Shown here one piece after another: positions 1 through 64,000 of a stretch of 64,000 bases of DNA. Both the position numbers and the translations under genes were made by a program. How positions within the stretch are numbered: the first letter of the stretch is position 1; every line of letters starts with the position of its first letter. Source of the stretch: Achromobacter dolens (GTDB lineage Bacteria > Pseudomonadota > Gammaproteobacteria > Burkholderiales > Burkholderiaceae_B). Under the pieces are notes generated by a model. That model saw nothing but the letters and a program-made list of their open reading frames with translations, was not told the DNA's origin and ran no database searches. The stretch is taken from the NCBI RefSeq assembly GCF_902859745.1, contig NZ_CADIJW010000011.1, forward strand, positions 62,001 to 126,000, written 5' to 3'.

Positions 1-332
1 ATTTCCTGGATCGCCTCTTCGAACAGATCCGCGGAGAAGTCGATATTGGAAAAGTGGCGAGCGGCTTGAATTTGACCGCGAAGCTTGTCGCTTGCAGCGC
101 TTCTGTTTTGACTGTCTTGGGCAATTTTCAAGGCAGTAACCGCTGCGGCAAAAGTCGCAATTGCGGTCGTCCAGCCGATTGTTACGGCATCGCTCAGGAC
201 GGCCTTTGCGCCTGCAGACAGGCGCGCAGCCAGGAAGCCGGCGACCGCCGCGCCAAAAACAGCTGCAATCCACGGGCTCCATGCTATGTAACCAGCTGCC
301 AAGCGCCGCCACAAGTTGCCTTGCTCTCTCAT
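1..332 (-). CDS. Small prophage membrane protein (3' end outside window)
   Basis: Reading leftward from an ATG at 332, the frame stays open to the window edge (about 110 codons seen). A GGGAG ribosome site lies 8-10 nt upstream of the ATG. The protein starts MREQGNLWRR and has two hydrophobic stretches (about residues 11-38 and 48-70) followed by a soluble, partly charged region. No family is recognised. It runs opposite to the late genes, as lysogenic-conversion genes often do. The gene call is fairly secure; the function is unknown. Confidence 0.6.
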   Translation of the reverse strand, partial: MREQGNLWRRLAAGYIAWSPWIAAVFGAAVAGFLAARLSAGAKAVLSDAVTIGWTTAIATFAAAVTALKIAQDSQNRSAASDKLRGQIQAARHFSNIDFSADLFEEAIQE

Positions 333-394
333 GTTGTGTTCTCCCTGTTGTCTTTAGGCGCAGGGAATGTAACCGAATTGGCGGGGACCTGACC

Positions 395-523
395 ATGGAC
401 AGCCTGCTTGATGTCGATGCTTTCCGCGCCAGTATGCGTATGTCCGGGCGCCAGCTCTATACCTGGCCGATACAGCCAGGCTGTGAGCTTGAGAATTTGA
501 AAGGAGTAAAGAATGCCGCGTGA
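395..523 (+). CDS. Possible 42-aa phage peptide
   Basis: An ATG at 395 follows a GGGGA ribosome site and opens a 42-residue frame (MDSLLDVDAF...). It overlaps the start of the next gene by 11 nt, a packing typical of phage genes. No domain is recognised and the peptide is short, so it may be a chance frame. Confidence 0.3.
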   Translation: MDSLLDVDAFRASMRMSGRQLYTWPIQPGCELENLKGVKNAA

Positions 524-881
524 AGCGCGAAAGCTGACCGGTGACGATCTTCTATGGAACTGGGCTCGATGGACCTGGTCAGGTTCCACGGTGGGAAATA
601 TGCAGGCTTACGTGCCATGGGAAGACGACCATCGGCCGATCAACCTGGACCACGCTCGTGCGGTGGAAGAGATGCACGCCGTGCTTCCTTGGCATGAGCG
701 CATGGTGATCATCGCCGAGTACCCGCAGAAGAATGCCCTGTTTGGCGAGCTGACCGCCTCGGAACGTGCTGCTGCGGCCCGGCGGTGGATCGAATCGACC
801 ACGGGCGTATCGCTGGGCGAGACGGAATACAAACTCTACCTGGGCTTGTTCCGGGATCAAGTTGAAAGGAGTTTGGCGTGA
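513..881 (+). CDS. Putative phage late-gene regulator (antitermination Q-like)
   Basis: A 122-aa protein with a strong AAGGAG site before ATG 513. Its middle (about residues 50-75) reads as a helix pair around LPWHERMVIIAEY, followed by an Arg/Ala-rich helix. Size, helical DNA-binding look and position before the packaging genes resemble Q-type or DUF1133-type late regulators. That assignment is an inference from position and general pattern, not a recognised signature. The next gene starts inside its stop codon, so the two are probably translationally coupled. Confidence 0.5.
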   Translation: MPREARKLTGDDLLWNWARWTWSGSTVGNMQAYVPWEDDHRPINLDHARAVEEMHAVLPWHERMVIIAEYPQKNALFGELTASERAAAARRWIESTTGVSLGETEYKLYLGLFRDQVERSLA

Positions 882-1174
882 AGTACGCGAAGGAAGTGAT
901 GGACCTGTTGGCGGCATATCCCGGCCGGCAGTTTCGTATGCAAGAACTGGTCCGGTATGTCGATCCGCGCGCTGTGGGTAATGACAGGCACCGCATCCGT
1001 ACGGGAGTGCAGCGCGTACTCGATCAACTGGAGGAGGCCGGCACACTAGACAAGCAGGACGCGGGCGAGCGTGGGTCGTTTGCGCTCTATTCTTGGGCCG
1101 AGAAAGTGACACATGCCCCTGTAGGAAAGCGCCACTTAGAGTGCAATAATTTGTCCGGGCTACTGCGCCCTTAA
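878..1174 (+). CDS. Small winged-helix-like phage protein
   Basis: The GTG start at 878 overlaps the preceding stop and follows AAAGGAG. The 98-aa product has a likely winged-helix core (residues 1-75): an N-terminal helix, a VRYVDPRAV-like turn, then a helix with IRTGVQRVLDQLEEAG and a basic wing. Such proteins bind DNA. With the preceding gene it forms a two-gene regulatory unit closed by an intrinsic terminator about 7 nt downstream. The C-terminal 25 residues look unstructured. Confidence 0.5.
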   Translation: MKYAKEVMDLLAAYPGRQFRMQELVRYVDPRAVGNDRHRIRTGVQRVLDQLEEAGTLDKQDAGERGSFALYSWAEKVTHAPVGKRHLECNNLSGLLRP

Positions 1175-1180
1175 TAAACG

Positions 1181-1209
1181 AAGCCCTGTGCGATCAGCCG
1201 GGGCTTTTT
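1181..1209 (+). terminator. Intrinsic terminator
   Basis: AAGCCC (1181-1186) pairs with GGGCTT (1201-1206), followed by a run of T. It sits directly after the small regulator gene. Confidence 0.6.
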
Positions 1210-1261
1210 GTTTGTAGCCGCCTTCGTGCACACTAGCGCTTTCCAACCACAGGAGAAGCGC

Positions 1262-1756
1262 ATGTCCAGCGAAAAGAAAGATCCTTTTGATGAGTCCAGT
1301 TGGGGGTCGTTGCGGTATAGCAGCGCCACAGCAGCAATAGTCAAGCGAGCGCGATACACGATGAACGCGCTGGGGATGATGTTTTCGCAGGAAGATGCAG
1401 CGTCCCCCAAATTTTCCTTTGTGGAGGGCGGCGAGCTGCCTTCACTGGGTAAGTTTGTGACGCCGCTGGGCACTGCTGAAGTGCGGCTCGGTTGGCGCTT
1501 CGAGCCCAGCTCACGTCAGCATGACTTCGACGACGTTCATGGGGCAATCGCAGTCTTGGTTAAGGACTCGACCAGTTCATCCCCTCAGTTGGTGCCCGTC
1601 GATTGGCAGGTGGATGTCACTCAATACGGTGCAGTCAAGGCGCTCAGCGGCGGGTTCGAGCGGGTCCTTTCTGACCCGCAGGGTAGATTTTCCACCGATA
1701 TGAACTACTACCAGGCCGGGATGGCGCTCTACAGGGCCATCGCGGCGGCGAGTTAA
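1262..1756 (+). CDS. Hypothetical phage protein, 164 aa
   Basis: ATG 1262 is preceded by CAGGAGAAG, a good ribosome site, which makes it preferable to the in-frame upstream start at 1208. The acidic N-terminus (MSSEKKDPFDESSWGSL) is followed by alternating beta-rich segments. There is no signal peptide or membrane segment, and no family is recognised. The gene is bracketed by intrinsic terminators on both sides (1181-1209 and 1777-1800), so it is probably a single-gene transcription unit of the kind called a moron. Confidence 0.6.
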   Translation: MSSEKKDPFDESSWGSLRYSSATAAIVKRARYTMNALGMMFSQEDAASPKFSFVEGGELPSLGKFVTPLGTAEVRLGWRFEPSSRQHDFDDVHGAIAVLVKDSTSSSPQLVPVDWQVDVTQYGAVKALSGGFERVLSDPQGRFSTDMNYYQAGMALYRAIAAAS

Positions 1757-1776
1757 CCGCTCAACCTTAAAGTGAG

Positions 1777-1800
1777 CCGCCTTCGGGCGGTTTTCTTGTT
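1777..1800 (+). terminator. Intrinsic terminator
   Basis: CCGCC-TTCG-GGCGG (1777-1790) is followed by TTTTCTTG, a classic UUCG-type hairpin terminator after the gene ending at 1756. The stretch 1801-1989 shows no gene I can support. Confidence 0.75.
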
Positions 1801-1989
1801 TCCAGAGAGCAGGGGCCAGAGAGAACCGTCAGCCGGGCCGCTTGGGCGCCGGCTGGCAGACGCCTCGTTCAGGACGTCGCTTCGCAGAGGAACCGCTGCG
1901 TGTTTTCACGAGGATAAGAAGCGGGACCATGCGCGCGGGCTACTGTGCCTTAAAGATATTTTCGGGCAGACAGCGTTCGATGATAAGAG

Positions 1990-2187
1990 CTAAGCCCTTC
2001 CGCATTTGGGGCAGCGGCCGAGATCGGCTCCCCCCATCCTCATGTTGCTACCGTAGATTTGAACGCTCTCATTAATGTGTTCCAGGCTGATTTCCCCCAA
2101 ATCTAATGATTCGAGCAATTCTTGTTTCTCTGAATCGTTCAGACGGCCTATCTGCTGCAGGATCTGCAACACTTTATAGCTCTTCAT
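1990..2187 (-). CDS. 65-aa protein with C-terminal CPKCG knuckle
   Basis: The start ATG overlaps the stop of the upstream 2-TM gene (ATGA, 2184-2187) and has GGAGAACGGAA upstream, so translation is coupled. Residues 1-45 are predicted helical (KSYKVLQILQQIGRL, then SEKQELLESLDL). The C-terminus carries one CPKCG half-zinc-knuckle, which could complete a metal site in a dimer or with its partner. The partner protein also ends in a zinc ribbon, suggesting the two interact. The function is unknown. Confidence 0.65.
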   Translation of the reverse strand: MKSYKVLQILQQIGRLNDSEKQELLESLDLGEISLEHINESVQIYGSNMRMGGADLGRCPKCGRA

Positions 2188-2786
2188 TTCCGTTCTCCAC
2201 AGCGGTTACAGTACTTGTCGAATCTCCACCACCGCCAAGGCAAAGATTCTCGAATAGGCGTCTGTTTGCATTCCCTGCACCTTGCGTCGAACTGCCTGAG
2301 TCCGACACGCAGGCTTCGTCTGCGCGCTTGCTGCGTTGCGTGGAAGCGATTCTCGTCGTTCTCCTCGAGGTGTTCATACTCAGATGTTAGCGAACGCGCA
2401 AGGACCTTCCATGAATCGCTTGGCATAGCCTCATCTCTCCTGAGCCTATCGGAGCGCAGCGCGATATTGCGGTTTCGAGCCTCAGAGTCCTGGGCATCGC
2501 GAGTCCTATCAGGGCTTGAATACATCAGAATCACAGCGCTAATAGCTGTATGTGCAATCAGAAATCCGGTAGCTACCGACCTTACCCAAGTCTGTTGTGC
2601 GAGCAAGTCTGGGTAGTTCAGGGCGATCAGTCCGATCAGGAGTGGAACCAGAACGCTCGATGTCGCCATGAAGCGCATCCATGCAGTGGACCATTTGACT
2701 TTCCTGCGTAGGAAATCAGCAGTCGCCCAGGCATCCACTGCTTGGCTTATCAAGTTGCTTCTCAACTGCTGCTCTTCGTCGTCCAT
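2184..2786 (-). CDS. 2-TM protein with C-terminal zinc ribbon (mobilome/SLATT-like)
   Basis: A 200-aa protein with a charged N-terminal helix, two membrane spans (about residues 38-57 and 70-90), a long charged helical region, and a C-terminal zinc ribbon with Cys170, Cys173, Cys193 and Cys196. This order (2-TM, helices, CxxC...CxxC) resembles small proteins of mobile elements annotated as mobilome CxxC proteins, and more loosely the SLATT 2-TM effectors. In those I recall an 11-residue spacer; here it is 19. It faces away from the packaging genes and shares a divergent region (2787-2956) with them. A membrane-acting defence or exclusion role is an inference. Confidence 0.65.
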   Translation of the reverse strand: MDDEEQQLRSNLISQAVDAWATADFLRRKVKWSTAWMRFMATSSVLVPLLIGLIALNYPDLLAQQTWVRSVATGFLIAHTAISAVILMYSSPDRTRDAQDSEARNRNIALRSDRLRRDEAMPSDSWKVLARSLTSEYEHLEENDENRFHATQQARRRSLRVGLRQFDARCRECKQTPIRESLPWRWWRFDKYCNRCGERK

Positions 2787-2956
2787 GTGAGTGATCGGTA
2801 ATGGTTGCGCTAATTAGGACATCGTGATTCAAACTGAGTGGATTTCGCACTCGCATATTTTGTCTTCGTGACGGGGCGCGTAAAGAAACGCGGTAATCGT
2901 GGTTAAGGCGCCATCACATCTACGTCGATTCTAAATGTAACCTGAATACCGAAATG

Positions 2957-3121
2957 ATGCTCACAGACAAACAGCGCCGCTTCGTGGATGAGTCCCTCCT
3001 TGCCCCCAACGTCTACGCCAGCGGCGACAACCCAGTCAGCGACCGGAGAACGGATCGAAAGGTCAGGAGTCTGCAGCGCGCGAGGCAAGGTCAGCCGAAA
3101 TATCGCGGAGACGCAGCATGA
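2957..3121 (+). CDS. 54-aa ORF with terminase-small-subunit-like N-terminus
   Basis: The frame from ATG 2957 begins MLTDKQRRFVDE, almost the textbook opening of Terminase_2-type small subunits, but ends after 54 residues in a basic, low-complexity tail. Its stop overlaps the next start (ATGA at 3118-3121). No strong ribosome site is visible. It may be a truncated terS relic or a small coupled protein; a full-length small terminase of another family lies at 4081. Confidence 0.4.
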   Translation: MLTDKQRRFVDESLLAPNVYASGDNPVSDRRTDRKVRSLQRARQGQPKYRGDAA

Positions 3122-3762
3122 AGACAAGGCGGGCGCGATCGGTGGGTCAGGAGCGGCCCAGGCCGCCCGCCGAGTGGCTGGCGCGCGCGGAGGCCCTCGG
3201 AGGCTTGCTGGCGCCGGCGCCTGAGCTGCTGGAATGGACTGAACGAGTGATACTCGCCGCGGACGGCCCCCTACACAATCCCGACCACGTCCATCTGGCG
3301 GAGGCCGACCTGGCGTTCCTCTGGGCGTCGACGGGCTTCCAAAAGGCCGGGCGGGTGGTGCTGGGCCAGGCCGAGCAAGTGATGTTCCGCGCCGGTGGCT
3401 GGCAGAAGGCGCGCCAGGAGCAGCAGATGATCGAATGGTTTGGCCGCGTGCCGGCGTTCCTGATAACGTTGGCGGCGGACTATTGCACCACCTGCAGCGA
3501 CGCCGAGTTCTGCGCCCTGGTGGAACATGAGCTCTACCACATCGGGCATGCGCCCGATCCGTACGGCGCGCCGGCGTTCGCCAAGCAGGGCCGGCCGAAG
3601 CTGCGCATCGTGGGGCACGATGTCGAAGAGTTTGTGGGAGTGGTGGCCCGGTATGGACCGTCGGAGGATGTTCGGCGGCTGGCCGCGGCCGCCGGCGCCG
3701 CGCCGGCTGTGCCTCGGCTCGACATCGCCAGGGCGTGTGGTTGCTGCCTGAAGGCGGCTTAG
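3118..3762 (+). CDS. Putative phage metallopeptidase (PhageMetallopep type)
   Basis: A 214-aa protein with a zinc-protease motif HELYH (His137, Glu138, His141) and a further His144. The preceding LAFLWASTGF and downstream GHDVEEFVGVV segments match what I know of the putative phage metallopeptidase family. GGAG lies 8 nt before ATG 3118. Family members sit next to terminase genes and may process virion or host proteins; the substrate is unknown. The C-terminus ends in a Cys-rich ACGCCLKAA tail. Confidence 0.75.
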   Translation: MKTRRARSVGQERPRPPAEWLARAEALGGLLAPAPELLEWTERVILAADGPLHNPDHVHLAEADLAFLWASTGFQKAGRVVLGQAEQVMFRAGGWQKARQEQQMIEWFGRVPAFLITLAADYCTTCSDAEFCALVEHELYHIGHAPDPYGAPAFAKQGRPKLRIVGHDVEEFVGVVARYGPSEDVRRLAAAAGAAPAVPRLDIARACGCCLKAA

Positions 3763-3992
3763 GGCTGGGCTTGAACGTACCAAAGGAGGGCGTACTCGTC
3801 GTAGCCCTCGCGTTCGGCTCGCTGGGCCAAGCGAACGAGATAGGCGCGAAGATCCTGCAACTGGCGCCGCCTGCGCCGGCAATCAGGATTCGTAGAGATA
3901 TGTCGCTCTATGGCGCCGATGCGGTTGATGGTCCGCTCGGCGCGTCGACGTAGGGCCGATTCCCCGCGCCGGTGAAAGTGTTGGAGGCTCAT
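3759..3992 (-). CDS. Small basic reverse-strand protein, 77 aa
   Basis: Between the metallopeptidase and terS no forward gene is visible, while the reverse strand has ATG 3992 with GGGAG 11 nt upstream. The product is Arg-rich and helical (two RRR clusters, then LRAYLVRLAQRAEREGYDEYALLWY) and may bind nucleic acid. The frame extends further upstream, but that part overlaps terS and looks like shadow coding. It ends 3 nt inside the 3' end of the metallopeptidase gene. Function unknown. Confidence 0.45.
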   Translation of the reverse strand: MSLQHFHRRGESALRRRAERTINRIGAIERHISTNPDCRRRRRQLQDLRAYLVRLAQRAEREGYDEYALLWYVQAQP

Positions 3993-4080
3993 TTGTTGTT
4001 TTTCTCCCGAAGTTTGAGCTTGATCACCCAGCATACGGGCCGCAAGGTAGGCCGGCAATATTTCGATTGCGAGTCTGGAT

Positions 4081-4554
4081 ATGCCGAAGTTGACCGACGC
4101 GCATAAGCGCTTCATCGTCCAGGCCCTGGCCTGCTGGGACCGCCCCAGCCAGGTATCGGAGGCAGTCAAGGAAGAATTCGGCCTGGACGTGCCCCGCATG
4201 CAGATCGCGCAGTACGACCCGACCAAAGTCGCCGGCAAAGACCTGGCCAAGAAGTGGGTCCAGCTATTCCACGACACCCAGCAACGCTTCCGCGAGGAAA
4301 TCGCCGAGATCCCCATCGCCGACCAGGCGTTTCGCCTCCGACAGCTCGGCAGGATCTACGACAAGCACCTCAGCCGAGGCAACGTCGTCGGCGCGGCCAG
4401 CGTGCTGGAGCAGGCCGCCAAGGAGGTGGGCGGCGCATTCACGAACAAGCGGGAGCACACGGGCGCCGGCGGCGGCCCGATAGAACAGAAGACGGTGGTG
4501 GTGGATGAAAGAGAAGTCGCCGCCGCCGTCGCCAAGCTGCAAGGCGAGTACTGA
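4081..4554 (+). CDS. terS: Terminase small subunit-like (DUF2280)
   Basis: A 157-aa protein opening [19 protein letters not shown] with [12 protein letters not shown], a helix-turn-helix pattern of DUF2280 proteins found immediately before large terminases. The N-terminus probably binds packaging DNA; residues 75-130 form a likely oligomerisation helix region. The ribosome site is weak. The large-subunit gene begins 50 nt before its end, so both belong to one packaging unit. Confidence 0.7.
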
Positions 4555-6088
4555 CCCCGCCGTCCTGCGCGCCACGGCCAAGGCTCTATGCGAACAGGAC
4601 CACCTGTTCTTCAGCCGGTACTTCTTCAAGCACCGCCAGGCCATCAAGTTCCGGGTCAACTGGCACCACGAGTTGATCGCGCAGAAGGTGCAGGACGTCA
4701 TCGATGGCCGCATCAAGAATTTGGTCATCAACGTGCCGCCGGGCTCGTCGAAGACCGAGCTGGTCGCCATCAACCTGATGGCCAGGGGCCTGGCGCTGAA
4801 CCCGCGCGCCCGGTTCCTACACATCAGTTATTCCGACGACCTGGCGCTGCTGAACTCGCAGACGGCCAAGGAGCAGGTCCAGTCAGACGAGTTCCAGGAA
4901 CTGTGGCCGCTGAAGGTCGCCGCGGATGCGAAGAGTAAGAAGCGCTGGAACATCGAGGTCGATGGGCGCAAGGCCGGCGGCGTCTACGCGGTATCGCTCG
5001 GCGGCCAGATTACGGGCTTTCGAGCGGGGCACATGGCGGAAGGGTGGCAGGGCGCCATCGTCATCGACGACCCGCTCAAGGTCGGCGACGCCTACAGCAA
5101 GCCGCGGCGAGCCAAGGCGAACCGCGACCTGATCGCCACGGTGAAAAGCCGTCGGGCCAACCCCGACACGCCGATCATCGTGATCATGCAGCGCCTGGCG
5201 CAGGAGGACGTGACCGGCTTCATCGAGGCCGGCAACCTCGGCTCGGACTGGGAACAGGTCGTCATCCCGGCGCTGATCGACGACGCCTATGTGGCAGGCC
5301 TGCCGGCCGAGCTGCAGCTCAAGGTCGACAGCAGCGTCCGGGACGAGAAGGGGCGCTTCAGCTACTGGCCCTACAAGGAGCCGCTGGCGGATCTGCTGGC
5401 CATGGAGGCCGGCGCTGGCACGGACCAGGAGGGCGCACGCGTCAGCCGGTACGTGTTTTCGGCGCAGTATCAGCAACGCCCGGCGCCGCTGGGTGGTGAC
5501 CTGATCAAGGGCGCCTGGTTCGGCCGGTACGCGGTGCCGCCCCGGATCGTGGCGCGCAAGGTGTTCGCCGACACGGCCCAGAAGACGGCCGAACGCAACG
5601 ACTACAGCGTCTTCGAATGCTGGGGCCTGGGCGACGACGGCAAGCTGTACCTGCTGGATCTGCTGCGCGGCAAATGGCAGGCGCCCGAGCTTAAACGCCG
5701 GGCGCTGGACTTTTGGGCCAAGCACAAGCCGTTCAATCCAAAGCTGTCGGCGCCGCTGCGGCAGTTCCTCATCGAGGACAAGTCGAGCGGTACCGGGCTG
5801 GTCCAGGAGATCGCCGCCGGCGGGCATATCCCCGTCAAGGGCGTTTCCCGGGACAAGGACAAGCTGACGCGGGTCATGGACGTCCAGAGCTACCTCGAGG
5901 CGGGACTGGTGTGTATTCCGGAAGAAGCCCCGTGGGTGAACGACTTCATTGCGGAATGCGAGGCCTTCACCGCTGACGATAGCCACGCTCACGACGACCA
6001 GGTCGACCCCATGGTCGATGCCATCAACGACATGCTCGCCACGGCGGGCAGCGACATAGGGCGCTTCATGGCGCTGGCAAGTACATGA
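4505..6088 (+). CDS. terL: Terminase large subunit
   Basis: A 527-aa packaging motor. The N-terminal ATPase has Walker A VPPGSSKT (residues 77-84) and Walker B AIVIDDP (184-190). The C-terminal RNase H-like nuclease contains VFADTAQKT with the later [12 protein letters not shown] strand and an acidic [10 protein letters not shown] end. This matches the TIGR01630-type terminases. It translocates DNA into the prohead and cuts it. It overlaps terS by 50 nt and the portal by 4 nt. Confidence 0.92.
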
Positions 6089-7368
6089 TGAACCAAGACG
6101 GCTACCTGTCGGCGCTGCTGGGGCCGGGCATGCTGGACGCATTGCCCGGCGGCCTTGGCGCGCTGGACGACCTGGCGATGTATGCCGAGGGCGGTCTGCC
6201 GGCCCGTGTCGTGGACATGATCCCGGACACCGCGGTGTCCCGAGGCGTAGTCATCGCCGGCGACGACCGGGTACGCGACGAGCTGGATCGGCTGAAGGCG
6301 CTGCCCGCGCTGGCAGACGCCTGGCGCTGGGCGCGGCTGACGGGCGGCGGGGCGATCGTTGTCGTGGCCAAGGATGGGCGCGCCTTGCGTGATCCCTTGA
6401 ACCTGGACGCCCTGGACACGCTTCTGGAGCTCAAGGTCTTCACCTTGGACGACGTTTCGGCCACCGAGAGGCGCTACTCCAACCCGAAGGAGGCCAACTA
6501 CGGCATGCCCGAGATCTACCGCGTGCGCGTGCAGGCGGCGGGCGTGCCTTCGGCCGAGTTTCTGGTACACGAAAGCCGCTTGATCGAGGTGCCGGGAGAT
6601 CCGCTCCCTGCGCAGCTCAATCGCAAGGGCATACCCTGGGCGGGGCGACCGGCGGCGGCGCGGGCGTTTCGGGCGATCCGGCGCTACGGCGAGGGGTTGA
6701 CCTGGGCGCTTCGGCTGATGGAGAAGAAGCAGCAGGCCGTGCACAAGATGAGAGGCCTCGCCGAAGCTATCCAGACTCAGATGGAGGCAGTCGTCCGAAA
6801 GCGCGTGGAGATGGTCGACGCTGCCCGCAACGCCCTGAACGGCGTGGCCGTCGATGCGGAAGACGACTACCAGGTGCTCAGCTCGGACATGGGCGGCATC
6901 AAGGACACCCTGGCCGAATTCCAGATCGCGGTGTCGGCCGAGGCCGGCTACCCGGTGAGCGTGCTGTTCGGGCGATCAGCGGCCGGCCTGAACGCCACCG
7001 GCGACGGCGATCTTGAGGGGTTCTACAACGCGGTGGCCATGGGCCGCGAGGTGAAGTTGAACCCCGCGCTGGAGCGCCTGGTGTCGTTGATCCGGGCGCA
7101 ACGCTCATTGGCCGGCACCGGTACCGCGCAAGGCGAGGCCTGGTCTATCACCTGGCCGCCCCTCAAACCGGCCACGGCCAAAGAGGAGGCCGACGTTCGC
7201 AAGGCCAACGCCGAAGCCTCGGCCCGCGAAATGGACGCCCTGAGCGCCGCCGTCGACAACGGGCTCAGCCAGGATCAAGCGATGCGCTACATGAAACAGG
7301 AAGGGCTCTATGGCCTCGTTCCCGACCCAAACGGTCAAACGGCCACGTCGTACGCCGCGGCCACCTAA
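6085..7368 (+). CDS. Phage portal protein (DUF1073 type)
   Basis: A 427-aa protein whose ATG overlaps the terL stop. The segment from about 45 to 110 ([14 protein letters not shown]..., then [13 protein letters not shown]) is typical of DUF1073 (anti-CBASS Acb1-unrelated) portals, as are the [11 protein letters not shown] and [18 protein letters not shown] segments. The portal forms the dodecameric DNA gate at one capsid vertex and docks the terminase. The length is normal for the family. Its last 59 nt overlap the next gene. Confidence 0.88.
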
Positions 7369-8149
7369 GCAGTGGCGCTACCCGCTGGGCGACGAGCAGG
7401 ACTACGTGCGGACGCTGCGGACCGCTGCACAGGCCGCCGTTCTGGCCGTCGAGCGGTATGTGATACCCGAGCTGCCACGGGTCCTGCGCGAGGATGACCT
7501 GCGCAACACGCCCGCCGGCGACGGGGGCTGGTTCGAGTCGCTGCGCCGAGCCTTCATGGCGGCGCTGCAGGCGGCAGCCTTGCCGGATGGCAAAGCGCAG
7601 AGCCTGGCTTCGCTGGTGTCCCGGCGGGTCGAGCGATACAACAAGGAGCAGTACCATCGGATGCTGCGGCGCGCCTACGGCGTGGACGTGTTCAAGGCCG
7701 AGCCGGCCCTGGCCCGCATCCTGCGTCCCTGGGAGGCCGAGAACATCGGCCTGATCAAGTCCATCCCGGAGCAATACCTGGACTCGCTGCACGGCCGGGT
7801 GGTTGCCGCCGTCCACAGGGGCACATCCCTGCGGGACATGACCCGCGAGATCCGGGAAACCTATGACCTGCCGCGCAAGCGCGCCGAACTGATCGCCCGT
7901 GACCAGATCGGCAAGCTGAACGGCAACCTGACCGAGTACCGGCAGACCAATATCGGCGTCAAGAAGTACCGGTGGCGGGGCGTCCTGGATGACCGCGAAC
8001 GCGATGAGCACGTCGACCGCGAGGGCCAGGAATTCAACTGGGACGATCCGCCGCCGGACGGCCACCCCGGCAAGCCCATCCGTTGCCGCTGCTGGGCCGA
8101 GGCCATCCTGCCGGCCCTCGAGGATCTGGACGCCCTCATTGTTCATTGA
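7310..8149 (+). CDS. Head morphogenesis protein (SPP1 gp7-like)
   Basis: A 279-aa protein beginning within the 3' end of the portal gene. The C-terminal part has the family hallmark: RAELIARDQIGKLN, then DDRERDEHVDREG and HPGKPIRCRCWAE (about 252-264), whose Cys pair is conserved. SPP1 gp7 relatives ride with the portal and act early in capsid maturation or DNA ejection. The basic N-terminus is variable. Confidence 0.85.
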   Translation: MASFPTQTVKRPRRTPRPPKQWRYPLGDEQDYVRTLRTAAQAAVLAVERYVIPELPRVLREDDLRNTPAGDGGWFESLRRAFMAALQAAALPDGKAQSLASLVSRRVERYNKEQYHRMLRRAYGVDVFKAEPALARILRPWEAENIGLIKSIPEQYLDSLHGRVVAAVHRGTSLRDMTREIRETYDLPRKRAELIARDQIGKLNGNLTEYRQTNIGVKKYRWRGVLDDRERDEHVDREGQEFNWDDPPPDGHPGKPIRCRCWAEAILPALEDLDALIVH

Positions 8150-8159
8150 AGGAAATTCC

Positions 8160-9242
8160 ATGGTGATGCGATATGACCGGGCGCCGCTCAAGGCGACCCG
8201 CACCGACGAGGGCTACCTGGTCGACACGCCCGTGCTGACGCGTACCGGCGTCTTCGAATACCGGGACGGCGCGGGCCGCGTGCGCCGGGAATACCGGCCG
8301 CCCGAGGAGGTGTTCAACGCCGACTCCCTGGCCAGCCTGCGGGGAAAGCCGATCACCGACGGCCATCCGGGCAAGGTCAACGCCCAGAACGTGCGCCAGC
8401 ACATGATCGGCACGGCCTTGTCCGCAGGGCGGCAGGACGGCCAGAACATGGTCGGCGACATCCAGATCTTCGATACCGGGCCCGTGGACGCCGGCAACAA
8501 GGAGTTGTCGCTGGGCTACGAGCTCGAGCTGGACGAAACCCCCGGGGTATCGCCGCAGGGCGAGCCGTACGACATCGTCCAGCGGCACATCCGATACAAC
8601 CACCTCGCCGTGGTGAAACGTGGGCGCGCAGGCAATGCGCGCTTGAACCTAGACGCGGCAGACGCCGTAACCAAAACCGATGAGGAACATGACATGAGCA
8701 CGGTCAAGATCCGACTCGACAACGGCCTGTCCTATGACGCCGCGCCCGAAGTCGAACAGGAGATCAACCGCCTGCGGGCCGACCTGAAAACGGCCACCAG
8801 CAAGGCGGACGCCGAGGCGGCCCGCGCCGATGCCGAGAAGGCGCGGGCGGACCAGGCGGAGCAGGGTATCGAGCAAGCCCGCCAGGACGCCAAGGGCGCG
8901 GCCCTGGCCCGCGTGAAGCTGGAGGCGGTGGCCACCGAGCACAAGGTGGCGTTCAAGGCCGACAGCACCGACCGCGCGCTGCGCGAGGGCGTCATCAAGG
9001 CGGTCCGTGGCGACTCGGCCGATCTGGCCGACAAGTCCGACGGCTACATCGAGGCGGCATTCGACCTGGCCGTAGGCGAGGCCAAGAGCCGGCAGGATGC
9101 CGTCGAGACGCAGCGCCGCGAGTTGGCCGGCGGCGCCCCGTCGGCGGCCCGGCAGCAGCGCTCGGATAGCGCGCCGCCGCCCAAATCGGCCAGCGCGGCC
9201 CGCTCGGCCTACCTGGCGAACCTGAAGAAAGGAGGCGAATAA
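8160..9242 (+). CDS. DUF2213 protein: likely prohead protease with scaffold domain
   Basis: 360 aa from ATG 8160 (AAGGA upstream). Residues 1-178 are the DUF2213 domain (KATRTDEGYLVDTPVLTRTG..., LRGKPITDGHP, KELSLGYELELDE, IRYNHLAVVKRGRAG), a fold related to prohead proteases. Residues 179-360 are a charged coiled coil rich in Ala, Asp and Lys, as in scaffolds. The fusion suggests protease and scaffold are made together, with a second in-frame start between them (listed separately). Confidence 0.8.
   Translation: MVMRYDRAPLKATRTDEGYLVDTPVLTRTGVFEYRDGAGRVRREYRPPEEVFNADSLASLRGKPITDGHPGKVNAQNVRQHMIGTALSAGRQDGQNMVGDIQIFDTGPVDAGNKELSLGYELELDETPGVSPQGEPYDIVQRHIRYNHLAVVKRGRAGNARLNLDAADAVTKTDEEHDMSTVKIRLDNGLSYDAAPEVEQEINRLRADLKTATSKADAEAARADAEKARADQAEQGIEQARQDAKGAALARVKLEAVATEHKVAFKADSTDRALREGVIKAVRGDSADLADKSDGYIEAAFDLAVGEAKSRQDAVETQRRELAGGAPSAARQQRSDSAPPPKSASAARSAYLANLKKGGE
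8694..9242 (+). CDS. Possible internal start giving a free scaffold protein
   Basis: ATG 8694 is in frame with the DUF2213 gene, preceded by GAGGAACATGAC, exactly at the protease-scaffold domain border. Initiation here would give a 182-aa coiled-coil scaffold alone (MSTVKIRLDNG...), as in lambda Nu3 within C. This is an inference from a good ribosome site and domain layout. Confidence 0.4.
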   Translation: MSTVKIRLDNGLSYDAAPEVEQEINRLRADLKTATSKADAEAARADAEKARADQAEQGIEQARQDAKGAALARVKLEAVATEHKVAFKADSTDRALREGVIKAVRGDSADLADKSDGYIEAAFDLAVGEAKSRQDAVETQRRELAGGAPSAARQQRSDSAPPPKSASAARSAYLANLKKGGE

Positions 9243-9694
9243 TGCCCGCCATCTACGATGACCGCATGGAGCTGGCCTACGCCGGCATGAAGGCCGACCT
9301 GGGCTATGACGATATCGAGACCTACGCGGCCGCGGGCGATATTGCCCCGGGCGTGATCGTGGGCGACACCACCGACGACCGCATCGTCGCCGGCCCGGGC
9401 TCTCGCATCCGCGGCCTGGCGCTGCACACCCACACCATCCCCCGCGATGGCGGCTACCGCGAGTTTGACGCCGTGAGCGTGCTGCGCGTTCGCCGCGGTT
9501 GGGCAAAGGTATCGGCCGGCGGCGCCGTGACCAAGGACGGCCCGGTCCGCTGCGCGGCTGACGGCACCGTATCGGACAGCGGCGCCATTGGTGTGCCTAA
9601 CGCCGTCTTCCGTTCGGGAGCCGTGGAGGTGTCCGGCGGCAAGATCGCCCTGATCGAACTGCTGGCGCCCTTTGCCGCCTCGGCGACGCCCTGA
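9242..9694 (+). CDS. Capsid cement protein (gp24-like)
   Basis: A 150-aa, all-beta protein whose ATG shares a base with the previous stop (TAATG). It begins MPAIYDDRMELAYAGM and has the IAPGVIVGD, SRIRGLALHTHTI and VEVSGGKIALIELL pattern of structural cement proteins found just before DUF2184 capsids. It decorates and stabilises the expanded capsid. An intrinsic terminator follows 31 nt downstream. Confidence 0.75.
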   Translation: MPAIYDDRMELAYAGMKADLGYDDIETYAAAGDIAPGVIVGDTTDDRIVAGPGSRIRGLALHTHTIPRDGGYREFDAVSVLRVRRGWAKVSAGGAVTKDGPVRCAADGTVSDSGAIGVPNAVFRSGAVEVSGGKIALIELLAPFAASATP

Positions 9695-9725
9695 TCCAGC
9701 CGCCATCATCCGCAATCACCCCCAA

Positions 9726-9747
9726 GGCCCCGCGTAGGGGCCTTTTT
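9726..9747 (+). terminator. Intrinsic terminator before capsid gene
   Basis: GGCCCC (9726-9731), loop GCGTA, GGGGCC (9737-9742), then TTTTT. It lies in the late operon between cement and capsid genes and probably adjusts relative expression. Confidence 0.7.
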
Positions 9748-9761
9748 CATTGGGAATCAGC

Positions 9762-10721
9762 ATGGAAAAACACGAGCATTACGACGAGGCCGACCTGCCG
9801 GCCGTCAAAAAGATCGTCGTGGCGCTGGCCGGCATGCGCGAGGACGAAGGTCTCTACAGCGCCCGCCAGTTGGACTACGTCAAGACGCGCACCTACGACA
9901 AGAAGCTGCCGCCCATGGTGGGCCTGACGCTGGTGCCGATCTCCACCGAAGTGCCCGAGTGGGCCGAGACCTTCACGTACTTCATGTACGACGAGGTCGG
10001 CATGGCCAAGATTGTCGCCAACTACGCCGACGACCTGCCGCGCGCGGACGTGAAAGGCGAAGAGAAGGTCGCCCAGATCAAGAACATCGGCGACTCCTAC
10101 GGCTACAGCGTGATGGAGCTGCGGGCGGCCGCCGCCAATCGCAGCGACCTGCCCACCCGCAAGTCGATGGCGGCGCGCAAGGCGATCGAGATCAAGCTGA
10201 ACCAGATGGCGCTGATCGGCGATCGCAAGTTCGGCCTGTACGGCCTGGTGAACCACCCGAACGTGCCGCTGGTGGTGGGGCTGCACGGTGACTGGCTGAA
10301 TCCGGCCACGACCCCCGACCAGATCCTGGCCGACCTGGACATGATCTACGACGCGGTGACCAACCAGTCCAAGGATGTGCACACGCCCACCCGCATCGTT
10401 ATGCCGACCGAACAGCGCAGCCGTATCTTTTCGCGCCGCGTCCCGGATTCCAACGGCAAGACCGTGGGTCAGTTCTTCCTGGACAAGCATCCCGACCTGC
10501 AGATCATCGGCGCCGCCGAGTTCAAGGGGGCGGGTGCCAACGGTAAGGATCTGATCCTGGCCTACGAGTACAGCGAGGAAAACCTCGCCATGGAGCTGCC
10601 GATGCCGTTCAACCAGTTGGCGGCGCAGGCCCGGGGCCTTGAACTCGTCGTGCCGTGCCTGGCGCGGGCCGGCGGCGTGGTCGTGTATTACCCGCTGTCG
10701 ATGGCGAAGGGAGATATCTGA
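9762..10721 (+). CDS. Major capsid protein (DUF2184, HK97 fold)
   Basis: 319 aa from ATG 9762, with GGGAA just upstream; the in-frame TTG at 9750 falls too close to the terminator to be the start. The sequence matches DUF2184 capsids: an N-terminal arm, the SARQLDYVKTRTYD segment, IKNIGDSYGYS, KAIEIKLNQMALIGD and the C-terminal LVVPCLARAGGVVVYYPLSM. It assembles the icosahedral shell. No long delta-domain is visible, consistent with a separate scaffold upstream. Confidence 0.88.
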   Translation: MEKHEHYDEADLPAVKKIVVALAGMREDEGLYSARQLDYVKTRTYDKKLPPMVGLTLVPISTEVPEWAETFTYFMYDEVGMAKIVANYADDLPRADVKGEEKVAQIKNIGDSYGYSVMELRAAAANRSDLPTRKSMAARKAIEIKLNQMALIGDRKFGLYGLVNHPNVPLVVGLHGDWLNPATTPDQILADLDMIYDAVTNQSKDVHTPTRIVMPTEQRSRIFSRRVPDSNGKTVGQFFLDKHPDLQIIGAAEFKGAGANGKDLILAYEYSEENLAMELPMPFNQLAAQARGLELVVPCLARAGGVVVYYPLSMAKGDI

Positions 10722-11107
10722 TGCTGTATTGCGAAAACCGAACTAAGGCGGTCATCAACATCGGTGGCCATACCGTGATCGCGCCGACGCGCGCCGCGTG
10801 GGTCAACCCCGAGGACCGTGGCGTGCAGGACCTGATCGACCGCGAGCTGCTGGTCGAGACGGACCCGCCTGGCGAGGACGCGGTTGTGCCGCCGGGCCGC
10901 GGTGACAAGCCGACCCCCGCGGTGAAAGCGGACAAGGAGCCGTCCACGGTCAAGGAGCTGAAAGCCTGGCTTGATGAGCAGGGCGCCCAGTACTCGCCAT
11001 CGGCCTCCAAGCCTGAGCTGCAGGGCCTGTATGAGGCCTTGAAGGCTGCCGCTCCGGGCGAAGGCGGCGGGGATACGCCGGCCGGCGGCGGCTCGCAGGA
11101 GTCGTAA
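10721..11107 (+). CDS. Head protein with C-terminal HeH/LEM-like motif
   Basis: 128 aa, with GGGAG before ATG 10721. The N-terminus (residues 1-45, VINIGGHTVIAP...) is a small beta domain. A Pro/Asp-rich linker leads to a C-terminal helix-extension-helix motif around STVKELKAWLDEQG and SKPELQGLYEAL, typical of HeH/LEM domains seen in phage head proteins. It is probably a minor head or completion component next to the capsid gene. Confidence 0.6.
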   Translation: MLYCENRTKAVINIGGHTVIAPTRAAWVNPEDRGVQDLIDRELLVETDPPGEDAVVPPGRGDKPTPAVKADKEPSTVKELKAWLDEQGAQYSPSASKPELQGLYEALKAAAPGEGGGDTPAGGGSQES

Positions 11108-11109
11108 GC

Positions 11110-11484
11110 ATGGCGGCCACCATCGACGATCTGGATTTCCTGGCGCCGGCGGTGGCCAGCTTGCCGGCGCCGGACAAGGAGCGGGCGCTGGCCATGGCCG
11201 CTGACTACCGGCCGGCATGCCTGCCCCCCAAGTTGCAGGATGAGGCGCAGCTTTGGTACGCCGCCTGGCTGTTGTACGGCATCAAGGCACAGCGCGCAGC
11301 GGACGCCGACGGCGTGGTGGCCAGGCCTGGCCTGGTCAGCGAGAAGGAAGGTGACCTGCAGCGCGTCTATGGCCGAGCGGCCGGTGCGGAGGACCCGGCG
11401 GGTTTCTACGACCGGTACCAACGGCTGGCGCGCATCTGCAAGGTGGGCGCGGCCACCATAAGGAGCATTCCCCTTGGCGGTTAA
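11110..11484 (+). CDS. Head-tail connector (DUF4054)
   Basis: A 124-aa mainly helical protein (DDLDFLAPAVASLP, DEAQLWYAAWLLYG, AGFYDRYQRLARICK). Size, helical content and position after the capsid fit DUF4054 adaptor proteins that extend the portal channel. It overlaps the next gene by 11 nt. Confidence 0.7.
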   Translation: MAATIDDLDFLAPAVASLPAPDKERALAMAADYRPACLPPKLQDEAQLWYAAWLLYGIKAQRAADADGVVARPGLVSEKEGDLQRVYGRAAGAEDPAGFYDRYQRLARICKVGAATIRSIPLGG

Positions 11485-11926
11485 GGCGATCGACAAGGGG
11501 CTGGAGGCGCACGCGCGTCTTGCCAAGGCCATCAACGGGCGCGGCGTCGAGTTTGGCATCCAGCGGGATGCCGGCAGCGACCCCAAAACGGGGATCGAGC
11601 TGATCGACATCGCGATCTGGAACGAGTTGGGCACCGAGCGCATCCCCGCGCGGCCAGCCATCCGCGACTTTGCCGAGAAGAATGGCGAAGTGCTGGGCAT
11701 GGCCATGGAGCGCATGGCGGGCGCCGTCCAAGACGGCAGACTGACCGTGGAGCAGGCCCTGGATCAGTTGGGTACGTTCGCTGAAAAGCACCAGAAGGCG
11801 CACATCCAGCATTCCAAGGAATGGGCCAAGCCCAACGCGAAATCGACGGTCGCCAGGAAGGGGAGCGATGTGCCCCTGATCGACCACGGGCTGCTGGTGA
11901 ACGCTGTCCGATACCAGAAGGTGTAG
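11474..11926 (+). CDS. Tail completion / neck protein (HK97 gp10-like)
   Basis: 150 aa from a TTG start at 11474 with AGGAG 8 nt upstream. The pattern IDIAIWNELGTERIPARPAIRDF (about 38-62), in which an asparagine-glutamate-glycine turn precedes a Pro-Arg-Pro strand, is common in gp10-like neck proteins. The C-terminus, DHGLLVNAVRYQKV, is also typical of the family. It helps join head and tail. Confidence 0.7.
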   Translation: MAVKAIDKGLEAHARLAKAINGRGVEFGIQRDAGSDPKTGIELIDIAIWNELGTERIPARPAIRDFAEKNGEVLGMAMERMAGAVQDGRLTVEQALDQLGTFAEKHQKAHIQHSKEWAKPNAKSTVARKGSDVPLIDHGLLVNAVRYQKV

Positions 11927-11930
11927 TGGC

Positions 11931-12344
11931 ATGAGTTTCCGAAAGCCACATGTCATCCGTGGCCAGTTGCCCGGCCGCCGGGAGCGCGGGCGCTGGATCG
12001 AGGGCGAGCCCATTCCCGATAGAACTATTTCCGCCTCGGTGCAGCCGGCCAAGGTGGGTGACTACGAGCAATTGCAGGCAACCCCCGAAGGGCGCCGCAT
12101 ACGGGCGGCCGTCCGGATCTACACCTGCGAGCTGTTGAGCGTGGCCGGCCAGGACTGGACCGGCGGCGATCGGCTGGTCTGGGGCGCGGGGCCGCTAGCG
12201 GGTGAATACCTGCTGGTGGGCGTGGCGCCTTGGCAGTCGGGCGTCATTCCCCATTACCGCTACCTGGCTGTGCTGTTGGCCGACCAGGAACAACAGAATT
12301 CCCAGCACACCCCGGCCACCTGGACCGGGCGCGGACGGGGCTAA
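11931..12344 (+). CDS. Head-tail joining region protein, 137 aa
   Basis: The protein has an N-terminal Arg/Gly-rich segment, then a beta-rich core (RTISASVQPAKVGDYEQLQ, GDRLVW, EYLLVGVAPW) that resembles small head-closure or tail-terminator folds. Position between the gp10-like and gp12-like neck genes supports a connector role. I cannot name the family with confidence. A 127-nt gap (12345-12471) to the next gene contains nothing I can support. Confidence 0.55.
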   Translation: MSFRKPHVIRGQLPGRRERGRWIEGEPIPDRTISASVQPAKVGDYEQLQATPEGRRIRAAVRIYTCELLSVAGQDWTGGDRLVWGAGPLAGEYLLVGVAPWQSGVIPHYRYLAVLLADQEQQNSQHTPATWTGRGRG

Positions 12345-12471
12345 GCGTCCGCAGGGTCTCTCCCTGGGTCCGGCCAGGCAATCCAGGTCACCGGAGAGGG
12401 CGGCGCCGAGTCGCAGACCGTGCAAGCACGGGCGCGATAGTCCCATCGGCGCATACATCCGCAGGACAACC

Positions 12472-12930
12472 ATGACACCGGAAGACGCGATTTTCGAACT
12501 GATCGAGGCGGCGGCCGCCGGCATCCCCGTGATCTTTGCCAACGAGAACGGCACACGGCCGGCGCCGCCGTACATCGCCATGGCGGTGCGCTGGGCGCAG
12601 GCCAGCCGGGCGGAGCTGAGCGAGGTGGATGAGGACGGCAACGCGCTGATATCTCAACACAACGACGCCACGGTGGAGCTGCAAGGGTTCGGCGCCGGCG
12701 CCTATGACGGCCTGGACACGCTTCAGCTACGCCTGCAGCACCCCGAATTCGAGGAGCGCGCCGAAGCCCTTGGCCTGGCGGTCTTTGATCGAGGCCGCCT
12801 GCAGAACATTCCCGTCTTGCAAGAGGGTGCGCGGTATGAGCAGCGCGGCCTCCTGGAGCTGGGCGTGCGCTATGTCGTTGCAAGCCTGGCGGCCGTGCCT
12901 GTTATCGAATCGGTCGCGCCCGCCGCGTAA
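12472..12930 (+). CDS. Phage neck terminator protein (gp12-like)
   Basis: 152 aa from ATG 12472. The pattern IPVIFANENGTRPAPPYIAMAV (in part) followed by a beta core and ALGLAVFDRGRLQNIPVL, ending with LGVRYVVASLAAVPVIE, matches LIC_12616-type neck terminators of contractile-tail phages. It caps the tail before the head joins. A terminator follows at 12961. Confidence 0.7.
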   Translation: MTPEDAIFELIEAAAAGIPVIFANENGTRPAPPYIAMAVRWAQASRAELSEVDEDGNALISQHNDATVELQGFGAGAYDGLDTLQLRLQHPEFEERAEALGLAVFDRGRLQNIPVLQEGARYEQRGLLELGVRYVVASLAAVPVIESVAPAA

Positions 12931-12960
12931 GCGCGCGGCCGTTCCCCCCTTTGCCACCTG

Positions 12961-12983
12961 GCCGCCTTGCTGGCGGCTTTTTT
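12961..12983 (+). terminator. Intrinsic terminator before sheath gene
   Basis: GCCGCC-TTGCT-GGCGGC followed by six T. It separates head/neck genes from tail genes. Confidence 0.75.
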
Positions 12984-12996
12984 ACTGGAGCCACGC

Positions 12997-14355
12997 ATGG
13001 CAAACCTTGAACGGATCGTCAATGTGGCGATCTCCCTGAACACCACGGCGATCAAGCAGCAGAATTTCTCGGACATCCTGGTGCTGGGCGCGCACGCGCT
13101 GGCGGTCGGCCGGATTCTGGTCGTCTCGGAGGCGGCCGAGCTGCTGGAACTGGGCCTGAGCCAGGCCGACCCGCTGTACATCGCCGTGCGCGACGCTTTC
13201 AAGCAGATCCCGACCGTGCCGCGAGTCTTCGTCGGCCGGCGCCACGTCGAGACCTCGCATGTCGCGGTTACGCGTGCAAGCGCCAGCGATTATGTGATCA
13301 GGCTGTCCTGGCCAGTTTCGAGCGGCACCTTGCCGCTGGTGGCGTGCCGATTCACGGGGCGGGCCGATAGCACGCCGGCGGACATAGCCGCCGGCCTGGT
13401 CCAGGCCATCGTCGACAGTGGCGCCCCGGTGTCGCCGACCTCGGTGGGCTCGGATATCTACATCACCGCCAAGCAAGCCGGCCTTGCCGTGGCGGTCTCG
13501 GTTAAAGGCGATTTGTTCTTGAATGTTGCCCGCAGCCAGGAAACGCCTACGGTTGCGCTGACGGCATGCAGCAAGGAGAACGCCGATTGGTATGGCGTTG
13601 CCCTGGCCAGCCGCTATGAGGAGGATATCCTCGACGCGGCTGAATGGGTCGAATCGAACGGACGGCTGTTTGGCGTTTCCAGCGCCCAGGCCGGCATCCT
13701 CGACGCGGCCGCCACCGACGATCTGGCCTCGAAATGCCAGCAGAAGCAGTATTTCCGCACGCACGTCTGGTTTCACGGTAAGGCTGACAGCGAGGCGCTG
13801 GATGCGGCGGTGGCGGCCAACCGCTTCACGTTCTACCCGGGCGGGGAAACCTGGGCCAACGCGCGCCTGGCCGGCATCACCTACGACGGGCTGGCCGAGG
13901 GCCAGGCGCTGGCGGCGCACGCCAAGAACGCCAACACCTTCGAGCAGATGCGCAGCTTCGCCGTGACCCAGAACGGCAAGGTGGCCGCGGGCGAGTGGAT
14001 CGACGTCATCCGCGGCCGCGACTGGTTGGCCGAGCAGGTCAAGATCGAGGTGGCCACCCAGCTCGTCAACGCACCCGGCAAGGTGCCGTTCACCGACGAC
14101 GGTATCCAGGTTCTGGTGGCCGGCGTGCGCAAGGCCCTGATGCTGGCCCAGGCCCGCGGCCTGGTGGCGCCCGACGAGGTCGACGCCGCCGGCAAGATCA
14201 TCCCGGGCTTTGTGATCTCGGCGCCGCTGTCGATGAACATTCCCACCAATGACAAGGCCAATCGCGTCCTGCGCGACCTCAAGTTCAGCGCTCGACTGGC
14301 CGGCGCCATCCATGTCGGCGACATCAAGGGCAACCTGACCTATCAACAAATCTAA
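12997..14355 (+). CDS. Contractile tail sheath protein (DUF3383)
   Basis: 452 aa from ATG 12997 with GGAG upstream. N-terminus NLERIVNVAISLNTTAIKQQ, middle EVWYG-like patterns (ENADWYGVALASR), the FRTHVWFHG and TWANARLAGITYDG segments, and C-terminal LRDLKFSARLAGAIHVGDIKG are characteristic of DUF3383 sheaths. This proves a myovirus-type tail. Sheath subunits surround the tube and contract during infection. Confidence 0.88.
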   Translation: MANLERIVNVAISLNTTAIKQQNFSDILVLGAHALAVGRILVVSEAAELLELGLSQADPLYIAVRDAFKQIPTVPRVFVGRRHVETSHVAVTRASASDYVIRLSWPVSSGTLPLVACRFTGRADSTPADIAAGLVQAIVDSGAPVSPTSVGSDIYITAKQAGLAVAVSVKGDLFLNVARSQETPTVALTACSKENADWYGVALASRYEEDILDAAEWVESNGRLFGVSSAQAGILDAAATDDLASKCQQKQYFRTHVWFHGKADSEALDAAVAANRFTFYPGGETWANARLAGITYDGLAEGQALAAHAKNANTFEQMRSFAVTQNGKVAAGEWIDVIRGRDWLAEQVKIEVATQLVNAPGKVPFTDDGIQVLVAGVRKALMLAQARGLVAPDEVDAAGKIIPGFVISAPLSMNIPTNDKANRVLRDLKFSARLAGAIHVGDIKGNLTYQQI

Positions 14356-14370
14356 GCGGAGCACCTGAGT

Positions 14371-14799
14371 ATGTCCGTAAAAAGCTATGCCCCGAGCCGG
14401 GTGAAGATCGTGATGGGCGCGATCGCGCTCAGCGGCCTGGCCGAAGACACCTTTGTCACCGTGGCCGAGATCGGCGAGGGAATCACCTCGGTTTCGGGCG
14501 TCGATGGCGAGGTGGCCCGCGCCATGTCGCGCGACACACGCCTGCGCATCACCGTGACGCTGTTGCAAACCAGCGCCAGCAACGCGCATCTGTCGGCCTT
14601 GCACCAGGCGGACAAGGCCACCGACGGCGACGGCGCCGTGCCTGTGGCCGTGACCGACCTGCGGGGCAAGTCGCTGCACGCCTCGGATTCCGCCTGGATC
14701 GTCAAAAGCCCCGAAGCCGGTTACGGCGCCAAGGTCGGCACCCGTGAATGGGTGATCGAAACGGGTCCTTCTATCAACGTCATCGGAGGCAATAGCTGA
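14371..14799 (+). CDS. Tail tube protein (DUF3277)
   Basis: A 142-aa beta-rich protein directly after the sheath, as expected for a tube. It has YAPSRVKIVMGAIALSG-like strands, the DGEVARAMSRDTRLRITVTL segment and a C-terminal GAKVGTREWVIETG. DUF3277 proteins stack into the inner tube. The stop shares bases with the next start (TGATG). Confidence 0.8.
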   Translation: MSVKSYAPSRVKIVMGAIALSGLAEDTFVTVAEIGEGITSVSGVDGEVARAMSRDTRLRITVTLLQTSASNAHLSALHQADKATDGDGAVPVAVTDLRGKSLHASDSAWIVKSPEAGYGAKVGTREWVIETGPSINVIGGNS

Positions 14800-15308
14800 T
14801 GAGTCGCACGCTATCGGTTCCCATTGGAGCCACCACCTTCCATATTCTCAAGTTCGACGCATCCACCCAGCTCAAGCTGTTGGGCGATTTGCAGAAGGAG
14901 GTCCTGCCGGCTGCTGGCTCGCTGTTTGGTGCCGTCGTGGGTGGCCAGTCAAGCGACGGCTCCGCGGGTGCTGGCGGGGCCACACTGCGAGACGAGCAGG
15001 CCGTCATGCAAGCCCTGCGACACCTGTCCGGCCGCCTGGGCGGCGACGAGCTGCAGAAGTGGTTTGGGCTGCTGGTCGGCCCGGACAACGTCAGCTTCGA
15101 GCTTGAGGGCCGCGAGCCGCAAAAGCTCACCGATGCCCATCGCGGGCTGGCGTTCCAGGACTTCTCCGAAATCCTGGAGCTCATGTACCACGTCCTGATG
15201 CACAACTTCGCCGGCCCTTTGGCGCGTTGGGCCAGCCGCTTTGGTCTGGCCCGCGGGAAGCTGGGGAATCTGTCGGCGTCTTCCGCCCCGACTTTGAGCG
15301 AGAGCTGA
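14799..15308 (+). CDS. Tail assembly chaperone, upstream frame (G-like)
   Basis: 169 aa between tube and tape measure, the classic place for a tail chaperone. The N-terminal beta region and helices (LMYHVLMHNFAGPLARWASRFG) fit phage TAC proteins. Its end overlaps a second frame in the -1 register without a good start, so a minority product is probably made by -1 slippage. It binds and protects the tape measure until the tube assembles. Confidence 0.7.
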   Translation: MSRTLSVPIGATTFHILKFDASTQLKLLGDLQKEVLPAAGSLFGAVVGGQSSDGSAGAGGATLRDEQAVMQALRHLSGRLGGDELQKWFGLLVGPDNVSFELEGREPQKLTDAHRGLAFQDFSEILELMYHVLMHNFAGPLARWASRFGLARGKLGNLSASSAPTLSES

Positions 15309-15454
15309 TCATCTGGCGGCCGATCCTGGCCGGCCATGTCAGCCTCGACGCGGTGCGCCAGGGGCATGTGGACCTGCTGGACATCCTGAAGCTGAACGCC
15401 CTGATGGACGCGCAGGAAGCCCAGCAGGCCCACGCCAATAGGAAAGACCGATGA
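15227..15454 (+). CDS. Tail chaperone extension (T-like), probable -1 frameshift product
   Basis: The -1 frame relative to the chaperone stays open from about 15227 to 15454 and encodes GVFRPDFERELIIWRPILAG followed by helices ending AQQAHANRKDR. There is no convincing independent ribosome site; the listed 5' limit is only the open-frame limit. Layout matches lambda G/GT and P2 E/E'. The slip site is uncertain: G-GGG-AAT near 15269 is a candidate but not canonical. Confidence 0.6.
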   Translation: MGQPLWSGPREAGESVGVFRPDFERELIIWRPILAGHVSLDAVRQGHVDLLDILKLNALMDAQEAQQAHANRKDR

Positions 15455-17913
15455 ATGTAGTTCGCGAGCTGGTTACCCTCCTGCGGTACGAGGTGGACGA
15501 TTCGGGCCTGCAGCGGTACCAGCAGGCCTACGCGGAGGTCCAGAACACCATTGCACGGGTCACAGAATCCGCCGTGCAACGCATGCGCGAGAGCTTGAGG
15601 CAGGCTGCTACCCTGCGGCCCGCAGCCGTACCCGCGCCGGCCATGAGCACGCCTACGTCCGTAGGTCTGCCGTCCGCACCTCGTGGCGCGGCCGCGGCTG
15701 TTGCCGGCGTTGGGGCTGCATCGGCCTTTCCGGTCAACGTAGCGGATGCACGAGCTCGGATTGGGCAGGCGCAGGCCGCCTACGGCACCCTCATGGCCAA
15801 GGCGCGCAGCGGCCTGCACACGGTTCGGGAAATCGGAATCGGCACCTGGGAGGGCATTCGCCTGGGCATCCAGGACGCCCGCCAGGCTCAGGACAGAATG
15901 ACCCGCGCGCAATGGCAGGGCGTGCGCGTACTCAAGGAGCAGGCCGGCGCCTTCTCGGGCCTGCGCAAGATCGTCGGCACGGTGTTCGGCGTGGCCGTGG
16001 TCCGGCGGATCTTCGGAGACATCGATGCGTGGGGCCAGATGGAGGCCCGCATGCGCCAAGCGACCGCTTCGGCGCAGGAGTACTCGGAGGTCGACCAACA
16101 ACTGGCCCGCGTGGCCCGCCTGACCTACAAATCGTACGAGTCCAGCGCCGAGCTGTTCGTCCGCACGCGCCGCACCATGGCCGACCTGGGCAAAAGCACC
16201 CAGGACACGGTGGACGTGACGGAAGGCCTGGCGCTGGGGATGGCGCTATCCAGCACCAAGGCGCAGGACCAGGAATCGGTCATCGCATCGCTGACCACCG
16301 CCATCATGCAGGGCAAGCTGGCGATGCACCAGTACAGCACGCTGATGCGGGCTGCGCCTCGCCTGCAGGTGGCGCTGGCAGACGGGCTGGGTCTGACCAC
16401 GGACAAGCTGCTCGAGCAGGTGAAGGCCGGCCGCCTCACCAGCGACAGGTTCCTGCCGGCGCTTCAGTCGCAACTGGTGAAGATGCGCATCGAGGCGCAG
16501 GGCATGCCGGTGACCATGGCGGACGCCATGACGGTATGGAACAACGCCTTTCAGCGGTTCTGGGGGCAGGCCTGGCTCGGGCGCCAGGCGGTGCTGGCTG
16601 TTACCCGCGCCATTGAATTCCTGGCCGATCACATTCAGACGGTGGTTGGGCTGCTGGCCCTGACCGGCGGCGCCTGGGGCTTGGTGAAGCTGCGGGCTTG
16701 GCTTCGCCTGGCCACGGTGCAATCGGGCGGGCTCATCCGTTCGCTGGTCTCCGCCACGCGCGCGGCGATCGGGCTGGATACGGCCATGGCGCTACGCCGC
16801 GGCCCCGCCGGCGCGCGCCGGATGCTCGCCCTCTGGAACCGTACGCTTGTGCCGATGCTCCGGATGGCTGCGTTGCTGTACACGATCTACCTGCTGATGG
16901 ACGACATTGGCGTTTGGTATCGGGGCGGCGACTCGATGCTGGGCGACCTGATCGGCCCGGTGGAGGAATGGAAGGACGAGATCCAGACGGTCAAGACTTT
17001 CCTCATACAGATCAAGGACATGCTCGGCGGAGCCGGCCAGGACCTCAAGCCCTGGCTCAAGGGGCTTGGCACGATTCTGATCATGGTCTACGGGCTGTGG
17101 AAGATCTTCCGAGGGCTGTTGTGGGTCCTGGGCGTTGTCCGCGATGTGTTCGTGTTCCTGGCGACGCGGGTGGTGCCGATGCTATGGCGTGCCTTTGTGA
17201 TGACGCCGTGGGGACGAATCGCGACGCTCGTCATCGGCGGCCTGTGGCTGATTTGGAAGTACTGGGATCAGATCAACAAGGCCCTGGGCGACGCCTGGAC
17301 CTGGCTGCGGAGCAAAGCCAAAGGGACCTTCTTCGAACCGGTCCTCGAGTACATCGACGCATTGTGGGCGTTCTGGGTGGAGCTGGTGAAGGGCGTCGTT
17401 GCCCTGTTTACCGGCGACTGGGACGGCGCGATCGCGCATTGGCGCAACGCCTTCAGCGGCTTGTGGAAGTTCTTCGAGGATATCGGCGGTCGCATGATCG
17501 CCAAGATCCAGGAGATCGGGGCCGCCATCACCAAGTGGATTACCGACAAGGTCGAGGCGGCCGCGAAGTGGCTGGAGCGGCTGCTGCCGGGGGACATGCT
17601 GACCGACGACCACACGGCTGCCATGGCTGCCCCGAAGGAGCTGCTGGGCCACAAGGCTGTCTGGCAGGCGTTCGCAAACGGCACGGGTGTTCCGCTCGTG
17701 TCGGCCGGTGCTGCCGTGCGCGCCGGCGCGCCTGGTGGGCGAGGCCCTATGACCGTAGAGATCCACAACGAAACCACGGTCAATGCGCCTGGCGCTGATC
17801 CGGGCGCGGTTGCCGGCGCGACCGCGCGCGGCCTGGCCAACACCCAGCGGCGCAGCATTGACCGCCTGGCAGAGTTTCTGGACTTTCATACGGGCGTAGA
17901 AGCCGCAAGGTAG
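15451..17913 (+). CDS. Tape measure protein
   Basis: 820 aa. The region about 190-370 (MEARMRQATASAQEYSEV..., TYKSYESSAELFVRTRRTM, KLAMHQYSTLMRAAPRLQVALADGLG) is the tape-measure N-terminal domain (TIGR02675 type). Several hydrophobic segments follow (about 395-415, 470-490, 545-600). Tape measures set tail length and exit first during DNA injection; an 820-residue protein implies a tail of roughly 120 nm by the usual 0.15 nm per residue. Overlaps the chaperone end by 4 nt. Confidence 0.88.
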   Translation: MNVVRELVTLLRYEVDDSGLQRYQQAYAEVQNTIARVTESAVQRMRESLRQAATLRPAAVPAPAMSTPTSVGLPSAPRGAAAAVAGVGAASAFPVNVADARARIGQAQAAYGTLMAKARSGLHTVREIGIGTWEGIRLGIQDARQAQDRMTRAQWQGVRVLKEQAGAFSGLRKIVGTVFGVAVVRRIFGDIDAWGQMEARMRQATASAQEYSEVDQQLARVARLTYKSYESSAELFVRTRRTMADLGKSTQDTVDVTEGLALGMALSSTKAQDQESVIASLTTAIMQGKLAMHQYSTLMRAAPRLQVALADGLGLTTDKLLEQVKAGRLTSDRFLPALQSQLVKMRIEAQGMPVTMADAMTVWNNAFQRFWGQAWLGRQAVLAVTRAIEFLADHIQTVVGLLALTGGAWGLVKLRAWLRLATVQSGGLIRSLVSATRAAIGLDTAMALRRGPAGARRMLALWNRTLVPMLRMAALLYTIYLLMDDIGVWYRGGDSMLGDLIGPVEEWKDEIQTVKTFLIQIKDMLGGAGQDLKPWLKGLGTILIMVYGLWKIFRGLLWVLGVVRDVFVFLATRVVPMLWRAFVMTPWGRIATLVIGGLWLIWKYWDQINKALGDAWTWLRSKAKGTFFEPVLEYIDALWAFWVELVKGVVALFTGDWDGAIAHWRNAFSGLWKFFEDIGGRMIAKIQEIGAAITKWITDKVEAAAKWLERLLPGDMLTDDHTAAMAAPKELLGHKAVWQAFANGTGVPLVSAGAAVRAGAPGGRGPMTVEIHNETTVNAPGADPGAVAGATARGLANTQRRSIDRLAEFLDFHTGVEAAR

Positions 17914-17926
17914 GGGTAGAGCCGCG

Positions 17927-18547
17927 ATGAGCTTCGTGTCGATGGTGTTCGGGTGGGGCGGGGGCAGCAGCATCGGCGTGCTGCACCTGGACGCCCTGAT
18001 CAGCGAGAGAACCTCGCTCAACAGCCGGGCGACCGAGTACCCGGTCGAGGACGGCCCGCCGGTGACCGACCACGTTGTGCAGGAATCGGAGCTGCTGACC
18101 CTGGAAGGCTGGGTGACGGCGGCGGAAGCCTCGTTGCTGGGCGGGATGAAGACGATCGCTTCGCGCATTGGCGGGCATGGCGGAGGCGGCCGCTCCAAGC
18201 TTATCGGGGCCAAAGAGGCGCTGCGCAAGATCCACGAAGACCGGCTGCCAGTGACCGTCGTGACCGGCTTGGATGTCTATGTCGGGTTCGTCATGGAGCG
18301 GTGCGATATCGACCGCAACAACGAGGACGGCGAGCGGTTCAGTATCAGCGCGGACTTCCGGAAGATCCGCAAGGTCGCGATGCGCCAGGCCGTGATTCCG
18401 CCAGAGAAGGTCAAGGGCGGCGTCAAAGGCAAGGCGGGCGCCACCAAGACCAACGCGGGCAAGGCGACCCCCAAGGAAGTGTCGGTGCTCAAGAGCGATA
18501 CCGGCCAGGTCATCGGGAAGATCAAACAGGTCATCTTCGGGAAATGA
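17927..18547 (+). CDS. Baseplate Dit-like tail protein
   Basis: 206 aa from ATG 17927 (GTAGGGGTAGAG region upstream). The first 140 residues (ISERTSLNSRATEYPVEDG, VTDHVVQESELLTLEGWV, DRLPVTVVTGLDVYVG) match the Dit-like domain of tail proteins located after tape measures. The C-terminus is Lys/Gly-rich. It likely forms the hub collar at the tube tip. Confidence 0.72.
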   Translation: MSFVSMVFGWGGGSSIGVLHLDALISERTSLNSRATEYPVEDGPPVTDHVVQESELLTLEGWVTAAEASLLGGMKTIASRIGGHGGGGRSKLIGAKEALRKIHEDRLPVTVVTGLDVYVGFVMERCDIDRNNEDGERFSISADFRKIRKVAMRQAVIPPEKVKGGVKGKAGATKTNAGKATPKEVSVLKSDTGQVIGKIKQVIFGK

Positions 18548-18551
18548 CGCA

Positions 18552-18884
18552 ATGCTGCAGATACCGATCCTGGACGCCAATGACAGCCTCACCGAGGTGG
18601 AGCTGGACGGCGCCACGTTCTTTCTGGGCCTGTCCTGGAACAGCGAGGCCGAACGGTGGACGCTGTCCATCGAGAACGCCTACAACGAAGTGATCGTCGC
18701 CGGCATCGCCGTTGTGCCCGATACGCCGTTGCTGGCGCGGTATCGGCACTTGGCGGTGCCGGCCGGCGAGCTGGTGGCGCTGGCGCCCGACCGGCGCGAT
18801 GTAATTGACCGGGAGGCCTTGCCCGCCGGCAAGGTGGCGCTGGTGTACGTCGAGGCGGCTGAGGTGGCTCATGGCTCGGTTTGA
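18552..18884 (+). CDS. Baseplate plug protein (Pam3 gp18-like)
   Basis: A 110-aa all-beta protein (LQIPILDANDSLTEVELDG, TFFLGLSWNSEAERWTLSIEN, LARYRHLAVPAGELVAL). This is the usual appearance of the baseplate plug family in small contractile phages. It sits between the Dit-like and hub genes and overlaps the hub start by 14 nt. Confidence 0.72.
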   Translation: MLQIPILDANDSLTEVELDGATFFLGLSWNSEAERWTLSIENAYNEVIVAGIAVVPDTPLLARYRHLAVPAGELVALAPDRRDVIDREALPAGKVALVYVEAAEVAHGSV

Positions 18885-19788
18885 TCGCGTGTACCGCCTG
18901 CTGGTGGGCAAGCCGAACCAGAAGGGGCTGGAGATCCGACAGCCCATGCGGGTGACCTTCGAAGTCAGCAAGGACGCCCAGGAAGAGCCCAACGACCACA
19001 AGATCAGGATCTACAACCTCGCCGCGGAAACTCGCCGGGCGCTGGAAGAACCTGGCTTGCGCTGCGTGCTGTACGCCGGCTATGCCGAAGAGGGCGGGCC
19101 GTTGTTGATGGCGTCGGGCAGCGTGGTTTACGCCTACACCTGGTACGAATTGCCGGATGTGGTGACCGAGCTTGCCGTGAAGGACGGCTACACCGAGGTG
19201 AGGGACACCGCCGTCTCGATTGGCCTGGGGGCGGGCGCACAGGCCAGCGCCATCATCCGGGATGTGGCGCGCCAGATGGGATTGCCCCTGGTGATGGCCG
19301 ACGACGTGCCTGACCGCCGATGGCAACAGGGGTTTTCGTTCTACGGAGCCGCCCGCACCGCGCTGCACAAGGTGACGCAGGGTACCGGCCTGGAATGGTC
19401 GATCCAGAACCAGCAATTGCAGGTTGTGGGCCGGCGCGGGACGACCCGTCGCAAGGCGGTGGTACTGGCGGCTGACACGGGACTGATCGGCTATCCGGAG
19501 CGCACGCGCGAAGCGGCAAGGGAAAAAGCCCGCGTGCGTGACAGCCAGACAAACGACGACGTGCGCCTGGTCAGCGCCCGCCAGCAGCTCGACGGCTGGC
19601 GCGTGACCTCGTTGTTGCTGCCTACGATCAATCCTGGCGACCTGGTCAAGCTGGAGAGCCGCACGGTGCAGGCATTCCAGCGGGTGGAGGCGGTGCGTCA
19701 CTACGGCGACAGTGCCGGTGGCGACTGGCAATCCGAGCTGCAGCTGGTCGATCCGCATCTGCCGCATCGTGAGAAGAGAAAGACATGA
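18871..19788 (+). CDS. Baseplate hub protein
   Basis: 305 aa starting at ATG 18871 (GAGGTGG upstream), which is preferred over the further upstream in-frame start because that extension overlaps the plug gene and reads as shadow. The segment MRVTFEVSKDAQEEPNDHKIRI... followed by LYAGYAEEGGPLLMASGSVV, and the later YDAL-like QGFSFYGAARTALHKVTQGTG are typical hub (gp27/gp44-like) strands. It connects the tube to the spike encoded next. Confidence 0.72.
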   Translation: MARFDRVYRLLVGKPNQKGLEIRQPMRVTFEVSKDAQEEPNDHKIRIYNLAAETRRALEEPGLRCVLYAGYAEEGGPLLMASGSVVYAYTWYELPDVVTELAVKDGYTEVRDTAVSIGLGAGAQASAIIRDVARQMGLPLVMADDVPDRRWQQGFSFYGAARTALHKVTQGTGLEWSIQNQQLQVVGRRGTTRRKAVVLAADTGLIGYPERTREAAREKARVRDSQTNDDVRLVSARQQLDGWRVTSLLLPTINPGDLVKLESRTVQAFQRVEAVRHYGDSAGGDWQSELQLVDPHLPHREKRKT

Positions 19789-20486
19789 AAAACCCGATTG
19801 CAGGGCTGCGGGCCCTGATCGACGCGGAGCTGGCAGACGTGTATACGACGCTGCCGGGGGAAGTCGTGTCTTATGACGGCGTCACGGTGACCGCGCGCCC
19901 GGCCCTGGCCAAGCGCCTGGCAAACGGCGAAGTCCTGACTCCGCCCCAGATCGTCCGGGTGCCGGTCAGGTGGTTCACGGGGGACGTGAACGGCGCGCTG
20001 GCGCTCATATCGGTCCCGCTCAAGCCGGGCGACCCAATCACGCTGTCGTTTTCGGCCCGCTCTATCGAAAACTGGCTGGCCGGCGAGGACGGGCCGCCCG
20101 ACGATCCCCGCCAGTTCGATCTGTCGGACGCGTTCGCCAGCCCCGTGGTGCGGCCGGGAATCGCCAGGGCCGATACCGAGAATCTGAGCATTCAGTACGG
20201 CCAGGCCTCGATGAAGCTGTCGCCAGCCGGCGCACTGAGCTTCGTGGTTGCGTCCTGGACAGTGCAGGCCGAGCAGACCACGTTCAACACACCCCTGACC
20301 GTAAACGGGCCGCTGCGGTACACGCAGGGCCTGTCCGGTGAAGGAGGCGAGGGCGGTGCATCGATGACCGTCCGCGGCGGTGTGGCGTTCGAGGGAGGCC
20401 GGCTTACCCATGACGGCAAGGACGTGGGCGCCACGCACGCGCACCCCAACGGCATGGGCGGAATGACGGAGGAACCTGTTGGATGA
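19785..20486 (+). CDS. Membrane-puncturing spike (Gp138 N-terminal domain)
   Basis: 233 aa, start overlapping the hub stop. Residues 15-110 form the Gp138_N OB-fold (PGEVVSYDGVTVTARPALAKR, PPQIVRVPVRWFTG, KPGDPITLSFSARSIENWL). Then come beta repeats and a C-terminal THDGKDVGATHAHPNG, whose His-rich tip is typical of metal-binding spike apices. It pierces the outer membrane at contraction. Confidence 0.85.
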   Translation: MKNPIAGLRALIDAELADVYTTLPGEVVSYDGVTVTARPALAKRLANGEVLTPPQIVRVPVRWFTGDVNGALALISVPLKPGDPITLSFSARSIENWLAGEDGPPDDPRQFDLSDAFASPVVRPGIARADTENLSIQYGQASMKLSPAGALSFVVASWTVQAEQTTFNTPLTVNGPLRYTQGLSGEGGEGGASMTVRGGVAFEGGRLTHDGKDVGATHAHPNGMGGMTEEPVG

Positions 20487-20851
20487 CGATCGATCTTGCA
20501 CTGTCCGACAACCACGACCTGGCGCTGGACCTTGTCGGCCGCGCTTCGTTGATCGACGGCGCCGCCAAGGTGGCGCAACAGATCAAGGTGACGCTGCTGG
20601 CCTTCCTGGGCGAGTGGTTCCTCGATACCAGCTTCGGCGTGCCGTACTTCGAGGAAGTCCTGGTGAAGTCCCCCAATCGAGCCGCGGTCGAGGCTGCGTT
20701 TCGCGCCCGGATCGGTGAGGTGCCTGGCGTGTCCCGCGTCCGGCGCCTGGGGCTGGAAATCGATCACGGCCAGCGGCTTCTGCGCGTCTCCTACGAGGCC
20801 GACACATCGGCGGGCCTGCTTGCCCAGGTAGTCGACCTGCATCGCCCCTGA
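20483..20851 (+). CDS. Baseplate wedge protein (gp25/GpW-like)
   Basis: 122 aa overlapping the spike stop by 4 nt. The core AAKVAQQIKVTLLAFLGEWFLD, then VPYFEEVLVKSP and VRRLGLEIDHGQRLLRVSYEA is the gp25-like wedge pattern. It nucleates the sheath on the baseplate. Confidence 0.82.
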   Translation: MTIDLALSDNHDLALDLVGRASLIDGAAKVAQQIKVTLLAFLGEWFLDTSFGVPYFEEVLVKSPNRAAVEAAFRARIGEVPGVSRVRRLGLEIDHGQRLLRVSYEADTSAGLLAQVVDLHRP

Positions 20852-20872
20852 ACCCATTTTCTTGAGTAGTCC

Positions 20873-22324
20873 ATGGCCTACGGTCTCACACCGGACGGGT
20901 TCGTCCGCATGCGCCTGCCTGAAATCCGGCAGGAAATCATCGAAGACCTGCGCGCCCGGTTGAGGGCGGCAGGCGTAAACGACGCCATCGAAACGCGGCC
21001 AGACAGTGTCATCGGTCTGCTGATCGACACCTTCGCCGAGCGAGCGGCGGCCCTCTGGGAGCAAATGGAGGGCGTTTACCTTTCGATGTACCCCGGCTCG
21101 GCCGTCGGCGTGTCGCTGGATCGGTCGGTTGCCTTCACCGGGGTGACGCGCCAACCTGACCAGCAGGCACGGGCTTATGTCGTCCTGTATGGAGCTGAGG
21201 GTACGGCTGTTCCCGCCGGCGCCTTGGTGCGCCACCGGGTCAGCCAGAACCTCTGGGCGCTTGCCGGGGATGCGCAGATCCGCAGAGCTGCCACCGCCGA
21301 CGTGTGGCTGCGGCCCGTGGTGACGCCTGCGTCGCTGTACGAGATCGTCGTTGACGGTCAGGCCTATTCCTACACTTCAGGCCCCAGCACCAACCTGCCG
21401 GCGATCCTGGCCGGCCTCGTGGCCGCACTGGCGTCCACGGGCCTGGCAGTTTCCAGCGACGGCGCGGCTATTCGCCTTCGAACCGATGGCCGGGTGGCGC
21501 GCGCTTTCACCTGGTCACCGACCTTGGACCTGGTGCGCCTGGGTTCGCCGGCGCTGGCCGTCTCGGCCGACCCGTCGGAAGAAGCGGCCGCGCCGGGCGA
21601 CTTGAACGGCATCGTGACGGCCGTGGATGGTTGGGATGCGGTGGAGAACCTGCAGGCCGGCGTTCCGGGGCGCTTGGCCGAGAATGACGCCGCGCTGCGG
21701 GCGCGGTATCCCACCGGCTTGTTCCGCCTGGGTGCGGCGACCCTGCCAAGCCTCGCGCCCAACATCCGTGATCAGGTGCCTGGCGTGCGGGCGCTACGTG
21801 TGTTCCAGAACACCAGCGATGACGTTGACTCGGCAGGCCGGCCGCCGCATTGCATCCATGTGGTCGTGGACGGCGGCCTGGACGACGAAGTCGCCCAGGC
21901 GATCTTCTGGACCAAAGGGGGCGGCATTGATACCCATGGGGCGACACGCGTCGTTGTGACCGACAAACAAGGCGCCCGGCATCCCATCCAGTTCGACCGG
22001 CCCCAACGGGTCTTTGTCTGGGTGTGGTGCGCGGTGACGCTGCTGCCTCCCTCTGAGCAGGCCTTCCCGCCGGATGGATTCGACGCGATCACAGCAAGTC
22101 TCGCCGCGGCGGGGGATGGTTTCTCGATTGGGGACGACGTGATCCGCCAGCGGCTCTTTGGCGCGATCTACCGCACGCCGGGCATCGCCACGGTGGATCT
22201 GCGGCTGGCCCATTCCACGGATCCCACGTTCGTCCCCCGCCAGGCCGACTACACCACATCCAACATCGACATCCTGGATTCCCAGGTGGCCGTGTTTGAC
22301 CAATCTCGCATCAAGGTGACCTGA
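20873..22324 (+). CDS. Baseplate J-like wedge protein
   Basis: 483 aa. The N-terminus (MAYGLTPDGFVRMRLPEIRQ) with DSVIGLLIDTFAERAAALWEQ and PGSAVGVSLDRSVAFTGVTR is diagnostic of baseplate J/gp6-like proteins; VPAGALVRHRVS and the ENDAALRARY segment follow. It forms the wedge ring that triggers contraction. Confidence 0.88.
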   Translation: MAYGLTPDGFVRMRLPEIRQEIIEDLRARLRAAGVNDAIETRPDSVIGLLIDTFAERAAALWEQMEGVYLSMYPGSAVGVSLDRSVAFTGVTRQPDQQARAYVVLYGAEGTAVPAGALVRHRVSQNLWALAGDAQIRRAATADVWLRPVVTPASLYEIVVDGQAYSYTSGPSTNLPAILAGLVAALASTGLAVSSDGAAIRLRTDGRVARAFTWSPTLDLVRLGSPALAVSADPSEEAAAPGDLNGIVTAVDGWDAVENLQAGVPGRLAENDAALRARYPTGLFRLGAATLPSLAPNIRDQVPGVRALRVFQNTSDDVDSAGRPPHCIHVVVDGGLDDEVAQAIFWTKGGGIDTHGATRVVVTDKQGARHPIQFDRPQRVFVWVWCAVTLLPPSEQAFPPDGFDAITASLAAAGDGFSIGDDVIRQRLFGAIYRTPGIATVDLRLAHSTDPTFVPRQADYTTSNIDILDSQVAVFDQSRIKVT

Positions 22325-22989
22325 TGGATCTGCAGCAAGACCATGCCGGCATCGCCTGGTCCCACTGGCTGGGTCAGTTCCAAGGCAAGCCGAGGCTTGA
22401 AGCCTTGGTCAAAGCGTTGTTGAAGCCGGCCGACGGCCTGCAGGGCGCCTTGCTCGCCATGTATGAGCAGCGCTGGCTGGATACGGCCGAGGGGCGGCAG
22501 CTCGACGGCATCGGCGAAATCGTCGGTCTGCAGCGCGCTATCGATGACGCGATCTATGTGCGGTTCTTCGGCTTTGCCGGGCAGCCAAATGTTGGCGGCT
22601 TTGGTGAAGTGCGACTGCGCCGAGCCAACGAGCGGTCGGTGGCTGGCTCGACCCGGCTGCTCGATGCCGAATACCGAAAGCTGCTGTATTGGAAGATCGC
22701 CCTGAACAACGGCCACGGCACGACGCCCGAAATCATGGCCTCGCTCAAACCGATTTTCGACGTCAACAACGTGGTGGTGCAGGACGCGGGCAACGCCAAG
22801 ATCCGCATTTGGGTCAGCCGGATTCCAGGCCCGAACGACCCGCTGATGGTCAATCCCTACAAATGGGTGCCGGCGGCCGCTGGCGTGGGCGTGCAAATTA
22901 TCTCCGGCTCAACGGAAAAGCCGTTTGGCTTTCGTGAGCAGGGTTTCTACGGTTTTGGCGCCGGCGTGCTGGCGCGGGAAATTCACTGA
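22324..22989 (+). CDS. Baseplate wedge/fibre-attachment protein (DUF2612)
   Basis: 221 aa with ATG overlapping the J stop. WLDTAEGRQLDGIGEIVGL and the YVRFFGFAGQPN segment, then YRKLLYWKIALNNGHGTTPE, are hallmarks of DUF2612, found between J and tail fibres. It probably links wedge to fibre. Confidence 0.85.
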   Translation: MDLQQDHAGIAWSHWLGQFQGKPRLEALVKALLKPADGLQGALLAMYEQRWLDTAEGRQLDGIGEIVGLQRAIDDAIYVRFFGFAGQPNVGGFGEVRLRRANERSVAGSTRLLDAEYRKLLYWKIALNNGHGTTPEIMASLKPIFDVNNVVVQDAGNAKIRIWVSRIPGPNDPLMVNPYKWVPAAAGVGVQIISGSTEKPFGFREQGFYGFGAGVLAREIH

Positions 22990-24320
22990 TGGCTGAAACC
23001 AACTTCTTCCAGCTCTTCAAGGCAACGTGGGCGCAGAACGGCACCACGGATCGGATCTCGGCCGCCCAGTACAGCGCGGGGTGGGCCTACATCGGGTCGT
23101 TGCCGCCGACGGTAGAGCAATTCAACGCTGTGCAGCAGTTCACGGATCAAAAGCTGACCTGGGTTTACCGGCATCTGGAGGCCGTGGCCACCTTGACCGG
23201 CCGGGAGCTCACGGCGGCGGGCAGCGATGCGATCTCGTATGCATTCCAGAACTTGAATGCCTCGAGGCTGACCGCTGGCACCGTGCCGGTTGAGCGTCTG
23301 CCGGAAAGGGCCCCATCTATGACGGTAGGCGCGGCCTCCAAATGGGAAACGCCGCGCAATATCTCCATCAGCGGCGGGGCGACGGCGCGAGCCAAATTGT
23401 TCGACGGATCTGCGGATGTGGCGCTGCAGGTGACAGGCCTGAGCATGAGCGCGGCCACGGGCGTGCTGCTGCCGGTGAATGGTGGCACAGGGCTGAATTG
23501 GATTCCACCCGGCAACTACCTGGTCGGCAATGGCACTGCGCCGATGACTTTCAAGACGCCAGGTCAGGTGTTCAGCGATCTCGGCATTGCCGAGGCCATC
23601 ATCGACATGGCTCGGAGGATCTTGTATAGCCCAGCGTTCACGGGTGCGCCTACCGCCCCGACGCCGGCGCTGACGGACAACAGCACCCGGCTCGCCACCA
23701 CGGCATTCGTATCCGGCAACTCCCTGCGCAAGTGCTCGGCCAACGCGCTGCCCGTCACTAACATTGGTCCTGTCTTCGTGACCGAGTTCGGTGAAATCTG
23801 GAGCTGGGTCAGCACGCTCAGCTACACCGGCTATAGGTCACCAAACTGCGGCCAGATCGCTTACTTCGCAACGGATCAAGTTCCGATGGGCTGGTTGAAG
23901 GCGAACGGCACTGAGGCATCCCGAACCGCCTTCGCCGGCATTTTCTCGGTCATTGGGACAAGGTTCGGCGTTGGTGATGGCGCTACGACATTTGGCTTGC
24001 CCGATCAGCGCGGCGAATTTATCCGTGGTTGGGATGACAGCCGAGGCGTCGATAGCGGCCGGGTTGTTGGTTCGGCGCAGGCGGCCACAGCAATTCGCCT
24101 GCTGATTGACAACTACGTAGGCTACGCCGCGGGCACGTTTGCTATTGGCATGCGGAACGTCGATGGGGTTCTGTTCGGCGAAGGAGGTGAAAACCGCACT
24201 GTCGGATCAGATTCGACTTTCTATGTCGCCAGCACCCTGGTTAGAGGCGGCGCGAATGACAACACTGCCTATTTCGTCAGGCCGCGCAACGTCGCGCTAA
24301 TGGCCTGCATCAAGATTTAA
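22989..24320 (+). CDS. Tail fibre with tail-collar domain
   Basis: 443 aa. After an N-terminal baseplate-attachment region come beta repeats (about 110-215) and a TGAPTAPTPALTDNSTRLATTAFV motif in part (about 218-240). A tail-collar domain follows (about 295-350, PMGWLKANGTEASR..., FGLPDQRGEFIRGWDD). It is the likely receptor-binding fibre. No C-type lectin variable region and no reverse transcriptase are seen, so it is not a diversity-generating target like Mtd of phage BPP-1. Confidence 0.85.
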   Translation: MAETNFFQLFKATWAQNGTTDRISAAQYSAGWAYIGSLPPTVEQFNAVQQFTDQKLTWVYRHLEAVATLTGRELTAAGSDAISYAFQNLNASRLTAGTVPVERLPERAPSMTVGAASKWETPRNISISGGATARAKLFDGSADVALQVTGLSMSAATGVLLPVNGGTGLNWIPPGNYLVGNGTAPMTFKTPGQVFSDLGIAEAIIDMARRILYSPAFTGAPTAPTPALTDNSTRLATTAFVSGNSLRKCSANALPVTNIGPVFVTEFGEIWSWVSTLSYTGYRSPNCGQIAYFATDQVPMGWLKANGTEASRTAFAGIFSVIGTRFGVGDGATTFGLPDQRGEFIRGWDDSRGVDSGRVVGSAQAATAIRLLIDNYVGYAAGTFAIGMRNVDGVLFGEGGENRTVGSDSTFYVASTLVRGGANDNTAYFVRPRNVALMACIKI

Positions 24321-24329
24321 GAGAAATCC

Positions 24330-24950
24330 ATGGACATCCAGAAAACCAAAATCGTCTCGCAGCTGGGGCCGGATGGCTACCTGGTCGGGCCGACCATTGC
24401 CGACGAGTCGCCGCTGGAGCCGGGCGTGTTCCTGATCCCCGGTGGCGCCATCGACCGCGTCCCGCCCGAAATGCAGCCCGGCATCGCGTACCGCCCTGAT
24501 GATGCCAGCGACGGCTGGATCGAGGAAGAGGATCATCGCATCGAAACGCTGTATCGCACCAGCGACGGCTCGGTGTATCCGTTCGGTGCGAAGCACGCCG
24601 ATGAAACCTACAACGGCATCGGCCCCATCCCCGCCTGGCTGACCGCCAAACCCCGGCCCGACGCCTGGAGCGTGTGGAAAGACGGAGCCTGGGTGCGTGA
24701 CGAAGCTGCGTGGCAGGCCGAAAAGATGGCCACCGAGCGTGCCTGGCGTGGATCGCAGTTGGATGCGACCGACGCTTTGGTCCAGCGCCATCGAGACGAG
24801 CTCGAGGACGGGTCCAGCACCACATTGATCGCTGGGCAGTACCAGGAGCTGCAGGCGTATCGCCGCACCCTGCGAGAGTGGCCGGAGACGGCAGGCTTCC
24901 CGTCGACCGACCTGCGCCCCGTGGCGCCGGCCTGGTTGTCCCTGCGCTAA
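24330..24950 (+). CDS. Tail fibre assembly protein
   Basis: 206 aa immediately after the fibre. Tandem small modules (TKIVSQLGPDGYLVGPTIADES, PFGAKHADETYNGIGPIPAWL, DAWSVWKDGAWVRDEAAWQAE) and a C-terminal helical EYxxLxxYRxxLREWPET region match fibre assembly chaperones. It helps fold or attach the fibre. A strong terminator follows. Confidence 0.78.
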   Translation: MDIQKTKIVSQLGPDGYLVGPTIADESPLEPGVFLIPGGAIDRVPPEMQPGIAYRPDDASDGWIEEEDHRIETLYRTSDGSVYPFGAKHADETYNGIGPIPAWLTAKPRPDAWSVWKDGAWVRDEAAWQAEKMATERAWRGSQLDATDALVQRHRDELEDGSSTTLIAGQYQELQAYRRTLREWPETAGFPSTDLRPVAPAWLSLR

Positions 24951-24977
24951 CCAGGCAGCCGCATCCACATCGCTCAT

Positions 24978-25002
24978 AGACCGCCTCGGCGGTCTTTTTT
25001 TC
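24978..25002 (+). terminator. Intrinsic terminator after structural operon
   Basis: AGACCGCC (24978-24985), two-base loop, GGCGGTCT (24988-24995) and seven T. It closes the structural genes before the lysis cassette. Confidence 0.8.
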
Positions 25003-25021
25003 GTCCATCCGGGAGGCAGCA

Positions 25022-25492
25022 ATGCGACCCCATCAAAGGAATTTCTGCATGGAACCCACATCTGCCGGCTTCGGCGGTGGCGCCGCGGTGAAAGTGGCGC
25101 TGGCCTATGGCGCGCCTGCCGCGCTGGCCGCCATCCTCGGGCTGTTGATCATGCCGCCCAAGACCTCAAGGGAGTTCACCGTGCGCTCGATATGCACGGT
25201 GGCGTGTTCGTTCATTTTCGGGCCGGCGCTGGCGGTCGCCGTCCTTACGTGGAAGCCGAGCCTGATGGAAGCCATGACCTGGCTTGCCCGGCACGGTGCC
25301 GAAGGTGACGACCTGGCGCTGGCGAGGTTCTATGTCCTTGGGCCGAGCATGCTACTCGCGGGCCTGCCGGCCTGGTGGGTGCTGGGTGCCTATATGCAGT
25401 GGATGTCGCGCATTCGCGAGATCGGGGTTGTCGCGTGGGTGAAAGAGGTGCTGGCGCTGCTGCCCTGGCGCCGGACTGGCGGGGAGGGGTGA
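25022..25492 (+). CDS. Putative holin with two possible starts
   Basis: 156 aa, three hydrophobic spans (about 23-46, 62-78, 103-128), immediately before the endolysin. ATG 25022 has GGGAGG 5 nt upstream; a second in-frame ATG at 25049 has AAGGA 8 nt upstream. The longer form adds MRPHQRNFC, two Arg and one His before the first span. Holins control lysis timing by forming membrane holes. The family is not named; position and topology are the evidence. Confidence 0.65.
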   Translation: MRPHQRNFCMEPTSAGFGGGAAVKVALAYGAPAALAAILGLLIMPPKTSREFTVRSICTVACSFIFGPALAVAVLTWKPSLMEAMTWLARHGAEGDDLALARFYVLGPSMLLAGLPAWWVLGAYMQWMSRIREIGVVAWVKEVLALLPWRRTGGEG

Positions 25493-25494
25493 GC

Positions 25495-25986
25495 ATGGAC
25501 TTGAAAGAGGTTGTAGAGCGGGCGATCGAGCCGGCGCTGGCGTTGCTGCCGGCGCGCATGGATACGCCTGCGGCGCGCGTCATGTTGCTGGCCATCGGCC
25601 TGCAGGAAAGCCGCTTTGTGCATCGGCGCCAGATCGGCGGGCCGGCGAGGGGCTTCTGGCAATTCGAGAAGGGCTCGCGTGCGAGTCGTGGCGGGGTGTG
25701 GGGCGTATGCCTACATCCAGCGTGCAAGGGCCACCTGGCGGCTCTGTGCAAGGCCCGTAGCGTGGCGTGCGATCCCGATGCGATCTATGCGGCGCTGGAA
25801 TATGACGACGTGCTGGCAGCAGGTGTGGCGCGGCTGCTGCTTTGGACCGATCCCAAGGTGCTTCCGGCCATCGGCGATTGGGAGGCAGCCTGGTCGCTGT
25901 ACCTGCGCACCTGGCGGCCGGGCAAGCCCAAGCCGGACAGCTGGCCACCCCTTTACAGCCGGGCCACGGACGAGGTGGCACCGTGA
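25495..25986 (+). CDS. Putative endolysin (lytic transglycosylase-like)
   Basis: 163 aa between holin and spanin. The segment LLAIGLQESRF...GPARGFWQFE (about 31-58) resembles the Glu-Ser and GxxQF motifs of lysozyme-like transglycosylases, with Glu38 the probable catalytic acid. There is no signal peptide, so release would need the holin. The GTG start of Rz overlaps its stop. Distinct families of this type exist in Burkholderia and Bordetella phages. Confidence 0.68.
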   Translation: MDLKEVVERAIEPALALLPARMDTPAARVMLLAIGLQESRFVHRRQIGGPARGFWQFEKGSRASRGGVWGVCLHPACKGHLAALCKARSVACDPDAIYAALEYDDVLAAGVARLLLWTDPKVLPAIGDWEAAWSLYLRTWRPGKPKPDSWPPLYSRATDEVAP

Positions 25987-26525
25987 GCGCCCTGACGCGC
26001 GCTGCGGGCCTGCTGGCCGGTTGGAAGGGGTACGCCGTGGCTGCGTTCGCCGGGGGGCTTGCGCTCGGTGTTGCCGCCTGGACAGCGCAGGCCTGGCGCT
26101 ATACGGCACAGTTGGCAGACATGCGCGCCGCCCACGCACAGGAGCGAGATGCCCAGGCGCAGGCCGCAGTTGCCGCCGTCGAGGCGGCCAGAAGTGAAGA
26201 GCGGCGGCGCATGGCCGCCATGGAGAAGGCCCGTGATGATGCTCAGAAACAGGCCGCTGCGGCAGCTGCTGATGCTGTTGGCGCTCGTGATGAGCGCGAC
26301 CGGTTGCGTGCCCGCGCAAACACGTTGGCTCGCGCCGCAGTTACCCGAGATCCCGCTCTTGCCAGCGGAAGCCCGTCAGGGGCCGCTGCCGTCGATTTGC
26401 TCGCCTACATGCTCGGCCGCGCTGTCGATCGAGCTGAAGCGCTTGCGGGAATTGCAGACCGTGCCCGCATCGCAGGACTGACCTGCGAGCGTGCCTATGG
26501 AGAGATGAGTCACCTCGATCCCTGA
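25983..26525 (+). CDS. Inner-membrane spanin Rz
   Basis: 180 aa from GTG 25983, overlapping the endolysin stop. A single N-terminal span (about 18-36) precedes a long Ala/Glu/Arg coiled coil (40-115), the DUF2514-type spanin design. It bridges the periplasm with Rz1 to disrupt the outer membrane in the last lysis step. Confidence 0.82.
   Translation: MSALTRAAGLLAGWKGYAVAAFAGGLALGVAAWTAQAWRYTAQLADMRAAHAQERDAQAQAAVAAVEAARSEERRRMAAMEKARDDAQKQAAAAAADAVGARDERDRLRARANTLARAAVTRDPALASGSPSGAAAVDLLAYMLGRAVDRAEALAGIADRARIAGLTCERAYGEMSHLDP
26236..26481 (+). CDS. Outer-membrane spanin lipoprotein Rz1 (nested)
   Basis: An 81-aa frame wholly inside Rz in another register, from ATG 26236. It has a signal peptide (LRQLLMLLALVMSATGC) with lipobox ending at Cys24, then a Pro-rich mature part (APQLPEIPLLPAEARQG). 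Nesting, lipobox and prolines are the Rz1 signature. Confidence 0.85.
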   Translation: MMLRNRPLRQLLMLLALVMSATGCVPAQTRWLAPQLPEIPLLPAEARQGPLPSICSPTCSAALSIELKRLRELQTVPASQD

Positions 26526-26654
26526 CCGCGTCGTAGCAACGTGCCAGTAGTGGGGCGGGCTCGGATGATTATCTGAAGGAATAGCGATTTTGTGTATCTA
26601 GACGGCATTAATTTTCCTGCCTGGCTGCCGTAAGTTTTTGAGGAGGTAATCGCC

Positions 26655-27248
26655 ATGCGCGTTATGCAAACGAGTTTGCCTATAGCTGTCCTCGCCACAT
26701 CGTTGATGTTGGTAGTTATAGCTGTCATGGACGGAAAGTACCTTAGCGCCTTCGCATGGATTCTCGGTTGCCTTGCAGTCCAAGTCTGCCTACTGGGAAT
26801 TTCTCGCCCATGGGAGGACGATGCCTGGCTTTTCAAGGTGCTAGCTATGGTTACTACGATCTGCGCGATCTTCGCGGCATTCAGTGGCAGTGCGGCGACA
26901 GATTCGCGCCGTCAGGCGGCTCAATTGGAGTTGAGGAGTTTCTACCTGAATGTGATGGGTGGAATGTATGGGCAGGTGAGTCCAGTAGCAAACAAGATGG
27001 CCGAGGTAGGAGTGCGGCGTTGTGCTGTTCAAAGCTATTTGGACCTCGCAGATTTGGCACATGAGCTGCATAAGGCGCAGCACCTTGGGCCGGGTTCTTC
27101 CTTGGCTTTGGGTACTTACGAGCAATTGGCTGGAGCCGACAAGCCTCCTCCAAGCTGCATAGCGTCTTTCGTCGAATTCAATCGAGTTGCCCCGGATGTG
27201 GCTAAGGTATTTTTGCACCGATACCCTGAAGTACTGACCTATAAGTGA
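26655..27248 (+). CDS. Accessory prophage membrane protein, 197 aa
   Basis: ATG 26655 follows a strong GAGGAGG site. Three hydrophobic spans lie near residues 8-26, 31-49 and 60-79. The remaining C-terminal part is soluble, with VRRCAVQSYLDLADLAHEL and a late Cys (PPSCIASF). No family is recognised. Base composition is less GC-rich than the structural genes. It is probably a lysogenic-conversion or superinfection-exclusion gene, an inference from position after lysis genes. Confidence 0.6.
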   Translation: MRVMQTSLPIAVLATSLMLVVIAVMDGKYLSAFAWILGCLAVQVCLLGISRPWEDDAWLFKVLAMVTTICAIFAAFSGSAATDSRRQAAQLELRSFYLNVMGGMYGQVSPVANKMAEVGVRRCAVQSYLDLADLAHELHKAQHLGPGSSLALGTYEQLAGADKPPPSCIASFVEFNRVAPDVAKVFLHRYPEVLTYK

Positions 27249-27352
27249 ATCGGTGTCACTACGGGAACAGCCTAGTAAGAGACCAAAAAGTCGCACAAAG
27301 AATTTGGCTCGACCGGCCGGTTAGGCATACTGGTCTGGCAGACCCAATAGGA

Positions 27353-27384
27353 AACGCCCCGCTGGCAGCAACCAGCGAGGCGTT
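27353..27384 (-). terminator. Strong hairpin between convergent genes
   Basis: AACGCCCCGCTGG (27353-27365) and CCAGCGAGGCGTT (27372-27384) form a 13-bp stem with one mismatch. On the reverse strand it ends in GCGTTTCC, so it most likely terminates the subtilase gene. The rest of 27249-27521 holds no gene I can support. Confidence 0.6.
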
Positions 27385-27521
27385 AGGTCTGTGACAAGCC
27401 CTGTAGGAAGGAAGAATCACAAATGGAAGTTAGCACCGACTCAAAATTGGCTCACGCGACGAATGCACCGGAGGTATAAGTCTATCATCGGTACCCATCA
27501 AATTTCGATAGCTAATCAAAG

Positions 27522-29804
27522 CTATACAAAGACGGGGATTCGAGCCGGCAATTGCTCCCTTACCCAGTTGGTCTGCTGTAACGCCCGCAGGCCGTCCGCA
27601 TGTACGTTTATGTCGCCTGTGATTGAACGCAAGGTTACAAGAATAGTGACTGGCAATGCTTGGGAGAGAGGGGGCTCATACGCGCGTAGCGTTACCCCGG
27701 CCTGTAAGGCCCAACTGTCTCCTGCTGTACCGTTTGGAAAACGCTTCCTGTGGACCTTTACTGGAGCCCATTTTGCGCCGTGTTCAACTTGAAGGGATTC
27801 GAAGCCCGATTGTCCTTCGTCTGAATCCATCGGTACGCGGCCTTTGATTCGATCGCCTTCGAGCACCCCGAAACTGACTTCGACGTTCGCCCGCACATAC
27901 TCGCTGCCCGCGTTCGGATCTAGCGGGGGAGAGTAGACGGCGGTGATAATTACTTCCCCCCGGAATTTTCCGTCCTCGAGCAAGCACGCTGGGATGGGGT
28001 ACGGACTCTTTCTCCATCTCATGCCCGGGAAGACGAGGGCTTCAAACGCCAACGTGAAACTATCATCGCTATCGTAGAGCGTGTTGATTGTGTCCGACGG
28101 TCGTCCTGCTCCGAAATATCTTCGTTCAAGTGCCGAGTACTGTGGCGAGCCAAGCTGTGCTGCATGGATCAATAGGGCCTTTACCATAGCGGGCTTTGGC
28201 GAAGTCCCTTTTCTTCCTTCCAGTGCGCTCCAGGTATGGGCTGCTATGGCGGAGACGATTGGGGCCGCAAAGCTGGTCCCGAAAGTCTGAATTGGCATAT
28301 CGGTCGGTGAAAGTGCCTGTACGCTCGCCGGGCCGCTATTCCAAGGGCTGTGAACGCCGCCGCCTGCGTGTACGATATCTGGTTTGGGGGTAAAAACCGG
28401 ACCCGGGCCACGTCTTGAATAGGGGGCTGGATCTCCCGCTTCGACCATTGCGCCGACAGCGGAGATGTGTGCTATCGAGCCTACGGTCAATGATCGTACC
28501 GAATCCCCAGGGCTGCCCACGCGATCTGTTAGTGTGCTTGCTGCTGGCCATGACCGCCGCGGTAATGAAGTATAGTTGCCTGCAGCTACGACGAATAAGA
28601 CTCCGTACCTATCTGACATCTCGTCCAAGGCTTGAGCAAACTCGCTGAATAAATCGGGGTCGCATTCATCTGAACTTAAAGATAAATTCCAGACCTTCAC
28701 AGCGGGGTACTTTGGGATAGTCGTTTTTAAACGCTCGATTAGGTCGCTGATATAGCTGCCGTTCGTTTCCAGTCCTGATACATCAATCACCCAACACCCG
28801 ATCGGCGGGAACCAATCGTGCGATTCGTTAAGTATCCGCGCGCCAGCAACTAACGAAGCAACCATAGTTCCGTGGACATGGTCAGTGTCTGGAGGAAGGA
28901 CGAAGGTCTCCGTTGCTCGTATCCATTGGTTCAAGCTTGTTGCGCGTGTCGAAACCCCTGTGTCGAATACTCCGACAGTTGGAAGGTCGGAAGAGGGAGA
29001 TGGAAGGCTTATCCTTGGTCTCCGGGCATCGATGACCTCTGCCTGGGGTGTTGCATATCGAGGCTCTGTGCTGGCGACTCGAATGCCTGGGAATGACAGT
29101 AAATGGAAGAGGTCGTCATCAGAAACCGAATCAATATCGGCAATGCGGATCAATGGCACTGAGCCATAGTCCATTTTGATGAGCTTCGAACTGATGTTTA
29201 GCTTGGCTAGCAAGTCACTCAGGGCAGACAGATTCCTTGCCGTTGCATCTGACTCTTGATAGCGAAATGGACGAATTAGGATAGGTCCATTGTCGCGAAG
29301 CGAGTCCAGTCCTTGCGGTACTCTGCGCTCAATGGACCAGGGCATGATCTTGATAATTGCGCTTAGATTGGCGCGTACCTGCTTGGTCGTACGATTTAGA
29401 ATAGACCACCGTAATTGGGCAATGCTCGCCGCATGCGCGCCGACTAACATTTCGTCAACGCTGGCATGCCCTGCCGGAAGGAGCTCAGACTCTTGAGCTA
29501 ATGTTATTGGTCGATGAGATTTGGCAATCCCGGTGGCACGCAACTTGAAGATCAGTACCCCCAGAGCATTGGGGTGAAACTTCAAGTCCAACGCTAAACT
29601 AGCTTGAGCCGTGTCTAGAGTTTCTACTAGGCGCCGTCTATAAGCGCCGTCAACCGGGACTAATTCTTTGGCCCCGCCTCCTTGCTGCTGTGATGAGGTG
29701 AGGTCAGGACGGTGAAACGGAATGTGGACGAAGGGGTTTTCCCTCCGTGCTTGCATGTTCTCTGGCCTACTGCCTTTATTTGCCTTTCCCTTTCCTTCCG
29801 CCAT
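27522..29804 (-). CDS. S8 subtilisin-like protease, IetS-like defence effector
   Basis: 760 aa, no signal peptide, so cytoplasmic. The N-terminal 275 residues are a regulatory or recognition region. The subtilase domain has a complete triad: Asp281 (VGVFDTGVS), His311 (HVHGTMVAS) and Ser511 (GTSFAAP), plus oxyanion Asn410 (AAGN). A beta-rich C-terminal domain follows (about 560-760). With the overlapping AAA ATPase gene it matches the IetAS pair, a known anti-phage and plasmid-exclusion module. Less GC-rich than neighbours. The target is unknown. Confidence 0.82.
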   Translation of the reverse strand: MAEGKGKANKGSRPENMQARRENPFVHIPFHRPDLTSSQQQGGGAKELVPVDGAYRRRLVETLDTAQASLALDLKFHPNALGVLIFKLRATGIAKSHRPITLAQESELLPAGHASVDEMLVGAHAASIAQLRWSILNRTTKQVRANLSAIIKIMPWSIERRVPQGLDSLRDNGPILIRPFRYQESDATARNLSALSDLLAKLNISSKLIKMDYGSVPLIRIADIDSVSDDDLFHLLSFPGIRVASTEPRYATPQAEVIDARRPRISLPSPSSDLPTVGVFDTGVSTRATSLNQWIRATETFVLPPDTDHVHGTMVASLVAGARILNESHDWFPPIGCWVIDVSGLETNGSYISDLIERLKTTIPKYPAVKVWNLSLSSDECDPDLFSEFAQALDEMSDRYGVLFVVAAGNYTSLPRRSWPAASTLTDRVGSPGDSVRSLTVGSIAHISAVGAMVEAGDPAPYSRRGPGPVFTPKPDIVHAGGGVHSPWNSGPASVQALSPTDMPIQTFGTSFAAPIVSAIAAHTWSALEGRKGTSPKPAMVKALLIHAAQLGSPQYSALERRYFGAGRPSDTINTLYDSDDSFTLAFEALVFPGMRWRKSPYPIPACLLEDGKFRGEVIITAVYSPPLDPNAGSEYVRANVEVSFGVLEGDRIKGRVPMDSDEGQSGFESLQVEHGAKWAPVKVHRKRFPNGTAGDSWALQAGVTLRAYEPPLSQALPVTILVTLRSITGDINVHADGLRALQQTNWVREQLPARIPVFV

Positions 29805-30933
29805 ACGAGTGCTCCCGTTTTAATACGTTACTTACGTGACGAACGGAAACATTATATATGCGCGCTAAATCCCGCAGCGGAAATGAATGAGGATCCCAGA
29901 CTCTTAGCCAGTGGATCTCGGCATCGTTGGTGCTCAATACGGTTCCTGAGTTTAAGGCCAGAGCCAGACCCAGGCGACGGAGCAGCTCAGTTTTGTCAAC
30001 TTGTTGACAGCCTGAAATCACTGCACTTCGCTTCGCATCAAGGCAGACCTGCTCTATCAATGCTCCAGACGCTGACTCTGATAACGTCGCAAGGTCCTCG
30101 AACGAAATTGTTGAAGGTGAGTAGTCACCCAAGAATTTTGCCCAGAGCTGAGCACGCAAACGTATGTCCGGGAACGGCATAGGAACCCGGAAACTGAATC
30201 GGCGCCATACAGCTGGATCAAGCAAAGCCTCGTGATTGGTGGCTGCTACTAGGATCGTCTCGTCGGGCAATGCGTCAATGTTCTGCAGGAGCGCTATCAC
30301 GACTCGCTGAAGTTCCCCAATGTCCCTTTCATTGCCGCGCGCCCCGGCCAATGCATCGAACTCGTCGAGGAAGAGCACGCAGGGGCGTTGCTGTGCATAG
30401 TCCATTACACGGCGCAGATTCCGGCTTGTTTGTCCTAACAGACTGCTGACCAACGTGTCACACCGCACAGTGAGCAGCTGAAGTTTCAATCTAGCAGCGA
30501 TCCAACGAGCGGTCTGGGTCTTGCCTGTGCCGGGGGGGCCATAGATGAGAATTCGGGAAGGGAGGGCAGCACCTGCTTGTACCAGTTGTTCGTGATGTTC
30601 CACGCCGTCGACGAACTCCTGCAAGCGTCGTTCAATAGCGTCGGGGAGTAGAAGATGCAAGCCGTCCAGGTGGGGCATGCTGATATCCACAGTGTGCAGA
30701 CGACTTTCTCCGTCAACAGGCAACGTGCCAAGGGTCGCTTGTAGTGAGCCGTCTTGGGCTGACGCCACTGCCAGCGGTGCGCGTGCGAGTCGTTCCCGAA
30801 TCAGGGATGCCTGGCGCCGTTCCCCGGCAGCTTCCAGCTTGTCAGCAAGCAATCCGGCGTAGTTCGCAGCCATGGAGGCATTTGCTCTGAGCGCGCCTTC
30901 TAGGATCTTCACTACTTCAGACATGTTTTCCAA
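29776..30933 (-). CDS. AAA+ ATPase, IetA-like partner of the subtilase
   Basis: 385 aa from TTG 30933 (AAGGA upstream) or ATG 30924. An N-terminal helical domain precedes a FtsH/Cdc48-like AAA core: Walker A GPPGTGKT (132-139), Walker B VLFLDEFD (186-193), sensor Asn233 and arginine finger near 244-245. The last 35 residues (DLARIYNVSVRHVSNVLKRE) look like a helix-turn-helix. In IetAS the ATPase and protease act together. The gene overlaps the subtilase start by 29 nt. Confidence 0.82.
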   Translation of the reverse strand: MENMSEVVKILEGALRANASMAANYAGLLADKLEAAGERRQASLIRERLARAPLAVASAQDGSLQATLGTLPVDGESRLHTVDISMPHLDGLHLLLPDAIERRLQEFVDGVEHHEQLVQAGAALPSRILIYGPPGTGKTQTARWIAARLKLQLLTVRCDTLVSSLLGQTSRNLRRVMDYAQQRPCVLFLDEFDALAGARGNERDIGELQRVVIALLQNIDALPDETILVAATNHEALLDPAVWRRFSFRVPMPFPDIRLRAQLWAKFLGDYSPSTISFEDLATLSESASGALIEQVCLDAKRSAVISGCQQVDKTELLRRLGLALALNSGTVLSTNDAEIHWLRVWDPHSFPLRDLARIYNVSVRHVSNVLKREHSYGGRKGKGK

Positions 30934-31186
30934 GGCGTATCCTTCGTAAATTGGTGCTGATGATTGACTTCAATTATACGAAACACAAGGCCGAAAAATC
31001 GATACAAAGTTTGGTGTTAACGAATCAGATGGGCGTTTAATTGAAACGGATATGGTTTTTTTGAAATGCATGCGGATATTTGAGGGGTTTGGTGGGTCAG
31101 AAGTCGCCTTAGGTGCGGCAGACCCGTGGATATGTGGATGATCCCTGGCGCGGCCGGGTTACTCGGTGATCCACGGTATCCGCCAC

Positions 31187-31209
31187 CCTTGGTAGTGCCC
31201 ACAGCCTGC
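31187..31209 (+). repeat. Left copy of imperfect direct repeat
   Basis: CCTTGGTAGTGCCCACAGCC and the next bases resemble 32496-32519, sharing an 8-bp and an 11-bp identical block with one short gap. The pair brackets the SOS/SRAP cassette. Otherwise 30934-31482 contains no gene I can support; it is AT-rich at its left end (probable promoter of the ATPase gene). Confidence 0.45.
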
Positions 31210-31482
31210 GATATCCTCGAACCCGATCGCTATCCATGCCGCAGTCTGAAGCAAAGGTTGGAAGTTGGGGGGCAGGCAGGTCAGGGATTGCGCCGGGAAT
31301 CGTCGCGCCGAACTTGGCCAAGCTTTCCAAGGTCAAGCGCGGTACATAGCGGTTGAGACCCTGATGGGGCATGGAGTACCTCCGGACCGTACCCACGACG
31401 GGCTGACCTGGATCGTTGTCGCGGCGGTGCTCGCCGAGGCGATGCGTCCGCTGGGCATTGCAATGGAATTGCACGATTTTGC

Positions 31483-31513
31483 TTGAAAATACTGTACATG
31501 CATACAGTATAAT
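31483..31513 (+). promoter_or_regulatory. SOS promoter with perfect LexA box
   Basis: CTGTACATGCATACAG (31492-31507) fits the CTGT-N8-ACAG LexA consensus exactly and extends to a 20-bp TACTGT...ACAGTA near-palindrome. It overlaps a rightward promoter: TTGAAA at 31483-31488 and TATAAT at 31508-31513, spacing 19. LexA bound here would block transcription of the gene at 31571. Confidence 0.8.
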
Positions 31514-31570
31514 CTACCGTCAAAACGGTGCAATTAGGCCCCGATTTTGCCCGTTAAGGGACGGAACACA

Positions 31571-31762
31571 GTGGACGTGACGGACTGGCAGCAGCGGGAC
31601 CAATACTTCTGGGCAGGGCCTGGCGGCTGGACGATCTGCCGGGTGTTCGCTCAGAACCGCTGGCAGTACGAGGTGTGGGCGGCGAACGGTACGCGCCACG
31701 GTATGGAGCCCTCCCTGGTCGCCGCGATCGTGCTCTACGATCGGGTCAAGCCGACGGCATAG
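31571..31762 (+). CDS. Small SOS-controlled protein, 63 aa
   Basis: GTG 31571 follows AAGGGACGG; an in-frame TTG at 31547 is less likely. The product (MDVTDWQQRDQYFW..., RWQYEVWAANG) is Trp-rich and beta-like, with no recognised family. It is the first gene after the LexA-box promoter and runs toward the SRAP gene, overlapping its 3' end by 17 nt. Induction on DNA damage is predicted. Confidence 0.65.
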   Translation: MDVTDWQQRDQYFWAGPGGWTICRVFAQNRWQYEVWAANGTRHGMEPSLVAAIVLYDRVKPTA

Positions 31763-32438
31763 GTTGCACGGGCTCGATGGCGTCCGGCAACTGGTATTTC
31801 GAATTGCCGACTTCCTGGCGCACCGGGTGCCAGGTGAACGCGGTTTCCGGTGAGCCATGCTCCAGCAGTGCAATCGCCTGCGCGGTGGGAAATTCCTGGT
31901 CCATCCAGTGGATGGCGAGGTCGGCCGGCAGCGCTACCGGCCGGCGGTCGTGGACGTCGACCATGCCGCCAGCGGCGTCGTTGGTGACGATGGCGAAACC
32001 GTGGGCCTCGTCCTTCTCGGCGTCCGGCCGCCAGTTGCTCAGCCCGGCGAAGAACAGGGGCGCATTGTCGGTGGCGTGGATGAAGTAGGGCTGCTTGGGC
32101 GGCTTCGGCCCATCGGCCAGCGGCTTCCATTCGTACCAGCCATCCGCCGGCACCAGGATGCGGCCGCGCGCGGTGAGCATCTTCCAGGGCCAGGCGCCGG
32201 CGAGGATCTTGTCCAGCCTCGCGTTCGACATGAGGTACTTCGAATTGTGCGGGCGCCAGCCCCAGTGCAGCCGCTCCAGTTCGAAGTCGCCGGCCAGGCG
32301 ATGCATTGTCATCGGGCGCGTGCCCGGCGGAATGTTGTAGAGCGGGCCGGCTGGGTCATCGAAGACGCGGCGAGGGTTGGGAAATATGCGCTCGACGTAA
32401 TCGAGCGGGCCCGACTTCTGGACGATGCGACCGCACAT
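31746..32438 (-). CDS. SRAP protein (SOS response-associated peptidase, HMCES/YedK family)
   Basis: 230 aa with all key residues: catalytic Cys2 (MCGRIV), Asn35 (YNIPPGT), Glu102 (GWYEWK) and His162 (VHDRRPVAL). SRAP proteins form a stable DNA-protein crosslink with abasic sites in single-stranded DNA and shield them. GAGGAG lies 6 nt before the ATG. A prophage copy could protect replicating phage DNA or counter host nucleases. It lies beside a LexA box, as is common in the family. Confidence 0.9.
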   Translation of the reverse strand: MCGRIVQKSGPLDYVERIFPNPRRVFDDPAGPLYNIPPGTRPMTMHRLAGDFELERLHWGWRPHNSKYLMSNARLDKILAGAWPWKMLTARGRILVPADGWYEWKPLADGPKPPKQPYFIHATDNAPLFFAGLSNWRPDAEKDEAHGFAIVTNDAAGGMVDVHDRRPVALPADLAIHWMDQEFPTAQAIALLEHGSPETAFTWHPVRQEVGNSKYQLPDAIEPVQPMPSA

Positions 32439-32495
32439 TTTGCGCTCCTCGTCGACGGTCGTTTCCGTCTAGAGCTGGGGAAATCCTTGCCCCCG

Positions 32496-32519
32496 CCTTG
32501 GTATAGGCCCACAGCCTAC
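32496..32519 (+). repeat. Right copy of imperfect direct repeat
   Basis: Partner of 31187-31209 (CCTTGGTA, then GCCCACAGCCT in common). The two copies flank the 1.3-kb SRAP cassette and could mark its exchange points. Confidence 0.45.
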
Positions 32520-32989
32520 TTTAGGGCATCGCGGGCTTGCCTCAACGCGGACTTCAATTCGTTCGAAGCCGCGCGCATTCGCGCGAAACGTGCATCTTGA
32601 ACACTGTAGGCTGGCCTCTGTTTGGACTGAAAGTCGCCGTCTGTAAGTGCCTTTCGAAAATTCATAGCCTGCTGCGTCAGTTCTCGACATGCATAGGGAT
32701 GTGCAGCGTTCAGATCGGAGATATGTTTGGTGATAGAACTAACTTGGCCGCTGATATGCATGCCCGTAATGTGAGTCTGAGCGGTGTCACCTGCTTCGAG
32801 GTAGTAGGAGCAAGCGGACTGTTCTGAGGCCTCCACTTTCTCAATGAGAGATGAGAAGTCACTATAGGCTTGTTGGCGTCTCAAGCCCTTGGCGGTCTGG
32901 CGAGCTCCCAGGACATAGACAGCAAGCGAAGGCACTGCCCCACCCAGCAGCCCTATGATGAATTCTTGTGCTAGAGTCTTCTCAGGCAT
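32516..32989 (-). CDS. Membrane-anchored protein of the GHKL/STAS operon
   Basis: 157 aa. Its ATG shares a base with the stop of the STAS-like gene (TAATG), so translation is coupled. One N-terminal span (about residues 9-30, FIIGLLGGAVPSLAVYVLG) precedes a mostly helical cytoplasmic region. The latter includes ARQTAKGLRRQQAYSDFSSL and a C-terminal ARMRAASNELKSALRQARD helix. No family recognised. As the last gene it is the possible effector or membrane receptor of the system. Confidence 0.7.
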   Translation of the reverse strand: MPEKTLAQEFIIGLLGGAVPSLAVYVLGARQTAKGLRRQQAYSDFSSLIEKVEASEQSACSYYLEAGDTAQTHITGMHISGQVSSITKHISDLNAAHPYACRELTQQAMNFRKALTDGDFQSKQRPAYSVQDARFARMRAASNELKSALRQARDALK

Positions 32990-33315
32990 TAGCGGTGGTG
33001 CAGTCGTTCGCTTGACGCGTCATCAACATAGCCCCAGATCTCGATCGGCAACGTGTTGTCCTCTTCTGACTTGAGAACGAGACTCTGATGAAGCTGGCTG
33101 GCCGAAATCTTGTGAAGTCTGACGAGGCCCCCGAATGCCTCCTCCAAGAACGACGAGCCATAGCCTTCCGCCCCATCCAGATCCACGGTCACTCGACCGC
33201 CGGTTCGAAGAGCCGGCCAAAGGAGTTCGTCCCGAAATCGTTCGCCGCTAAACGGGCCATCGCTGACGTAGCGCCCCGCTGGAACGGGCGAGAAATCAAT
33301 TGCTACCCTGATCAT
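32989..33315 (-). CDS. STAS-like protein (DUF4325)
   Basis: 108 aa from ATG 33315, with AAGGA 8 nt upstream; an earlier in-frame ATG at 33330 is possible. IRVAIDFSPVPAGRYVSDGP, FSGERFRDELLWPAL and YGSSFLEEAFGGLVRLH are the signature segments of DUF4325 STAS-like proteins. STAS domains are partner-switching modules bound by GHKL kinases, as SpoIIAA with SpoIIAB. Here the gene overlaps the GHKL gene by 20 nt, strongly implying a functional pair. Confidence 0.85.
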   Translation of the reverse strand: MIRVAIDFSPVPAGRYVSDGPFSGERFRDELLWPALRTGGRVTVDLDGAEGYGSSFLEEAFGGLVRLHKISASQLHQSLVLKSEEDNTLPIEIWGYVDDASSERLHHR

Positions 33316-34414
33316 TTTCGCTTCCTTCATCGGGATCTCCAGACCAATTCGTGACCCGGTCGATTGGAACCGTCCATCTAATTAAAGTTCCGCCTAGCTC
33401 GGCGTCCAGGGTGTCGTGCGACTCCCCTCCGCCGCTAGTATAACTATAGCGACCGCGCCGGCTGTAGATGTGCATTTCCCCAGCGCCTGCCTGGTCAATA
33501 AATTGGCGTAGATCGTTCAGCCCCTTCCCCCTGTGACCCTTCCTGGTGCGGGTGCGCCCTATCTCCATGCCTGCGTATATCATTGCTCCGTCGTCCGGGC
33601 GGACGCCAGGCAAGAGGGACAGAGCTCCCCGAATCATCTCCAAAGGATACCTTCTTGGTAGTGTACGTGGAATACCAACGCCCAGGTCACAGAACATGAT
33701 CGAAAGGCGCTTGCTCGGGCGATGGTAGTGACCACAGAGCCACCACCTATTGTGCGCATCTCCCAAGTTCATCCGTGTGGGGGGATAAGCGTGTTGTAGC
33801 GCGTTGAGCATCGCCTCGATGACGCCGCGTTGAAGTTGCTTCCTTGCCATAGTATTCATGGCAATCTTGTCTCCAAGTAGGCTCTCGCGAAGCTCCTTCG
33901 CGCTCTCTGATTCCAGCTTCGTCCCCGAGCGGAATTTGATGTACTCCATCGGAAAAGTGCGCTGCGATTTGAGTGGCGATTTGATGTTGAGCAGTTCGAA
34001 AAAGCCCATGTCGCACATCCTTTTGAGCAATGTTTGATCTTCTGGGTACGTTCCTGTTAGGGCTTTCTTGCCTCGGAGAATTTGCGCCCTATGTACTTCT
34101 GCCAGAAGTACCAGTAGGGCGGAGGGCCGGATGCTCTCACATTCTTCCAATCGCAACCTAACTGTCACCTTTGCGTGCTCTACTGTCATTCGTAGCTTTT
34201 GCAGCAACGATGCGCATTCGTCGAAGCGCGTTTCTAGGCATAACAGTTGGGGCACGAACACGTCGATAAATTCTGGTCGTCTGTTGTTGTCGACGACAAT
34301 GGGAAGGTACCGAGTGTTCGCGTACACTCTTCCGCGTCGATTGTGCCGCCTCCAGAAGCGCTCGTCTCCAAGGTTCTGCAGCCGCACACGCCTATCTTCT
34401 CGCAAGCGTTTCAT
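33296..34414 (-). CDS. GHKL ATPase with N-terminal STAS-like domain
   Basis: 372 aa. Residues about 38-147 look like a STAS domain (VTVRLRLEECESIRPSALLV..., MCDMGFFELLNI). Residues 190-350 are a GHKL ATPase with an intact N box (Glu200, Asn204), G1 (CDLGVG, 242-247), G2 (HRGKGL, 294-299) and the terminal GGTLIRW strand. There is no phospho-acceptor His domain, so it is not a sensor kinase but more like RsbW/SpoIIAB or an ATP-driven switch. No clear ribosome site precedes ATG 34414. First gene of the three-gene unit next to attR. Confidence 0.82.
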   Translation of the reverse strand: MKRLREDRRVRLQNLGDERFWRRHNRRGRVYANTRYLPIVVDNNRRPEFIDVFVPQLLCLETRFDECASLLQKLRMTVEHAKVTVRLRLEECESIRPSALLVLLAEVHRAQILRGKKALTGTYPEDQTLLKRMCDMGFFELLNIKSPLKSQRTFPMEYIKFRSGTKLESESAKELRESLLGDKIAMNTMARKQLQRGVIEAMLNALQHAYPPTRMNLGDAHNRWWLCGHYHRPSKRLSIMFCDLGVGIPRTLPRRYPLEMIRGALSLLPGVRPDDGAMIYAGMEIGRTRTRKGHRGKGLNDLRQFIDQAGAGEMHIYSRRGRYSYTSGGGESHDTLDAELGGTLIRWTVPIDRVTNWSGDPDEGSENDQGSN

Positions 34415-34680
34415 ATAAGAATATTTGTTTGGGCCGGAAAAGTATTGTAATACGTGCCGCTATGGCTTCGCCGTCGCAAGAGCTTCATCCCTCGGCAACT
34501 AATTACAGGCGTATTTTCCAATTAGTCATGCATTAGGAGCGGCCAGCTCCCGCCCCGCCCATTGTGGCAGGGGGACTTTCGTGGGGACATGGCTGCTCCC
34601 AGATGATCAAAATAGAGCGCGGTTGCAAGCGAGTGCCACGCTAAGTAATTGAAAAATAAGGGTTTCGATTTCACCCCTAT

Positions 34681-34727
34681 GCATGGGGTGCAAGGGGTCG
34701 CGAGTTCGAATCCCGCCGTCCCGACCA
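34681..34727 (+). tRNA. 3' fragment of tRNA-Pro(GGG): prophage attachment site attR
   Basis: 47 nt beginning GCATGGGGTGCAAGG, with anticodon loop ATGGGGT (GGG, 34685-34687), T-loop TTCGAAT and acceptor strand CGTCCCGA plus CCA. The 5' half is absent: sequence left of it is phage. The T stem has one A-C mismatch (GCGAG/CCCGC), which suggests drift after loss of function. An intact tRNA-Pro should lie at the left end, outside the window, next to the integrase. Confidence 0.85.
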
Positions 34728-34737
34728 GTAGTTCAAA

Positions 34738-34771
34738 AGGCCGTCAGTGAGAAATCACTGACGGCCTTTTT
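34738..34771 (+). terminator. Perfect terminator after the tRNA fragment
   Basis: AGGCCGTCAGTGA (34738-34750), loop GAAA, TCACTGACGGCCT (34755-34767), then T run. A 13-bp perfect stem: the original host terminator of the tRNA-Pro gene. Confidence 0.9.
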
Positions 34772-34842
34772 CATTTTTGTGGCTTGCATTAAATGGGCGT
34801 CATGCTCGCATTCGCAGAACGCCGCGAAGGAATGTGGTCAAG

Positions 34843-35457
34843 TCAGCAGCTTGACCGGCATTTCGCTACAGATGCGGGTCGCGTTCCGTTGCGCTTGTCA
34901 TCGCAGTCCGAGGGAATGCAAATAGGCGAACACTTCGTGGGAGTCAGCGGGGCGCACGGTTCACCGGATTTGCCAAGGGGCCGGTTTTTCGCCAACCATT
35001 GTGTCAACGCGAGAACCTTGTCTTCGGGTAAGTCGCGCCGATACCGAGGTCCTCTTTTCTCCAGCTTGAGACTGCTTAGAGAGCGGGGAAGTTGGGCGAT
35101 GCTCAGGGCATCCTTGCCGAAGTAGTGGAAATGGCTGGATACCAGCGCCCACTGATTGCCGTGATGGTCATCGCGCTGATCCCAACGGCCATTGAAGCGG
35201 GGATCGACCAGGAAATCCTTGAAGGGGAGTTTCTCGTCCACACGCATAAGATAGATGATCTTCCCGTGGCCGGCACTGGCTCTGCTCGCGCCGCCGGTTC
35301 CCATGACCCAGTCGCCCACCTTTGCCATTTCGACAATATTGTTCGTGCCGCCTGGCTTTTTGTACATGCAGTGCACGAGGGTGCAGAATCCGCTTTCGGG
35401 ATTCGGCGACCTGCCGTGGTCGTGATCAACGACGTAGGAATAGAGTACGTTGGCCAT
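34843..35457 (-). CDS. Nmad2-like putative nucleotide-modification protein
   Basis: 204 aa. LYSYVVDHDHGRSPNPESGF, then CTLVHCMYKK, VGDWVMGTGG, GKIIYLMRVDEKLPF and FLVDPRFNG match what I know of the Nmad2 family (nucleotide modification associated domain 2). These are found near DNA-modification and phage-defence genes. Catalysis is undemonstrated. It lies just outside attR and ends toward it, so it may belong to an older element at the same tRNA. The C-terminus is Cys-rich (CRSSC). Confidence 0.72.
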   Translation of the reverse strand: MANVLYSYVVDHDHGRSPNPESGFCTLVHCMYKKPGGTNNIVEMAKVGDWVMGTGGASRASAGHGKIIYLMRVDEKLPFKDFLVDPRFNGRWDQRDDHHGNQWALVSSHFHYFGKDALSIAQLPRSLSSLKLEKRGPRYRRDLPEDKVLALTQWLAKNRPLGKSGEPCAPLTPTKCSPICIPSDCDDKRNGTRPASVAKCRSSC

Positions 35458-35570
35458 TGGTTCGTGAACCTCTTCCGTATCGGATGCTGTGATGGTGAGA
35501 GGTCACATTATCTCCGCACTCATTTTCGATGTGCGATCAAATTTGCAGGGCTTTCCGTCCATCAGTGCGC

Positions 35571-36008
35571 TCAGAACCTGAACCCGCTGATGTATTCCCC
35601 GCACGAGTTGTAGCTGATCTTCCCATTCGTCTTCATGTCGTAGCGCAGCACGGTGCCGGCCTTGTCGGTGTAGAAGATCACCGCGCAGTCGGTGTATTCG
35701 GGCACGTAGGCGCTGTAGGACCCATACGTCGTGCCCATCGGGCCGTTGGTGGAATAGCCGCGGCCTTCGTAGTGGCCCGGATGGTAGCCATAGACATACG
35801 TGTAGCTCGTGGTCTGGTCATCGACCTTGTTCACGAACGGCTTGGCGCCGGTCTCGGGCGGCCAGGCGGGCAGCATTTCATTGATGTTCTTGCCGACCTG
35901 CGCATCGAGCTTGTTGCGCGTGGGCGAGTAGACGGACAGGCCCATGCAGGCGGACAGCGTGAGCGGCAGGATGACGGCGGGAGCAATGCGGCAGATGCTT
36001 TTTAGCAT
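35571..36008 (-). CDS. Lipoprotein, 145 aa
   Basis: ATG 36008 has GAGG 7 nt upstream and is preferred over a longer in-frame start because it begins a signal peptide (MLKSICRIAPAVILPLTLSAC, lipobox LSAC). The mature part includes YTYVYGYHPGHYEG and repeated Tyr/Gly, then VIFYTDKAGTVLRYDMK. Probably an outer-membrane lipoprotein of unknown role. Confidence 0.7.
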   Translation of the reverse strand: MLKSICRIAPAVILPLTLSACMGLSVYSPTRNKLDAQVGKNINEMLPAWPPETGAKPFVNKVDDQTTSYTYVYGYHPGHYEGRGYSTNGPMGTTYGSYSAYVPEYTDCAVIFYTDKAGTVLRYDMKTNGKISYNSCGEYISGFRF

Positions 36009-36218
36009 TTGGAAGCCTCGGGTCGAGCACGTTGGGTGCGCGAGTATAGTCAGCGCGTTTTGCCTTTGAGAAGGCAAAAAAACCAGATGAGCACATCGGT
36101 AAAGTTTCGTTCCAATAGTCAGAAGGCCGTCAGCAGGACGCGGATATTCTTTTACGTTGGTCCGCATCGCGCGGGCAAGCGTTACGCGTTTTTCCAGTCC
36201 GGTTGACGCGGGTCGCGG

Positions 36219-36377
36219 TCAGTCGATGACTTCCGCGCAGGCGTCGGTCGGCGCGGCGGCGACGCCGCCCACCACCGGCACGATCTTGATGACCGCGGAG
36301 GTGACGCGGCAGGGCGCGGCGGCGAGGCCGCAGCCCGTACAGGACAGGCAGAGCAGGGAAATCAGCAACCACTTCAT
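36219..36377 (-). CDS. Small lipoprotein (DUF6726-like), copy 1
   Basis: 52 aa: signal peptide MKWLLISLLCLSCTGC with lipobox, then APCRVTSAVIKIVPVVG and a terminal ACAEVID. It resembles the DUF6726 small lipoproteins of beta-proteobacteria. A near-identical copy lies at 38432-38590, with upstream sequence duplicated too. Confidence 0.7.
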   Translation of the reverse strand: MKWLLISLLCLSCTGCGLAAAPCRVTSAVIKIVPVVGGVAAAPTDACAEVID

Positions 36378-36515
36378 GGGATTCGTCGGCGAGGGATTGG
36401 CGCCGCGGGCGGGGCCGTGGCGCAATGCCTGGATTTTGCGCCGCGGGCCGGTCCCGAATAGTGGGGAATTGAGCGGCGAATGTAATGACGTTTGCGCGAG
36501 GGCGCACAGGATGTA
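36219..36515 (+). repeat. Direct duplication, copy 1 (lipoprotein gene and 5' region)
   Basis: About 300 bp closely resembling 38432-38730, including the coding region and a conserved upstream block (ATAGTGGGGAATTG ... CGAATGTAATGACGTTTG, 36458-36494 and 38672-38709). The copies flank a truncated MFS gene and a lipoprotein gene, pointing to a duplication-rearrangement. Confidence 0.75.
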
Positions 36516-36662
36516 ACGCGGGGGGGGCAATACGAGCGAAAGTGATGGTCACGCCATCCTCATCATGCTCAACCCGCCGTGAACGTTCAGCCTATCGAGT
36601 GTTCTGCCCTTTCAGCGTTCCGCCTTTTCTTTTCAGCTTGCATCCGCCATTGGCGACGCCGC

Positions 36663-37345
36663 TCACAGCGGCGCCTGGCCGCGCTGGCGGTACGCGCGCG
36701 CCAGGCTGGCGGAGAACGACAGCGCGGCGATGCCGCAGGCCAGGGCGAAGACGTAGCGCGAGAATTGCCCCGAGGCGGCGCCGGTTTCCTTGCCGAGCAG
36801 GGCGATCACCACGGCCACCAGCGCCGCGCCCAGCGATTGGCCCGTGGTGCGCGCGGTCGACAGGACGCCGGAGGCGGTGGCGGTGCGGTTCCTGGCGGCG
36901 TTGGCGAACATTTCCTTGTTGTTGGGCGGCAGGAAGAAGCCGTAGCCCATGCCGCACAGCGCCACGCGCCATAGGAAATCGCCGGTGCCCGGATCGGCGG
37001 GCAGCAGCACGAGTGAGTCGAGTCCCAGGCAGAAGGTGAAGACGCCGATGCTGGAGACCTGGGTGGCGTTGAAGCGGTTCGCGAGCCTCCCGGCGAACGG
37101 CGCGCAGACGGCGACCGCGATGGGCCACGGGGTGAAGACCAGCGCGGATTCCAGGGCGGTGTAGCCGTAGGCGTCCTGCAGCACGAACGGCAGCGCGACC
37201 AGCGCGATGCCTTGCGAGACGAACATGGTCAGGGACGTCAGCACCGCGAAGGAGTAACGGCGCGACTTGAAGATGTCCAGGGGCAGCAGCGGATGCCGCG
37301 CGCGGGTCTGGCCGAAGGCGAACAGGGCGATCAGCGCCAGTCGGA
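36663..37345 (-). pseudogene. 5'-truncated MFS drug transporter (DHA2 type)
   Basis: Only the C-terminal half of an MFS exporter is present: RARHPLLPLDIFKSRRYSFAV begins mid-protein, and six or so spans follow to the stop. The segment upstream of about 37345 reads as unrelated sequence, so the N-terminal spans are missing. DHA2 exporters are normally about 450-500 aa with 14 spans. A deletion or rearrangement breakpoint lies near 37335-37345. Confidence 0.75.
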
Positions 37346-37550
37346 AAGTACGTTCATCAAGTTTAGGAAATCCTGTTCCAGTACGGTCAGGTCGCTCGCT
37401 TCCACCGCTCGCATTGTGCATTCCTTCAGCCATCCCAAAGACGGAAACATACGCGTGGTACGGGCACGGCTATTTGCAGATATGGCGCGGCAAAATCGGC
37501 CATTTGCTTCAACTGCATCAGCGATTCGTGTCGAGTCGCGCCGCCCTGCC

Positions 37551-37644
37551 GCGTTTGTCGCGCGATTAATCAATTAGATATAATTTGTCATTGATAGTTA
37601 AAATTCAGGGTTCTGCTTTTGATTAATCGAGCTACACGCAACGC
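37551..37644. repeat. Imperfect inverted repeat upstream of lipoprotein gene
   Basis: TTGATTAATCG starts both arms: one on the reverse strand (37551-37573), one forward (37619-37644), with similarity continuing beyond. The 45-bp centre is AT-rich and contains TATAAT. It may be an operator-promoter region for the gene at 37673 or a recombination scar. Confidence 0.45.
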
Positions 37645-37672
37645 CATCCGTTGCTGGCCGAATGGAGAAAAA

Positions 37673-38329
37673 ATGTCGAGGATGAAGAGAATTGCCGTGC
37701 TGGCATGCGTTGCCGCCTTGATTTCCGGGTGCAAGACTACGGTCGAGACCGCGGTCAGCCTTTCTGACCTACTGACTGCGCCGAGCAAGCAGCTATCCGG
37801 CAATTTGTATGTGGAGGTGCCGAGCTGCCAAAGCCATGAGGATTCGCGGCTGCCATCGACCTCGGTGCAGGATGTCCAAAAGGCCATGCCCGGTATTTTC
37901 TCCGATGCCAAATACCAAGAGTGCTTTCGAAAGGGTTTCGATTCCTACGCGCGATTTTCGGTACCGATATTTCTCGATAAGGACCTGGATGGCAAGCCGG
38001 CATCGCCTTCCCATATCAACCTGATTTCGAATGAGAAGGCCTTGCTGCGAGTCAGCGTTCCGGATCAGGTGAAGGCCCGCATCATCAACGCGCAGAAGCG
38101 ATCGCCCGTGGGCGGGCTGGACCTGAAGTTTGTCATTCGGGTCAAGAACGATACGGGCAAGGATTTCGCATTCACGGCTTTGGCGGCGTATATCGACCAG
38201 ACTCCCCATGTCATCAATAGCCTGACCATAAAGCGCGGCGGCGATTTCCTTATCACGCTGTCTGACGTTTCCGCCCGGTCCGCGCTGGACAAAGGTGAAG
38301 CGCTGGTCTTACTGCTGCCGTCGAAATAG
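37673..38329 (+). CDS. Lipoprotein (DUF7424-like), 218 aa
   Basis: GGAG lies 7 nt before ATG 37673. The signal peptide MSRMKRIAVLACVAALISGC ends in a lipobox Cys20. Mature segments LYVEVPSCQSHEDSR, YQECFRKGFDSYARFSVP, DKDLDGKPASPSHINLISNE and VRVKNDTGK-like FVIRVKNDTGKDF fit the DUF7424 lipoproteins I recall from phages and Pseudomonas. The protein is periplasmic, function unknown, and may be an old prophage remnant. Confidence 0.7.
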   Translation: MSRMKRIAVLACVAALISGCKTTVETAVSLSDLLTAPSKQLSGNLYVEVPSCQSHEDSRLPSTSVQDVQKAMPGIFSDAKYQECFRKGFDSYARFSVPIFLDKDLDGKPASPSHINLISNEKALLRVSVPDQVKARIINAQKRSPVGGLDLKFVIRVKNDTGKDFAFTALAAYIDQTPHVINSLTIKRGGDFLITLSDVSARSALDKGEALVLLLPSK

Positions 38330-38431
38330 CTGCTTTTGCATTTCGGGGATACTCGCGGCATGCGTGTAGTGCGTGGTCTCGTTGTCAATGCGTTCAGACT
38401 CGGAGCGAGCGAAGCGTGAGGCCGCTCGCCA

Positions 38432-38590
38432 TCAGTCGATAACCTCCGCGCACGCATCCGTCGGCGCGGCCGCGGCGTCGCCGACGACCGGCACGATCTT
38501 GATGACGGCGGACGTGACGCGACAAGGCGCGGCGGCGAGGCCGCAGCCCGTGCAGGGCAGGCAGAGCAGGCAGATCAGCAACCACTTCAT
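38432..38590 (-). CDS. Small lipoprotein (DUF6726-like), copy 2
   Basis: 52 aa, nearly identical to the gene at 36219 (LLICLLCLPCTGC signal, same mature part with VVGDAAAAPTD). Direct duplicate on the same strand. Confidence 0.7.
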   Translation of the reverse strand: MKWLLICLLCLPCTGCGLAAAPCRVTSAVIKIVPVVGDAAAAPTDACAEVID

Positions 38591-38730
38591 GGGATATGCG
38601 CCGGCGGATGTTGGCACCGTCGGCGAGGCCAGGGTGCAGTGGGGAGATTGTGCGTTGCGGGCCTGCTGGCAATAGTGGGGAATTGATGGGCGAATGTAAT
38701 GACGTTTGCCCGCGATCAATCAGGATGTAA
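38432..38730 (+). repeat. Direct duplication, copy 2
   Basis: Partner of 36219-36515; identity is highest in the coding region and in the upstream block 38672-38709. Confidence 0.75.
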
Positions 38731-38889
38731 CCGGGGCCTGCACCCATGGTCGCGGAATTGCCTGGTTGTGCCCCTGAGGGGCAGCATGCGTGTGGCGTGT
38801 CGGTCAGCCATGGGCGCGCGGGCCAGGACGCCGCTGGCGTCGTCCGCGCCTTCCGCGGGAGGTAGGTTATCCTGCCGTCGCATAAATTG

Positions 38890-39210
38890 ATGACGCCGTC
38901 GAATTCCATGCCCCACCCGCCGAAACCGAATGCCGCCGTGCGTCGCTACCGCTTTGCCTGCCAGGACATCGAGGCGCGATACGGCCACGGCAATTTCGAT
39001 GATGCCGGCGACCACGTGGCCGAGGCCTTGCGTGAGGTGTCGGCGGCAGAGAACCAGTACCCGCTGGCTTTCGAGTTCGACACCGCGCATGCCAATTCGT
39101 GGTACCACGCGTTCGTCGTGACGGTCACCGGCCTGCCGGATGACATTGCGCGGCGCTTTGCCGAGCGCATGCAGGCGCTTGGCCTGCCGCCGCCGCGCTC
39201 GACCGATTGA
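38890..39210 (+). CDS. Hypothetical protein, 106 aa
   Basis: Soluble alpha/beta protein; start at ATG 38890, or at ATG 38908 (MPHPPKPNAAVRRYRF). Segments YGHGNFDDAGDHVAEALREV and SWYHAFVVTVTGLPDDIARRF suggest a compact domain of one sheet and two helices. No ribosome site is clear. Unrecognised family. Confidence 0.6.
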   Translation: MTPSNSMPHPPKPNAAVRRYRFACQDIEARYGHGNFDDAGDHVAEALREVSAAENQYPLAFEFDTAHANSWYHAFVVTVTGLPDDIARRFAERMQALGLPPPRSTD

Positions 39211-39280
39211 CCGGGATTCGCCCCGCGAGCTAGGATGCCGCGGCGCGTTCGCGCCACAGTCATCCGCTATTGGAGTCTTC

Positions 39281-39586
39281 ATGGTTACCTGCTATCTGCG
39301 TTACGTCATCGACCCCAGCCGCCTCAAGGAATTCGAAGCCTACGGCAAGATGTGGATTCCGCTGGTGGAGAAGTTCGGCGGCACGCACCATGGGTACTTC
39401 CTGCCGTCCGAGGGCGCCAACAACATCGCGCTGGCCTTGTTCACGTTCCCCAGCCTGGCCGAATACGAGCGCTATCGCCAGCAGTCGATGCAGGACGCGC
39501 AATGCCAGGCGGCGTTCAAGTACGCCGAAGACACGCGCTGCATCCTGAGCTATGAGCGCAGCTTCTTTCGCCCCGTGTTCGACTGA
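39281..39586 (+). CDS. NIPSNAP family protein
   Basis: 101 aa. CYLRYVIDPSRLKEFEAYGK, then WIPLVEKFGG, HHGYFLPSEG and LFTFPSLAEYERYR form the NIPSNAP ferredoxin-like fold. These small cytoplasmic proteins often sit near catabolic enzymes; the role is unclear. The next gene (PhzF) reads in the same direction 135 bp later. Confidence 0.88.
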   Translation: MVTCYLRYVIDPSRLKEFEAYGKMWIPLVEKFGGTHHGYFLPSEGANNIALALFTFPSLAEYERYRQQSMQDAQCQAAFKYAEDTRCILSYERSFFRPVFD

Positions 39587-39721
39587 GCATTGCGCGGCGC
39601 GTGGCGGGCCTGATCCGACCACGCGCCTGTTATGCCCGGATTTCTGCGGCTCTGTGTCTGTCGCGCGGGGCGGGCGGCGCGGATAATTTTCCGCATCCGC
39701 CATCCCTTTGAAGGAACCCGC

Positions 39722-40639
39722 ATGCGCTACCGCTACGTCACCGCCGATGTCTTCACCGAGCATGCCTACCAGGGCAATCCGCTCGCGGTGGTGCTGGAGG
39801 CCGAGGGCCTCGATACCGCGCAGATGCAGCGCATCGCCCGCGAATTCAATTATTCCGAAACCAGTTTCGTGCTGCCGGCGCGCGATGCCGCACACACGGC
39901 CTGGGTGCGCATCTTCACGCCCGACCGCGAGGTGCCGTTCGCCGGCCACCCGAACGTGGGCACGGCGGTGGTGCTGGCGCGCGAGATGATCGCGGCCGGC
40001 AAGCCGGCCCCGGCGCGCTTCGTGTTCGAGGAAGAGGCGGGCCTGGTGCGCATCGACCTGCGCTATGGCGCGGACGGCCGCCTGCTCGGTGCCGAGCTGG
40101 CCGCGCCGCAGCCGTTGACGCGCGCCAGCCAGGTGACGGCCGAGGCCGCGGCGCGCGCCCTTGGCCTGGCGCCGGACGATATCCTGTTGTCCGAGCATGC
40201 GCCCCAGGTGGTGTCCGTAGGCCTGATCTTCCTGGTGGTGCAACTGGCCAGCCGCGATGCGTTGCGCCGTGCGCGGCCGGATCCGGCCGGTTATGCGGCA
40301 TTGCTGCCGCTGGACGGCGCCCGTTCCATCTATGCCTACACCACCGATTGCGGCGCCGAGACGCCGCTGGGGCCGACCGACATCCAGGCGCGCATGTTCA
40401 CCGGCCGCATGACCGAGGACCCGGCCACCGGCAGCGCGACTGGCGCCGCCACGGCATTGCGGGCGGCCCTGCGCGGCAAGGGCGAGTTGCGCCTGCGGGT
40501 GGCGCAGGGCGTCGACATGGGCCGCGCCAGCCTGTTGCTGGCGCACGCCGAGGTCCGCGATGACGGCGTGTGGGCCGGCGTGGCGGGCCAGGCGGTGGTG
40601 GTGATGGAAGGCACGCTGCCGGCGCCCGCCGCGGTCTAA
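39722..40639 (+). CDS. PhzF family isomerase/epimerase
   Basis: 305 aa with AAGGAA before ATG 39722. The N-terminal VTADVFTEHAYQGNPLAVV, catalytic Glu46 (YSETSFVLP), FAGHPNVGTAVV and C-terminal RMFTGRMTEDPATGSATG are diagnostic. PhzF proteins catalyse acid-base isomerisations on a two-domain diaminopimelate-epimerase-like fold. The substrate cannot be deduced; phenazine genes are not present here. Confidence 0.9.
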   Translation: MRYRYVTADVFTEHAYQGNPLAVVLEAEGLDTAQMQRIAREFNYSETSFVLPARDAAHTAWVRIFTPDREVPFAGHPNVGTAVVLAREMIAAGKPAPARFVFEEEAGLVRIDLRYGADGRLLGAELAAPQPLTRASQVTAEAAARALGLAPDDILLSEHAPQVVSVGLIFLVVQLASRDALRRARPDPAGYAALLPLDGARSIYAYTTDCGAETPLGPTDIQARMFTGRMTEDPATGSATGAATALRAALRGKGELRLRVAQGVDMGRASLLLAHAEVRDDGVWAGVAGQAVVVMEGTLPAPAAV

Positions 40640-40660
40640 GCGGCCGCTTGGCGCGGCGGG

Positions 40661-40835
40661 CCGGGGTCGTGTATGCTGCCCGCCATGAACCGCATTCTCA
40701 TTGCCCCGCCGGCCGCGCCGGCCCTGGCAGACAACCGACGAATCACTCGACGCCTGCGTTGAGTGGCAAGCCGTGTTCGAACGCCGGATCCCCGGTGTTC
40801 CCTCCAGAAGGCCACGATACCCCTCGTGGCCTTTT
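40661..40835 (+). ncRNA. Possible short leader RNA with 25-codon frame and terminator
   Basis: An extended -10 (TGTATGCT, 40670-40677) is followed by ATG 40685 opening a 25-codon frame to 40762 (MNRILIAPPAAPALADNRRI...). About 47 nt further is a perfect terminator: AGGCCACGA (40809-40817), loop TACCCC, TCGTGGCCT (40824-40832), T run. The layout is attenuator-like ahead of the GNAT gene, but it could be a small RNA or chance. Confidence 0.4.
40809..40835 (+). terminator. Intrinsic terminator upstream of GNAT gene
   Basis: 9-bp perfect stem AGGCCACGA / TCGTGGCCT with loop TACCCC and TTTTTG. Terminates PhzF or the leader transcript. Confidence 0.8.
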
Positions 40836-40918
40836 TGTTTGCGCGGCATGCGCGCTTTGCTTTCCAGCCATCGAGGCGTAGCGCCCGGCCTTCGTTTTTC
40901 CTTCAAGAGGAACGAAGC

Positions 40919-41353
40919 ATGAAGCATCCCGAACTGGCCATCCGGTCTTTTCATCCGGCGGACGAAGCCGCCATCATCCAGTTGTGGACCGATTGCGGGC
41001 TGACGCGCCCCTGGAACGATCCGCGCAAGGACGTGGCGCGCAAGCTGACCGTGCAAGCCGACCTGTTCCTGGTGGGCGAGGCGGACGGCGTCATCGTCGG
41101 CACGCTGATGGGTGGCTACGATGGCCACCGCGGCTGGGTCAATTACCTGGCGGTGTCGCCGGCGCATCAGCGCCGCGGCTATGCCTCGGCGTTGATGCGG
41201 GCGCTGGAGCGCAAGTTCCTGGAGATGGGCTGCCCCAAGATCAACCTGCTGATCCGCGCCAGTAACCTGGCGGTCAAGGACTTCTATGCCAGCCTGGGGT
41301 TCCAGCAGGACGAGGTGATCAGCCTGGGCAAGCGCCTGATTCCCGATCTGTGA
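40919..41353 (+). CDS. GNAT acetyltransferase
   Basis: 144 aa from ATG 40919 (AGAGGAA upstream). The GNAT core is plain: LAIRSFHPADEAAIIQLW, LVGEADGVIVGTLMGGYDG, WVNYLAVSPAHQRRGYASALM (acetyl-CoA loop RRGYAS), and LLIRASNLAVKDFYASLGF. It resembles YpeA-type acetyltransferases. The substrate is unknown, probably an amine on a small molecule or protein. Confidence 0.9.
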   Translation: MKHPELAIRSFHPADEAAIIQLWTDCGLTRPWNDPRKDVARKLTVQADLFLVGEADGVIVGTLMGGYDGHRGWVNYLAVSPAHQRRGYASALMRALERKFLEMGCPKINLLIRASNLAVKDFYASLGFQQDEVISLGKRLIPDL

Positions 41354-41406
41354 ACCGGGCGGTGTTTAATGGGGGCCTTCGATTCCTTTCCGATGACGGG
41401 TTTTTC

Positions 41407-41910
41407 ATGACGACACCAGACGAACAACTGCTGCAGGCGGCGACGGCCGGCGACGCGCCGGGCGTGGCGCAGGCGCTGGCGCTTGGCGCGGCGGTGGACA
41501 CGCGCAATGCGTTCGGCGCCACGCCGCTGTTCTGCGCGGCGACCGCCGGCGCGGCCGAGGCGGCGCGCCTGCTGCTGGCGCAGGGCGCGGACACGGCCTG
41601 CCAGGCGGGGCATGGATTGACCGCGTTGCATCAGGCCGCGGGCTGGGAGCACCTGGAGCTGGTGGCCTTGCTGCTGGAGGCGGGGGCGCAGGTGGATGCC
41701 GCGTCCGACGACGGCGGCACGCCCTTGATGGCGGCCGCGGCGCGCGGCAATGCCGCCATCGCCGCGTTGCTGCTGGCGCATGGCGCCGAGGCCGACCGCC
41801 GCGACGAGGAAGGCTGGAACGCCTGGGCCTGGGCCATCGAGAAGGGCGCGCAGGACGTGGCGGACCTGCTGGAGGAGGCGGGCGCCGAGCCGGCGTTCCC
41901 CGAGGCGTAG
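41407..41910 (+). CDS. Ankyrin-repeat protein
   Basis: 167 aa from ATG 41407; an in-frame GTG at 41350 is possible. Four to five ankyrin repeats: DEQLLQAATAGDAPGVAQAL, FGATPLFCAATAGAAEAARL, HGLTALHQAAGWEHLELVAL, DGGTPLMAAAARGNAAIAAL, and a final WNAWAWAIEKGAQDVADLL. A cytoplasmic protein-binding scaffold; partner unknown. Confidence 0.88.
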   Translation: MTTPDEQLLQAATAGDAPGVAQALALGAAVDTRNAFGATPLFCAATAGAAEAARLLLAQGADTACQAGHGLTALHQAAGWEHLELVALLLEAGAQVDAASDDGGTPLMAAAARGNAAIAALLLAHGAEADRRDEEGWNAWAWAIEKGAQDVADLLEEAGAEPAFPEA

Positions 41911-41929
41911 AGCCCGTCGCCCCGCGCGC

Positions 41930-42286
41930 TCAGTCGACGCCGGGCGGCAGGCGCCACGTCGGCGGAAGGGCGGCGAACTGACCCCAGGAGGTCCAGGGTT
42001 GTCCGGCAGCATCCCGCGGTCGGGTCCACAGTCCCCATTCGGGCGGATCGGGAAAGCCATGCCAGAGCCGTTGGGTCAGCACCCAATGCTCGTCCTGCAC
42101 GGTGGCATGGCAGACGGCTTCGGCCGAGCGCAGTTGATCCGCGGTCAGGCCGAACAGTCCCTCGGCCGGCAAGTCGCCGAACGGGATGCTTTGCCAGCCG
42201 ACGGCCACCATCCCGCGGACATGGAAACCCTGCCGCTGGATGTCAGCGGCGGCGTCGTCCAGGTCCCAGGGATGGGGCTCCCACAT
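41930..42286 (-). CDS. Hypothetical protein, 118 aa
   Basis: The ATG at 42286 directly abuts the stop of the aspartoacylase-like gene (TAAATG), so it is third in that operon. Trp/Pro-rich (MWEPHPWDLDDAAADIQRQG, WVLTQRLWHGFPDPPEWGLW). No family recognised; probably an accessory protein of the same pathway. Confidence 0.65.
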   Translation of the reverse strand: MWEPHPWDLDDAAADIQRQGFHVRGMVAVGWQSIPFGDLPAEGLFGLTADQLRSAEAVCHATVQDEHWVLTQRLWHGFPDPPEWGLWTRPRDAAGQPWTSWGQFAALPPTWRLPPGVD

Positions 42287-43240
42287 TTACATCGGCTCGG
42301 TCAGGTACACCGCTTCACGGCCGACGATGGGCATGCGGGTCGGCATGAAGATGGTGCAGTTGTCGCACGGCGAGCGGATTTCCTCGCCGGCGTTGATGGC
42401 GATGAGCTCGCCCTTGTTGAACACCTCGAAGCCCAGCAGCGGCCGCGTGAAGGTGAAGTCCTCGGACTTGACCATGTGCACCTCGAGCAGCCGGAACGGC
42501 TGCGCGGGCGCCGCGGGCGCGCTGTTGGCCGGGGCGTCGATCAGGCCCAGGTGCGCGAGGAAGCGCAGCGTGACGTCGGTGGCGAGCAGGGCGGCCGATT
42601 GCGCGAAGTGCTGGCCGCATTCGACCACCAGCGCGCCGCCGCTGTCCGAAGCGGGGTCGCCATGACGGCCGTAGTTCAGCACGCCGGTGCCGGGGAAGCG
42701 GCCGGCCGGCATCACCAGTTGCACCGCGGGGGCGCCGACGGCGGCGGCCAGCGCGGTGTTGCGGTCCATTTCCGGATAAACCCAGAACGGCTGCACCGGC
42801 GCCCGCGTCGAATGGATATCGAGCACGTAGTCGGCCGCGTCCAGCACCGGGCGCAGCTCGCGCGCGCGCCGCAGCTCCGGGCTCTGCTCGCTGCCGTCGA
42901 GCCATTCGGGCGACCAGATGCGGTTCAGGTTGTGAACCAGTTGGCGGTTTTCATAGGGATTATCAATGTCGAAGGCGTTGTACGCCTCCATGTTGGCAAA
43001 ACTCACGGTGAGCGTGCCGATCTTCGGGCGCACGCCCGTATCGAGCAGGTGCGTGGCCGCCACCATGCCGCAGATCTCGTTGCCGTGCGTCAGAGCGTTG
43101 ACCAGCACATGCGGACCGGGCTTGCCCGATTCGAAGCGGTGCACGTAGTCGATGCCGGTGTTGCCCTGGCGGTAGGCGGACAGGTCGCGCGGCAGGACCT
43201 CGAGGGGCGCGGTGTCGGGGGCGAAAGCGGGGTGGGTCAT
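42287..43240 (-). CDS. Succinylglutamate desuccinylase/aspartoacylase family hydrolase
   Basis: 317 aa M14-type zinc amidohydrolase. Zinc ligands His52 and Glu55 (LTHGNEICG) and His143 (LDIHST) are visible, with NLNRIW (104-109) and the C-terminal beta region. Members deacylate N-acyl amino acids. It lies 9 nt after a Bug binding-protein gene on the same strand, suggesting the imported ligand, or its product, is an N-acyl amino acid or related amide. Confidence 0.88.
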   Translation of the reverse strand: MTHPAFAPDTAPLEVLPRDLSAYRQGNTGIDYVHRFESGKPGPHVLVNALTHGNEICGMVAATHLLDTGVRPKIGTLTVSFANMEAYNAFDIDNPYENRQLVHNLNRIWSPEWLDGSEQSPELRRARELRPVLDAADYVLDIHSTRAPVQPFWVYPEMDRNTALAAAVGAPAVQLVMPAGRFPGTGVLNYGRHGDPASDSGGALVVECGQHFAQSAALLATDVTLRFLAHLGLIDAPANSAPAAPAQPFRLLEVHMVKSEDFTFTRPLLGFEVFNKGELIAINAGEEIRSPCDNCTIFMPTRMPIVGREAVYLTEPM

Positions 43241-43249
43241 GTGGGGATC

Positions 43250-44248
43250 CTATTCCGGACGGATGCCGGCGCGGTCGATCAGGTCTTTATACAAGGCCAG
43301 GCGCTGCGACATCATGTCGGTGAATTGTTGGGGCGTCTGCAGTTCGGGCGGCAGCGCGCCGCTCTTTTCCAGCGACTGCACGGTGCTGTCCTGGCGCGCC
43401 GCGGTCTGCACCGCGGCCAGCAGTTTCTGGGTGATTTCGGGCGGGGTGCCGGCCGGAGCGGCAAGGCCGATCCACGACATCGCGTTCAGCACCGGGTAGC
43501 CGAGTTCGGCGAAGGTGGGCACGTCGGGCAGCGCCTCCTGGCGCGTGGGCGCGGCCACGGCCAGCGCGCGCATCTTGCCGGTCTGGATGTGCGGCAGGAA
43601 GGGGGCCAGGTTGTCCAGCGCGAACTGGGCCTCGTTGGCCAGCAGCGCATTCAGCAGCGGCGCGCCGCCGCGATAGGGCACGTGCACCGCGCGCAGTTGC
43701 AGGGTGTGCTTGAGCAGCTCGGCGTTCAACTGGCCCATGCTGCCGACGCCGGCCGTGGCGAAGTGGACATCGTCCGGATGCGCCTTCAGGTAGGCGACGA
43801 ATTGCGCGAAGTCCTTGACGGGCAGGGCGGCGCTGGTGACCAGCACATTGGGCGTGCGCGCCAACTGCGAGATGGACGTGAAATCCTTGATCGGGTCGTA
43901 GCCCAGGTTGGGATGCATCAGCGGATTGGCCAGGTGCGAGCTCTGCGAGGACGCGACCAGCGTGTAGCCATCAGGTTTGGCGCGCGCCACGCGCTGGCTG
44001 CCGATGGCGCCGCCGGCGCCATCGCGGTTCTCGACCACCACGGTCACGCCCAGGATCTTGCCCAGCACTTCGGCGTAGAGGCGGCCGACCAGGTCGACCG
44101 AGCCACCGGCGGGGAAGGGCACGACGAGGGAGATGGGGCGCGACGGATAGGCGTCGGCGCGCGCGGACAGCGGCAGCAGGGCGGCGGCCATGCCCGCGAT
44201 GAGCAGATTGCGGCGGGCGGGCGACGCGGCCTCGGATGGGTGCTTCAT
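43250..44248 (-). CDS. Bug/TctC-type periplasmic binding protein
   Basis: 332 aa from ATG 44248. It has a twin-arginine-like or Sec signal (ARRNLLIAGMAAALLPLSARA) followed by YPSRPISLVVPFPAGGSVDL, the classic Bug opening, then VVENRDGAGGAIG, DGYTLV and VPYRGGAPLLNALLANE. Bug proteins bind carboxylates or amides in a Venus-flytrap fold. No membrane partner is encoded nearby. Divergent from the RpiR regulator, with an operator between. Confidence 0.92.
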   Translation of the reverse strand: MKHPSEAASPARRNLLIAGMAAALLPLSARADAYPSRPISLVVPFPAGGSVDLVGRLYAEVLGKILGVTVVVENRDGAGGAIGSQRVARAKPDGYTLVASSQSSHLANPLMHPNLGYDPIKDFTSISQLARTPNVLVTSAALPVKDFAQFVAYLKAHPDDVHFATAGVGSMGQLNAELLKHTLQLRAVHVPYRGGAPLLNALLANEAQFALDNLAPFLPHIQTGKMRALAVAAPTRQEALPDVPTFAELGYPVLNAMSWIGLAAPAGTPPEITQKLLAAVQTAARQDSTVQSLEKSGALPPELQTPQQFTDMMSQRLALYKDLIDRAGIRPE

Positions 44249-44283
44249 GAAGCTCTCTTGTGGTGATGAACAGTTCAGTCTAT

Positions 44284-44321
44284 TCTGCAAAGAATATTGC
44301 AGAACTAAATATAGTCTGCAA
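44284..44321. promoter_or_regulatory. Probable RpiR operator
   Basis: TCTGCAA-AGAATA-TTGCAGA (44284-44303) is a perfect 7-bp inverted repeat. A second half-site TCTGCAA (44315-44321) starts exactly 31 bp (three helical turns) later. It lies between the divergent Bug and RpiR genes, where a regulator would control both. Confidence 0.65.
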
Positions 44322-44403
44322 TGAACGTTGTTGAATTTGGGGTTATCACCTAGGGCCGTGCGAGGCATTCCAGGGTGGAAACCGGCCCAGGGACCTTGCC
44401 ATC

Positions 44404-45267
44404 ATGAATCTGCATCAACGCATCGCCGCCTACGACCGGAAGCTGACCAAGACCGAACGGCGCCTGGTCGAGGACATGCAGGCGCGCTACCCGCAGGGCC
44501 TGCTCGAATCCGCGACCGCGCTGGCGCGCAACGTCGGCACCAGCGCATCGACGGTGGTGCGCCTGCTGGCCAAGCTCGGCTACGACAGCTATGCCCAGGC
44601 GCAAATGCAGGCGCGCGCCGAACTCACGGCGCTGTTGGCCTCGCCGGGCGAGCGCGCCGATGCCGTCAGCGTCGACAATCCGTCGGCGCAGGCATGCCTG
44701 CGCAATGCGTTGCTGCATGACCAGCACAACCTGGAGACGACCTTCGCCTCGATCGACGTGGCGGCGTTCGAGGCAGCGGTGCGGCTGTTGACGCAGCGCC
44801 GCGCCCGGGTGCATGTGCTGGGCCTGCGCCAGGCGGCGCCGCTGGCCAATCACATGGCGCTCTATCTCAACCTGTGCCTGCCCGACGTCAAGGCGATGGC
44901 CGCGTCGGGGTCGATGTTCCTGGAAGACCAGTTGCTCTGGCTGGAGCCGCACGACGTGCTGCTGGCGTTCACCTTCCGGCGCTATTCGGTGGCGGCGGCC
45001 AATGCCGTCAAGGTGTTCCGCGAACGCGGCGGCAAAGTGGTGCTGATCACCGATTCCGCCGCCGCGCCCGCTGCCGCGCAGGCACACCACGTGCTGTTGG
45101 CGCGCACGTCGAGCGCATCGCCGTTCGATTCCCATGTGGCCGCGCTGTCGATCTGCAATGCGTTGCTGGCGGCGGTGGCCCTGCGCCGGAAAAAGGAACT
45201 GGCCGCGACGCTGGAGCGCGGCGAGGCCTTGTGGGATTCGCAGTGGATTCACCCGCCGGCGCGTTGA
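44404..45267 (+). CDS. RpiR/MurR family transcriptional regulator
   Basis: 287 aa. The N-terminal HTH_6 domain (LTKTERRLVEDMQARYP, ESATALARNVGTSASTVVRLLAKLGY) precedes a SIS sugar-phosphate domain (about 125-255: VHVLGLRQAAPLANHMALY, DVLLAFTFRRYS, VVLITDSAAAP). It probably controls the divergent Bug/amidohydrolase operon in response to a ligand bound in the SIS domain. Confidence 0.9.
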   Translation: MNLHQRIAAYDRKLTKTERRLVEDMQARYPQGLLESATALARNVGTSASTVVRLLAKLGYDSYAQAQMQARAELTALLASPGERADAVSVDNPSAQACLRNALLHDQHNLETTFASIDVAAFEAAVRLLTQRRARVHVLGLRQAAPLANHMALYLNLCLPDVKAMAASGSMFLEDQLLWLEPHDVLLAFTFRRYSVAAANAVKVFRERGGKVVLITDSAAAPAAAQAHHVLLARTSSASPFDSHVAALSICNALLAAVALRRKKELAATLERGEALWDSQWIHPPAR

Positions 45268-45335
45268 CGCGCCGCGCTTTGCATGACGCGCGCCGGTTGG
45301 CGCGCATATCCTGAAATGCCTCGAATTGCCCCGGA

Positions 45336-45436
45336 TTCAAGGGGTTTTCGCGCTTGTCCAGGTGCATCGGCACCAGCTCATCTAGTACGCCATAACCCCT
45401 TGAAAACATTGCTTTTCAAGCCAAATTATTTTTGGC
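45336..45436 (+). promoter_or_regulatory. Cluster of three inverted repeats upstream of 45475
   Basis: TTCAAGGGGTT (45336-45346) pairs with AACCCCTTGAA (45394-45404). CTTGAAAA (45399-45406) pairs with TTTTCAAG (45413-45420). GCCAAA (45420-45425) pairs with TTTGGC (45431-45436). The first two share bases, so they are mutually exclusive. They may be a leader switch or overlapping operators for the 84-aa gene. A GCGCGCC/GGCGCGC hairpin also lies at 45288-45305 after RpiR. Confidence 0.45.
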
Positions 45437-45474
45437 ATATTGCGGCCGGGCAAAGCAGATTCAGGAGCGCAGGA

Positions 45475-45729
45475 ATGAACCCGTGGCCGCAACGTCACAT
45501 TGACGGCTTCGAAGTGATGTGTGAGGTGGTCAGTCTCGATGCCGGGGCGTTGGCGATAGAGGTCAGTGTGTCGCGGCCCGGCGAAACGGACTTCCAGCAG
45601 CGTTGGCCCTTGCCGCGTTTCGTGACGTTCGTGGACGCCGGTGTTGCCCGTCGGCACGCGGAACTGGTGTTGTCCGGCATCGTGTCGGTCGACCCGGCGA
45701 CGGGCGAGCCGCGCTACGGCATTCTGTAG
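45475..45729 (+). CDS. Hypothetical protein, 84 aa
   Basis: AGGAG lies 7 nt before ATG 45475. A small beta-rich soluble protein (HIDGFEVMCEVVSLDAGALAIEV in part; RFVTFVDAGVARRHAELVLSG). No family recognised. The upstream region is unusually rich in inverted repeats, suggesting regulated expression. Confidence 0.65.
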   Translation: MNPWPQRHIDGFEVMCEVVSLDAGALAIEVSVSRPGETDFQQRWPLPRFVTFVDAGVARRHAELVLSGIVSVDPATGEPRYGIL

Positions 45730-45971
45730 CGCGTGGTCGCCAAGCGGTGTCGATTGGCTTGCAGTCTGGTATCGAGACGAAGATTGACATACCAAATGTT
45801 GCCGCGCGCGGCGTGGCGCATGCATGTGCCGTCATGCGCCGCCGCCGCGCTCGGCACGATTTCGCGGATGGCGGCACGGTAGGTTTTGTTTCCTTTATCA
45901 CAAGATGTGCCTTGCGCCCTTGTGTGCGCTCGGTACAGTGGACAACGGATGACAACAAAAAGGAGAGTTCC

Positions 45972-46565
45972 ATGTTCGACACTTTTCCTCGTTTCCGCCG
46001 CGTCGGCATGGCCGCCGCGACAATCAGCGTCGCCGGCCTGCTGTTCGCCGGTTGCACCACCACCACGCCGCAGTCCAATGCCACGGCATCCGAACAACGG
46101 CAATCCATCAACAGCGCGGCCAACGCATCGCTGGGCAAGCTCTACCAGGCCGCGCCGCAATCCAAGGATCTGGTCGCGCGCGCCAAGGGCGTGCTGATCT
46201 TCCCTGACGTGTTGAGCGGCAGCTTCTTCATCGGCGCGCAACACGGCAAGGGCGTGCTGCGCGTGGGCGGCGCCAACGCCGGCTACTACAGCACCACCGC
46301 CGGCTCGATCGGCTTCCAGGCGGGCGCGCAGTCCAAGGCGATGTTCGTGCTGTTCATGACGGACGAGGCGTTGAACAAGTTCCGCAACAGCAATGGCTGG
46401 ACGGTGGGCGCGGACGCCACGGTGGCGGTGGTGAACATCGGCGCCAACGGCCGTATCGACACCAACACCGCGCAGCAGCCGGTGGTGGGTTTCGTGCTCA
46501 ACAACGGCGGCCTGATGGCGGGCGTGTCGCTGGAAGGCACCAAGATCGCGAAGATCGATATGTAA
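45972..46565 (+). CDS. SYLF/YSC84-domain lipoprotein
   Basis: 197 aa, AGGAG before ATG 45972. The signal peptide ends in LLFAGC. The mature part carries the SYLF domain: ARAKGVLIFPDVLSGSFFIG, GKGVLRVGG, YYSTTAGSIGFQAGAQSKAMFVLFMTDEALNKF (in segments), VGADATVAVVNIG. SYLF proteins bind lipids; bacterial ones are outer-membrane or periplasmic and often stress-related. A bidirectional terminator follows. Confidence 0.88.
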   Translation: MFDTFPRFRRVGMAAATISVAGLLFAGCTTTTPQSNATASEQRQSINSAANASLGKLYQAAPQSKDLVARAKGVLIFPDVLSGSFFIGAQHGKGVLRVGGANAGYYSTTAGSIGFQAGAQSKAMFVLFMTDEALNKFRNSNGWTVGADATVAVVNIGANGRIDTNTAQQPVVGFVLNNGGLMAGVSLEGTKIAKIDM

Positions 46566-46576
46566 GGATCATCGAT

Positions 46577-46598
46577 GCCCGGACAGTCACGTCCGGGC
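46577..46598 (+). other. Hairpin after SYLF gene
   Basis: GCCCGGAC (46577-46584), loop AGTCAC, GTCCGGGC (46591-46598). No T run, so transcript stabiliser rather than terminator. Confidence 0.5.
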
Positions 46599-46622
46599 CA
46601 TGCCGATGCCTGTGAGAAAAAA

Positions 46623-46653
46623 ATGCCGCGGTGGCCAGCCGCGGCATTTTTTT
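46623..46653. terminator. Bidirectional terminator
   Basis: ATGCCGCGG (46623-46631), loop TGGCCAG, CCGCGGCAT (46639-46647), with A run before and T run after. It serves the convergent genes ending at 46565 and 46670. Confidence 0.85.
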
Positions 46654-46669
46654 GTGCGGGGTCGACGCG

Positions 46670-46903
46670 TCAGCGCAGGATGTCGTCGCCGTGATTGCGC
46701 ACGGCGCTCTCGCGTTCGATTTCCGCGGCTTCGATCTTCGGATCCAGGCCGCGCCACCGCAGGATGCGGCCGCGTTCCTCGGCGGGTTCCCAACCCAGGA
46801 TGCCGTAGCGCGTGATCTCGGTTTCGCCGGTGTCGAACGCCACTTCGAAGTAGCCCTGACGATCGGGTAGCGTGCTGCCGGGGAACCATTCGGTTTCAGG
46901 CAT
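46670..46903 (-). CDS. Hypothetical protein, 77 aa
   Basis: A strong AAGGAG site precedes ATG 46903. Acidic soluble protein (MPETEWFPGSTLPDRQGYFE, VAFDTGETEITRYGILGWEP). Unrecognised, but the good start and terminator make it a convincing gene. Confidence 0.7.
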   Translation of the reverse strand: MPETEWFPGSTLPDRQGYFEVAFDTGETEITRYGILGWEPAEERGRILRWRGLDPKIEAAEIERESAVRNHGDDILR

Positions 46904-47003
46904 GGTGTGCTCCTTGCTAAGCGATGGAGGGACGCCGGCGCCGGCCGGAACCGGCGGCGGACCTTTTCATTTTGGGCTGGCCGGGGCGATCCCGCAAGCG
47001 CCG

Positions 47004-47474
47004 TCAACCAAGCGGCACGGCGGTGGTGTAGAGCACCTGCTTGAGCGCGAAGCTGGAGCGGATGCTGGCCACGCCGGGAATGCGCGTGATGTGTTCGACG
47101 ATCAGCCGCTCGAGCGCATCGACGTCGGGCACCAGGGCGCGGATCAGGTAGTCGGCGTCGCCCGACATCAGATAGCACTCCATGATTTCCGGCAGCACCG
47201 CGATTTCGCGTTCGAACACGTCGAGCGCGGCCTTGCGCTGCTTGTCCAGCGAGATCTGGATGAACACGTTGACCTTCAAGCCGAGCTTGCGGGCGTTCAG
47301 CAGTGTGACGCGGCGGTCGATCAGGCCTTCGGTTTCAAGCCGGCGCACCCGCGCCAGACAGGGCGAGGCCGACAGATTCACGCGCGCGGCCAGCTCGACA
47401 TTGGTGAGCCTCGCGTCGCGCTGGAGTTCGTTGAGGATACGGATGTCGGTGGCATCCAGGTTGATATCCGGCAT
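47004..47474 (-). CDS. Lrp/AsnC family regulator
   Basis: 156 aa from ATG 47474. The HTH ([42 protein letters not shown] in part) and the RAM ligand domain ([55 protein letters not shown]) are complete. Divergent from an EamA exporter, its likely target, in response to an amino acid. Confidence 0.92.
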
Positions 47475-47634
47475 AAGAGACCTGTAATTGTGTGGAGAAC
47501 CATGCACTTGTGCTGAGTATGCATGGTATGGCGGCAAATTGAGGTGAAATATGCTGGGGTTTACCCTATAGACTACCGCTTTCTTTGGTGAATCGGCCAA
47601 AGCACGGAATATTCAAGCGGTAGCAGCAGTAGCG

Positions 47635-48546
47635 ATGAGTCAACACAGTACCTTGCGCAAGTTCTTGCCCCTGGCCGGGGCGGTCATGATCTGGGGCGGC
47701 AACTGGCCCGTCATGAAACTGGGCCTGGCGCATATGAGCCCGTTGTGGCTGGCGGCCAGCCGGTTCGGGTCGGCCGCGTTGATCAGCGCGGCGGTGCTGG
47801 CGCTGCTGGGACGGTTGCGGTTGCCGACGCGCCAGGAATGGCCGCTGGTGGCGGGCGTGGCCCTTTTGCAGATGGGCGCGTTCACCGCGCTGGCCTTGTG
47901 GGCATTGCAGTATGTGGCGCCGGGGCGCGCATCGGTGATTGCCTACGCCACGTCGATCTGGGTCATTCCGCTGTCGTCGCTGGTGCTCAAGGAACGGCTG
48001 TCGCCGGCGCAGTGGCTGGCCACCGCGCTCAGCTACGCGGGCATCGGCGTGATCGTCGCGCCGGCCTTCAGCCCGTGGCAGGCGCATACCGTCATCGGCC
48101 TGGTGATGCTGCTGGGCGCCTCGTTTGCCTGGGCCTGCAACATCATCCAGTTGCGCGGCAATCGCCACGTGCGCCTGGGCGCCGACATGATTCCGTGGCA
48201 GACCGCGATCGCCACCGTGCCGCTGGCCGCGCTGGCCTGGCTGCGCGACGGCGCTCCGGCATTCCTGGGCGTGCCAGACGCCTGGCCGGTGATCCTGTAC
48301 ACCGGGCCATTGGCCACGGCGCTGACCTTCATCGTGGTGCTGGGCATGACGCAGAAACTGCCGCCGGTGGCGACCTCGATTGCGATGCTCTGCGTGCCGG
48401 TCATCGGCCTGATCGTGTCGTCGGTGGTGTTCCATGAACACCTCTCGCCAGACCTGATGCTGGGCCTGGGATTGATTGCGCTGAGCGTGGCCGCGTCGGC
48501 CGCGGCGGCGCGCGTGAAACGTCCGCTGGCGCTGCGGCCGTCGTAG
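47635..48546 (+). CDS. EamA/DMT superfamily transporter
   Basis: 303 aa with ten predicted spans in two EamA repeats (LPLAGAVMIWGGNWPVMKLG..., and from about 150 VIGLVMLLGASFAWACNI). The conserved first-repeat end YAPVVASVIAYATSIWVIPLSS-like ending and ERLSPAQW are present. Probably exports an amino acid or metabolite under control of the divergent Lrp-type gene. Confidence 0.9.
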   Translation: MSQHSTLRKFLPLAGAVMIWGGNWPVMKLGLAHMSPLWLAASRFGSAALISAAVLALLGRLRLPTRQEWPLVAGVALLQMGAFTALALWALQYVAPGRASVIAYATSIWVIPLSSLVLKERLSPAQWLATALSYAGIGVIVAPAFSPWQAHTVIGLVMLLGASFAWACNIIQLRGNRHVRLGADMIPWQTAIATVPLAALAWLRDGAPAFLGVPDAWPVILYTGPLATALTFIVVLGMTQKLPPVATSIAMLCVPVIGLIVSSVVFHEHLSPDLMLGLGLIALSVAASAAAARVKRPLALRPS

Positions 48547-48588
48547 GAGCGGCATGCTATCGTTGCGGTATTGAACTGAGAGTCACGC

Positions 48589-48813
48589 ATGGCATTGCAT
48601 CGTTTCGAGAAAGGCGAACTGGGACATTGGCTGCGCATCGTTGCCGACAATTCGGAACCGGGCGCCGTCCAGACCACCGTGCCCGCGCATGTGGCCGAAG
48701 CCTTGCAGACGCTGCGCTGTATCGATCCCGGCCCCGACGGCGCCTGGCGGATCACTGAAAAGGGCAAGCTGGCGCTGCGCATGGAAGAGCCCGGCGCCAT
48801 CCATCTGCGTTAA
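48589..48813 (+). CDS. Hypothetical protein, 74 aa
   Basis: Starts at ATG 48589, 43 nt after the EamA gene. A small winged-helix-like pattern (VPAHVAEALQTLRCIDPGPDGAWRIT, KGKLALRMEE) is visible. No family recognised. The following 48814-49106 contains no gene I can support. Confidence 0.6.
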   Translation: MALHRFEKGELGHWLRIVADNSEPGAVQTTVPAHVAEALQTLRCIDPGPDGAWRITEKGKLALRMEEPGAIHLR

Positions 48814-49106
48814 TCCCGATTTCCACTGCATGTTTGTGACGGCGTTGGCGCGTCACGAATTGGTGCATTTATTGCGAATGTCTGCGCGTTCCAATCGAGC
48901 GCGCGGCCGGGCTCATCCAGATGGGCTACGGGAATCTCCTGAGACGGTTTGTTCGATTTGGCAGCGTCCGGACGTATCGCCGCCAGCATGTCGCCGGTAA
49001 GATGAACTTGCGTGACGAATTCAGGTCTATTCATTTGCGCGGGAATTATGCACCCGCTACGTCACGCGTGGTTCACGCGTTTAGGTAACCGACTGGGAGG
49101 TAGCAC

Positions 49107-49319
49107 ATGCAGCATCGTGACCAGGAAGTACTGATCGACGTTTCCACAGCGGCCATGGATACCGGCGGATATGGCGTATTGCTGACGGTAACGGCTGAGG
49201 GCGGCACCGAAGTGGATGCCGCGTTTTCCCACTTGGGCAACTGCGCTTCGTTGGACGAAGCACGCGATCGCGCGGAAATATTCGCGCAGAACTGGGTCGA
49301 GGAAAACATCTTCCGATAG
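49107..49319 (+). CDS. Hypothetical protein, 70 aa
   Basis: GGGAGG lies 6 nt before ATG 49107. Acidic protein (VLIDVSTAAMDTGGYGVLLTV, SLDEARDRAEIFAQNWVEEN). Small conserved-looking alpha/beta protein of unknown role. Confidence 0.65.
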   Translation: MQHRDQEVLIDVSTAAMDTGGYGVLLTVTAEGGTEVDAAFSHLGNCASLDEARDRAEIFAQNWVEENIFR

Positions 49320-49468
49320 GCGCATCCGCGCTTGAAGGAAGCTGAACGGCTGTACCGGTCTGTGTGCGCATGACGCTCAGAATGGCGTTCCAGAGATGGC
49401 GGCGGAAATTTCGGTTATCGTCGCTGCTTCAAAACAAATGGCTCTCATCGGGCCTGCGTCATTCCAAG

Positions 49469-50575
49469 ATGACTGCCGCACAGACCAATTCCGCGCTGGC
49501 GGAGCACATCAACGCTTTTCACGAGCATTTCGACTCGGTCATCCTGCCCATGTGGATGGGGCGGGGCTTCAATGACGCCTTGGGTCTTCCCTTCGAATCC
49601 CTGGATGCCGCCACCGGCGAGCCGCTGCCCGCCGAGCGCTATCGCGCCATGGCCTGCGCGCGTCAGTTGTATGTGTATGCAGGCGCGCCGGGCGCCGCCG
49701 CGGGCGCGCATGCCGACCGCTTGTTCGCCTCGATGTGCCGCGTGTTCCGCGATGAGGAGCATGGCGGCTGGCGCTACAGCGTGGATGCGGACGGCCGGCC
49801 GCTCGACCCGACGCAGGACCTGTATACCCATGCCTTCATTGTGTTCGCCTGCGCCGCGTATTTCCGCCGTTCGCGCAACGCGCAGGCGCGCAAGCTGCTG
49901 CTGGCCACGGCCGAGACCATCGAATCGCGCTTCAGGATGAGCGACGGGCGCTATCAAGCCGCGCTGAGCCATGATTGGGGCGAGGCGTTGCGCGGGCCTG
50001 CACAGAATCCCATGATGCACCTGACCGAGGCCTACCTGGCCGCGGCCCAGGTAGCTGAGCCGGCGCTGTTCGCGGCCCGCCTGCGCGGCCTGGCGCAGGT
50101 CATGAGCCAGGTGTTCCTGAGCGCGCCGACGCAGTGCATTGCCGAACTGCCGCTGGGCACGCCTGGCAATCGCATCGAGCCGGGCCACCAGTTCGAGTGG
50201 CTGTCGCTGGTGCGCGAGTCGGCCGAGGTGTTCGACGGCCTCGATCTGCTGGAGTCGCTGCCGCGCGGCGTGCACTGGGCCCGTGGCCACGGCGTGGACG
50301 CGGGGGGCGTGCTGGCCGCACTGGACGAGCGGGGAGCGGTGCTGGACGACACCCGCCGGATCTGGGCGCAGACCGAGTACCTGCGCGTGCTGGCGGTGCT
50401 GGGCGACCTGCCGGCGTTGAACCGGGCGCTGGCCGGCTTTCGCGCCCGTTTCCTGCACCCCGGCGGCTGGTACGAATGCCTGGACCGTGAGGGCGCGGTG
50501 GCGCGGGCGGATATGCCGTCGACCTCGCCCTACCACCTCGCAACCTGCCTGGCGGCCTTGCCAGCCGTTGTTTAA
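49469..50575 (+). CDS. AGE family epimerase/isomerase
   Basis: 368 aa (alternative starts at 49364 and 49370 would add a basic extension). The (alpha/alpha)6 barrel pattern is visible: FHEHFDSVILPMWMGRGFND, RQLYVYAGAPGA, GGWRYSVDADGRPLDPTQDLYTHAF in pieces, RGPAQNPMMHLTEAYLA with the catalytic-region His, GHQFEWLSLV and WAQTEYLRVLAVL. Family members epimerise N-acylglucosamines or isomerise mannose/cellobiose; substrate not deducible. Confidence 0.88.
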   Translation: MTAAQTNSALAEHINAFHEHFDSVILPMWMGRGFNDALGLPFESLDAATGEPLPAERYRAMACARQLYVYAGAPGAAAGAHADRLFASMCRVFRDEEHGGWRYSVDADGRPLDPTQDLYTHAFIVFACAAYFRRSRNAQARKLLLATAETIESRFRMSDGRYQAALSHDWGEALRGPAQNPMMHLTEAYLAAAQVAEPALFAARLRGLAQVMSQVFLSAPTQCIAELPLGTPGNRIEPGHQFEWLSLVRESAEVFDGLDLLESLPRGVHWARGHGVDAGGVLAALDERGAVLDDTRRIWAQTEYLRVLAVLGDLPALNRALAGFRARFLHPGGWYECLDREGAVARADMPSTSPYHLATCLAALPAVV

Positions 50576-50677
50576 TTGCGCCGTTAACAATTTTTGTCTA
50601 ACCGGGAATAGGTTTTTATAGAAAAAAATTGGTGAAATCCCTTACAATTTGGTAACCAAGTTATTGGGGAAGCATCA

Positions 50678-50893
50678 ATGAGCGTTATGTGCTTGGCTTG
50701 CCAACGCATCAACCCCGGGTTGGCGGGTGTCGCACCGCATTCGCACCTGGGGCATCAGGGATTCACCAACCCGACTCAGAAGGGCCGTGAGGAAAGCCGC
50801 GAGGACCATTTTCGCTGCTTGAACTGCGGCGCGAAGTGGCTGCGCGAGACGGACAAGTGGGGCGTGGACCTGGGATTCAAACTGGCGCCCTGA
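50678..50893 (+). CDS. Small zinc-ribbon protein, 71 aa
   Basis: GGGGAAG lies before ATG 50678. Two Cys pairs, CLAC near the N-terminus and CLNC at about residue 47-50, form a zinc ribbon; the middle has HSHLGHQGFTN. The 5' region (50576-50677) is AT-rich with a TTGGTAACCAA palindrome at 50649-50659 that may be an operator. Nucleic-acid or protein binding is a general inference. Confidence 0.7.
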   Translation: MSVMCLACQRINPGLAGVAPHSHLGHQGFTNPTQKGREESREDHFRCLNCGAKWLRETDKWGVDLGFKLAP

Positions 50894-50940
50894 CGCGCCG
50901 CAACACGCCGGCCGAGAGGCCGCGAATCGCCTGTCATGAT

Positions 50941-50970
50941 CGGGCCCCTGTCGGGGCCCGTTTTGTTTTG
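50941..50970. terminator. Intrinsic terminator between convergent genes
   Basis: CGGGCCCC (50941-50948), loop TGTC, GGGGCCCG (50953-50960), then TTTTGTTTTG. Confidence 0.85.
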
Positions 50971-50988
50971 TAACGTATTGTCGTAATT

Positions 50989-51921
50989 TCAGGCCGGCGG
51001 CTCAACTGTGGCTTCGGGATCCTGTCCGGCGGTATCGAGAAGCCACTCGCGGAAACAGGCCAGGGCGTAGTGGTCGCGCCGTTGCGGCGGGGCGCACAGG
51101 TGATAGCCGCGCGCGATGGCGATGCGCAGATCGGGGAAGGGGGCGGCCACGCGGCCGGCCTGCAGGTCGTCCTGCACCAGGCAGCGTTGCAACACGGCGA
51201 TGCCCATGTCGGCCATGACGGCGCGCACCAGGATGCTGACCTGGTCGAAACCGCTGGCAAGCTTGAGCGGGGCGCGGCGCACGCCAGCGGCCTCGAACCA
51301 GCGGTCCCAGTTGTCCTGGCCGTTGGCGTGGTACAGCAACGGCTCGCCGAGCAGGCCCGCGGGGCTGTCCCACAGGCCCGCGGCACGACGGGCGGCCAAC
51401 CGGGCGGGGCTGCAGATGGCGATCATTTCGCGGCCGATCACGTAGTCGGCCTGCCAGCCAGGCCATTGGCCGGCCACGCCCGAGAGGATGCTGGCGTCGG
51501 GCGTGGCGCCCGAGAAATCCTCGTTGCGGCGGTAGGCCGCGAAATCCAAATGGATTTCGGGATGACGCCGATGGAAGTCGGGCAGGCGCGGCACCAGCCA
51601 GGCGCTGGCCAGGGTCGGCACGCTGGACAGCGTCAGCCGCAGGCGGCGGTCGTCGGCGCGCAGTTCGGCGCTGAGCGCCTCGATGGCCTGCAGCGGCGCC
51701 AGGCCGCCTTCGTAGAGCTTGCGGCCGGTTTCGGTCAGGGTCAGCCCATGGGCGTTGCGGCGCATCAGCGGCTGGCCGAAATGCGCTTCGAGCCGCGCGA
51801 TGGCGCGGCTGACGGCGCCCTGGGTCACGCACAGGGTCTCGGCCGCCTGCGTGAAGCTGCCCAGCCGCGCCGCCGTCATGAAGGCGTGCAGTTCGGACAT
51901 GGACGGCGAATGCAGGCGCAT
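50989..51921 (-). CDS. LysR family regulator (GcvA-like)
   Basis: 310 aa from ATG 51921 (ATG 51900 also possible). The HTH (LHAFMTAARLGSFTQAAETL, VTQGAVSRAIARLEAHFG) and the substrate domain (LTLSSVPTLASAWLVPRLPDF, VQDDLQAGRVAAPFPDL) are complete. Divergent from a Bug/N-formylglutamate amidohydrolase pair, which it probably controls. Confidence 0.9.
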   Translation of the reverse strand: MRLHSPSMSELHAFMTAARLGSFTQAAETLCVTQGAVSRAIARLEAHFGQPLMRRNAHGLTLTETGRKLYEGGLAPLQAIEALSAELRADDRRLRLTLSSVPTLASAWLVPRLPDFHRRHPEIHLDFAAYRRNEDFSGATPDASILSGVAGQWPGWQADYVIGREMIAICSPARLAARRAAGLWDSPAGLLGEPLLYHANGQDNWDRWFEAAGVRRAPLKLASGFDQVSILVRAVMADMGIAVLQRCLVQDDLQAGRVAAPFPDLRIAIARGYHLCAPPQRRDHYALACFREWLLDTAGQDPEATVEPPA

Positions 51922-52069
51922 GGCGCGACGGGTTCCAGCAGGGCGCGAGCGCGGCCCTAGCATGAGCGTTGGTAATGAAGGCGTGCAATATAGTCGTTTG
52001 AAAGCGGATCGTAAAGTTCGGACACTGGCGGCCTCGCAGCAAGCCCTGCACCTTTTCCGGAGTCGCTCC

Positions 52070-53059
52070 ATGTCCCGCCGCTTTTTCGGCTGTTCCGCGC
52101 GCATCGCGCTTGCCGGCGTCTGCGCCGCGCTGTCTTTCGCTGGTCCGGCGCACGCCGCCGACTATCCTTCCCGCCCCATCAAGCTGGTGGTGCCGTTCGC
52201 CGCGGGCGGTTCGACCGACATCGTGGCGCGCCTGGTGGCCGAGTACGCCGGCCGCGACCTGAAGCAGACCATCGTGGTCGAGAACAAGGCTGGCGCGGGC
52301 GGTTCGCTCGGCATGGAGCAGGTGGCGCGTTCGACCGCCGACGGCTACACCATCGGCATGGCGACGATGAGCACGCACGGTTCCAATCCGGCGGTCTACC
52401 GCAAGATGAACTACGACCCGCTCAAGGACTTCGAGCCGGTGGCCAACGTGCTGGCCGTGCCCAGCATCTTCGCGATCAATCCGCAGGTCCCCGCCAAGAA
52501 CATGGCCGAGTTCGTCGCCCTGGCCAAGGGCCAGGCGGACAAGTACAGCTTCGCCTCGCCGGGCGTGGGATCGCTGGGGCACGTGAACATCGAGAACTTC
52601 ATGATGCTGGCCGGCATCAAGCTGCTGCACGTGCCGTATCGCGGCGCGGGCCCGGCGCTCAATGACGTGATGGGCGGGCAGGTGGACGCCATCACCGACA
52701 ACCTGTCCTCGACCTTGCCGCAGGTGCTGGGCGGCAAGCTGCGGCCGCTGGCGGTGTTGGGCGCCGAACGCTCGCCGCTGCTGCCGGACGTGCCGACCTA
52801 TATCGAACTGGGCTATCCCGACATGGGCACGGGCGGCTGGTTCGGCCTGGTGGCGCCGGCCGGCACGCCGCCGGCGGTGGTCGAGCGCTTGAACCAGGCC
52901 GTGCGCGCGGCGATGCAGGATCCGGAGTTCCGCAAGAAGGCCGAGGACGTCGGTGGTACGCTGATGCCGACCACGCCGCAGGAATTCAAGGTCCAGATCG
53001 AACAGGCCCTGGCGCGCTACGCCAAAGTCGCCAAGGCCGCCAACATCCAGGCTGACTGA
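52070..53059 (+). CDS. Bug/TctC-type periplasmic binding protein
   Basis: 329 aa with GGAG 7 nt before ATG 52070. Signal peptide ARIALAGVCAALSFAGPAHA, then DYPSRPIKLVVPFAAGGSTD, VVENKAGAGGSLG, DGYTIG and VPYRGAGPALNDVMGGQ: standard Bug features. The downstream hydrolase starts 3 nt after its stop, so binding protein and hydrolase are made together; the ligand may be an N-formyl amino acid or similar. Confidence 0.92.
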   Translation: MSRRFFGCSARIALAGVCAALSFAGPAHAADYPSRPIKLVVPFAAGGSTDIVARLVAEYAGRDLKQTIVVENKAGAGGSLGMEQVARSTADGYTIGMATMSTHGSNPAVYRKMNYDPLKDFEPVANVLAVPSIFAINPQVPAKNMAEFVALAKGQADKYSFASPGVGSLGHVNIENFMMLAGIKLLHVPYRGAGPALNDVMGGQVDAITDNLSSTLPQVLGGKLRPLAVLGAERSPLLPDVPTYIELGYPDMGTGGWFGLVAPAGTPPAVVERLNQAVRAAMQDPEFRKKAEDVGGTLMPTTPQEFKVQIEQALARYAKVAKAANIQAD

Positions 53060-53061
53060 CG

Positions 53062-53940
53062 ATGACGAACGCCGACTTCCAAGCCGTTTCCGTGCATGCC
53101 CCGACCGCGCCGGCGCTGCCGCTGGTGTGTGATTCGCCGCACAGCGGCGAGCGATATCCCGCCGATTTCGGCGCCGCGGCCAGCCTGGCGCAACTGCGCC
53201 AGGGCGAGGACACGCACGTGGACGCCTTGTGGTCGGCGGCGCCGGCATTGGGCGCCACGCTGGTGGCGGCGCACTTTCCGCGCGTCTACATCGATCCCAA
53301 CCGCACGCTGCGCGATCTGGATCCGGAGCTGCTGGCCGAGCCCTGGCCCGAGCCGCTCGACCCCGGCGAGAAGACCCGCCTGGGCAAGGGCCTGATCTGG
53401 CGCCGCATGGACAAGGCCACGCCGATCTACGACCGCAAGCTGTCGCTGGCCGAAGTGCGCCACCGCATCCAGGCGTACTACGAGCCGTATCACGCGGCGC
53501 TGGCGCAGGCCATCGAAACCGCGCAACGCGATTTCGGCGCGGTCTGGCACCTGAACCTGCACTCGATGCCGAACGACGCCTACGAACGCCTGGGCCGGGA
53601 GAGCGCGCATCCGCTGGCGGACTTCGTGCTGGGCGATCGCGACGGCACCACCTGCGAACCGGAATTCATCGCGCTGATCGAGACGGCGCTGCGCGACCGC
53701 GGCTACACGGTGGCGCGCAACGATCCCTACAAGGGCGTGCAGTTGATTGCGCAGATCGGCCAGCCGGCGTTGAACCGCCACAGCCTGCAGATCGAGATCC
53801 GGCGTCCGCTGTACATGGACGAGGTTACGCGCGAACGCAATGAGGGCTTCGCGCCGCTGCGCGCGGACCTGTCGCAGGTGCTGGCGCAAGTGGCGCAATA
53901 TGTGCGCTCGCGCATGGCCGCCGTATCGTCGACAAAATAG
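53062..53940 (+). CDS. N-formylglutamate amidohydrolase family enzyme
   Basis: 292 aa. LPLVCDSPHSGERYPADFG, DTHVDALW, HFPRVYIDPNR, YYEPYHAALAQAIETA and LNLHSMP fit the FGase family, with His residues for zinc. HutG-type enzymes hydrolyse N-formylglutamate to glutamate and formate, but no other hut genes are here. A perfect 16-bp hairpin follows. Confidence 0.88.
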   Translation: MTNADFQAVSVHAPTAPALPLVCDSPHSGERYPADFGAAASLAQLRQGEDTHVDALWSAAPALGATLVAAHFPRVYIDPNRTLRDLDPELLAEPWPEPLDPGEKTRLGKGLIWRRMDKATPIYDRKLSLAEVRHRIQAYYEPYHAALAQAIETAQRDFGAVWHLNLHSMPNDAYERLGRESAHPLADFVLGDRDGTTCEPEFIALIETALRDRGYTVARNDPYKGVQLIAQIGQPALNRHSLQIEIRRPLYMDEVTRERNEGFAPLRADLSQVLAQVAQYVRSRMAAVSSTK

Positions 53941-53963
53941 ACTCGGTTGAATATTGTGTGGCC

Positions 53964-54001
53964 GCGCGGCCGCGATTGAGATCAATCAATCGCGGCCGCG
54001 C
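53964..54001. other. Perfect 16-bp hairpin
   Basis: GCGCGGCCGCGATTGA (53964-53979), loop GATCAA, and its exact complement (53986-54001). No T run; probably ends or protects the upstream transcript. Confidence 0.7.
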
Positions 54002-54084
54002 CTCCGCTTAAGTTTCCCGACGCCGGGCCGTTGTCGCTAACAACGAGCTGCGCCGCCGATTGGCGCGGCCTAAAGGAAACCGGT

Positions 54085-54405
54085 ATGGCCGAGAAGATCA
54101 TCAATGGTTTTTCCGTCGTGGCGTATGCGACACAACCCGAGGGGCGCATCCCGGCGCGCGCCTTCCTGGAAACGCGACGGTTGCCGGCCAAGGGCGATGC
54201 CGCGGCCAAGCCTGCGCCGCAAGCGGATCAGGACGAGGACGGCCAGACGCAGGATGACGCGGATGAGCCGGAAAGCCTGGCCTTCGAGATCTTCGTGACG
54301 CGCCGTTTTCGCGGCGCGGTCGAAGCGATGTCGGCGGCGCGCAACGCGCTGGATCGCGTCAAGTCCGTGGATGAGCACGGCGTGCCGGATCACCTGCCGG
54401 ACTGA
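54085..54405 (+). CDS. Hypothetical protein, 106 aa
   Basis: AAAGGAA lies before ATG 54085. The first 35 residues are a small fold, then an acidic low-complexity linker (about 40-62, QADQDEDGQTQDDADEPES), then FEIFVTRRFRGAVEAMSAAR. No family recognised. Confidence 0.6.
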   Translation: MAEKIINGFSVVAYATQPEGRIPARAFLETRRLPAKGDAAAKPAPQADQDEDGQTQDDADEPESLAFEIFVTRRFRGAVEAMSAARNALDRVKSVDEHGVPDHLPD

Positions 54406-54514
54406 CGCAGCCCATATTGTTATCCCCACTTTGTATTTGTCGAACGCCTGAGCACGGGCCGATGATGCCGCATGGCAAGCATCGCCATTCACAGTCTGCT
54501 CAAAAGGAAGGTTG

Positions 54515-55546
54515 ATGAATACGAACGTCCAAGCGCGCGCCAATCCGGCGCGCAGTATTTCGCGCCGCTCGTTGCTGCGCGCGGCGACCGTGGCCGGCCT
54601 GGCCGCGCCGCTCGGCATGCTGGGATCGCGGGTGCTGGCGGCCAATGGCGCGCCGCGCACCTATAAGATCGCGTGGAGCCAGACCGCGGTGTGCCAGTCG
54701 CCAGTCTCGGTGGCGCTGGAGCGCGGCTTCTTCGACAAGTACAACCTCAAGGTCGAACGCATCAATTTCAGCGGCTCGACCGATCAATTGCTCGAAGCCA
54801 TCGCCACCGGCCACGCCGACGGCGGCATCGGCATGGCGCTGCGCTGGCTCAAGCCGCTGGAGCAGGGCTTCGACGTCAAGCTGGCGGTGGGCACGCATGG
54901 CGGCTGCATGCGCCTGCTGACGGCGGCGGATTCGCCGGTCAAGCGCGTGCAGGACCTGAAGGGCCGCCGCGTCGCGGTGTCGGACCAGGCCAGCCCGGTG
55001 AAGAACTTTTTCGCGATCCGCGTGGCGCAACTGGGCATCGATCCGGAATCGGTGGACTGGCGCCAGTATCCGCAGGACCTGTTCGGCGAGGTGCTGAGAA
55101 AGGGGGAAGTCGATGCGATCGCGGGCGATGATCCGCTGATCTACACGCTGCGCGAGGACAACGAGCTGCGCGAGATCGCCACCAACATCGAGGGCGACTA
55201 CGAGAATCGCACCTGCTGCGTGCTGGGCTTGCGCGGCGACCTGGTCCGCAATGATCCCGAGTCGGCGGCGGCCATCACGCGCGCCGTGATCGACGCGCAA
55301 CGCTGGACCGCGTCCAACCCCGACGAGACCGCGCGCATCTTCGCGCCGTACGTGCCGGGCAAGGTGCCGGCCGAGCGCGTGGCGGCGATCCTGCGCAGCC
55401 ACAGCCATGGCCATGCGTCGACCGGCGCAGCGCTGCGCGACGAGATCGTGGGTTATGCCAAGGACCTGAAGACGATCAAGGTGCTCAGCGCCAACCTCGA
55501 CATCAACAAGTACGCGCAAGCGGTGGTGCCCAATGTCCTCGGCTGA
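54515..55546 (+). CDS. ABC transporter binding protein (NMT1/SsuA/TauA type), Tat-exported
   Basis: 343 aa from ATG 54515 with AGGAAGG upstream. A twin-arginine signal SRRSLLRAATVAGLAAP leads the mature protein. YKIAWSQTAVCQSPVSVALERGFFDKYNLKV (in parts), the GSTDQLLEAIATGHADGGIG loop and DLKGRRVAVSDQASPVKNFF are typical of sulfonate/nitrate-type binding proteins. Tat export suggests a cofactor or folded state. First gene of a five-gene operon. Confidence 0.9.
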   Translation: MNTNVQARANPARSISRRSLLRAATVAGLAAPLGMLGSRVLAANGAPRTYKIAWSQTAVCQSPVSVALERGFFDKYNLKVERINFSGSTDQLLEAIATGHADGGIGMALRWLKPLEQGFDVKLAVGTHGGCMRLLTAADSPVKRVQDLKGRRVAVSDQASPVKNFFAIRVAQLGIDPESVDWRQYPQDLFGEVLRKGEVDAIAGDDPLIYTLREDNELREIATNIEGDYENRTCCVLGLRGDLVRNDPESAAAITRAVIDAQRWTASNPDETARIFAPYVPGKVPAERVAAILRSHSHGHASTGAALRDEIVGYAKDLKTIKVLSANLDINKYAQAVVPNVLG

Positions 55547-56552
55547 CGCGCTGGCGGTGGCCGCGTTGCGCGGCGCGCCGGCCGCCGCGCATCCCTGGCG
55601 CCTGTGGAAGACCGGTGTGGTCGCGGCGGCGCTGTGGGCCGCGGTGGGCGCGGTGACGTTGCGCTGGCCCAACGTCGAGGTGGGTTTCGTTTCGTGGGGG
55701 TATACGCGGGAATTCGGCATCGCGGCGCTGGTGCTGGCGGCATTGCTGCTGCTGGTGGCGGTGGCCGGCGCTGGCCGGCGCCGGCCGGCGCGTGCGCTGC
55801 ATCGCGGCGGGCCGTGGCTGGTGCTGCTGGCGCTGGCGGTTGGGGCGTGGGAGATCGCGACGGCCAAGCTGGCGTTGCTGCCCAGCCCGTTCTTCGCGCC
55901 GCCGCAGTCGCTGATCGAGGTCTACGCGACCGACTACAAGCGGCTGGCGGACAGCCTGGGCAATTCGCTGTGGCTGCTGCTCAATGGCTTCGGCCTGGGC
56001 GCGGCGGCGGGCTTCCTGACGGGCGTGGCGATCGGCTGGTCGCGCGGCCTGGGATACTGGGTGCATCCGGTGCTGCGGTTCCTGGGGCCGGTGCCGTCGA
56101 CGGCGCTGCTGCCGATGGCGTTCTTCTTCTTTCCGTCGGGTTGGTCGGCGGCGGTGTTTCTGATCGCCCTGGCGACGTGGTTTCCGGTCACGGTGTTGAC
56201 GTGGTCGGGCGTGGCCGGCGTGAACCGCGCCTATTACGACGTGGCGCGCACCATGGGCGCGAGCGAGTGGTTTCTGGTGCTGCGGGTGGCGATTCCAGCG
56301 GCGTTGCCGCAGGTGTTCGTCGGACTGTTCATGGGGCTGGGCGCGTCTTTCTCGGTGCTCGTGGCGGCCGAGATGATGGGCGTCAAGTCCGGCTTGGGCT
56401 GGTACCTGTCGTGGGCGCAGGGGTGGGCCTCGTACGCCAACATGTACGGGGCGCTGATCGTGATGGCGCTGGTGTTCTCGGGACTGATCACGCTGCTGTT
56501 CGCGGGGCGCGACCGCCTGCTGGCCTGGCAGAAGGGAGTGGTGAAATGGTAG
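55533..56552 (+). CDS. ABC transporter permease (SsuC/TauC type)
   Basis: 339 aa overlapping the binding-protein stop by 14 nt. The N-terminal 90 residues add two extra spans before the BPD core; the EAA-like loop reads YYDVARTMGASEWFLVLRVAIPAALPQV in segments. Six core spans follow from about residue 95. It forms the membrane channel with the ATPase encoded next. Confidence 0.9.
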   Translation: MSSADALAVAALRGAPAAAHPWRLWKTGVVAAALWAAVGAVTLRWPNVEVGFVSWGYTREFGIAALVLAALLLLVAVAGAGRRRPARALHRGGPWLVLLALAVGAWEIATAKLALLPSPFFAPPQSLIEVYATDYKRLADSLGNSLWLLLNGFGLGAAAGFLTGVAIGWSRGLGYWVHPVLRFLGPVPSTALLPMAFFFFPSGWSAAVFLIALATWFPVTVLTWSGVAGVNRAYYDVARTMGASEWFLVLRVAIPAALPQVFVGLFMGLGASFSVLVAAEMMGVKSGLGWYLSWAQGWASYANMYGALIVMALVFSGLITLLFAGRDRLLAWQKGVVKW

Positions 56553-57343
56553 TGGCGGCACTGGAAGGCACGGCGGCATCCGCGGCGCGCGGCGCGGCGC
56601 TGGCGGTGCGCGGCGTAAACCATCGCTTCGAGCTGGACGGCGCGGCGTTGCCGGTGCTGGACGACATTGACCTGGAGGTGCGGCCCGGCGAATTCGTCGC
56701 GCTGCTGGGCCCCAGCGGCTGCGGCAAGTCGACCCTGCTGCGGCTGGTGGCGGGGCTGGAGCCGCCGGCGCAGGGGGATCTGCTGGCCGATGACGAGCCG
56801 ATAGACGGGCCATCGCCATCGCGCATCGTGGTGTTCCAGGATCCGACGCTGTATCCATGGCGCACGGTCTGGCACAACGTGGCGCTCGGCCTGCAGGCGC
56901 GGGGTCTGTTGAAGACGCAGCGCGCCCGCGTCGACGACGCGCTGCAGCGCGTGGGCCTGGCGGCCTTCGGCCAGGCCTATCCGCACCAACTGTCGGGCGG
57001 CATGGCGCAGCGCGCGGCATTGGCGCGCGCGCTGGTGAACGATCCGCGCATCCTGATCCTGGACGAGCCGCTGGGCAAGCTCGATTCGCTGACGCGGATC
57101 GCGATGCAGTCCGAGCTGGTGGAACTGTGGCAGCGCAGCGGTTTCACCGCCTTGCTGGTAACGCACGACGTGGAAGAGGCGCTGTTCATGGCATCGCGCA
57201 TCATCGTGCTAAGCGAGCGGCCGGCGCGCATCAAGGACGAGATCGTCAATGACCTGCCGTATCCGCGCCATCGCGGCGATCCGCGCCTGGCCGAGCTGCG
57301 GCGCCGCGCGCTGGCGTTGTTGGGACTGGATGCGACGTGGTGA
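56546..57343 (+). CDS. ABC transporter ATPase (SsuB/TauB type)
   Basis: 265 aa overlapping the permease stop by 7 nt. Walker A GPSGCGKS (55-62), Q-loop VFQDPTLYPWRTV, signature LSGGMAQR, Walker B ILILDEPLG and H-loop VTHDVEEAL are all present. Powers the importer. The next gene begins inside its 3' end. Confidence 0.93.
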   Translation: MVVAALEGTAASAARGAALAVRGVNHRFELDGAALPVLDDIDLEVRPGEFVALLGPSGCGKSTLLRLVAGLEPPAQGDLLADDEPIDGPSPSRIVVFQDPTLYPWRTVWHNVALGLQARGLLKTQRARVDDALQRVGLAAFGQAYPHQLSGGMAQRAALARALVNDPRILILDEPLGKLDSLTRIAMQSELVELWQRSGFTALLVTHDVEEALFMASRIIVLSERPARIKDEIVNDLPYPRHRGDPRLAELRRRALALLGLDATW

Positions 57344-58767
57344 GCAACGCGGGGTTGGCGCTGGCTGTCGCGGTGGCGCCGGCCAGCATGCTGGCGTGCC
57401 TGGCCGCCGCCCGCCGACGCGCCGACGGTCAGGCGATCACGGCCGGCCTGCCGTTGCCGGTGCTGGCGGCGCTGGCCCTGGCGGCCGCGATTGGCGTGGT
57501 GGCGCTGGGCTGGCAGCGAACGCAGGGGGCGCCCGGGCTGTTGGGGTCTCGGCTCGGACACCTGGCGTTGGCCGCGGCGGCGTTGTTGTTGCTGGCGGGG
57601 CTGGCCGCCGCCTGGCTGCATAGCCGCGCGCCGGAACGCGCGGCGCGGGCCGAGTGGCGCCGGGCCGGCGCCACGCTGCTGGGCACGATGGCGCTGCTGG
57701 CGGCGTTGCTGGCCGTGGCGATTGCCTGGCAGTCGGATGAAGCGCTGGCGATCGCGCATTGGCCGTTCGCGTGGCGCTACGACGCCGACCTGCCGGTCAG
57801 CGGCCACACCTGGCGCCGCCTGTGGCTGGCGCTGGGATTGACGCTGGTGGCGCTGGCGCTGCTGACCGCGGCTTTGTTCGCGCGGCGCGGCAGGCTGGTA
57901 TTGCTGACGGCCGCCGCGGGATTGTTGGCCAGCGCCAGTTGGCCCGCGCCGCGGCTCTTGTTGACGGAGGCGACGCACACGTCCTATCAGCGTTCGCCGC
58001 TGGTGTTTTCGGATGACAACCTGCTGCGGGGCGCGCGCCTGTACCAGGCGCATTGCGCGGCTTGCCATGGGGTCCGGGCGGATGGGCGCGGCGTGCTCGC
58101 GGCCGCACTGCCCGCCTGGCCCAGCGTGCTGGGCGCGGCGTTGTTCGACAACCGGCTGGAGGGCGAGTTGCATGCGCGCCTGGCGCGCGAGGGAGCGGCG
58201 CACGGCGGCGCGGTGGCGCCAGGGAAGGCGCTGTCGCCGGACCAGGTCTGGCTGGTGCTGGACTATCTTCGCGTGCAGGCCTATGGCGTCAGCGGCGGCG
58301 CGGGGATGCCGGCGATTCCGGCGCCGGTGGTGGCGTTGGCCTGCCGCGATGGGCGCGCCGTCACGTTGTCGGAGCTGCGCGGCCTGCCGGTGCGGGTGGC
58401 GGCCTTCCGCCCCGGCGCGCCGCCAGAGCCCCTGGATCCGCGCCTGCTCACCGTCGCATTGACGCGCGGCGGCACACCGGCGGCGGACGCCGATTGCGTG
58501 GCGGCGAGTGAGGCGGCGTGGGAGGCCTATGCGCTGGCCGCGGGCGTGGCGCCGGCCGACCTGGCGGGCGCGCAGTTCATGGTGGACCGGCGCGGCTGGC
58601 TGCGGGCGCGACGGCTGCCGGGCGCGGCGCCGGCCTGGACCAGCGCGGACAACGTCTGCGGTCCGGGCGGGCGCATGGAGAACACCTCGGCCCAGGGACT
58701 GGGCGCGCTGTTGCAGGCGATGGATCGTTCCCCCATCGATATTCCGGATACGCGGCGCAGGCATTGA
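57337..58767 (+). CDS. Membrane-anchored cytochrome c domain protein
   Basis: 476 aa from GTG 57337, overlapping the ATPase stop. About six spans in residues 1-205 precede a soluble cytochrome c region with haem motif CAACH (Cys240, Cys243, His244) in RGARLYQAHCAACHGVRADG and a later Met-containing GGAGMPAIP that could supply the axial ligand. A membrane cytochrome inside an ABC operon is unusual: it suggests periplasmic oxidation of the imported compound, coupled to the respiratory chain. Confidence 0.8.
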   Translation: MVSNAGLALAVAVAPASMLACLAAARRRADGQAITAGLPLPVLAALALAAAIGVVALGWQRTQGAPGLLGSRLGHLALAAAALLLLAGLAAAWLHSRAPERAARAEWRRAGATLLGTMALLAALLAVAIAWQSDEALAIAHWPFAWRYDADLPVSGHTWRRLWLALGLTLVALALLTAALFARRGRLVLLTAAAGLLASASWPAPRLLLTEATHTSYQRSPLVFSDDNLLRGARLYQAHCAACHGVRADGRGVLAAALPAWPSVLGAALFDNRLEGELHARLAREGAAHGGAVAPGKALSPDQVWLVLDYLRVQAYGVSGGAGMPAIPAPVVALACRDGRAVTLSELRGLPVRVAAFRPGAPPEPLDPRLLTVALTRGGTPAADADCVAASEAAWEAYALAAGVAPADLAGAQFMVDRRGWLRARRLPGAAPAWTSADNVCGPGGRMENTSAQGLGALLQAMDRSPIDIPDTRRRH

Positions 58768-58836
58768 CGCGCCATCGCGCGGCGTGGCGGCCGGGCATCT
58801 TTTCCTTTCACCCTTTACTACCGCGAGGCAGGCAAG

Positions 58837-59367
58837 ATGAGTACGTTGAACGAATACCTGGGCCAGAAGCGCGAGGCGGTGCTGGCGCGCAATGCGCGTG
58901 ATCCGGGCACGGTGACGCCGGTGAAGCTGCGCGCGCATGTCAGCGCCGAAGGGCGCAGCGGCGTGCGCCGCATACGCATCCGCGACCATCAGGTGGTGAG
59001 CGACAGCCCGGCGGATTTCGCCGGCTACGACCTGGGACCGAGTTCGCCGGAGCTGCTGCTGGGATCGCTGGGCAGTTGCCTGACGCACATCTTCCTGATC
59101 AAGGCGGCCGAGCTGGAGTTGCCGCTGGACTCGCTGGAAGTCGAGATCGAAGGCGACCTGGATCCGCGCGGCGGCAAGCCGGGCTATGAGAAGGTGCCGT
59201 TCTACCCGCACAACATCCGCTACACGGCGCACATCGTGTCGCCGGCCGATCCGCAGGCGGTGCGGGCGGTGCATGAGGCGGTGGAGCAGTGGTGCCCGAT
59301 CCTCAACCTGCTCAAGCAACCGCAGCCGCTGCAAGGCAGCGTGCGGCACACCCGGCCGGGGGCTTGA
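58837..59367 (+). CDS. OsmC family peroxidase-like protein
   Basis: 176 aa, GAGGCAGG before ATG 58837. The two reactive cysteines are visible: Cys81 (LGSCLTH) and Cys153 (EQWCPIL), as in OsmC/Ohr. They reduce organic hydroperoxides or take part in sulfur chemistry. Located 69 nt after the cytochrome gene, so probably the last gene of the operon. Confidence 0.88.
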   Translation: MSTLNEYLGQKREAVLARNARDPGTVTPVKLRAHVSAEGRSGVRRIRIRDHQVVSDSPADFAGYDLGPSSPELLLGSLGSCLTHIFLIKAAELELPLDSLEVEIEGDLDPRGGKPGYEKVPFYPHNIRYTAHIVSPADPQAVRAVHEAVEQWCPILNLLKQPQPLQGSVRHTRPGA

Positions 59368-59439
59368 GCGGCGGCCATTCGCGCTGCGCGTGGCGCGCCG
59401 GCCGGGCCGGGGCGCCAGGCCAGGCCGATGGAGAAGGGT

Positions 59440-60282
59440 TCAGGTCAGCGAGCTGCGCATCAGGATCTCGGTCAAGGCCCGGGTGGGCTTGTTGGGCGTG
59501 GGCGCCGAGATGACGATGAATTCGACCTGCGGCAGCGCCGGCAGGGCCAGCGCGCCGGCCGGCGCGGCCAGCCCGGCGGTGGAAAGGTGCGAAGGCTGCA
59601 CGGTGATGCCCAGGCCGGCGCGGGCGGCCGCCTGGCAGCCGGCATAGCTGGTGCTGGTACAGACGATCTGCCAGCCGCGGCCGGCGCGCGCCAGCGCATC
59701 CAGCGCCAGGGTGCGGGTGACGCTCGGCTCGCGCAGCAGGATCAGCGGCAGCGGCGCGTCGGACGCCAGGCGCAGCCCTTCCTTGGCGCGCCACAGCAGG
59801 GCCTCCTTGTGCAGGGTCTGGCCGCGGCGGTCGCCGCGGCGGCGCTTGCCGATCATCACGTCCAGGCCGTTGTCGTCCAGCAGGCGGTAGAGGTCGCTGG
59901 TGACGCCGATGGTGATGTCCAGCTCCACTTCGGGATGCGCCTGGCGGAACGCGGCCAGCACGTCGGGCAGCGGCCCCATCGCCAGGTCGTCGGAGGTGCC
60001 GAGCCGTACGCGGCCGCGCAGCCGCAGGGCGTCGAACAGCCGTTCGGCGCGCTCGTGCGCGTCGAGGATGATCTCGGCATGCACCAAGAGGCTGCGGCCG
60101 TCGCTGGTCAGGGCCAGCGAGTGGGTGTCGCGCAGGAACAGGCGGCGGTTCAGGGCCAGCTCCAGTTGGCGGATGTGTTCGCTGACGGTGGGCTGGGTCA
60201 GGCCGAGGCGGCGCGCCGCCTCGCTGAAGCTGGGCGCGCCCGCGGCGGCGGCGAAGGTCTTGAGCCAGAGCGGATTGAGCAT
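59440..60282 (-). CDS. LysR family regulator
   Basis: 280 aa. HTH in residues 3-60 (LKTFAAAAGAPSFSEAARRL, LTQPTVSEHIRQLELALN), then a ligand domain (RVRLGTSDDLAMGPLPDVLA, GLDVMIGKR, GLGITVQPS). It resembles LrhA-type regulators in length. Divergent from the BASS transporter, its likely target, and convergent to the OsmC operon. Confidence 0.9.
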   Translation of the reverse strand: MLNPLWLKTFAAAAGAPSFSEAARRLGLTQPTVSEHIRQLELALNRRLFLRDTHSLALTSDGRSLLVHAEIILDAHERAERLFDALRLRGRVRLGTSDDLAMGPLPDVLAAFRQAHPEVELDITIGVTSDLYRLLDDNGLDVMIGKRRRGDRRGQTLHKEALLWRAKEGLRLASDAPLPLILLREPSVTRTLALDALARAGRGWQIVCTSTSYAGCQAAARAGLGITVQPSHLSTAGLAAPAGALALPALPQVEFIVISAPTPNKPTRALTEILMRSSLT

Positions 60283-60390
60283 GGCGGCCTGCTTATAGGA
60301 AAGTCCGATAGCAGCTAAAGTAACCAGCGGCCTTCACGATAGCAAGCGGCGCGCCTATAGTTTCCGCAACCTTCCCGGAAACCTCCCGCC

Positions 60391-61377
60391 ATGCGCCGCT
60401 TCCTGCCTGACCAGTTCACCCTCATCCTGATCGCCACCGTGGCGTTCGCCAGCTTTTTCCCCGCCGTGGGCAAGGGCGCGTCGTTCATGATGGTGGCCAG
60501 CAACGTGGCGATTTCGCTGCTGTTCTTCCTGCACGGCGCGCGCCTGTCGACGGACGCGATCGTGGCCGGGGTCAAGGACGTGCGGCTGCATGCGCTGATC
60601 CTGGGCTGCACCTTCATCCTGTTCCCGGCGCTGGGGCTGGCGCTGCGGGCCGTGTTTCCCGGGCTGCTGACGCCGTCGCTGTGGCTGGGCGTGATCTTCG
60701 TGTGCACGCTGTCCTCCACGGTGCAGTCGTCGATCGCCTTCACGTCGATGGCGCGCGGCAACGTGCCGGGCGCCATTTGCGCGGCCACTGCATCCAACCT
60801 GTTGGGCACGGTGCTGACGCCGCTGCTGGTGGCGGTGCTGCTGCATCGCCAGGGCGGCGGCCACGGCCTGGCCGATGCGGGGCGCATCCTGCTGCAGTTG
60901 CTGCTGCCGTTCGCGGTGGGCAGCCTGCTGCGGCCGTGGATCGGCGCCTGGGCGCAGCGCAACAGCCGCGTCCTGTCGAAGGTGGATCGCAGTTCGATCC
61001 TGCTGGCGGTCTATACCGCGTTCAGCGAAGCGGTGGCGCAGGGCATCTGGCACGCGTTCCCGGCGATAGACCTGGCGACCATGGTGCTGGTCAATGCGTT
61101 GCTGCTGGGGGCGGTGCTGCTGATCACGACGTGGGGCAGCCGCAAGCTGGGACTGTCCAAGGAGAACGAGATCACGCTGGTGTTCTGCGGCTCAAAGAAG
61201 TCGCTGGCGTCCGGCATTCCGCTGGCCACCGTGCTGTTCGGCACCTCGCAGATGGGCATTGTGGTGCTGCCGCTGATGATCTTCCACCAGATGCAGTTGA
61301 TGGTCTGCGCGGTGCTGGCGCGCCGCTATGCCGATCGCGCCGAACCGGCGCAGGCGGCCGAACCGGCCCGCGCCTGA
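60391..61377 (+). CDS. BASS family transporter (SLC10A7/YfeH-like)
   Basis: 328 aa with about nine to ten spans. RRFLPDQFTLILIATVAFAS, FFLHGARLSTDAIVAG, the crossover-like TLSSTVQSSIAFTSMARGN and NEITLVFCGSKKSLASGIPLA are typical of the SLC10A7-like bile-acid:sodium-symporter family. The solute is unknown, probably an organic anion. Gene adjacent to, and divergent from, a LysR gene. Confidence 0.9.
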   Translation: MRRFLPDQFTLILIATVAFASFFPAVGKGASFMMVASNVAISLLFFLHGARLSTDAIVAGVKDVRLHALILGCTFILFPALGLALRAVFPGLLTPSLWLGVIFVCTLSSTVQSSIAFTSMARGNVPGAICAATASNLLGTVLTPLLVAVLLHRQGGGHGLADAGRILLQLLLPFAVGSLLRPWIGAWAQRNSRVLSKVDRSSILLAVYTAFSEAVAQGIWHAFPAIDLATMVLVNALLLGAVLLITTWGSRKLGLSKENEITLVFCGSKKSLASGIPLATVLFGTSQMGIVVLPLMIFHQMQLMVCAVLARRYADRAEPAQAAEPARA

Positions 61378-61381
61378 CGCA

Positions 61382-61768
61382 TCAGGCGTCGCTGGCAAGC
61401 GGCTGGACCTTGCCGCTGGGCTGCCAGTAGACGGCGCCGTCGCGCTCCTGAACCGTCAGCACCGTGAGGCGCCCGTTCTTGCAGGGGCCGCCCACGCACA
61501 GGCCGGTGTCGGGCTGGTAGGTGGCGCCGTGGCGCGCGCACATGATCAGGTCGCCGGCGCGCGTGAAGAAACTGCCTTCCCAATCGAGTTCCACGCCCAC
61601 GTGGGCGCAGCGATTCAGATAGCCATGGACCCGGTCCTGGTAACGCACGAAGAACGCCGTGGTCTGCCCCGCGCTGTCGGAGACCGGCAGTTTGACGCCC
61701 AGCCCGCCATTGACCAGGTCGGTGGCGGCGCAGACGCGGACTTCGGGAGCGATGCGTGAATCCTGCAT
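61382..61768 (-). CDS. Rieske 2Fe-2S protein
   Basis: 128 aa from ATG 61768 (AAGG 6 nt upstream). The cluster ligands are Cys54, His56 (RCAHVG) and Cys77, His80 (MCARHGA), the Rieske CxH...CxxH pattern, then CVGGPCKNGRL. Probably a ferredoxin-type electron carrier for an unidentified oxygenase. It ends 4 nt from the convergent BASS gene. Confidence 0.9.
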   Translation of the reverse strand: MQDSRIAPEVRVCAATDLVNGGLGVKLPVSDSAGQTTAFFVRYQDRVHGYLNRCAHVGVELDWEGSFFTRAGDLIMCARHGATYQPDTGLCVGGPCKNGRLTVLTVQERDGAVYWQPSGKVQPLASDA

Positions 61769-61819
61769 GGAAGGCCTTGGAATCAAAGGGTGCGATCTTG
61801 GGTCAGGGGGCGGGGCTTG

Positions 61820-63622
61820 TCAATCGGCCGGCGCGGCGGTGTTTTCCTGCTGCCGCGCCCACATCGCGGCATACAGGCCGCCCGCGGCCAGCAAGTACGT
61901 GTGGCGGCCGCGTTCGGCGATGCGGCCATCCTCCAGCACGATGATCTCGTCGGCATCGGCCACGGTGGACAGGCGGTGGGCGATGATGAGCGTGCTGCGA
62001 CCGCGGCTGACTTCGCGCAGGTTGGCCTGGATGTCGCGCTCGGTGCGGGTGTCGAGCGCGCTGGTGGCCTCGTCGAACAGGAAGATGGCCGGGTCCTTGA
62101 GCAGGGTGCGGGCGATGGCGACGCGCTGCTTTTCGCCGCCGGACAGCTTGAGGCCGCGTTCGCCCACCATGGTCTGGTAGCCGTCGGGCATGGCCATGAT
62201 CAGGTCGTGGATGTGCGCCAGCCGGGCGGCGTGCTCGATCTCGGCGTCAGTGGCGCCGGGACGGCCGTAGCCGATGTTGTAGCGGATGGTGTCGTTGAAC
62301 AGCACGGTGTCCTGCGGCACCACGCCGATGGCGGCGCGCAGGCTGGACTGGGTGACGTCGCGGATGTCCTGGCCGTCGACCAGGATGGCGCCGGCGTCGG
62401 CGTCGTAGAAGCGGAACAGCAGCCGCGCGATGGTGGACTTGCCCGCGCCCGAGGTGCCGACCACGGCCACGGTCTTGCCGGCCGGCAGCGTGAAGCTCAC
62501 GCCCTTGAGGATGGGCCGGCGTTCGTCGTAGCCAAAGCGCACGTCGCGGAATTCGACTGCGCCGCCTTCCACGCGCAGCGGCTGCGCGTCCGGGCGGTCC
62601 GCCACTTCGCGGTCCTGTCCCAGCAGCTCGAACATGCGTTCCATGTCGATCATGGCCTGCTTGATTTCGCGGTAGATGAAGCCGAAGAAACTGAGCGGCG
62701 AGTACAACTGCAGCAGGTAGGTGTTGACCAGCACGAAGTCGCCCAGGGTGTAGCGGCCCGCGGCGATGCCGTTGGCGGCCATCCACATCACCAGCGTGAG
62801 CCCGGCGGAGATGATGATGGCCTGGCCGACGTTGAGGATCGACAGGCTCACCTGGCTGCGCACCGCGGCGCGCTCGTAGCGGGTGAGCGAGGCGTCGTAG
62901 CGGCGCGCTTCGTGTTCCTCGTTGCCGAAGTACTTGACCGTCTCGTAGTTCAGCAGGCTCTCGATGGCCTTGGTGTTGGCCTCGGAGTCGGTTTCGTTCA
63001 TGAGCCGGCGGAACTTGGCGCGCCATTCGGTGACGGCCAGCGTGTAGGCCATGTACAGGATCACCGTCGCGCCGGTGGCCAGCGCCAGCCAGGCGTCGAA
63101 CATGCGCCATAGCACGACGCAGACCAGGCCGATCTCGAAGAAGGTCGGCAGAATGTTGAACAGCAGGAACGACAGCAGCGTCTGGATGCCCTTGGTGCCG
63201 CGCTCGATGGCGCGGGTCAGGCCGCCGGTCTGGCGTGTCAGGTGGAAACGCAGCGCCAGGCCGTGCAGGTGACGGAAGATGCGCAGGCCGACCGAACGGA
63301 TGGCGTGCTGGCCGACGCGGGCGAAGAGGGCATCGCGCAGCTCCGAGAACAGCAGGGACAGGACCCGCGCGCCGCCATAGGCCAGGATCAGGCCCAGCGG
63401 CACCGTCACCGCGCCCGGCGCGCCCTGGCCCAGTGCGTCGATGGCGTGCTTGTAGAGCACCGGCACGTACACGGTGGCCGCCTTGGCGGCGAACAGGCAA
63501 AGCAGGGCGGCCACCACGCGCGCCTTGAGGCCTGCCTGGCCGGGCGGCCAGAGGTACGGAAAGAGGGTGCGCAGGGTGGCGAAGCCACCGCGGCCGGGCG
63601 TGCGGGAATCAGGTGCGGTCAT
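61820..63622 (-). CDS. ATM1/HMT1-type ABC exporter
   Basis: 600 aa fused exporter: six spans (residues 20-320), with the ATM1-like FHLTRQTGGLTRAIERGTKG and NYETVKYFGNEEHEARRYD segments, then an ATPase with Walker A GTSGAGKS, signature LSGGEKQR, Walker B IFLFDEATSALD. Bacterial ATM1-type proteins export glutathione-linked sulfur or metals. 51 nt separate it from the upstream Rieske gene on the same strand. Confidence 0.93.
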   Translation of the reverse strand: MTAPDSRTPGRGGFATLRTLFPYLWPPGQAGLKARVVAALLCLFAAKAATVYVPVLYKHAIDALGQGAPGAVTVPLGLILAYGGARVLSLLFSELRDALFARVGQHAIRSVGLRIFRHLHGLALRFHLTRQTGGLTRAIERGTKGIQTLLSFLLFNILPTFFEIGLVCVVLWRMFDAWLALATGATVILYMAYTLAVTEWRAKFRRLMNETDSEANTKAIESLLNYETVKYFGNEEHEARRYDASLTRYERAAVRSQVSLSILNVGQAIIISAGLTLVMWMAANGIAAGRYTLGDFVLVNTYLLQLYSPLSFFGFIYREIKQAMIDMERMFELLGQDREVADRPDAQPLRVEGGAVEFRDVRFGYDERRPILKGVSFTLPAGKTVAVVGTSGAGKSTIARLLFRFYDADAGAILVDGQDIRDVTQSSLRAAIGVVPQDTVLFNDTIRYNIGYGRPGATDAEIEHAARLAHIHDLIMAMPDGYQTMVGERGLKLSGGEKQRVAIARTLLKDPAIFLFDEATSALDTRTERDIQANLREVSRGRSTLIIAHRLSTVADADEIIVLEDGRIAERGRHTYLLAAGGLYAAMWARQQENTAAPAD

Positions 63623-63722
63623 GGGGGCGAGAGCTGCTCAGGCGGGGGCGGGCCAGGGTTCCAGTGGGGGGTGACAGGCCCCGAAAAGGCCCATTATCGG
63701 GCACCAGCGCTATGATCTAGTT

Positions 63723-63762
63723 GAAAACCCCTGGGATGGACGTATCACTCCCGGGGGTTTTC
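63723..63762. terminator. Hairpin in divergent intergenic region
   Basis: GAAAACCCCTGGGA (63723-63736) pairs with TCCCGGGGGTTTTC (63749-63762), a 14-bp stem with one wobble. No clear T run; it sits between the exporter and aldo/keto reductase genes and may insulate the two. Confidence 0.5.
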
Positions 63763-63914
63763 CATCCGGTTTTCGCATTGTTTTTCCATACGGGCGCAGC
63801 AGGGCGGGCCCGTTATCAACGGTAGGCCAGGGGTACGCCCGGCAACATCCCTGGCTGCGCGACCTGGCGCGATTTCGCCGTGCGAGCGTCGCGTCGCAAG
63901 CTTCGGAGGGTGTT

Positions 63915-64000
63915 ATGGCGAAGGTACCCACAGTGAAACTGAACGACGGCGGCAAGATTCCGCAATTGGGCCTGGGTGTGTGGCAGGTGCCCGATGACCA
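63915..64000 (+). CDS. Aldo/keto reductase, 5' end only
   Basis: GGAGG lies before ATG 63915. The 28 visible codons (MAKVPTVKLNDGGKIPQLGL, then GVWQVPDD) are the unmistakable start of DkgA-type aldo/keto reductases, NADPH-dependent carbonyl reductases. The rest lies beyond the window. Confidence 0.85.
   Translation, partial: MAKVPTVKLNDGGKIPQLGLGVWQVPDD

What the first reader, a model, noticed from the sequence alone, without database searches (positions are those of the whole stretch)
32516..34414. Three-gene GHKL ATPase / STAS-like / membrane-protein operon beside attR: candidate undescribed system
Seen: three reverse-strand genes, coupled by a 20-nt overlap and a TAATG junction, less GC-rich than the structural genes, in the cargo zone directly inside the attachment site. 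The ATPase has every GHKL motif but no His-kinase dimerisation domain, and carries its own N-terminal STAS-like domain. The second gene is a DUF4325 STAS-like protein; the third is anchored in the membrane. Known: GHKL-STAS pairs work as partner switches (SpoIIAB/SpoIIAA, RsbW/RsbV). Inferred: a partner-switch sensor controlling a membrane effector, plausibly anti-phage, as cargo at prophage ends often is. I know of no described defence system with this composition.
Basis: partly seen in the sequence, partly recalled or inferred. Interest (0 to 1): 0.82.

Follow-up and report, generated by a model that had tools for sequence, protein, structure and literature searches.

The report
Candidate kinase-switched membrane defence operon
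Three genes at the end of a bacterial prophage form a widespread set, related to a recently described phage-triggered toxin switch but with a membrane protein in the toxin's place, so it is probably a new variant of a phage-defence system.

Summary
In detail: three coupled minus-strand genes (A 33296-34414, B 32989-33330, C 32516-32989) start about 280 bp inside attR of a 47.7-kb prophage, near a complete IetAS defence system. A is a STAS-like plus GHKL kinase-type protein, B a DUF4325 STAS protein, C a protein with one membrane span. The set is a conserved unit: A precedes B in 152 of 160 fetched loci, and a C profile follows B in 132 of 136. In two inspected E. coli genomes it lies in the gpA-gpQ defence hotspot of P2-like prophages; in 19 of 58 viral loci it lies behind a CI-type repressor. 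Closest known is VapKSC (EMBO J 2026): a STAS-GHKL kinase phosphorylates a STAS antitoxin and frees a VapC toxin. B's best PDB match is VapS (weak, E 0.041), and two VapKSC-like loci with PIN third genes have kinases homologous to A. So this is a new variant: the same switch with a membrane protein in the toxin's place. Phosphorylation, membrane damage and defence are inferred, not shown. No paper found here describes it, but an unidentified three-gene P2-hotspot system could be the same.

The parts
33296..34414 (-). Gene A: basic N-terminal tail, STAS-like domain, GHKL (SpoIIAB/RsbW-type) kinase domain, 372 aa
   Evidence: ORF; HATPase_c E 0.0036, below cut-off; phrog_3364 3.1e-48; profile hits RsbW/SpoIIAB; homologous to VapKSC-like kinases
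32989..33330 (-). Gene B: DUF4325 STAS-like protein, VapS-like, candidate phospho-site Ser59 (alternative start at 33315)
   Evidence: PF14213 1.7e-15; best PDB profile hit Escherichia VapS 9z7o, E 0.041; conservation
32516..32989 (-). Gene C: 157-aa protein, one N-terminal membrane span then an all-helical, probably cytoplasmic domain; proposed effector
   Evidence: ORF; hydropathy; topology statistics; AlphaFold2 model pLDDT 95.2, pTM 0.82, helices 5-63, 70-96, 104-116, 133-156; family profile
34692..34727 (+). attR core (3' end of tRNA-Pro, 36-bp direct repeat)
   Evidence: intact tRNA-Pro(GGG) at the left copy
27522..29804 (-). IetS protease of the neighbouring IetAS defence system (context, not part of the triad)
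   Evidence: PADLOC IetS 1.4e-293; NF042956
29776..30933 (-). IetA ATPase of the neighbouring IetAS defence system (context, not part of the triad)
   Evidence: PADLOC IetA 1.4e-143; NF042959

Best explanation
A three-gene anti-phage (superinfection-exclusion) system carried by prophages, plasmids and chromosomes, working by the VapKSC logic with a membrane effector. At rest B (STAS antitoxin) binds C and keeps it inactive. A trigger of infection, most likely nucleic acid sensed through A's basic tail and STAS/GHKL part, switches on A, which phosphorylates B at Ser59. Phosphorylated B lets go of C, whose membrane helix and helical domain then assemble and impair the membrane, stopping the infected cell. 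Shown here: the gene unit, the homologies, the conserved kinase and phospho-site residues, the predicted helical fold and likely topology of C, and the genomic setting. Inferred: phosphorylation, B-C binding, trigger, membrane damage and phage defence.
For: (1) One unit: A upstream of B in 152 of 160 loci; C profile in 132 of 136 distinct loci with room, including 23 of 26 not used to build it. Of 31 DUF4325 places in 398 genomes, C profile hits occur in 8, each with a strong B match and an A match (A truncated in L065); L070 has a C-like gene the profile misses; the other 22 have no hit. Distances of A, B and C over 96 loci correlate (A-B 0.61, A-C 0.75, B-C 0.55; none of 500 permutations as high). 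(2) Kinase switch: of 127 A rows E200 99%, N204, D243, G245, G296 and G298 100%; B Ser59 is S 92% and T 4% of 142 rows and lies outside the search pattern; it aligns with VapS Ser48 and with S and T in two VapKSC-like loci. (3) Effector slot: these two loci have PIN-domain third genes and A is homologous to their kinases over both domains (hhalign 97.8 and 96.1%). (4) C: K/R 0.4 before and 4.5 in 15 residues after the span, more after than before in 109 of 113, so N-out/C-in; confident helical model. (5) Trigger: N-terminal tail of A has net charge +5 or more in 120 of 127. (6) Setting: P2 gpA-gpQ hotspot in the two E. coli genomes inspected (20 of 5,426 genomes hold the triad); CI/S24-type repressor upstream in 19 of 58 viral loci, downstream in none; IetAS near by; mad, AriA, HEC-01A and AbiLi models among nearest neighbours elsewhere.
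Against: No experiment on any member was found. The aromatic residue that stacks on ssDNA in CapK/VapK could not be placed in A: aromatics at positions 93-98 reach at most 41 of 127 rows, although Phe at 89 is common (102 of 127; the window has Leu). C gives only isolated matches to effector or toxin-like families. 22 of 135 C candidates score below the hydropathy threshold (some are not C or have a wrong start). In 3 of 8 plasmid and phage triads the third gene is not hit by the C profile. The match of B to VapS is weak on its own (E 0.041; Prob 72.5). 4 of 160 loci have no A and orphan B genes exist. The neighbour scan has no control.
Confidence: 0.6

Rival explanations
1. C is the sensor rather than the effector: it sits in the membrane, feels phage adsorption or envelope stress, and controls A; B then acts on another, unlinked target.
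For: C has a membrane span and a helical domain, a layout also seen in sensors; no broad match to a toxin family.
Against: In the homologous VapKSC-like loci the third-gene slot holds a PIN protein (PMC13373217), and no fourth gene is regularly tied to the triad: only 9 of 127 loci have a same-strand ORF of 80 aa or more within 30 bp downstream.
Confidence: 0.17
2. A lysogeny-control switch of the prophage itself: A and B act on the CI-type repressor or its operon and tune induction; C tethers the complex.
For: A repressor gene lies upstream on the same strand in 19 of 58 viral loci; CapS, the other relative, is a transcription repressor (PMC13373217).
Against: The triad also occurs on plasmids, in the P2 hotspot and, in the window, at the opposite end of the prophage from the integrase; B has no second domain in Pfam.
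Confidence: 0.12
3. A classical anti-sigma/anti-anti-sigma module controlling transcription, unrelated to phage defence.
For: Profile hits to RsbW and SpoIIAB.
Against: A sigma-factor domain appears in 2 of 106 neighbouring genes of the viral loci; the operon holds no phosphatase gene; location on mobile elements.
Confidence: 0.06

Closest known systems
VapKSC (Chambers et al. 2026, EMBO J, PMC13373217; abstract, sections 7 and 11-14, and passages read)
   Same: Three-gene operon; STAS-GHKL kinase; small STAS protein with an aligned Ser/Thr; third gene in the effector slot. The B proteins of the two VapKSC-like loci found here are also DUF4325.
   Different: Third gene is a membrane protein, not a PIN/VapC RNase; A has a basic tail and an invariant Trp pair that the two VapKSC-like kinases lack; the triad kinases form one side of a branch (98/85) in a 62-row tree with some long branches.
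CapK/CapS (same paper)
   Same: GHKL kinase with an N-terminal STAS domain acting on a STAS protein; tied to immune operons.
   Different: CapS carries a winged HTH and represses transcription; CapK has an N-terminal HTH instead of a basic tail; B shows no DNA-binding domain.
SpoIIAB/SpoIIAA and RsbW/RsbV partner switches
   Same: GHKL serine kinase and STAS substrate; shared N-box and G1 motifs.
   Different: No linked sigma factor seen, no phosphatase in the operon, an extra STAS-like domain and a membrane protein.
RexAB-type systems (PMC12894663, passages read)
   Same: Position behind the CI-type repressor in many phages; cytoplasmic protein plus membrane protein.
   Different: The paper's membrane protein PP_5644 has four predicted spans and its partner is a DNA-binding RexA-like protein; the words ATPase and STAS do not occur in its text.
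Unnamed three-gene P2-hotspot system protecting against P1 (Rousset et al. 2022, PMC9122126; section 10 read)
   Same: Three genes at the same gpA-gpQ locus in E. coli.
   Different: Described as having no clear predicted domain, whereas B has a Pfam domain; its sequences are in a supplementary table not available here, so identity is neither shown nor excluded.

Membership tests
VapKSC | STAS-GHKL kinase as first gene | tested here: met
   hhalign of the 107-row A alignment against kinases of two PIN-carrying loci: Prob 97.8% over 258 columns and 96.1% over 265 columns
VapKSC | Small STAS protein with conserved Ser/Thr at the phospho-site | tested here: met
   Ser59 S 92%, T 4% of 142 rows; aligned to VapS Ser48 (an 18-residue tag offset is inferred)
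VapKSC | Third gene is a VapC-like PIN RNase | tested here: not met
   C is a helical protein with a membrane span; no PIN family in the Pfam tally of 120 C proteins
VapKSC | Aromatic residue in the kinase needed for activation by ssDNA (VapK F54, CapK W68) | tested here: inconclusive
   The paper's numbering could not be mapped to A; aromatics at positions 93-98 reach at most 41 of 127 rows, Phe at 89 is in 102 of 127
VapKSC | Kinase phosphorylates the STAS protein and so frees the toxin; phage protection | not testable with these tools
   needs biochemistry and plaque assays
CapK/CapS | STAS protein carries a winged HTH and binds DNA | tested here: not met
   B is 113 aa and matches DUF4325 only
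SpoIIAB/SpoIIAA-type anti-sigma switch | GHKL serine-kinase motifs (N box, G1, G2) | tested here: met
SpoIIAB/SpoIIAA-type anti-sigma switch | Linked sigma factor | tested here: not met
   sigma-70 region 4 in 2 of 106 neighbour genes of the viral loci; the chromosomal loci were not scanned for it
Any system in PADLOC-DB 2.0.0 | Profile match of A, B or C | tested here: not met
   Window A, B, C: none at E<=1. A, B, C of three further triads and one orphan B: none at E<=10. 120 C proteins at E<=0.01: 13 models, LeoBC in 8 members (best 2.5e-4), a cyclase model in 1 (2e-7), 2TM and 1TM effector models in 1 each

The most novel reading that the evidence does not exclude
Probability: 0.5. Interest if true: 0.82.

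Novelty: new variant of a known kind. Interest (0 to 1): 0.7.

Why it matters
It gives a function hypothesis, with named residues to test, to DUF4325, a domain of unknown function that only 2 papers of the held library mention, and to a membrane-protein family of which no Pfam model matches more than 2 of 120 members. It would extend the kinase-STAS switch of bacterial immunity from a transcription repressor and an RNase to a membrane effector, across at least six phyla (by contig titles) and in a hotspot where P2-like phages of E. coli carry weapons against other phages.

Tried and rejected
Looking for VapK/VapS relatives with the VapS fragment printed: no match in plasmids or viral contigs; VapKSC-like loci were found instead among the DUF4325 places. 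Pfam and PADLOC on 120 C proteins gave isolated matches only; PDB sequences gave mostly coiled-coil or other helical proteins, best E 0.025. Ser60 of B as the phospho-site: invariant, but inside the search pattern, and aligned to a proline in VapS, so Ser59 is preferred; the alternative stays open. The idea that the triad is part of IetAS was dropped: IetAS is complete on its own. RexAB identity was rejected on content. Orphan B genes without A exist (L010, L013, L120, L198), and L124 and L129 have a C but no A was found, so the unit is not absolute. L126 carries a tandem A-B-A-B-C. A in the Acinetobacter plasmid L011 is split by an insertion sequence. Of the 13 plasmid records I inspected 9; the other 4 (three Vibrio parahaemolyticus, one Aeromonas) were not looked at.

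Full report
WHAT IS THERE. B has two possible ATG starts, giving a 35-nt or a 20-nt overlap with A; B and C share TAATG. Their GC is 53-57%, like the neighbouring IetAS genes (54-55%) and below four phage structural genes sampled (61-68%). A 36-bp sequence at 34692-34727 occurs one more time in the genome, 47.7 kb to the left, at the end of an intact tRNA-Pro next to an integrase gene (PF00589 1.5e-13). So the operon starts about 280 bp inside attR. IetA and IetS, a known defence pair, lie 1.6 kb further in. Terminase, portal, tape-measure and tail-fibre genes confirm the prophage.

WHAT THE PROTEINS ARE. B is DUF4325, a STAS-like domain. Profiles of A best match RsbW and SpoIIAB among solved structures (E 0.014-0.042 with 8 sequences; 0.0058-0.086 with 107). 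The profile of B best matches Escherichia VapS (9z7o, E 0.041), and hhalign gives Prob 72.5 over 45 columns. These scores are weak singly but point to one kind of system. In 127 aligned A rows (the window's own viral copy among them) the GHKL residues are near-invariant, and so is a Trp pair, W224-W225. A begins with a basic tail: median 55 residues up to a conserved proline, 30% Lys+Arg, net charge +5 or more in 120 of 127 (ORFs taken from their first start codon). C has one hydrophobic span near its start, few basic residues before it and many after it (0.4 against 4.5 in 15 residues; more after than before in 109 of the 113 of 135 candidates that pass the hydropathy threshold; start codons were chosen near the end of B), so its helical part should face the cytoplasm. 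The AlphaFold2 model of C has mean pLDDT 95.2, pTM 0.82 and four helices, the first running from residue 5 through the span to residue 63.

A CONSERVED UNIT. Marinobacter phage AS1, plasmids of Vibrio, Leptospira, Acinetobacter and Novosphingobium, and a Pasteurella record with phage genes carry the same order. In 5 of these 8 the C profile hits the third gene; in Leptospira, V. scophthalmi and A. indicus a protein of similar size stands there but is not hit. A Francisella phage paper lists three such genes in a row (PMC7924643, one table passage). Scans with B found 331 relatives in the species-genome collection and 229 in viral contigs, of which the best 80 each were kept; these sets are biased to near relatives of the query and to one peptide pattern. 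In these 160 loci (19 share a B sequence with another) A lies directly upstream in 152, 4 are at contig edges and 4 lack it. Among 141 different B sequences, 136 loci had room for C; a C profile built from 110 of them hits 132, including 23 of 26 not used to build it. The misses are L120 and L198 (no A either), L126 (a tandem A-B-A-B-C, whose C follows the second B) and L200 (a C-like ORF is there). A sample not chosen for the triad: 31 DUF4325 places in 29 of 398 genomes of the phylum. C profile hits occur in 8 (the window, measured on its viral copy L005, plus L049, L052, L055, L065, L066, L068, L073); in L065 A is short. L070 has a C-like gene that the profile misses; the other 22 have no hit, though one of them, L061, has little room. 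So about 2% of the sampled genomes carry the triad, and C goes with this A-B kind. Distance matrices of A, B and C over 96 loci correlate. Organism titles and the Leptospira plasmid span Pseudomonadota, Bacteroidota, Planctomycetota, Omnitrophota, Kaiserbacteria, Desulfovibrio and Spirochaetota (phylum names partly recalled; several are metagenome bins).

THE LINK TO VapKSC. A paper of June 2026 (PMC13373217; abstract, sections 7 and 11-14, and passages read) describes CapK/CapS and VapKSC: a STAS-GHKL kinase, activated by ssDNA in the case of CapK, phosphorylates a serine of a STAS protein; in VapKSC, phosphorylation is proposed to free a VapC toxin, and the operon protects E. coli about 100-fold against phage Bas42, lost on mutation of VapC D28, VapS S48 or VapK F54. 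The main text does not mention DUF4325. In the DUF4325 survey two loci, L054 and L057, have a PIN-domain third gene (PIN_12 5.7e-6, below its cut-off; PF01850 5.2e-8, above) and DUF4325 second genes, so they look like VapKSC. A is homologous to both kinases over the STAS and GHKL parts. B's Ser59 aligns with VapS Ser48 (offset of an 18-residue tag inferred), with Ser in L057 and Thr in L054; it is Ser in 92% and Thr in 4% of 142 rows and lies outside the search pattern. In a 62-row tree (40 triad rows drawn at random, the rest chosen by me) the triad kinases form one side of a branch (98/85; 97% of 200 bootstrap trees), apart from the PIN-linked ones; the program warns of long branches. Same trigger module, different third gene.

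WHERE IT SITS. In E. coli the triad is in 20 of 5,426 complete genomes at this similarity; in the two inspected it lies between the replication endonuclease (gpA) and the portal (gpQ) of a P2-like prophage, the hotspot where P2 keeps old and tin and where other defence systems were shown to work (PMC9122126, section 10). The E. coli proteins match the three profiles (A 3e-90, B 3e-36, C 1e-29), as expected of 77% identity to a locus in the data set. Six fetched loci have a portal-like gene on the opposite strand after the triad, five of them directly. In 19 of 58 distinct viral loci with A (some near-duplicates; 48 have 2.5 kb of room) a CI/S24-type repressor lies within 2.5 kb upstream on the same strand, and in none within 2.5 kb downstream (47 with room); among the 80 chromosomal loci it is 7, one of them on the other strand. 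This is the place of rexAB in lambda. Nearest neighbours of the chromosomal loci (128 genes) match models of mad3 (4), mad8 (4), AriA (4), an ATPase-Toprim (4), NsnB (3), HEC-01A (2), type I specificity (2) and AbiLi (2); 25 of 244 models were listed, one gene may match several, and there was no control.

HOW IT LIKELY WORKS. By homology to VapKSC: B holds C; A, triggered by infection, phosphorylates B; C is released and acts on the membrane. The basic tail of A suggests nucleic acid as trigger, but acidic lipids at the membrane are an alternative. The operon has no phosphatase, which fits a one-way trigger. None of these steps has been shown.

IS IT NEW. Full-text searches for DUF4325 (2 papers), STAS-like domain-containing protein (1), GHKL/STAS/phage-defence terms (30 of 38 listed, 25 listed, 15 of 18 listed) and VapKSC/CapK/CapS (10 of 104 listed) showed no description of the triad in the listings and passages seen, among open-licence papers only. 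PADLOC 2.0.0 has no model that matches it. Two cautions: the P2-hotspot study tested an unnamed three-gene system without clear domains that protects against P1, and the DefensePredictor paper lists HATPase among the domains of untested predicted systems (PMC13092281, one figure legend and outline seen); neither could be compared by sequence, so either could include this triad. I rate it a new variant of a known kind.

Noticed in passing
window 27522-30933: Complete IetAS anti-phage system (IetS protease, IetA ATPase) in the same prophage end; the two ORFs overlap by 29 bases.
   Followed up: partly
window 31746-32438: SRAP (SOS-response-associated peptidase) gene between IetAS and the triad; SRAP matches 3 of 106 neighbour genes of viral loci, one of them this prophage's own viral copy.
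   Followed up: no
window 34843-35457: Nmad2 (nucleotide modification associated domain 2) gene just outside attR, on the host side.
   Followed up: no
L126 4463-7782: Tandem A-B-A-B-C in a Brevundimonas metagenome bin: two kinase-STAS pairs with one membrane gene.
   Followed up: no
L010 5986-6306; L013 5004-5345: Orphan DUF4325 genes of the triad kind without A: near a helicase gene that looks like Cas3 (my reading of the translation, not searched) in Pseudomonas silesiensis, and in Vibrio vulnificus, where Ser60 is replaced by Gly.
   Followed up: no
L059, L061, L067, L069, L072: Single ORFs that match both the A (GHKL) and the B (DUF4325) profiles, without C; a related but distinct use of the pair.
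   Followed up: partly
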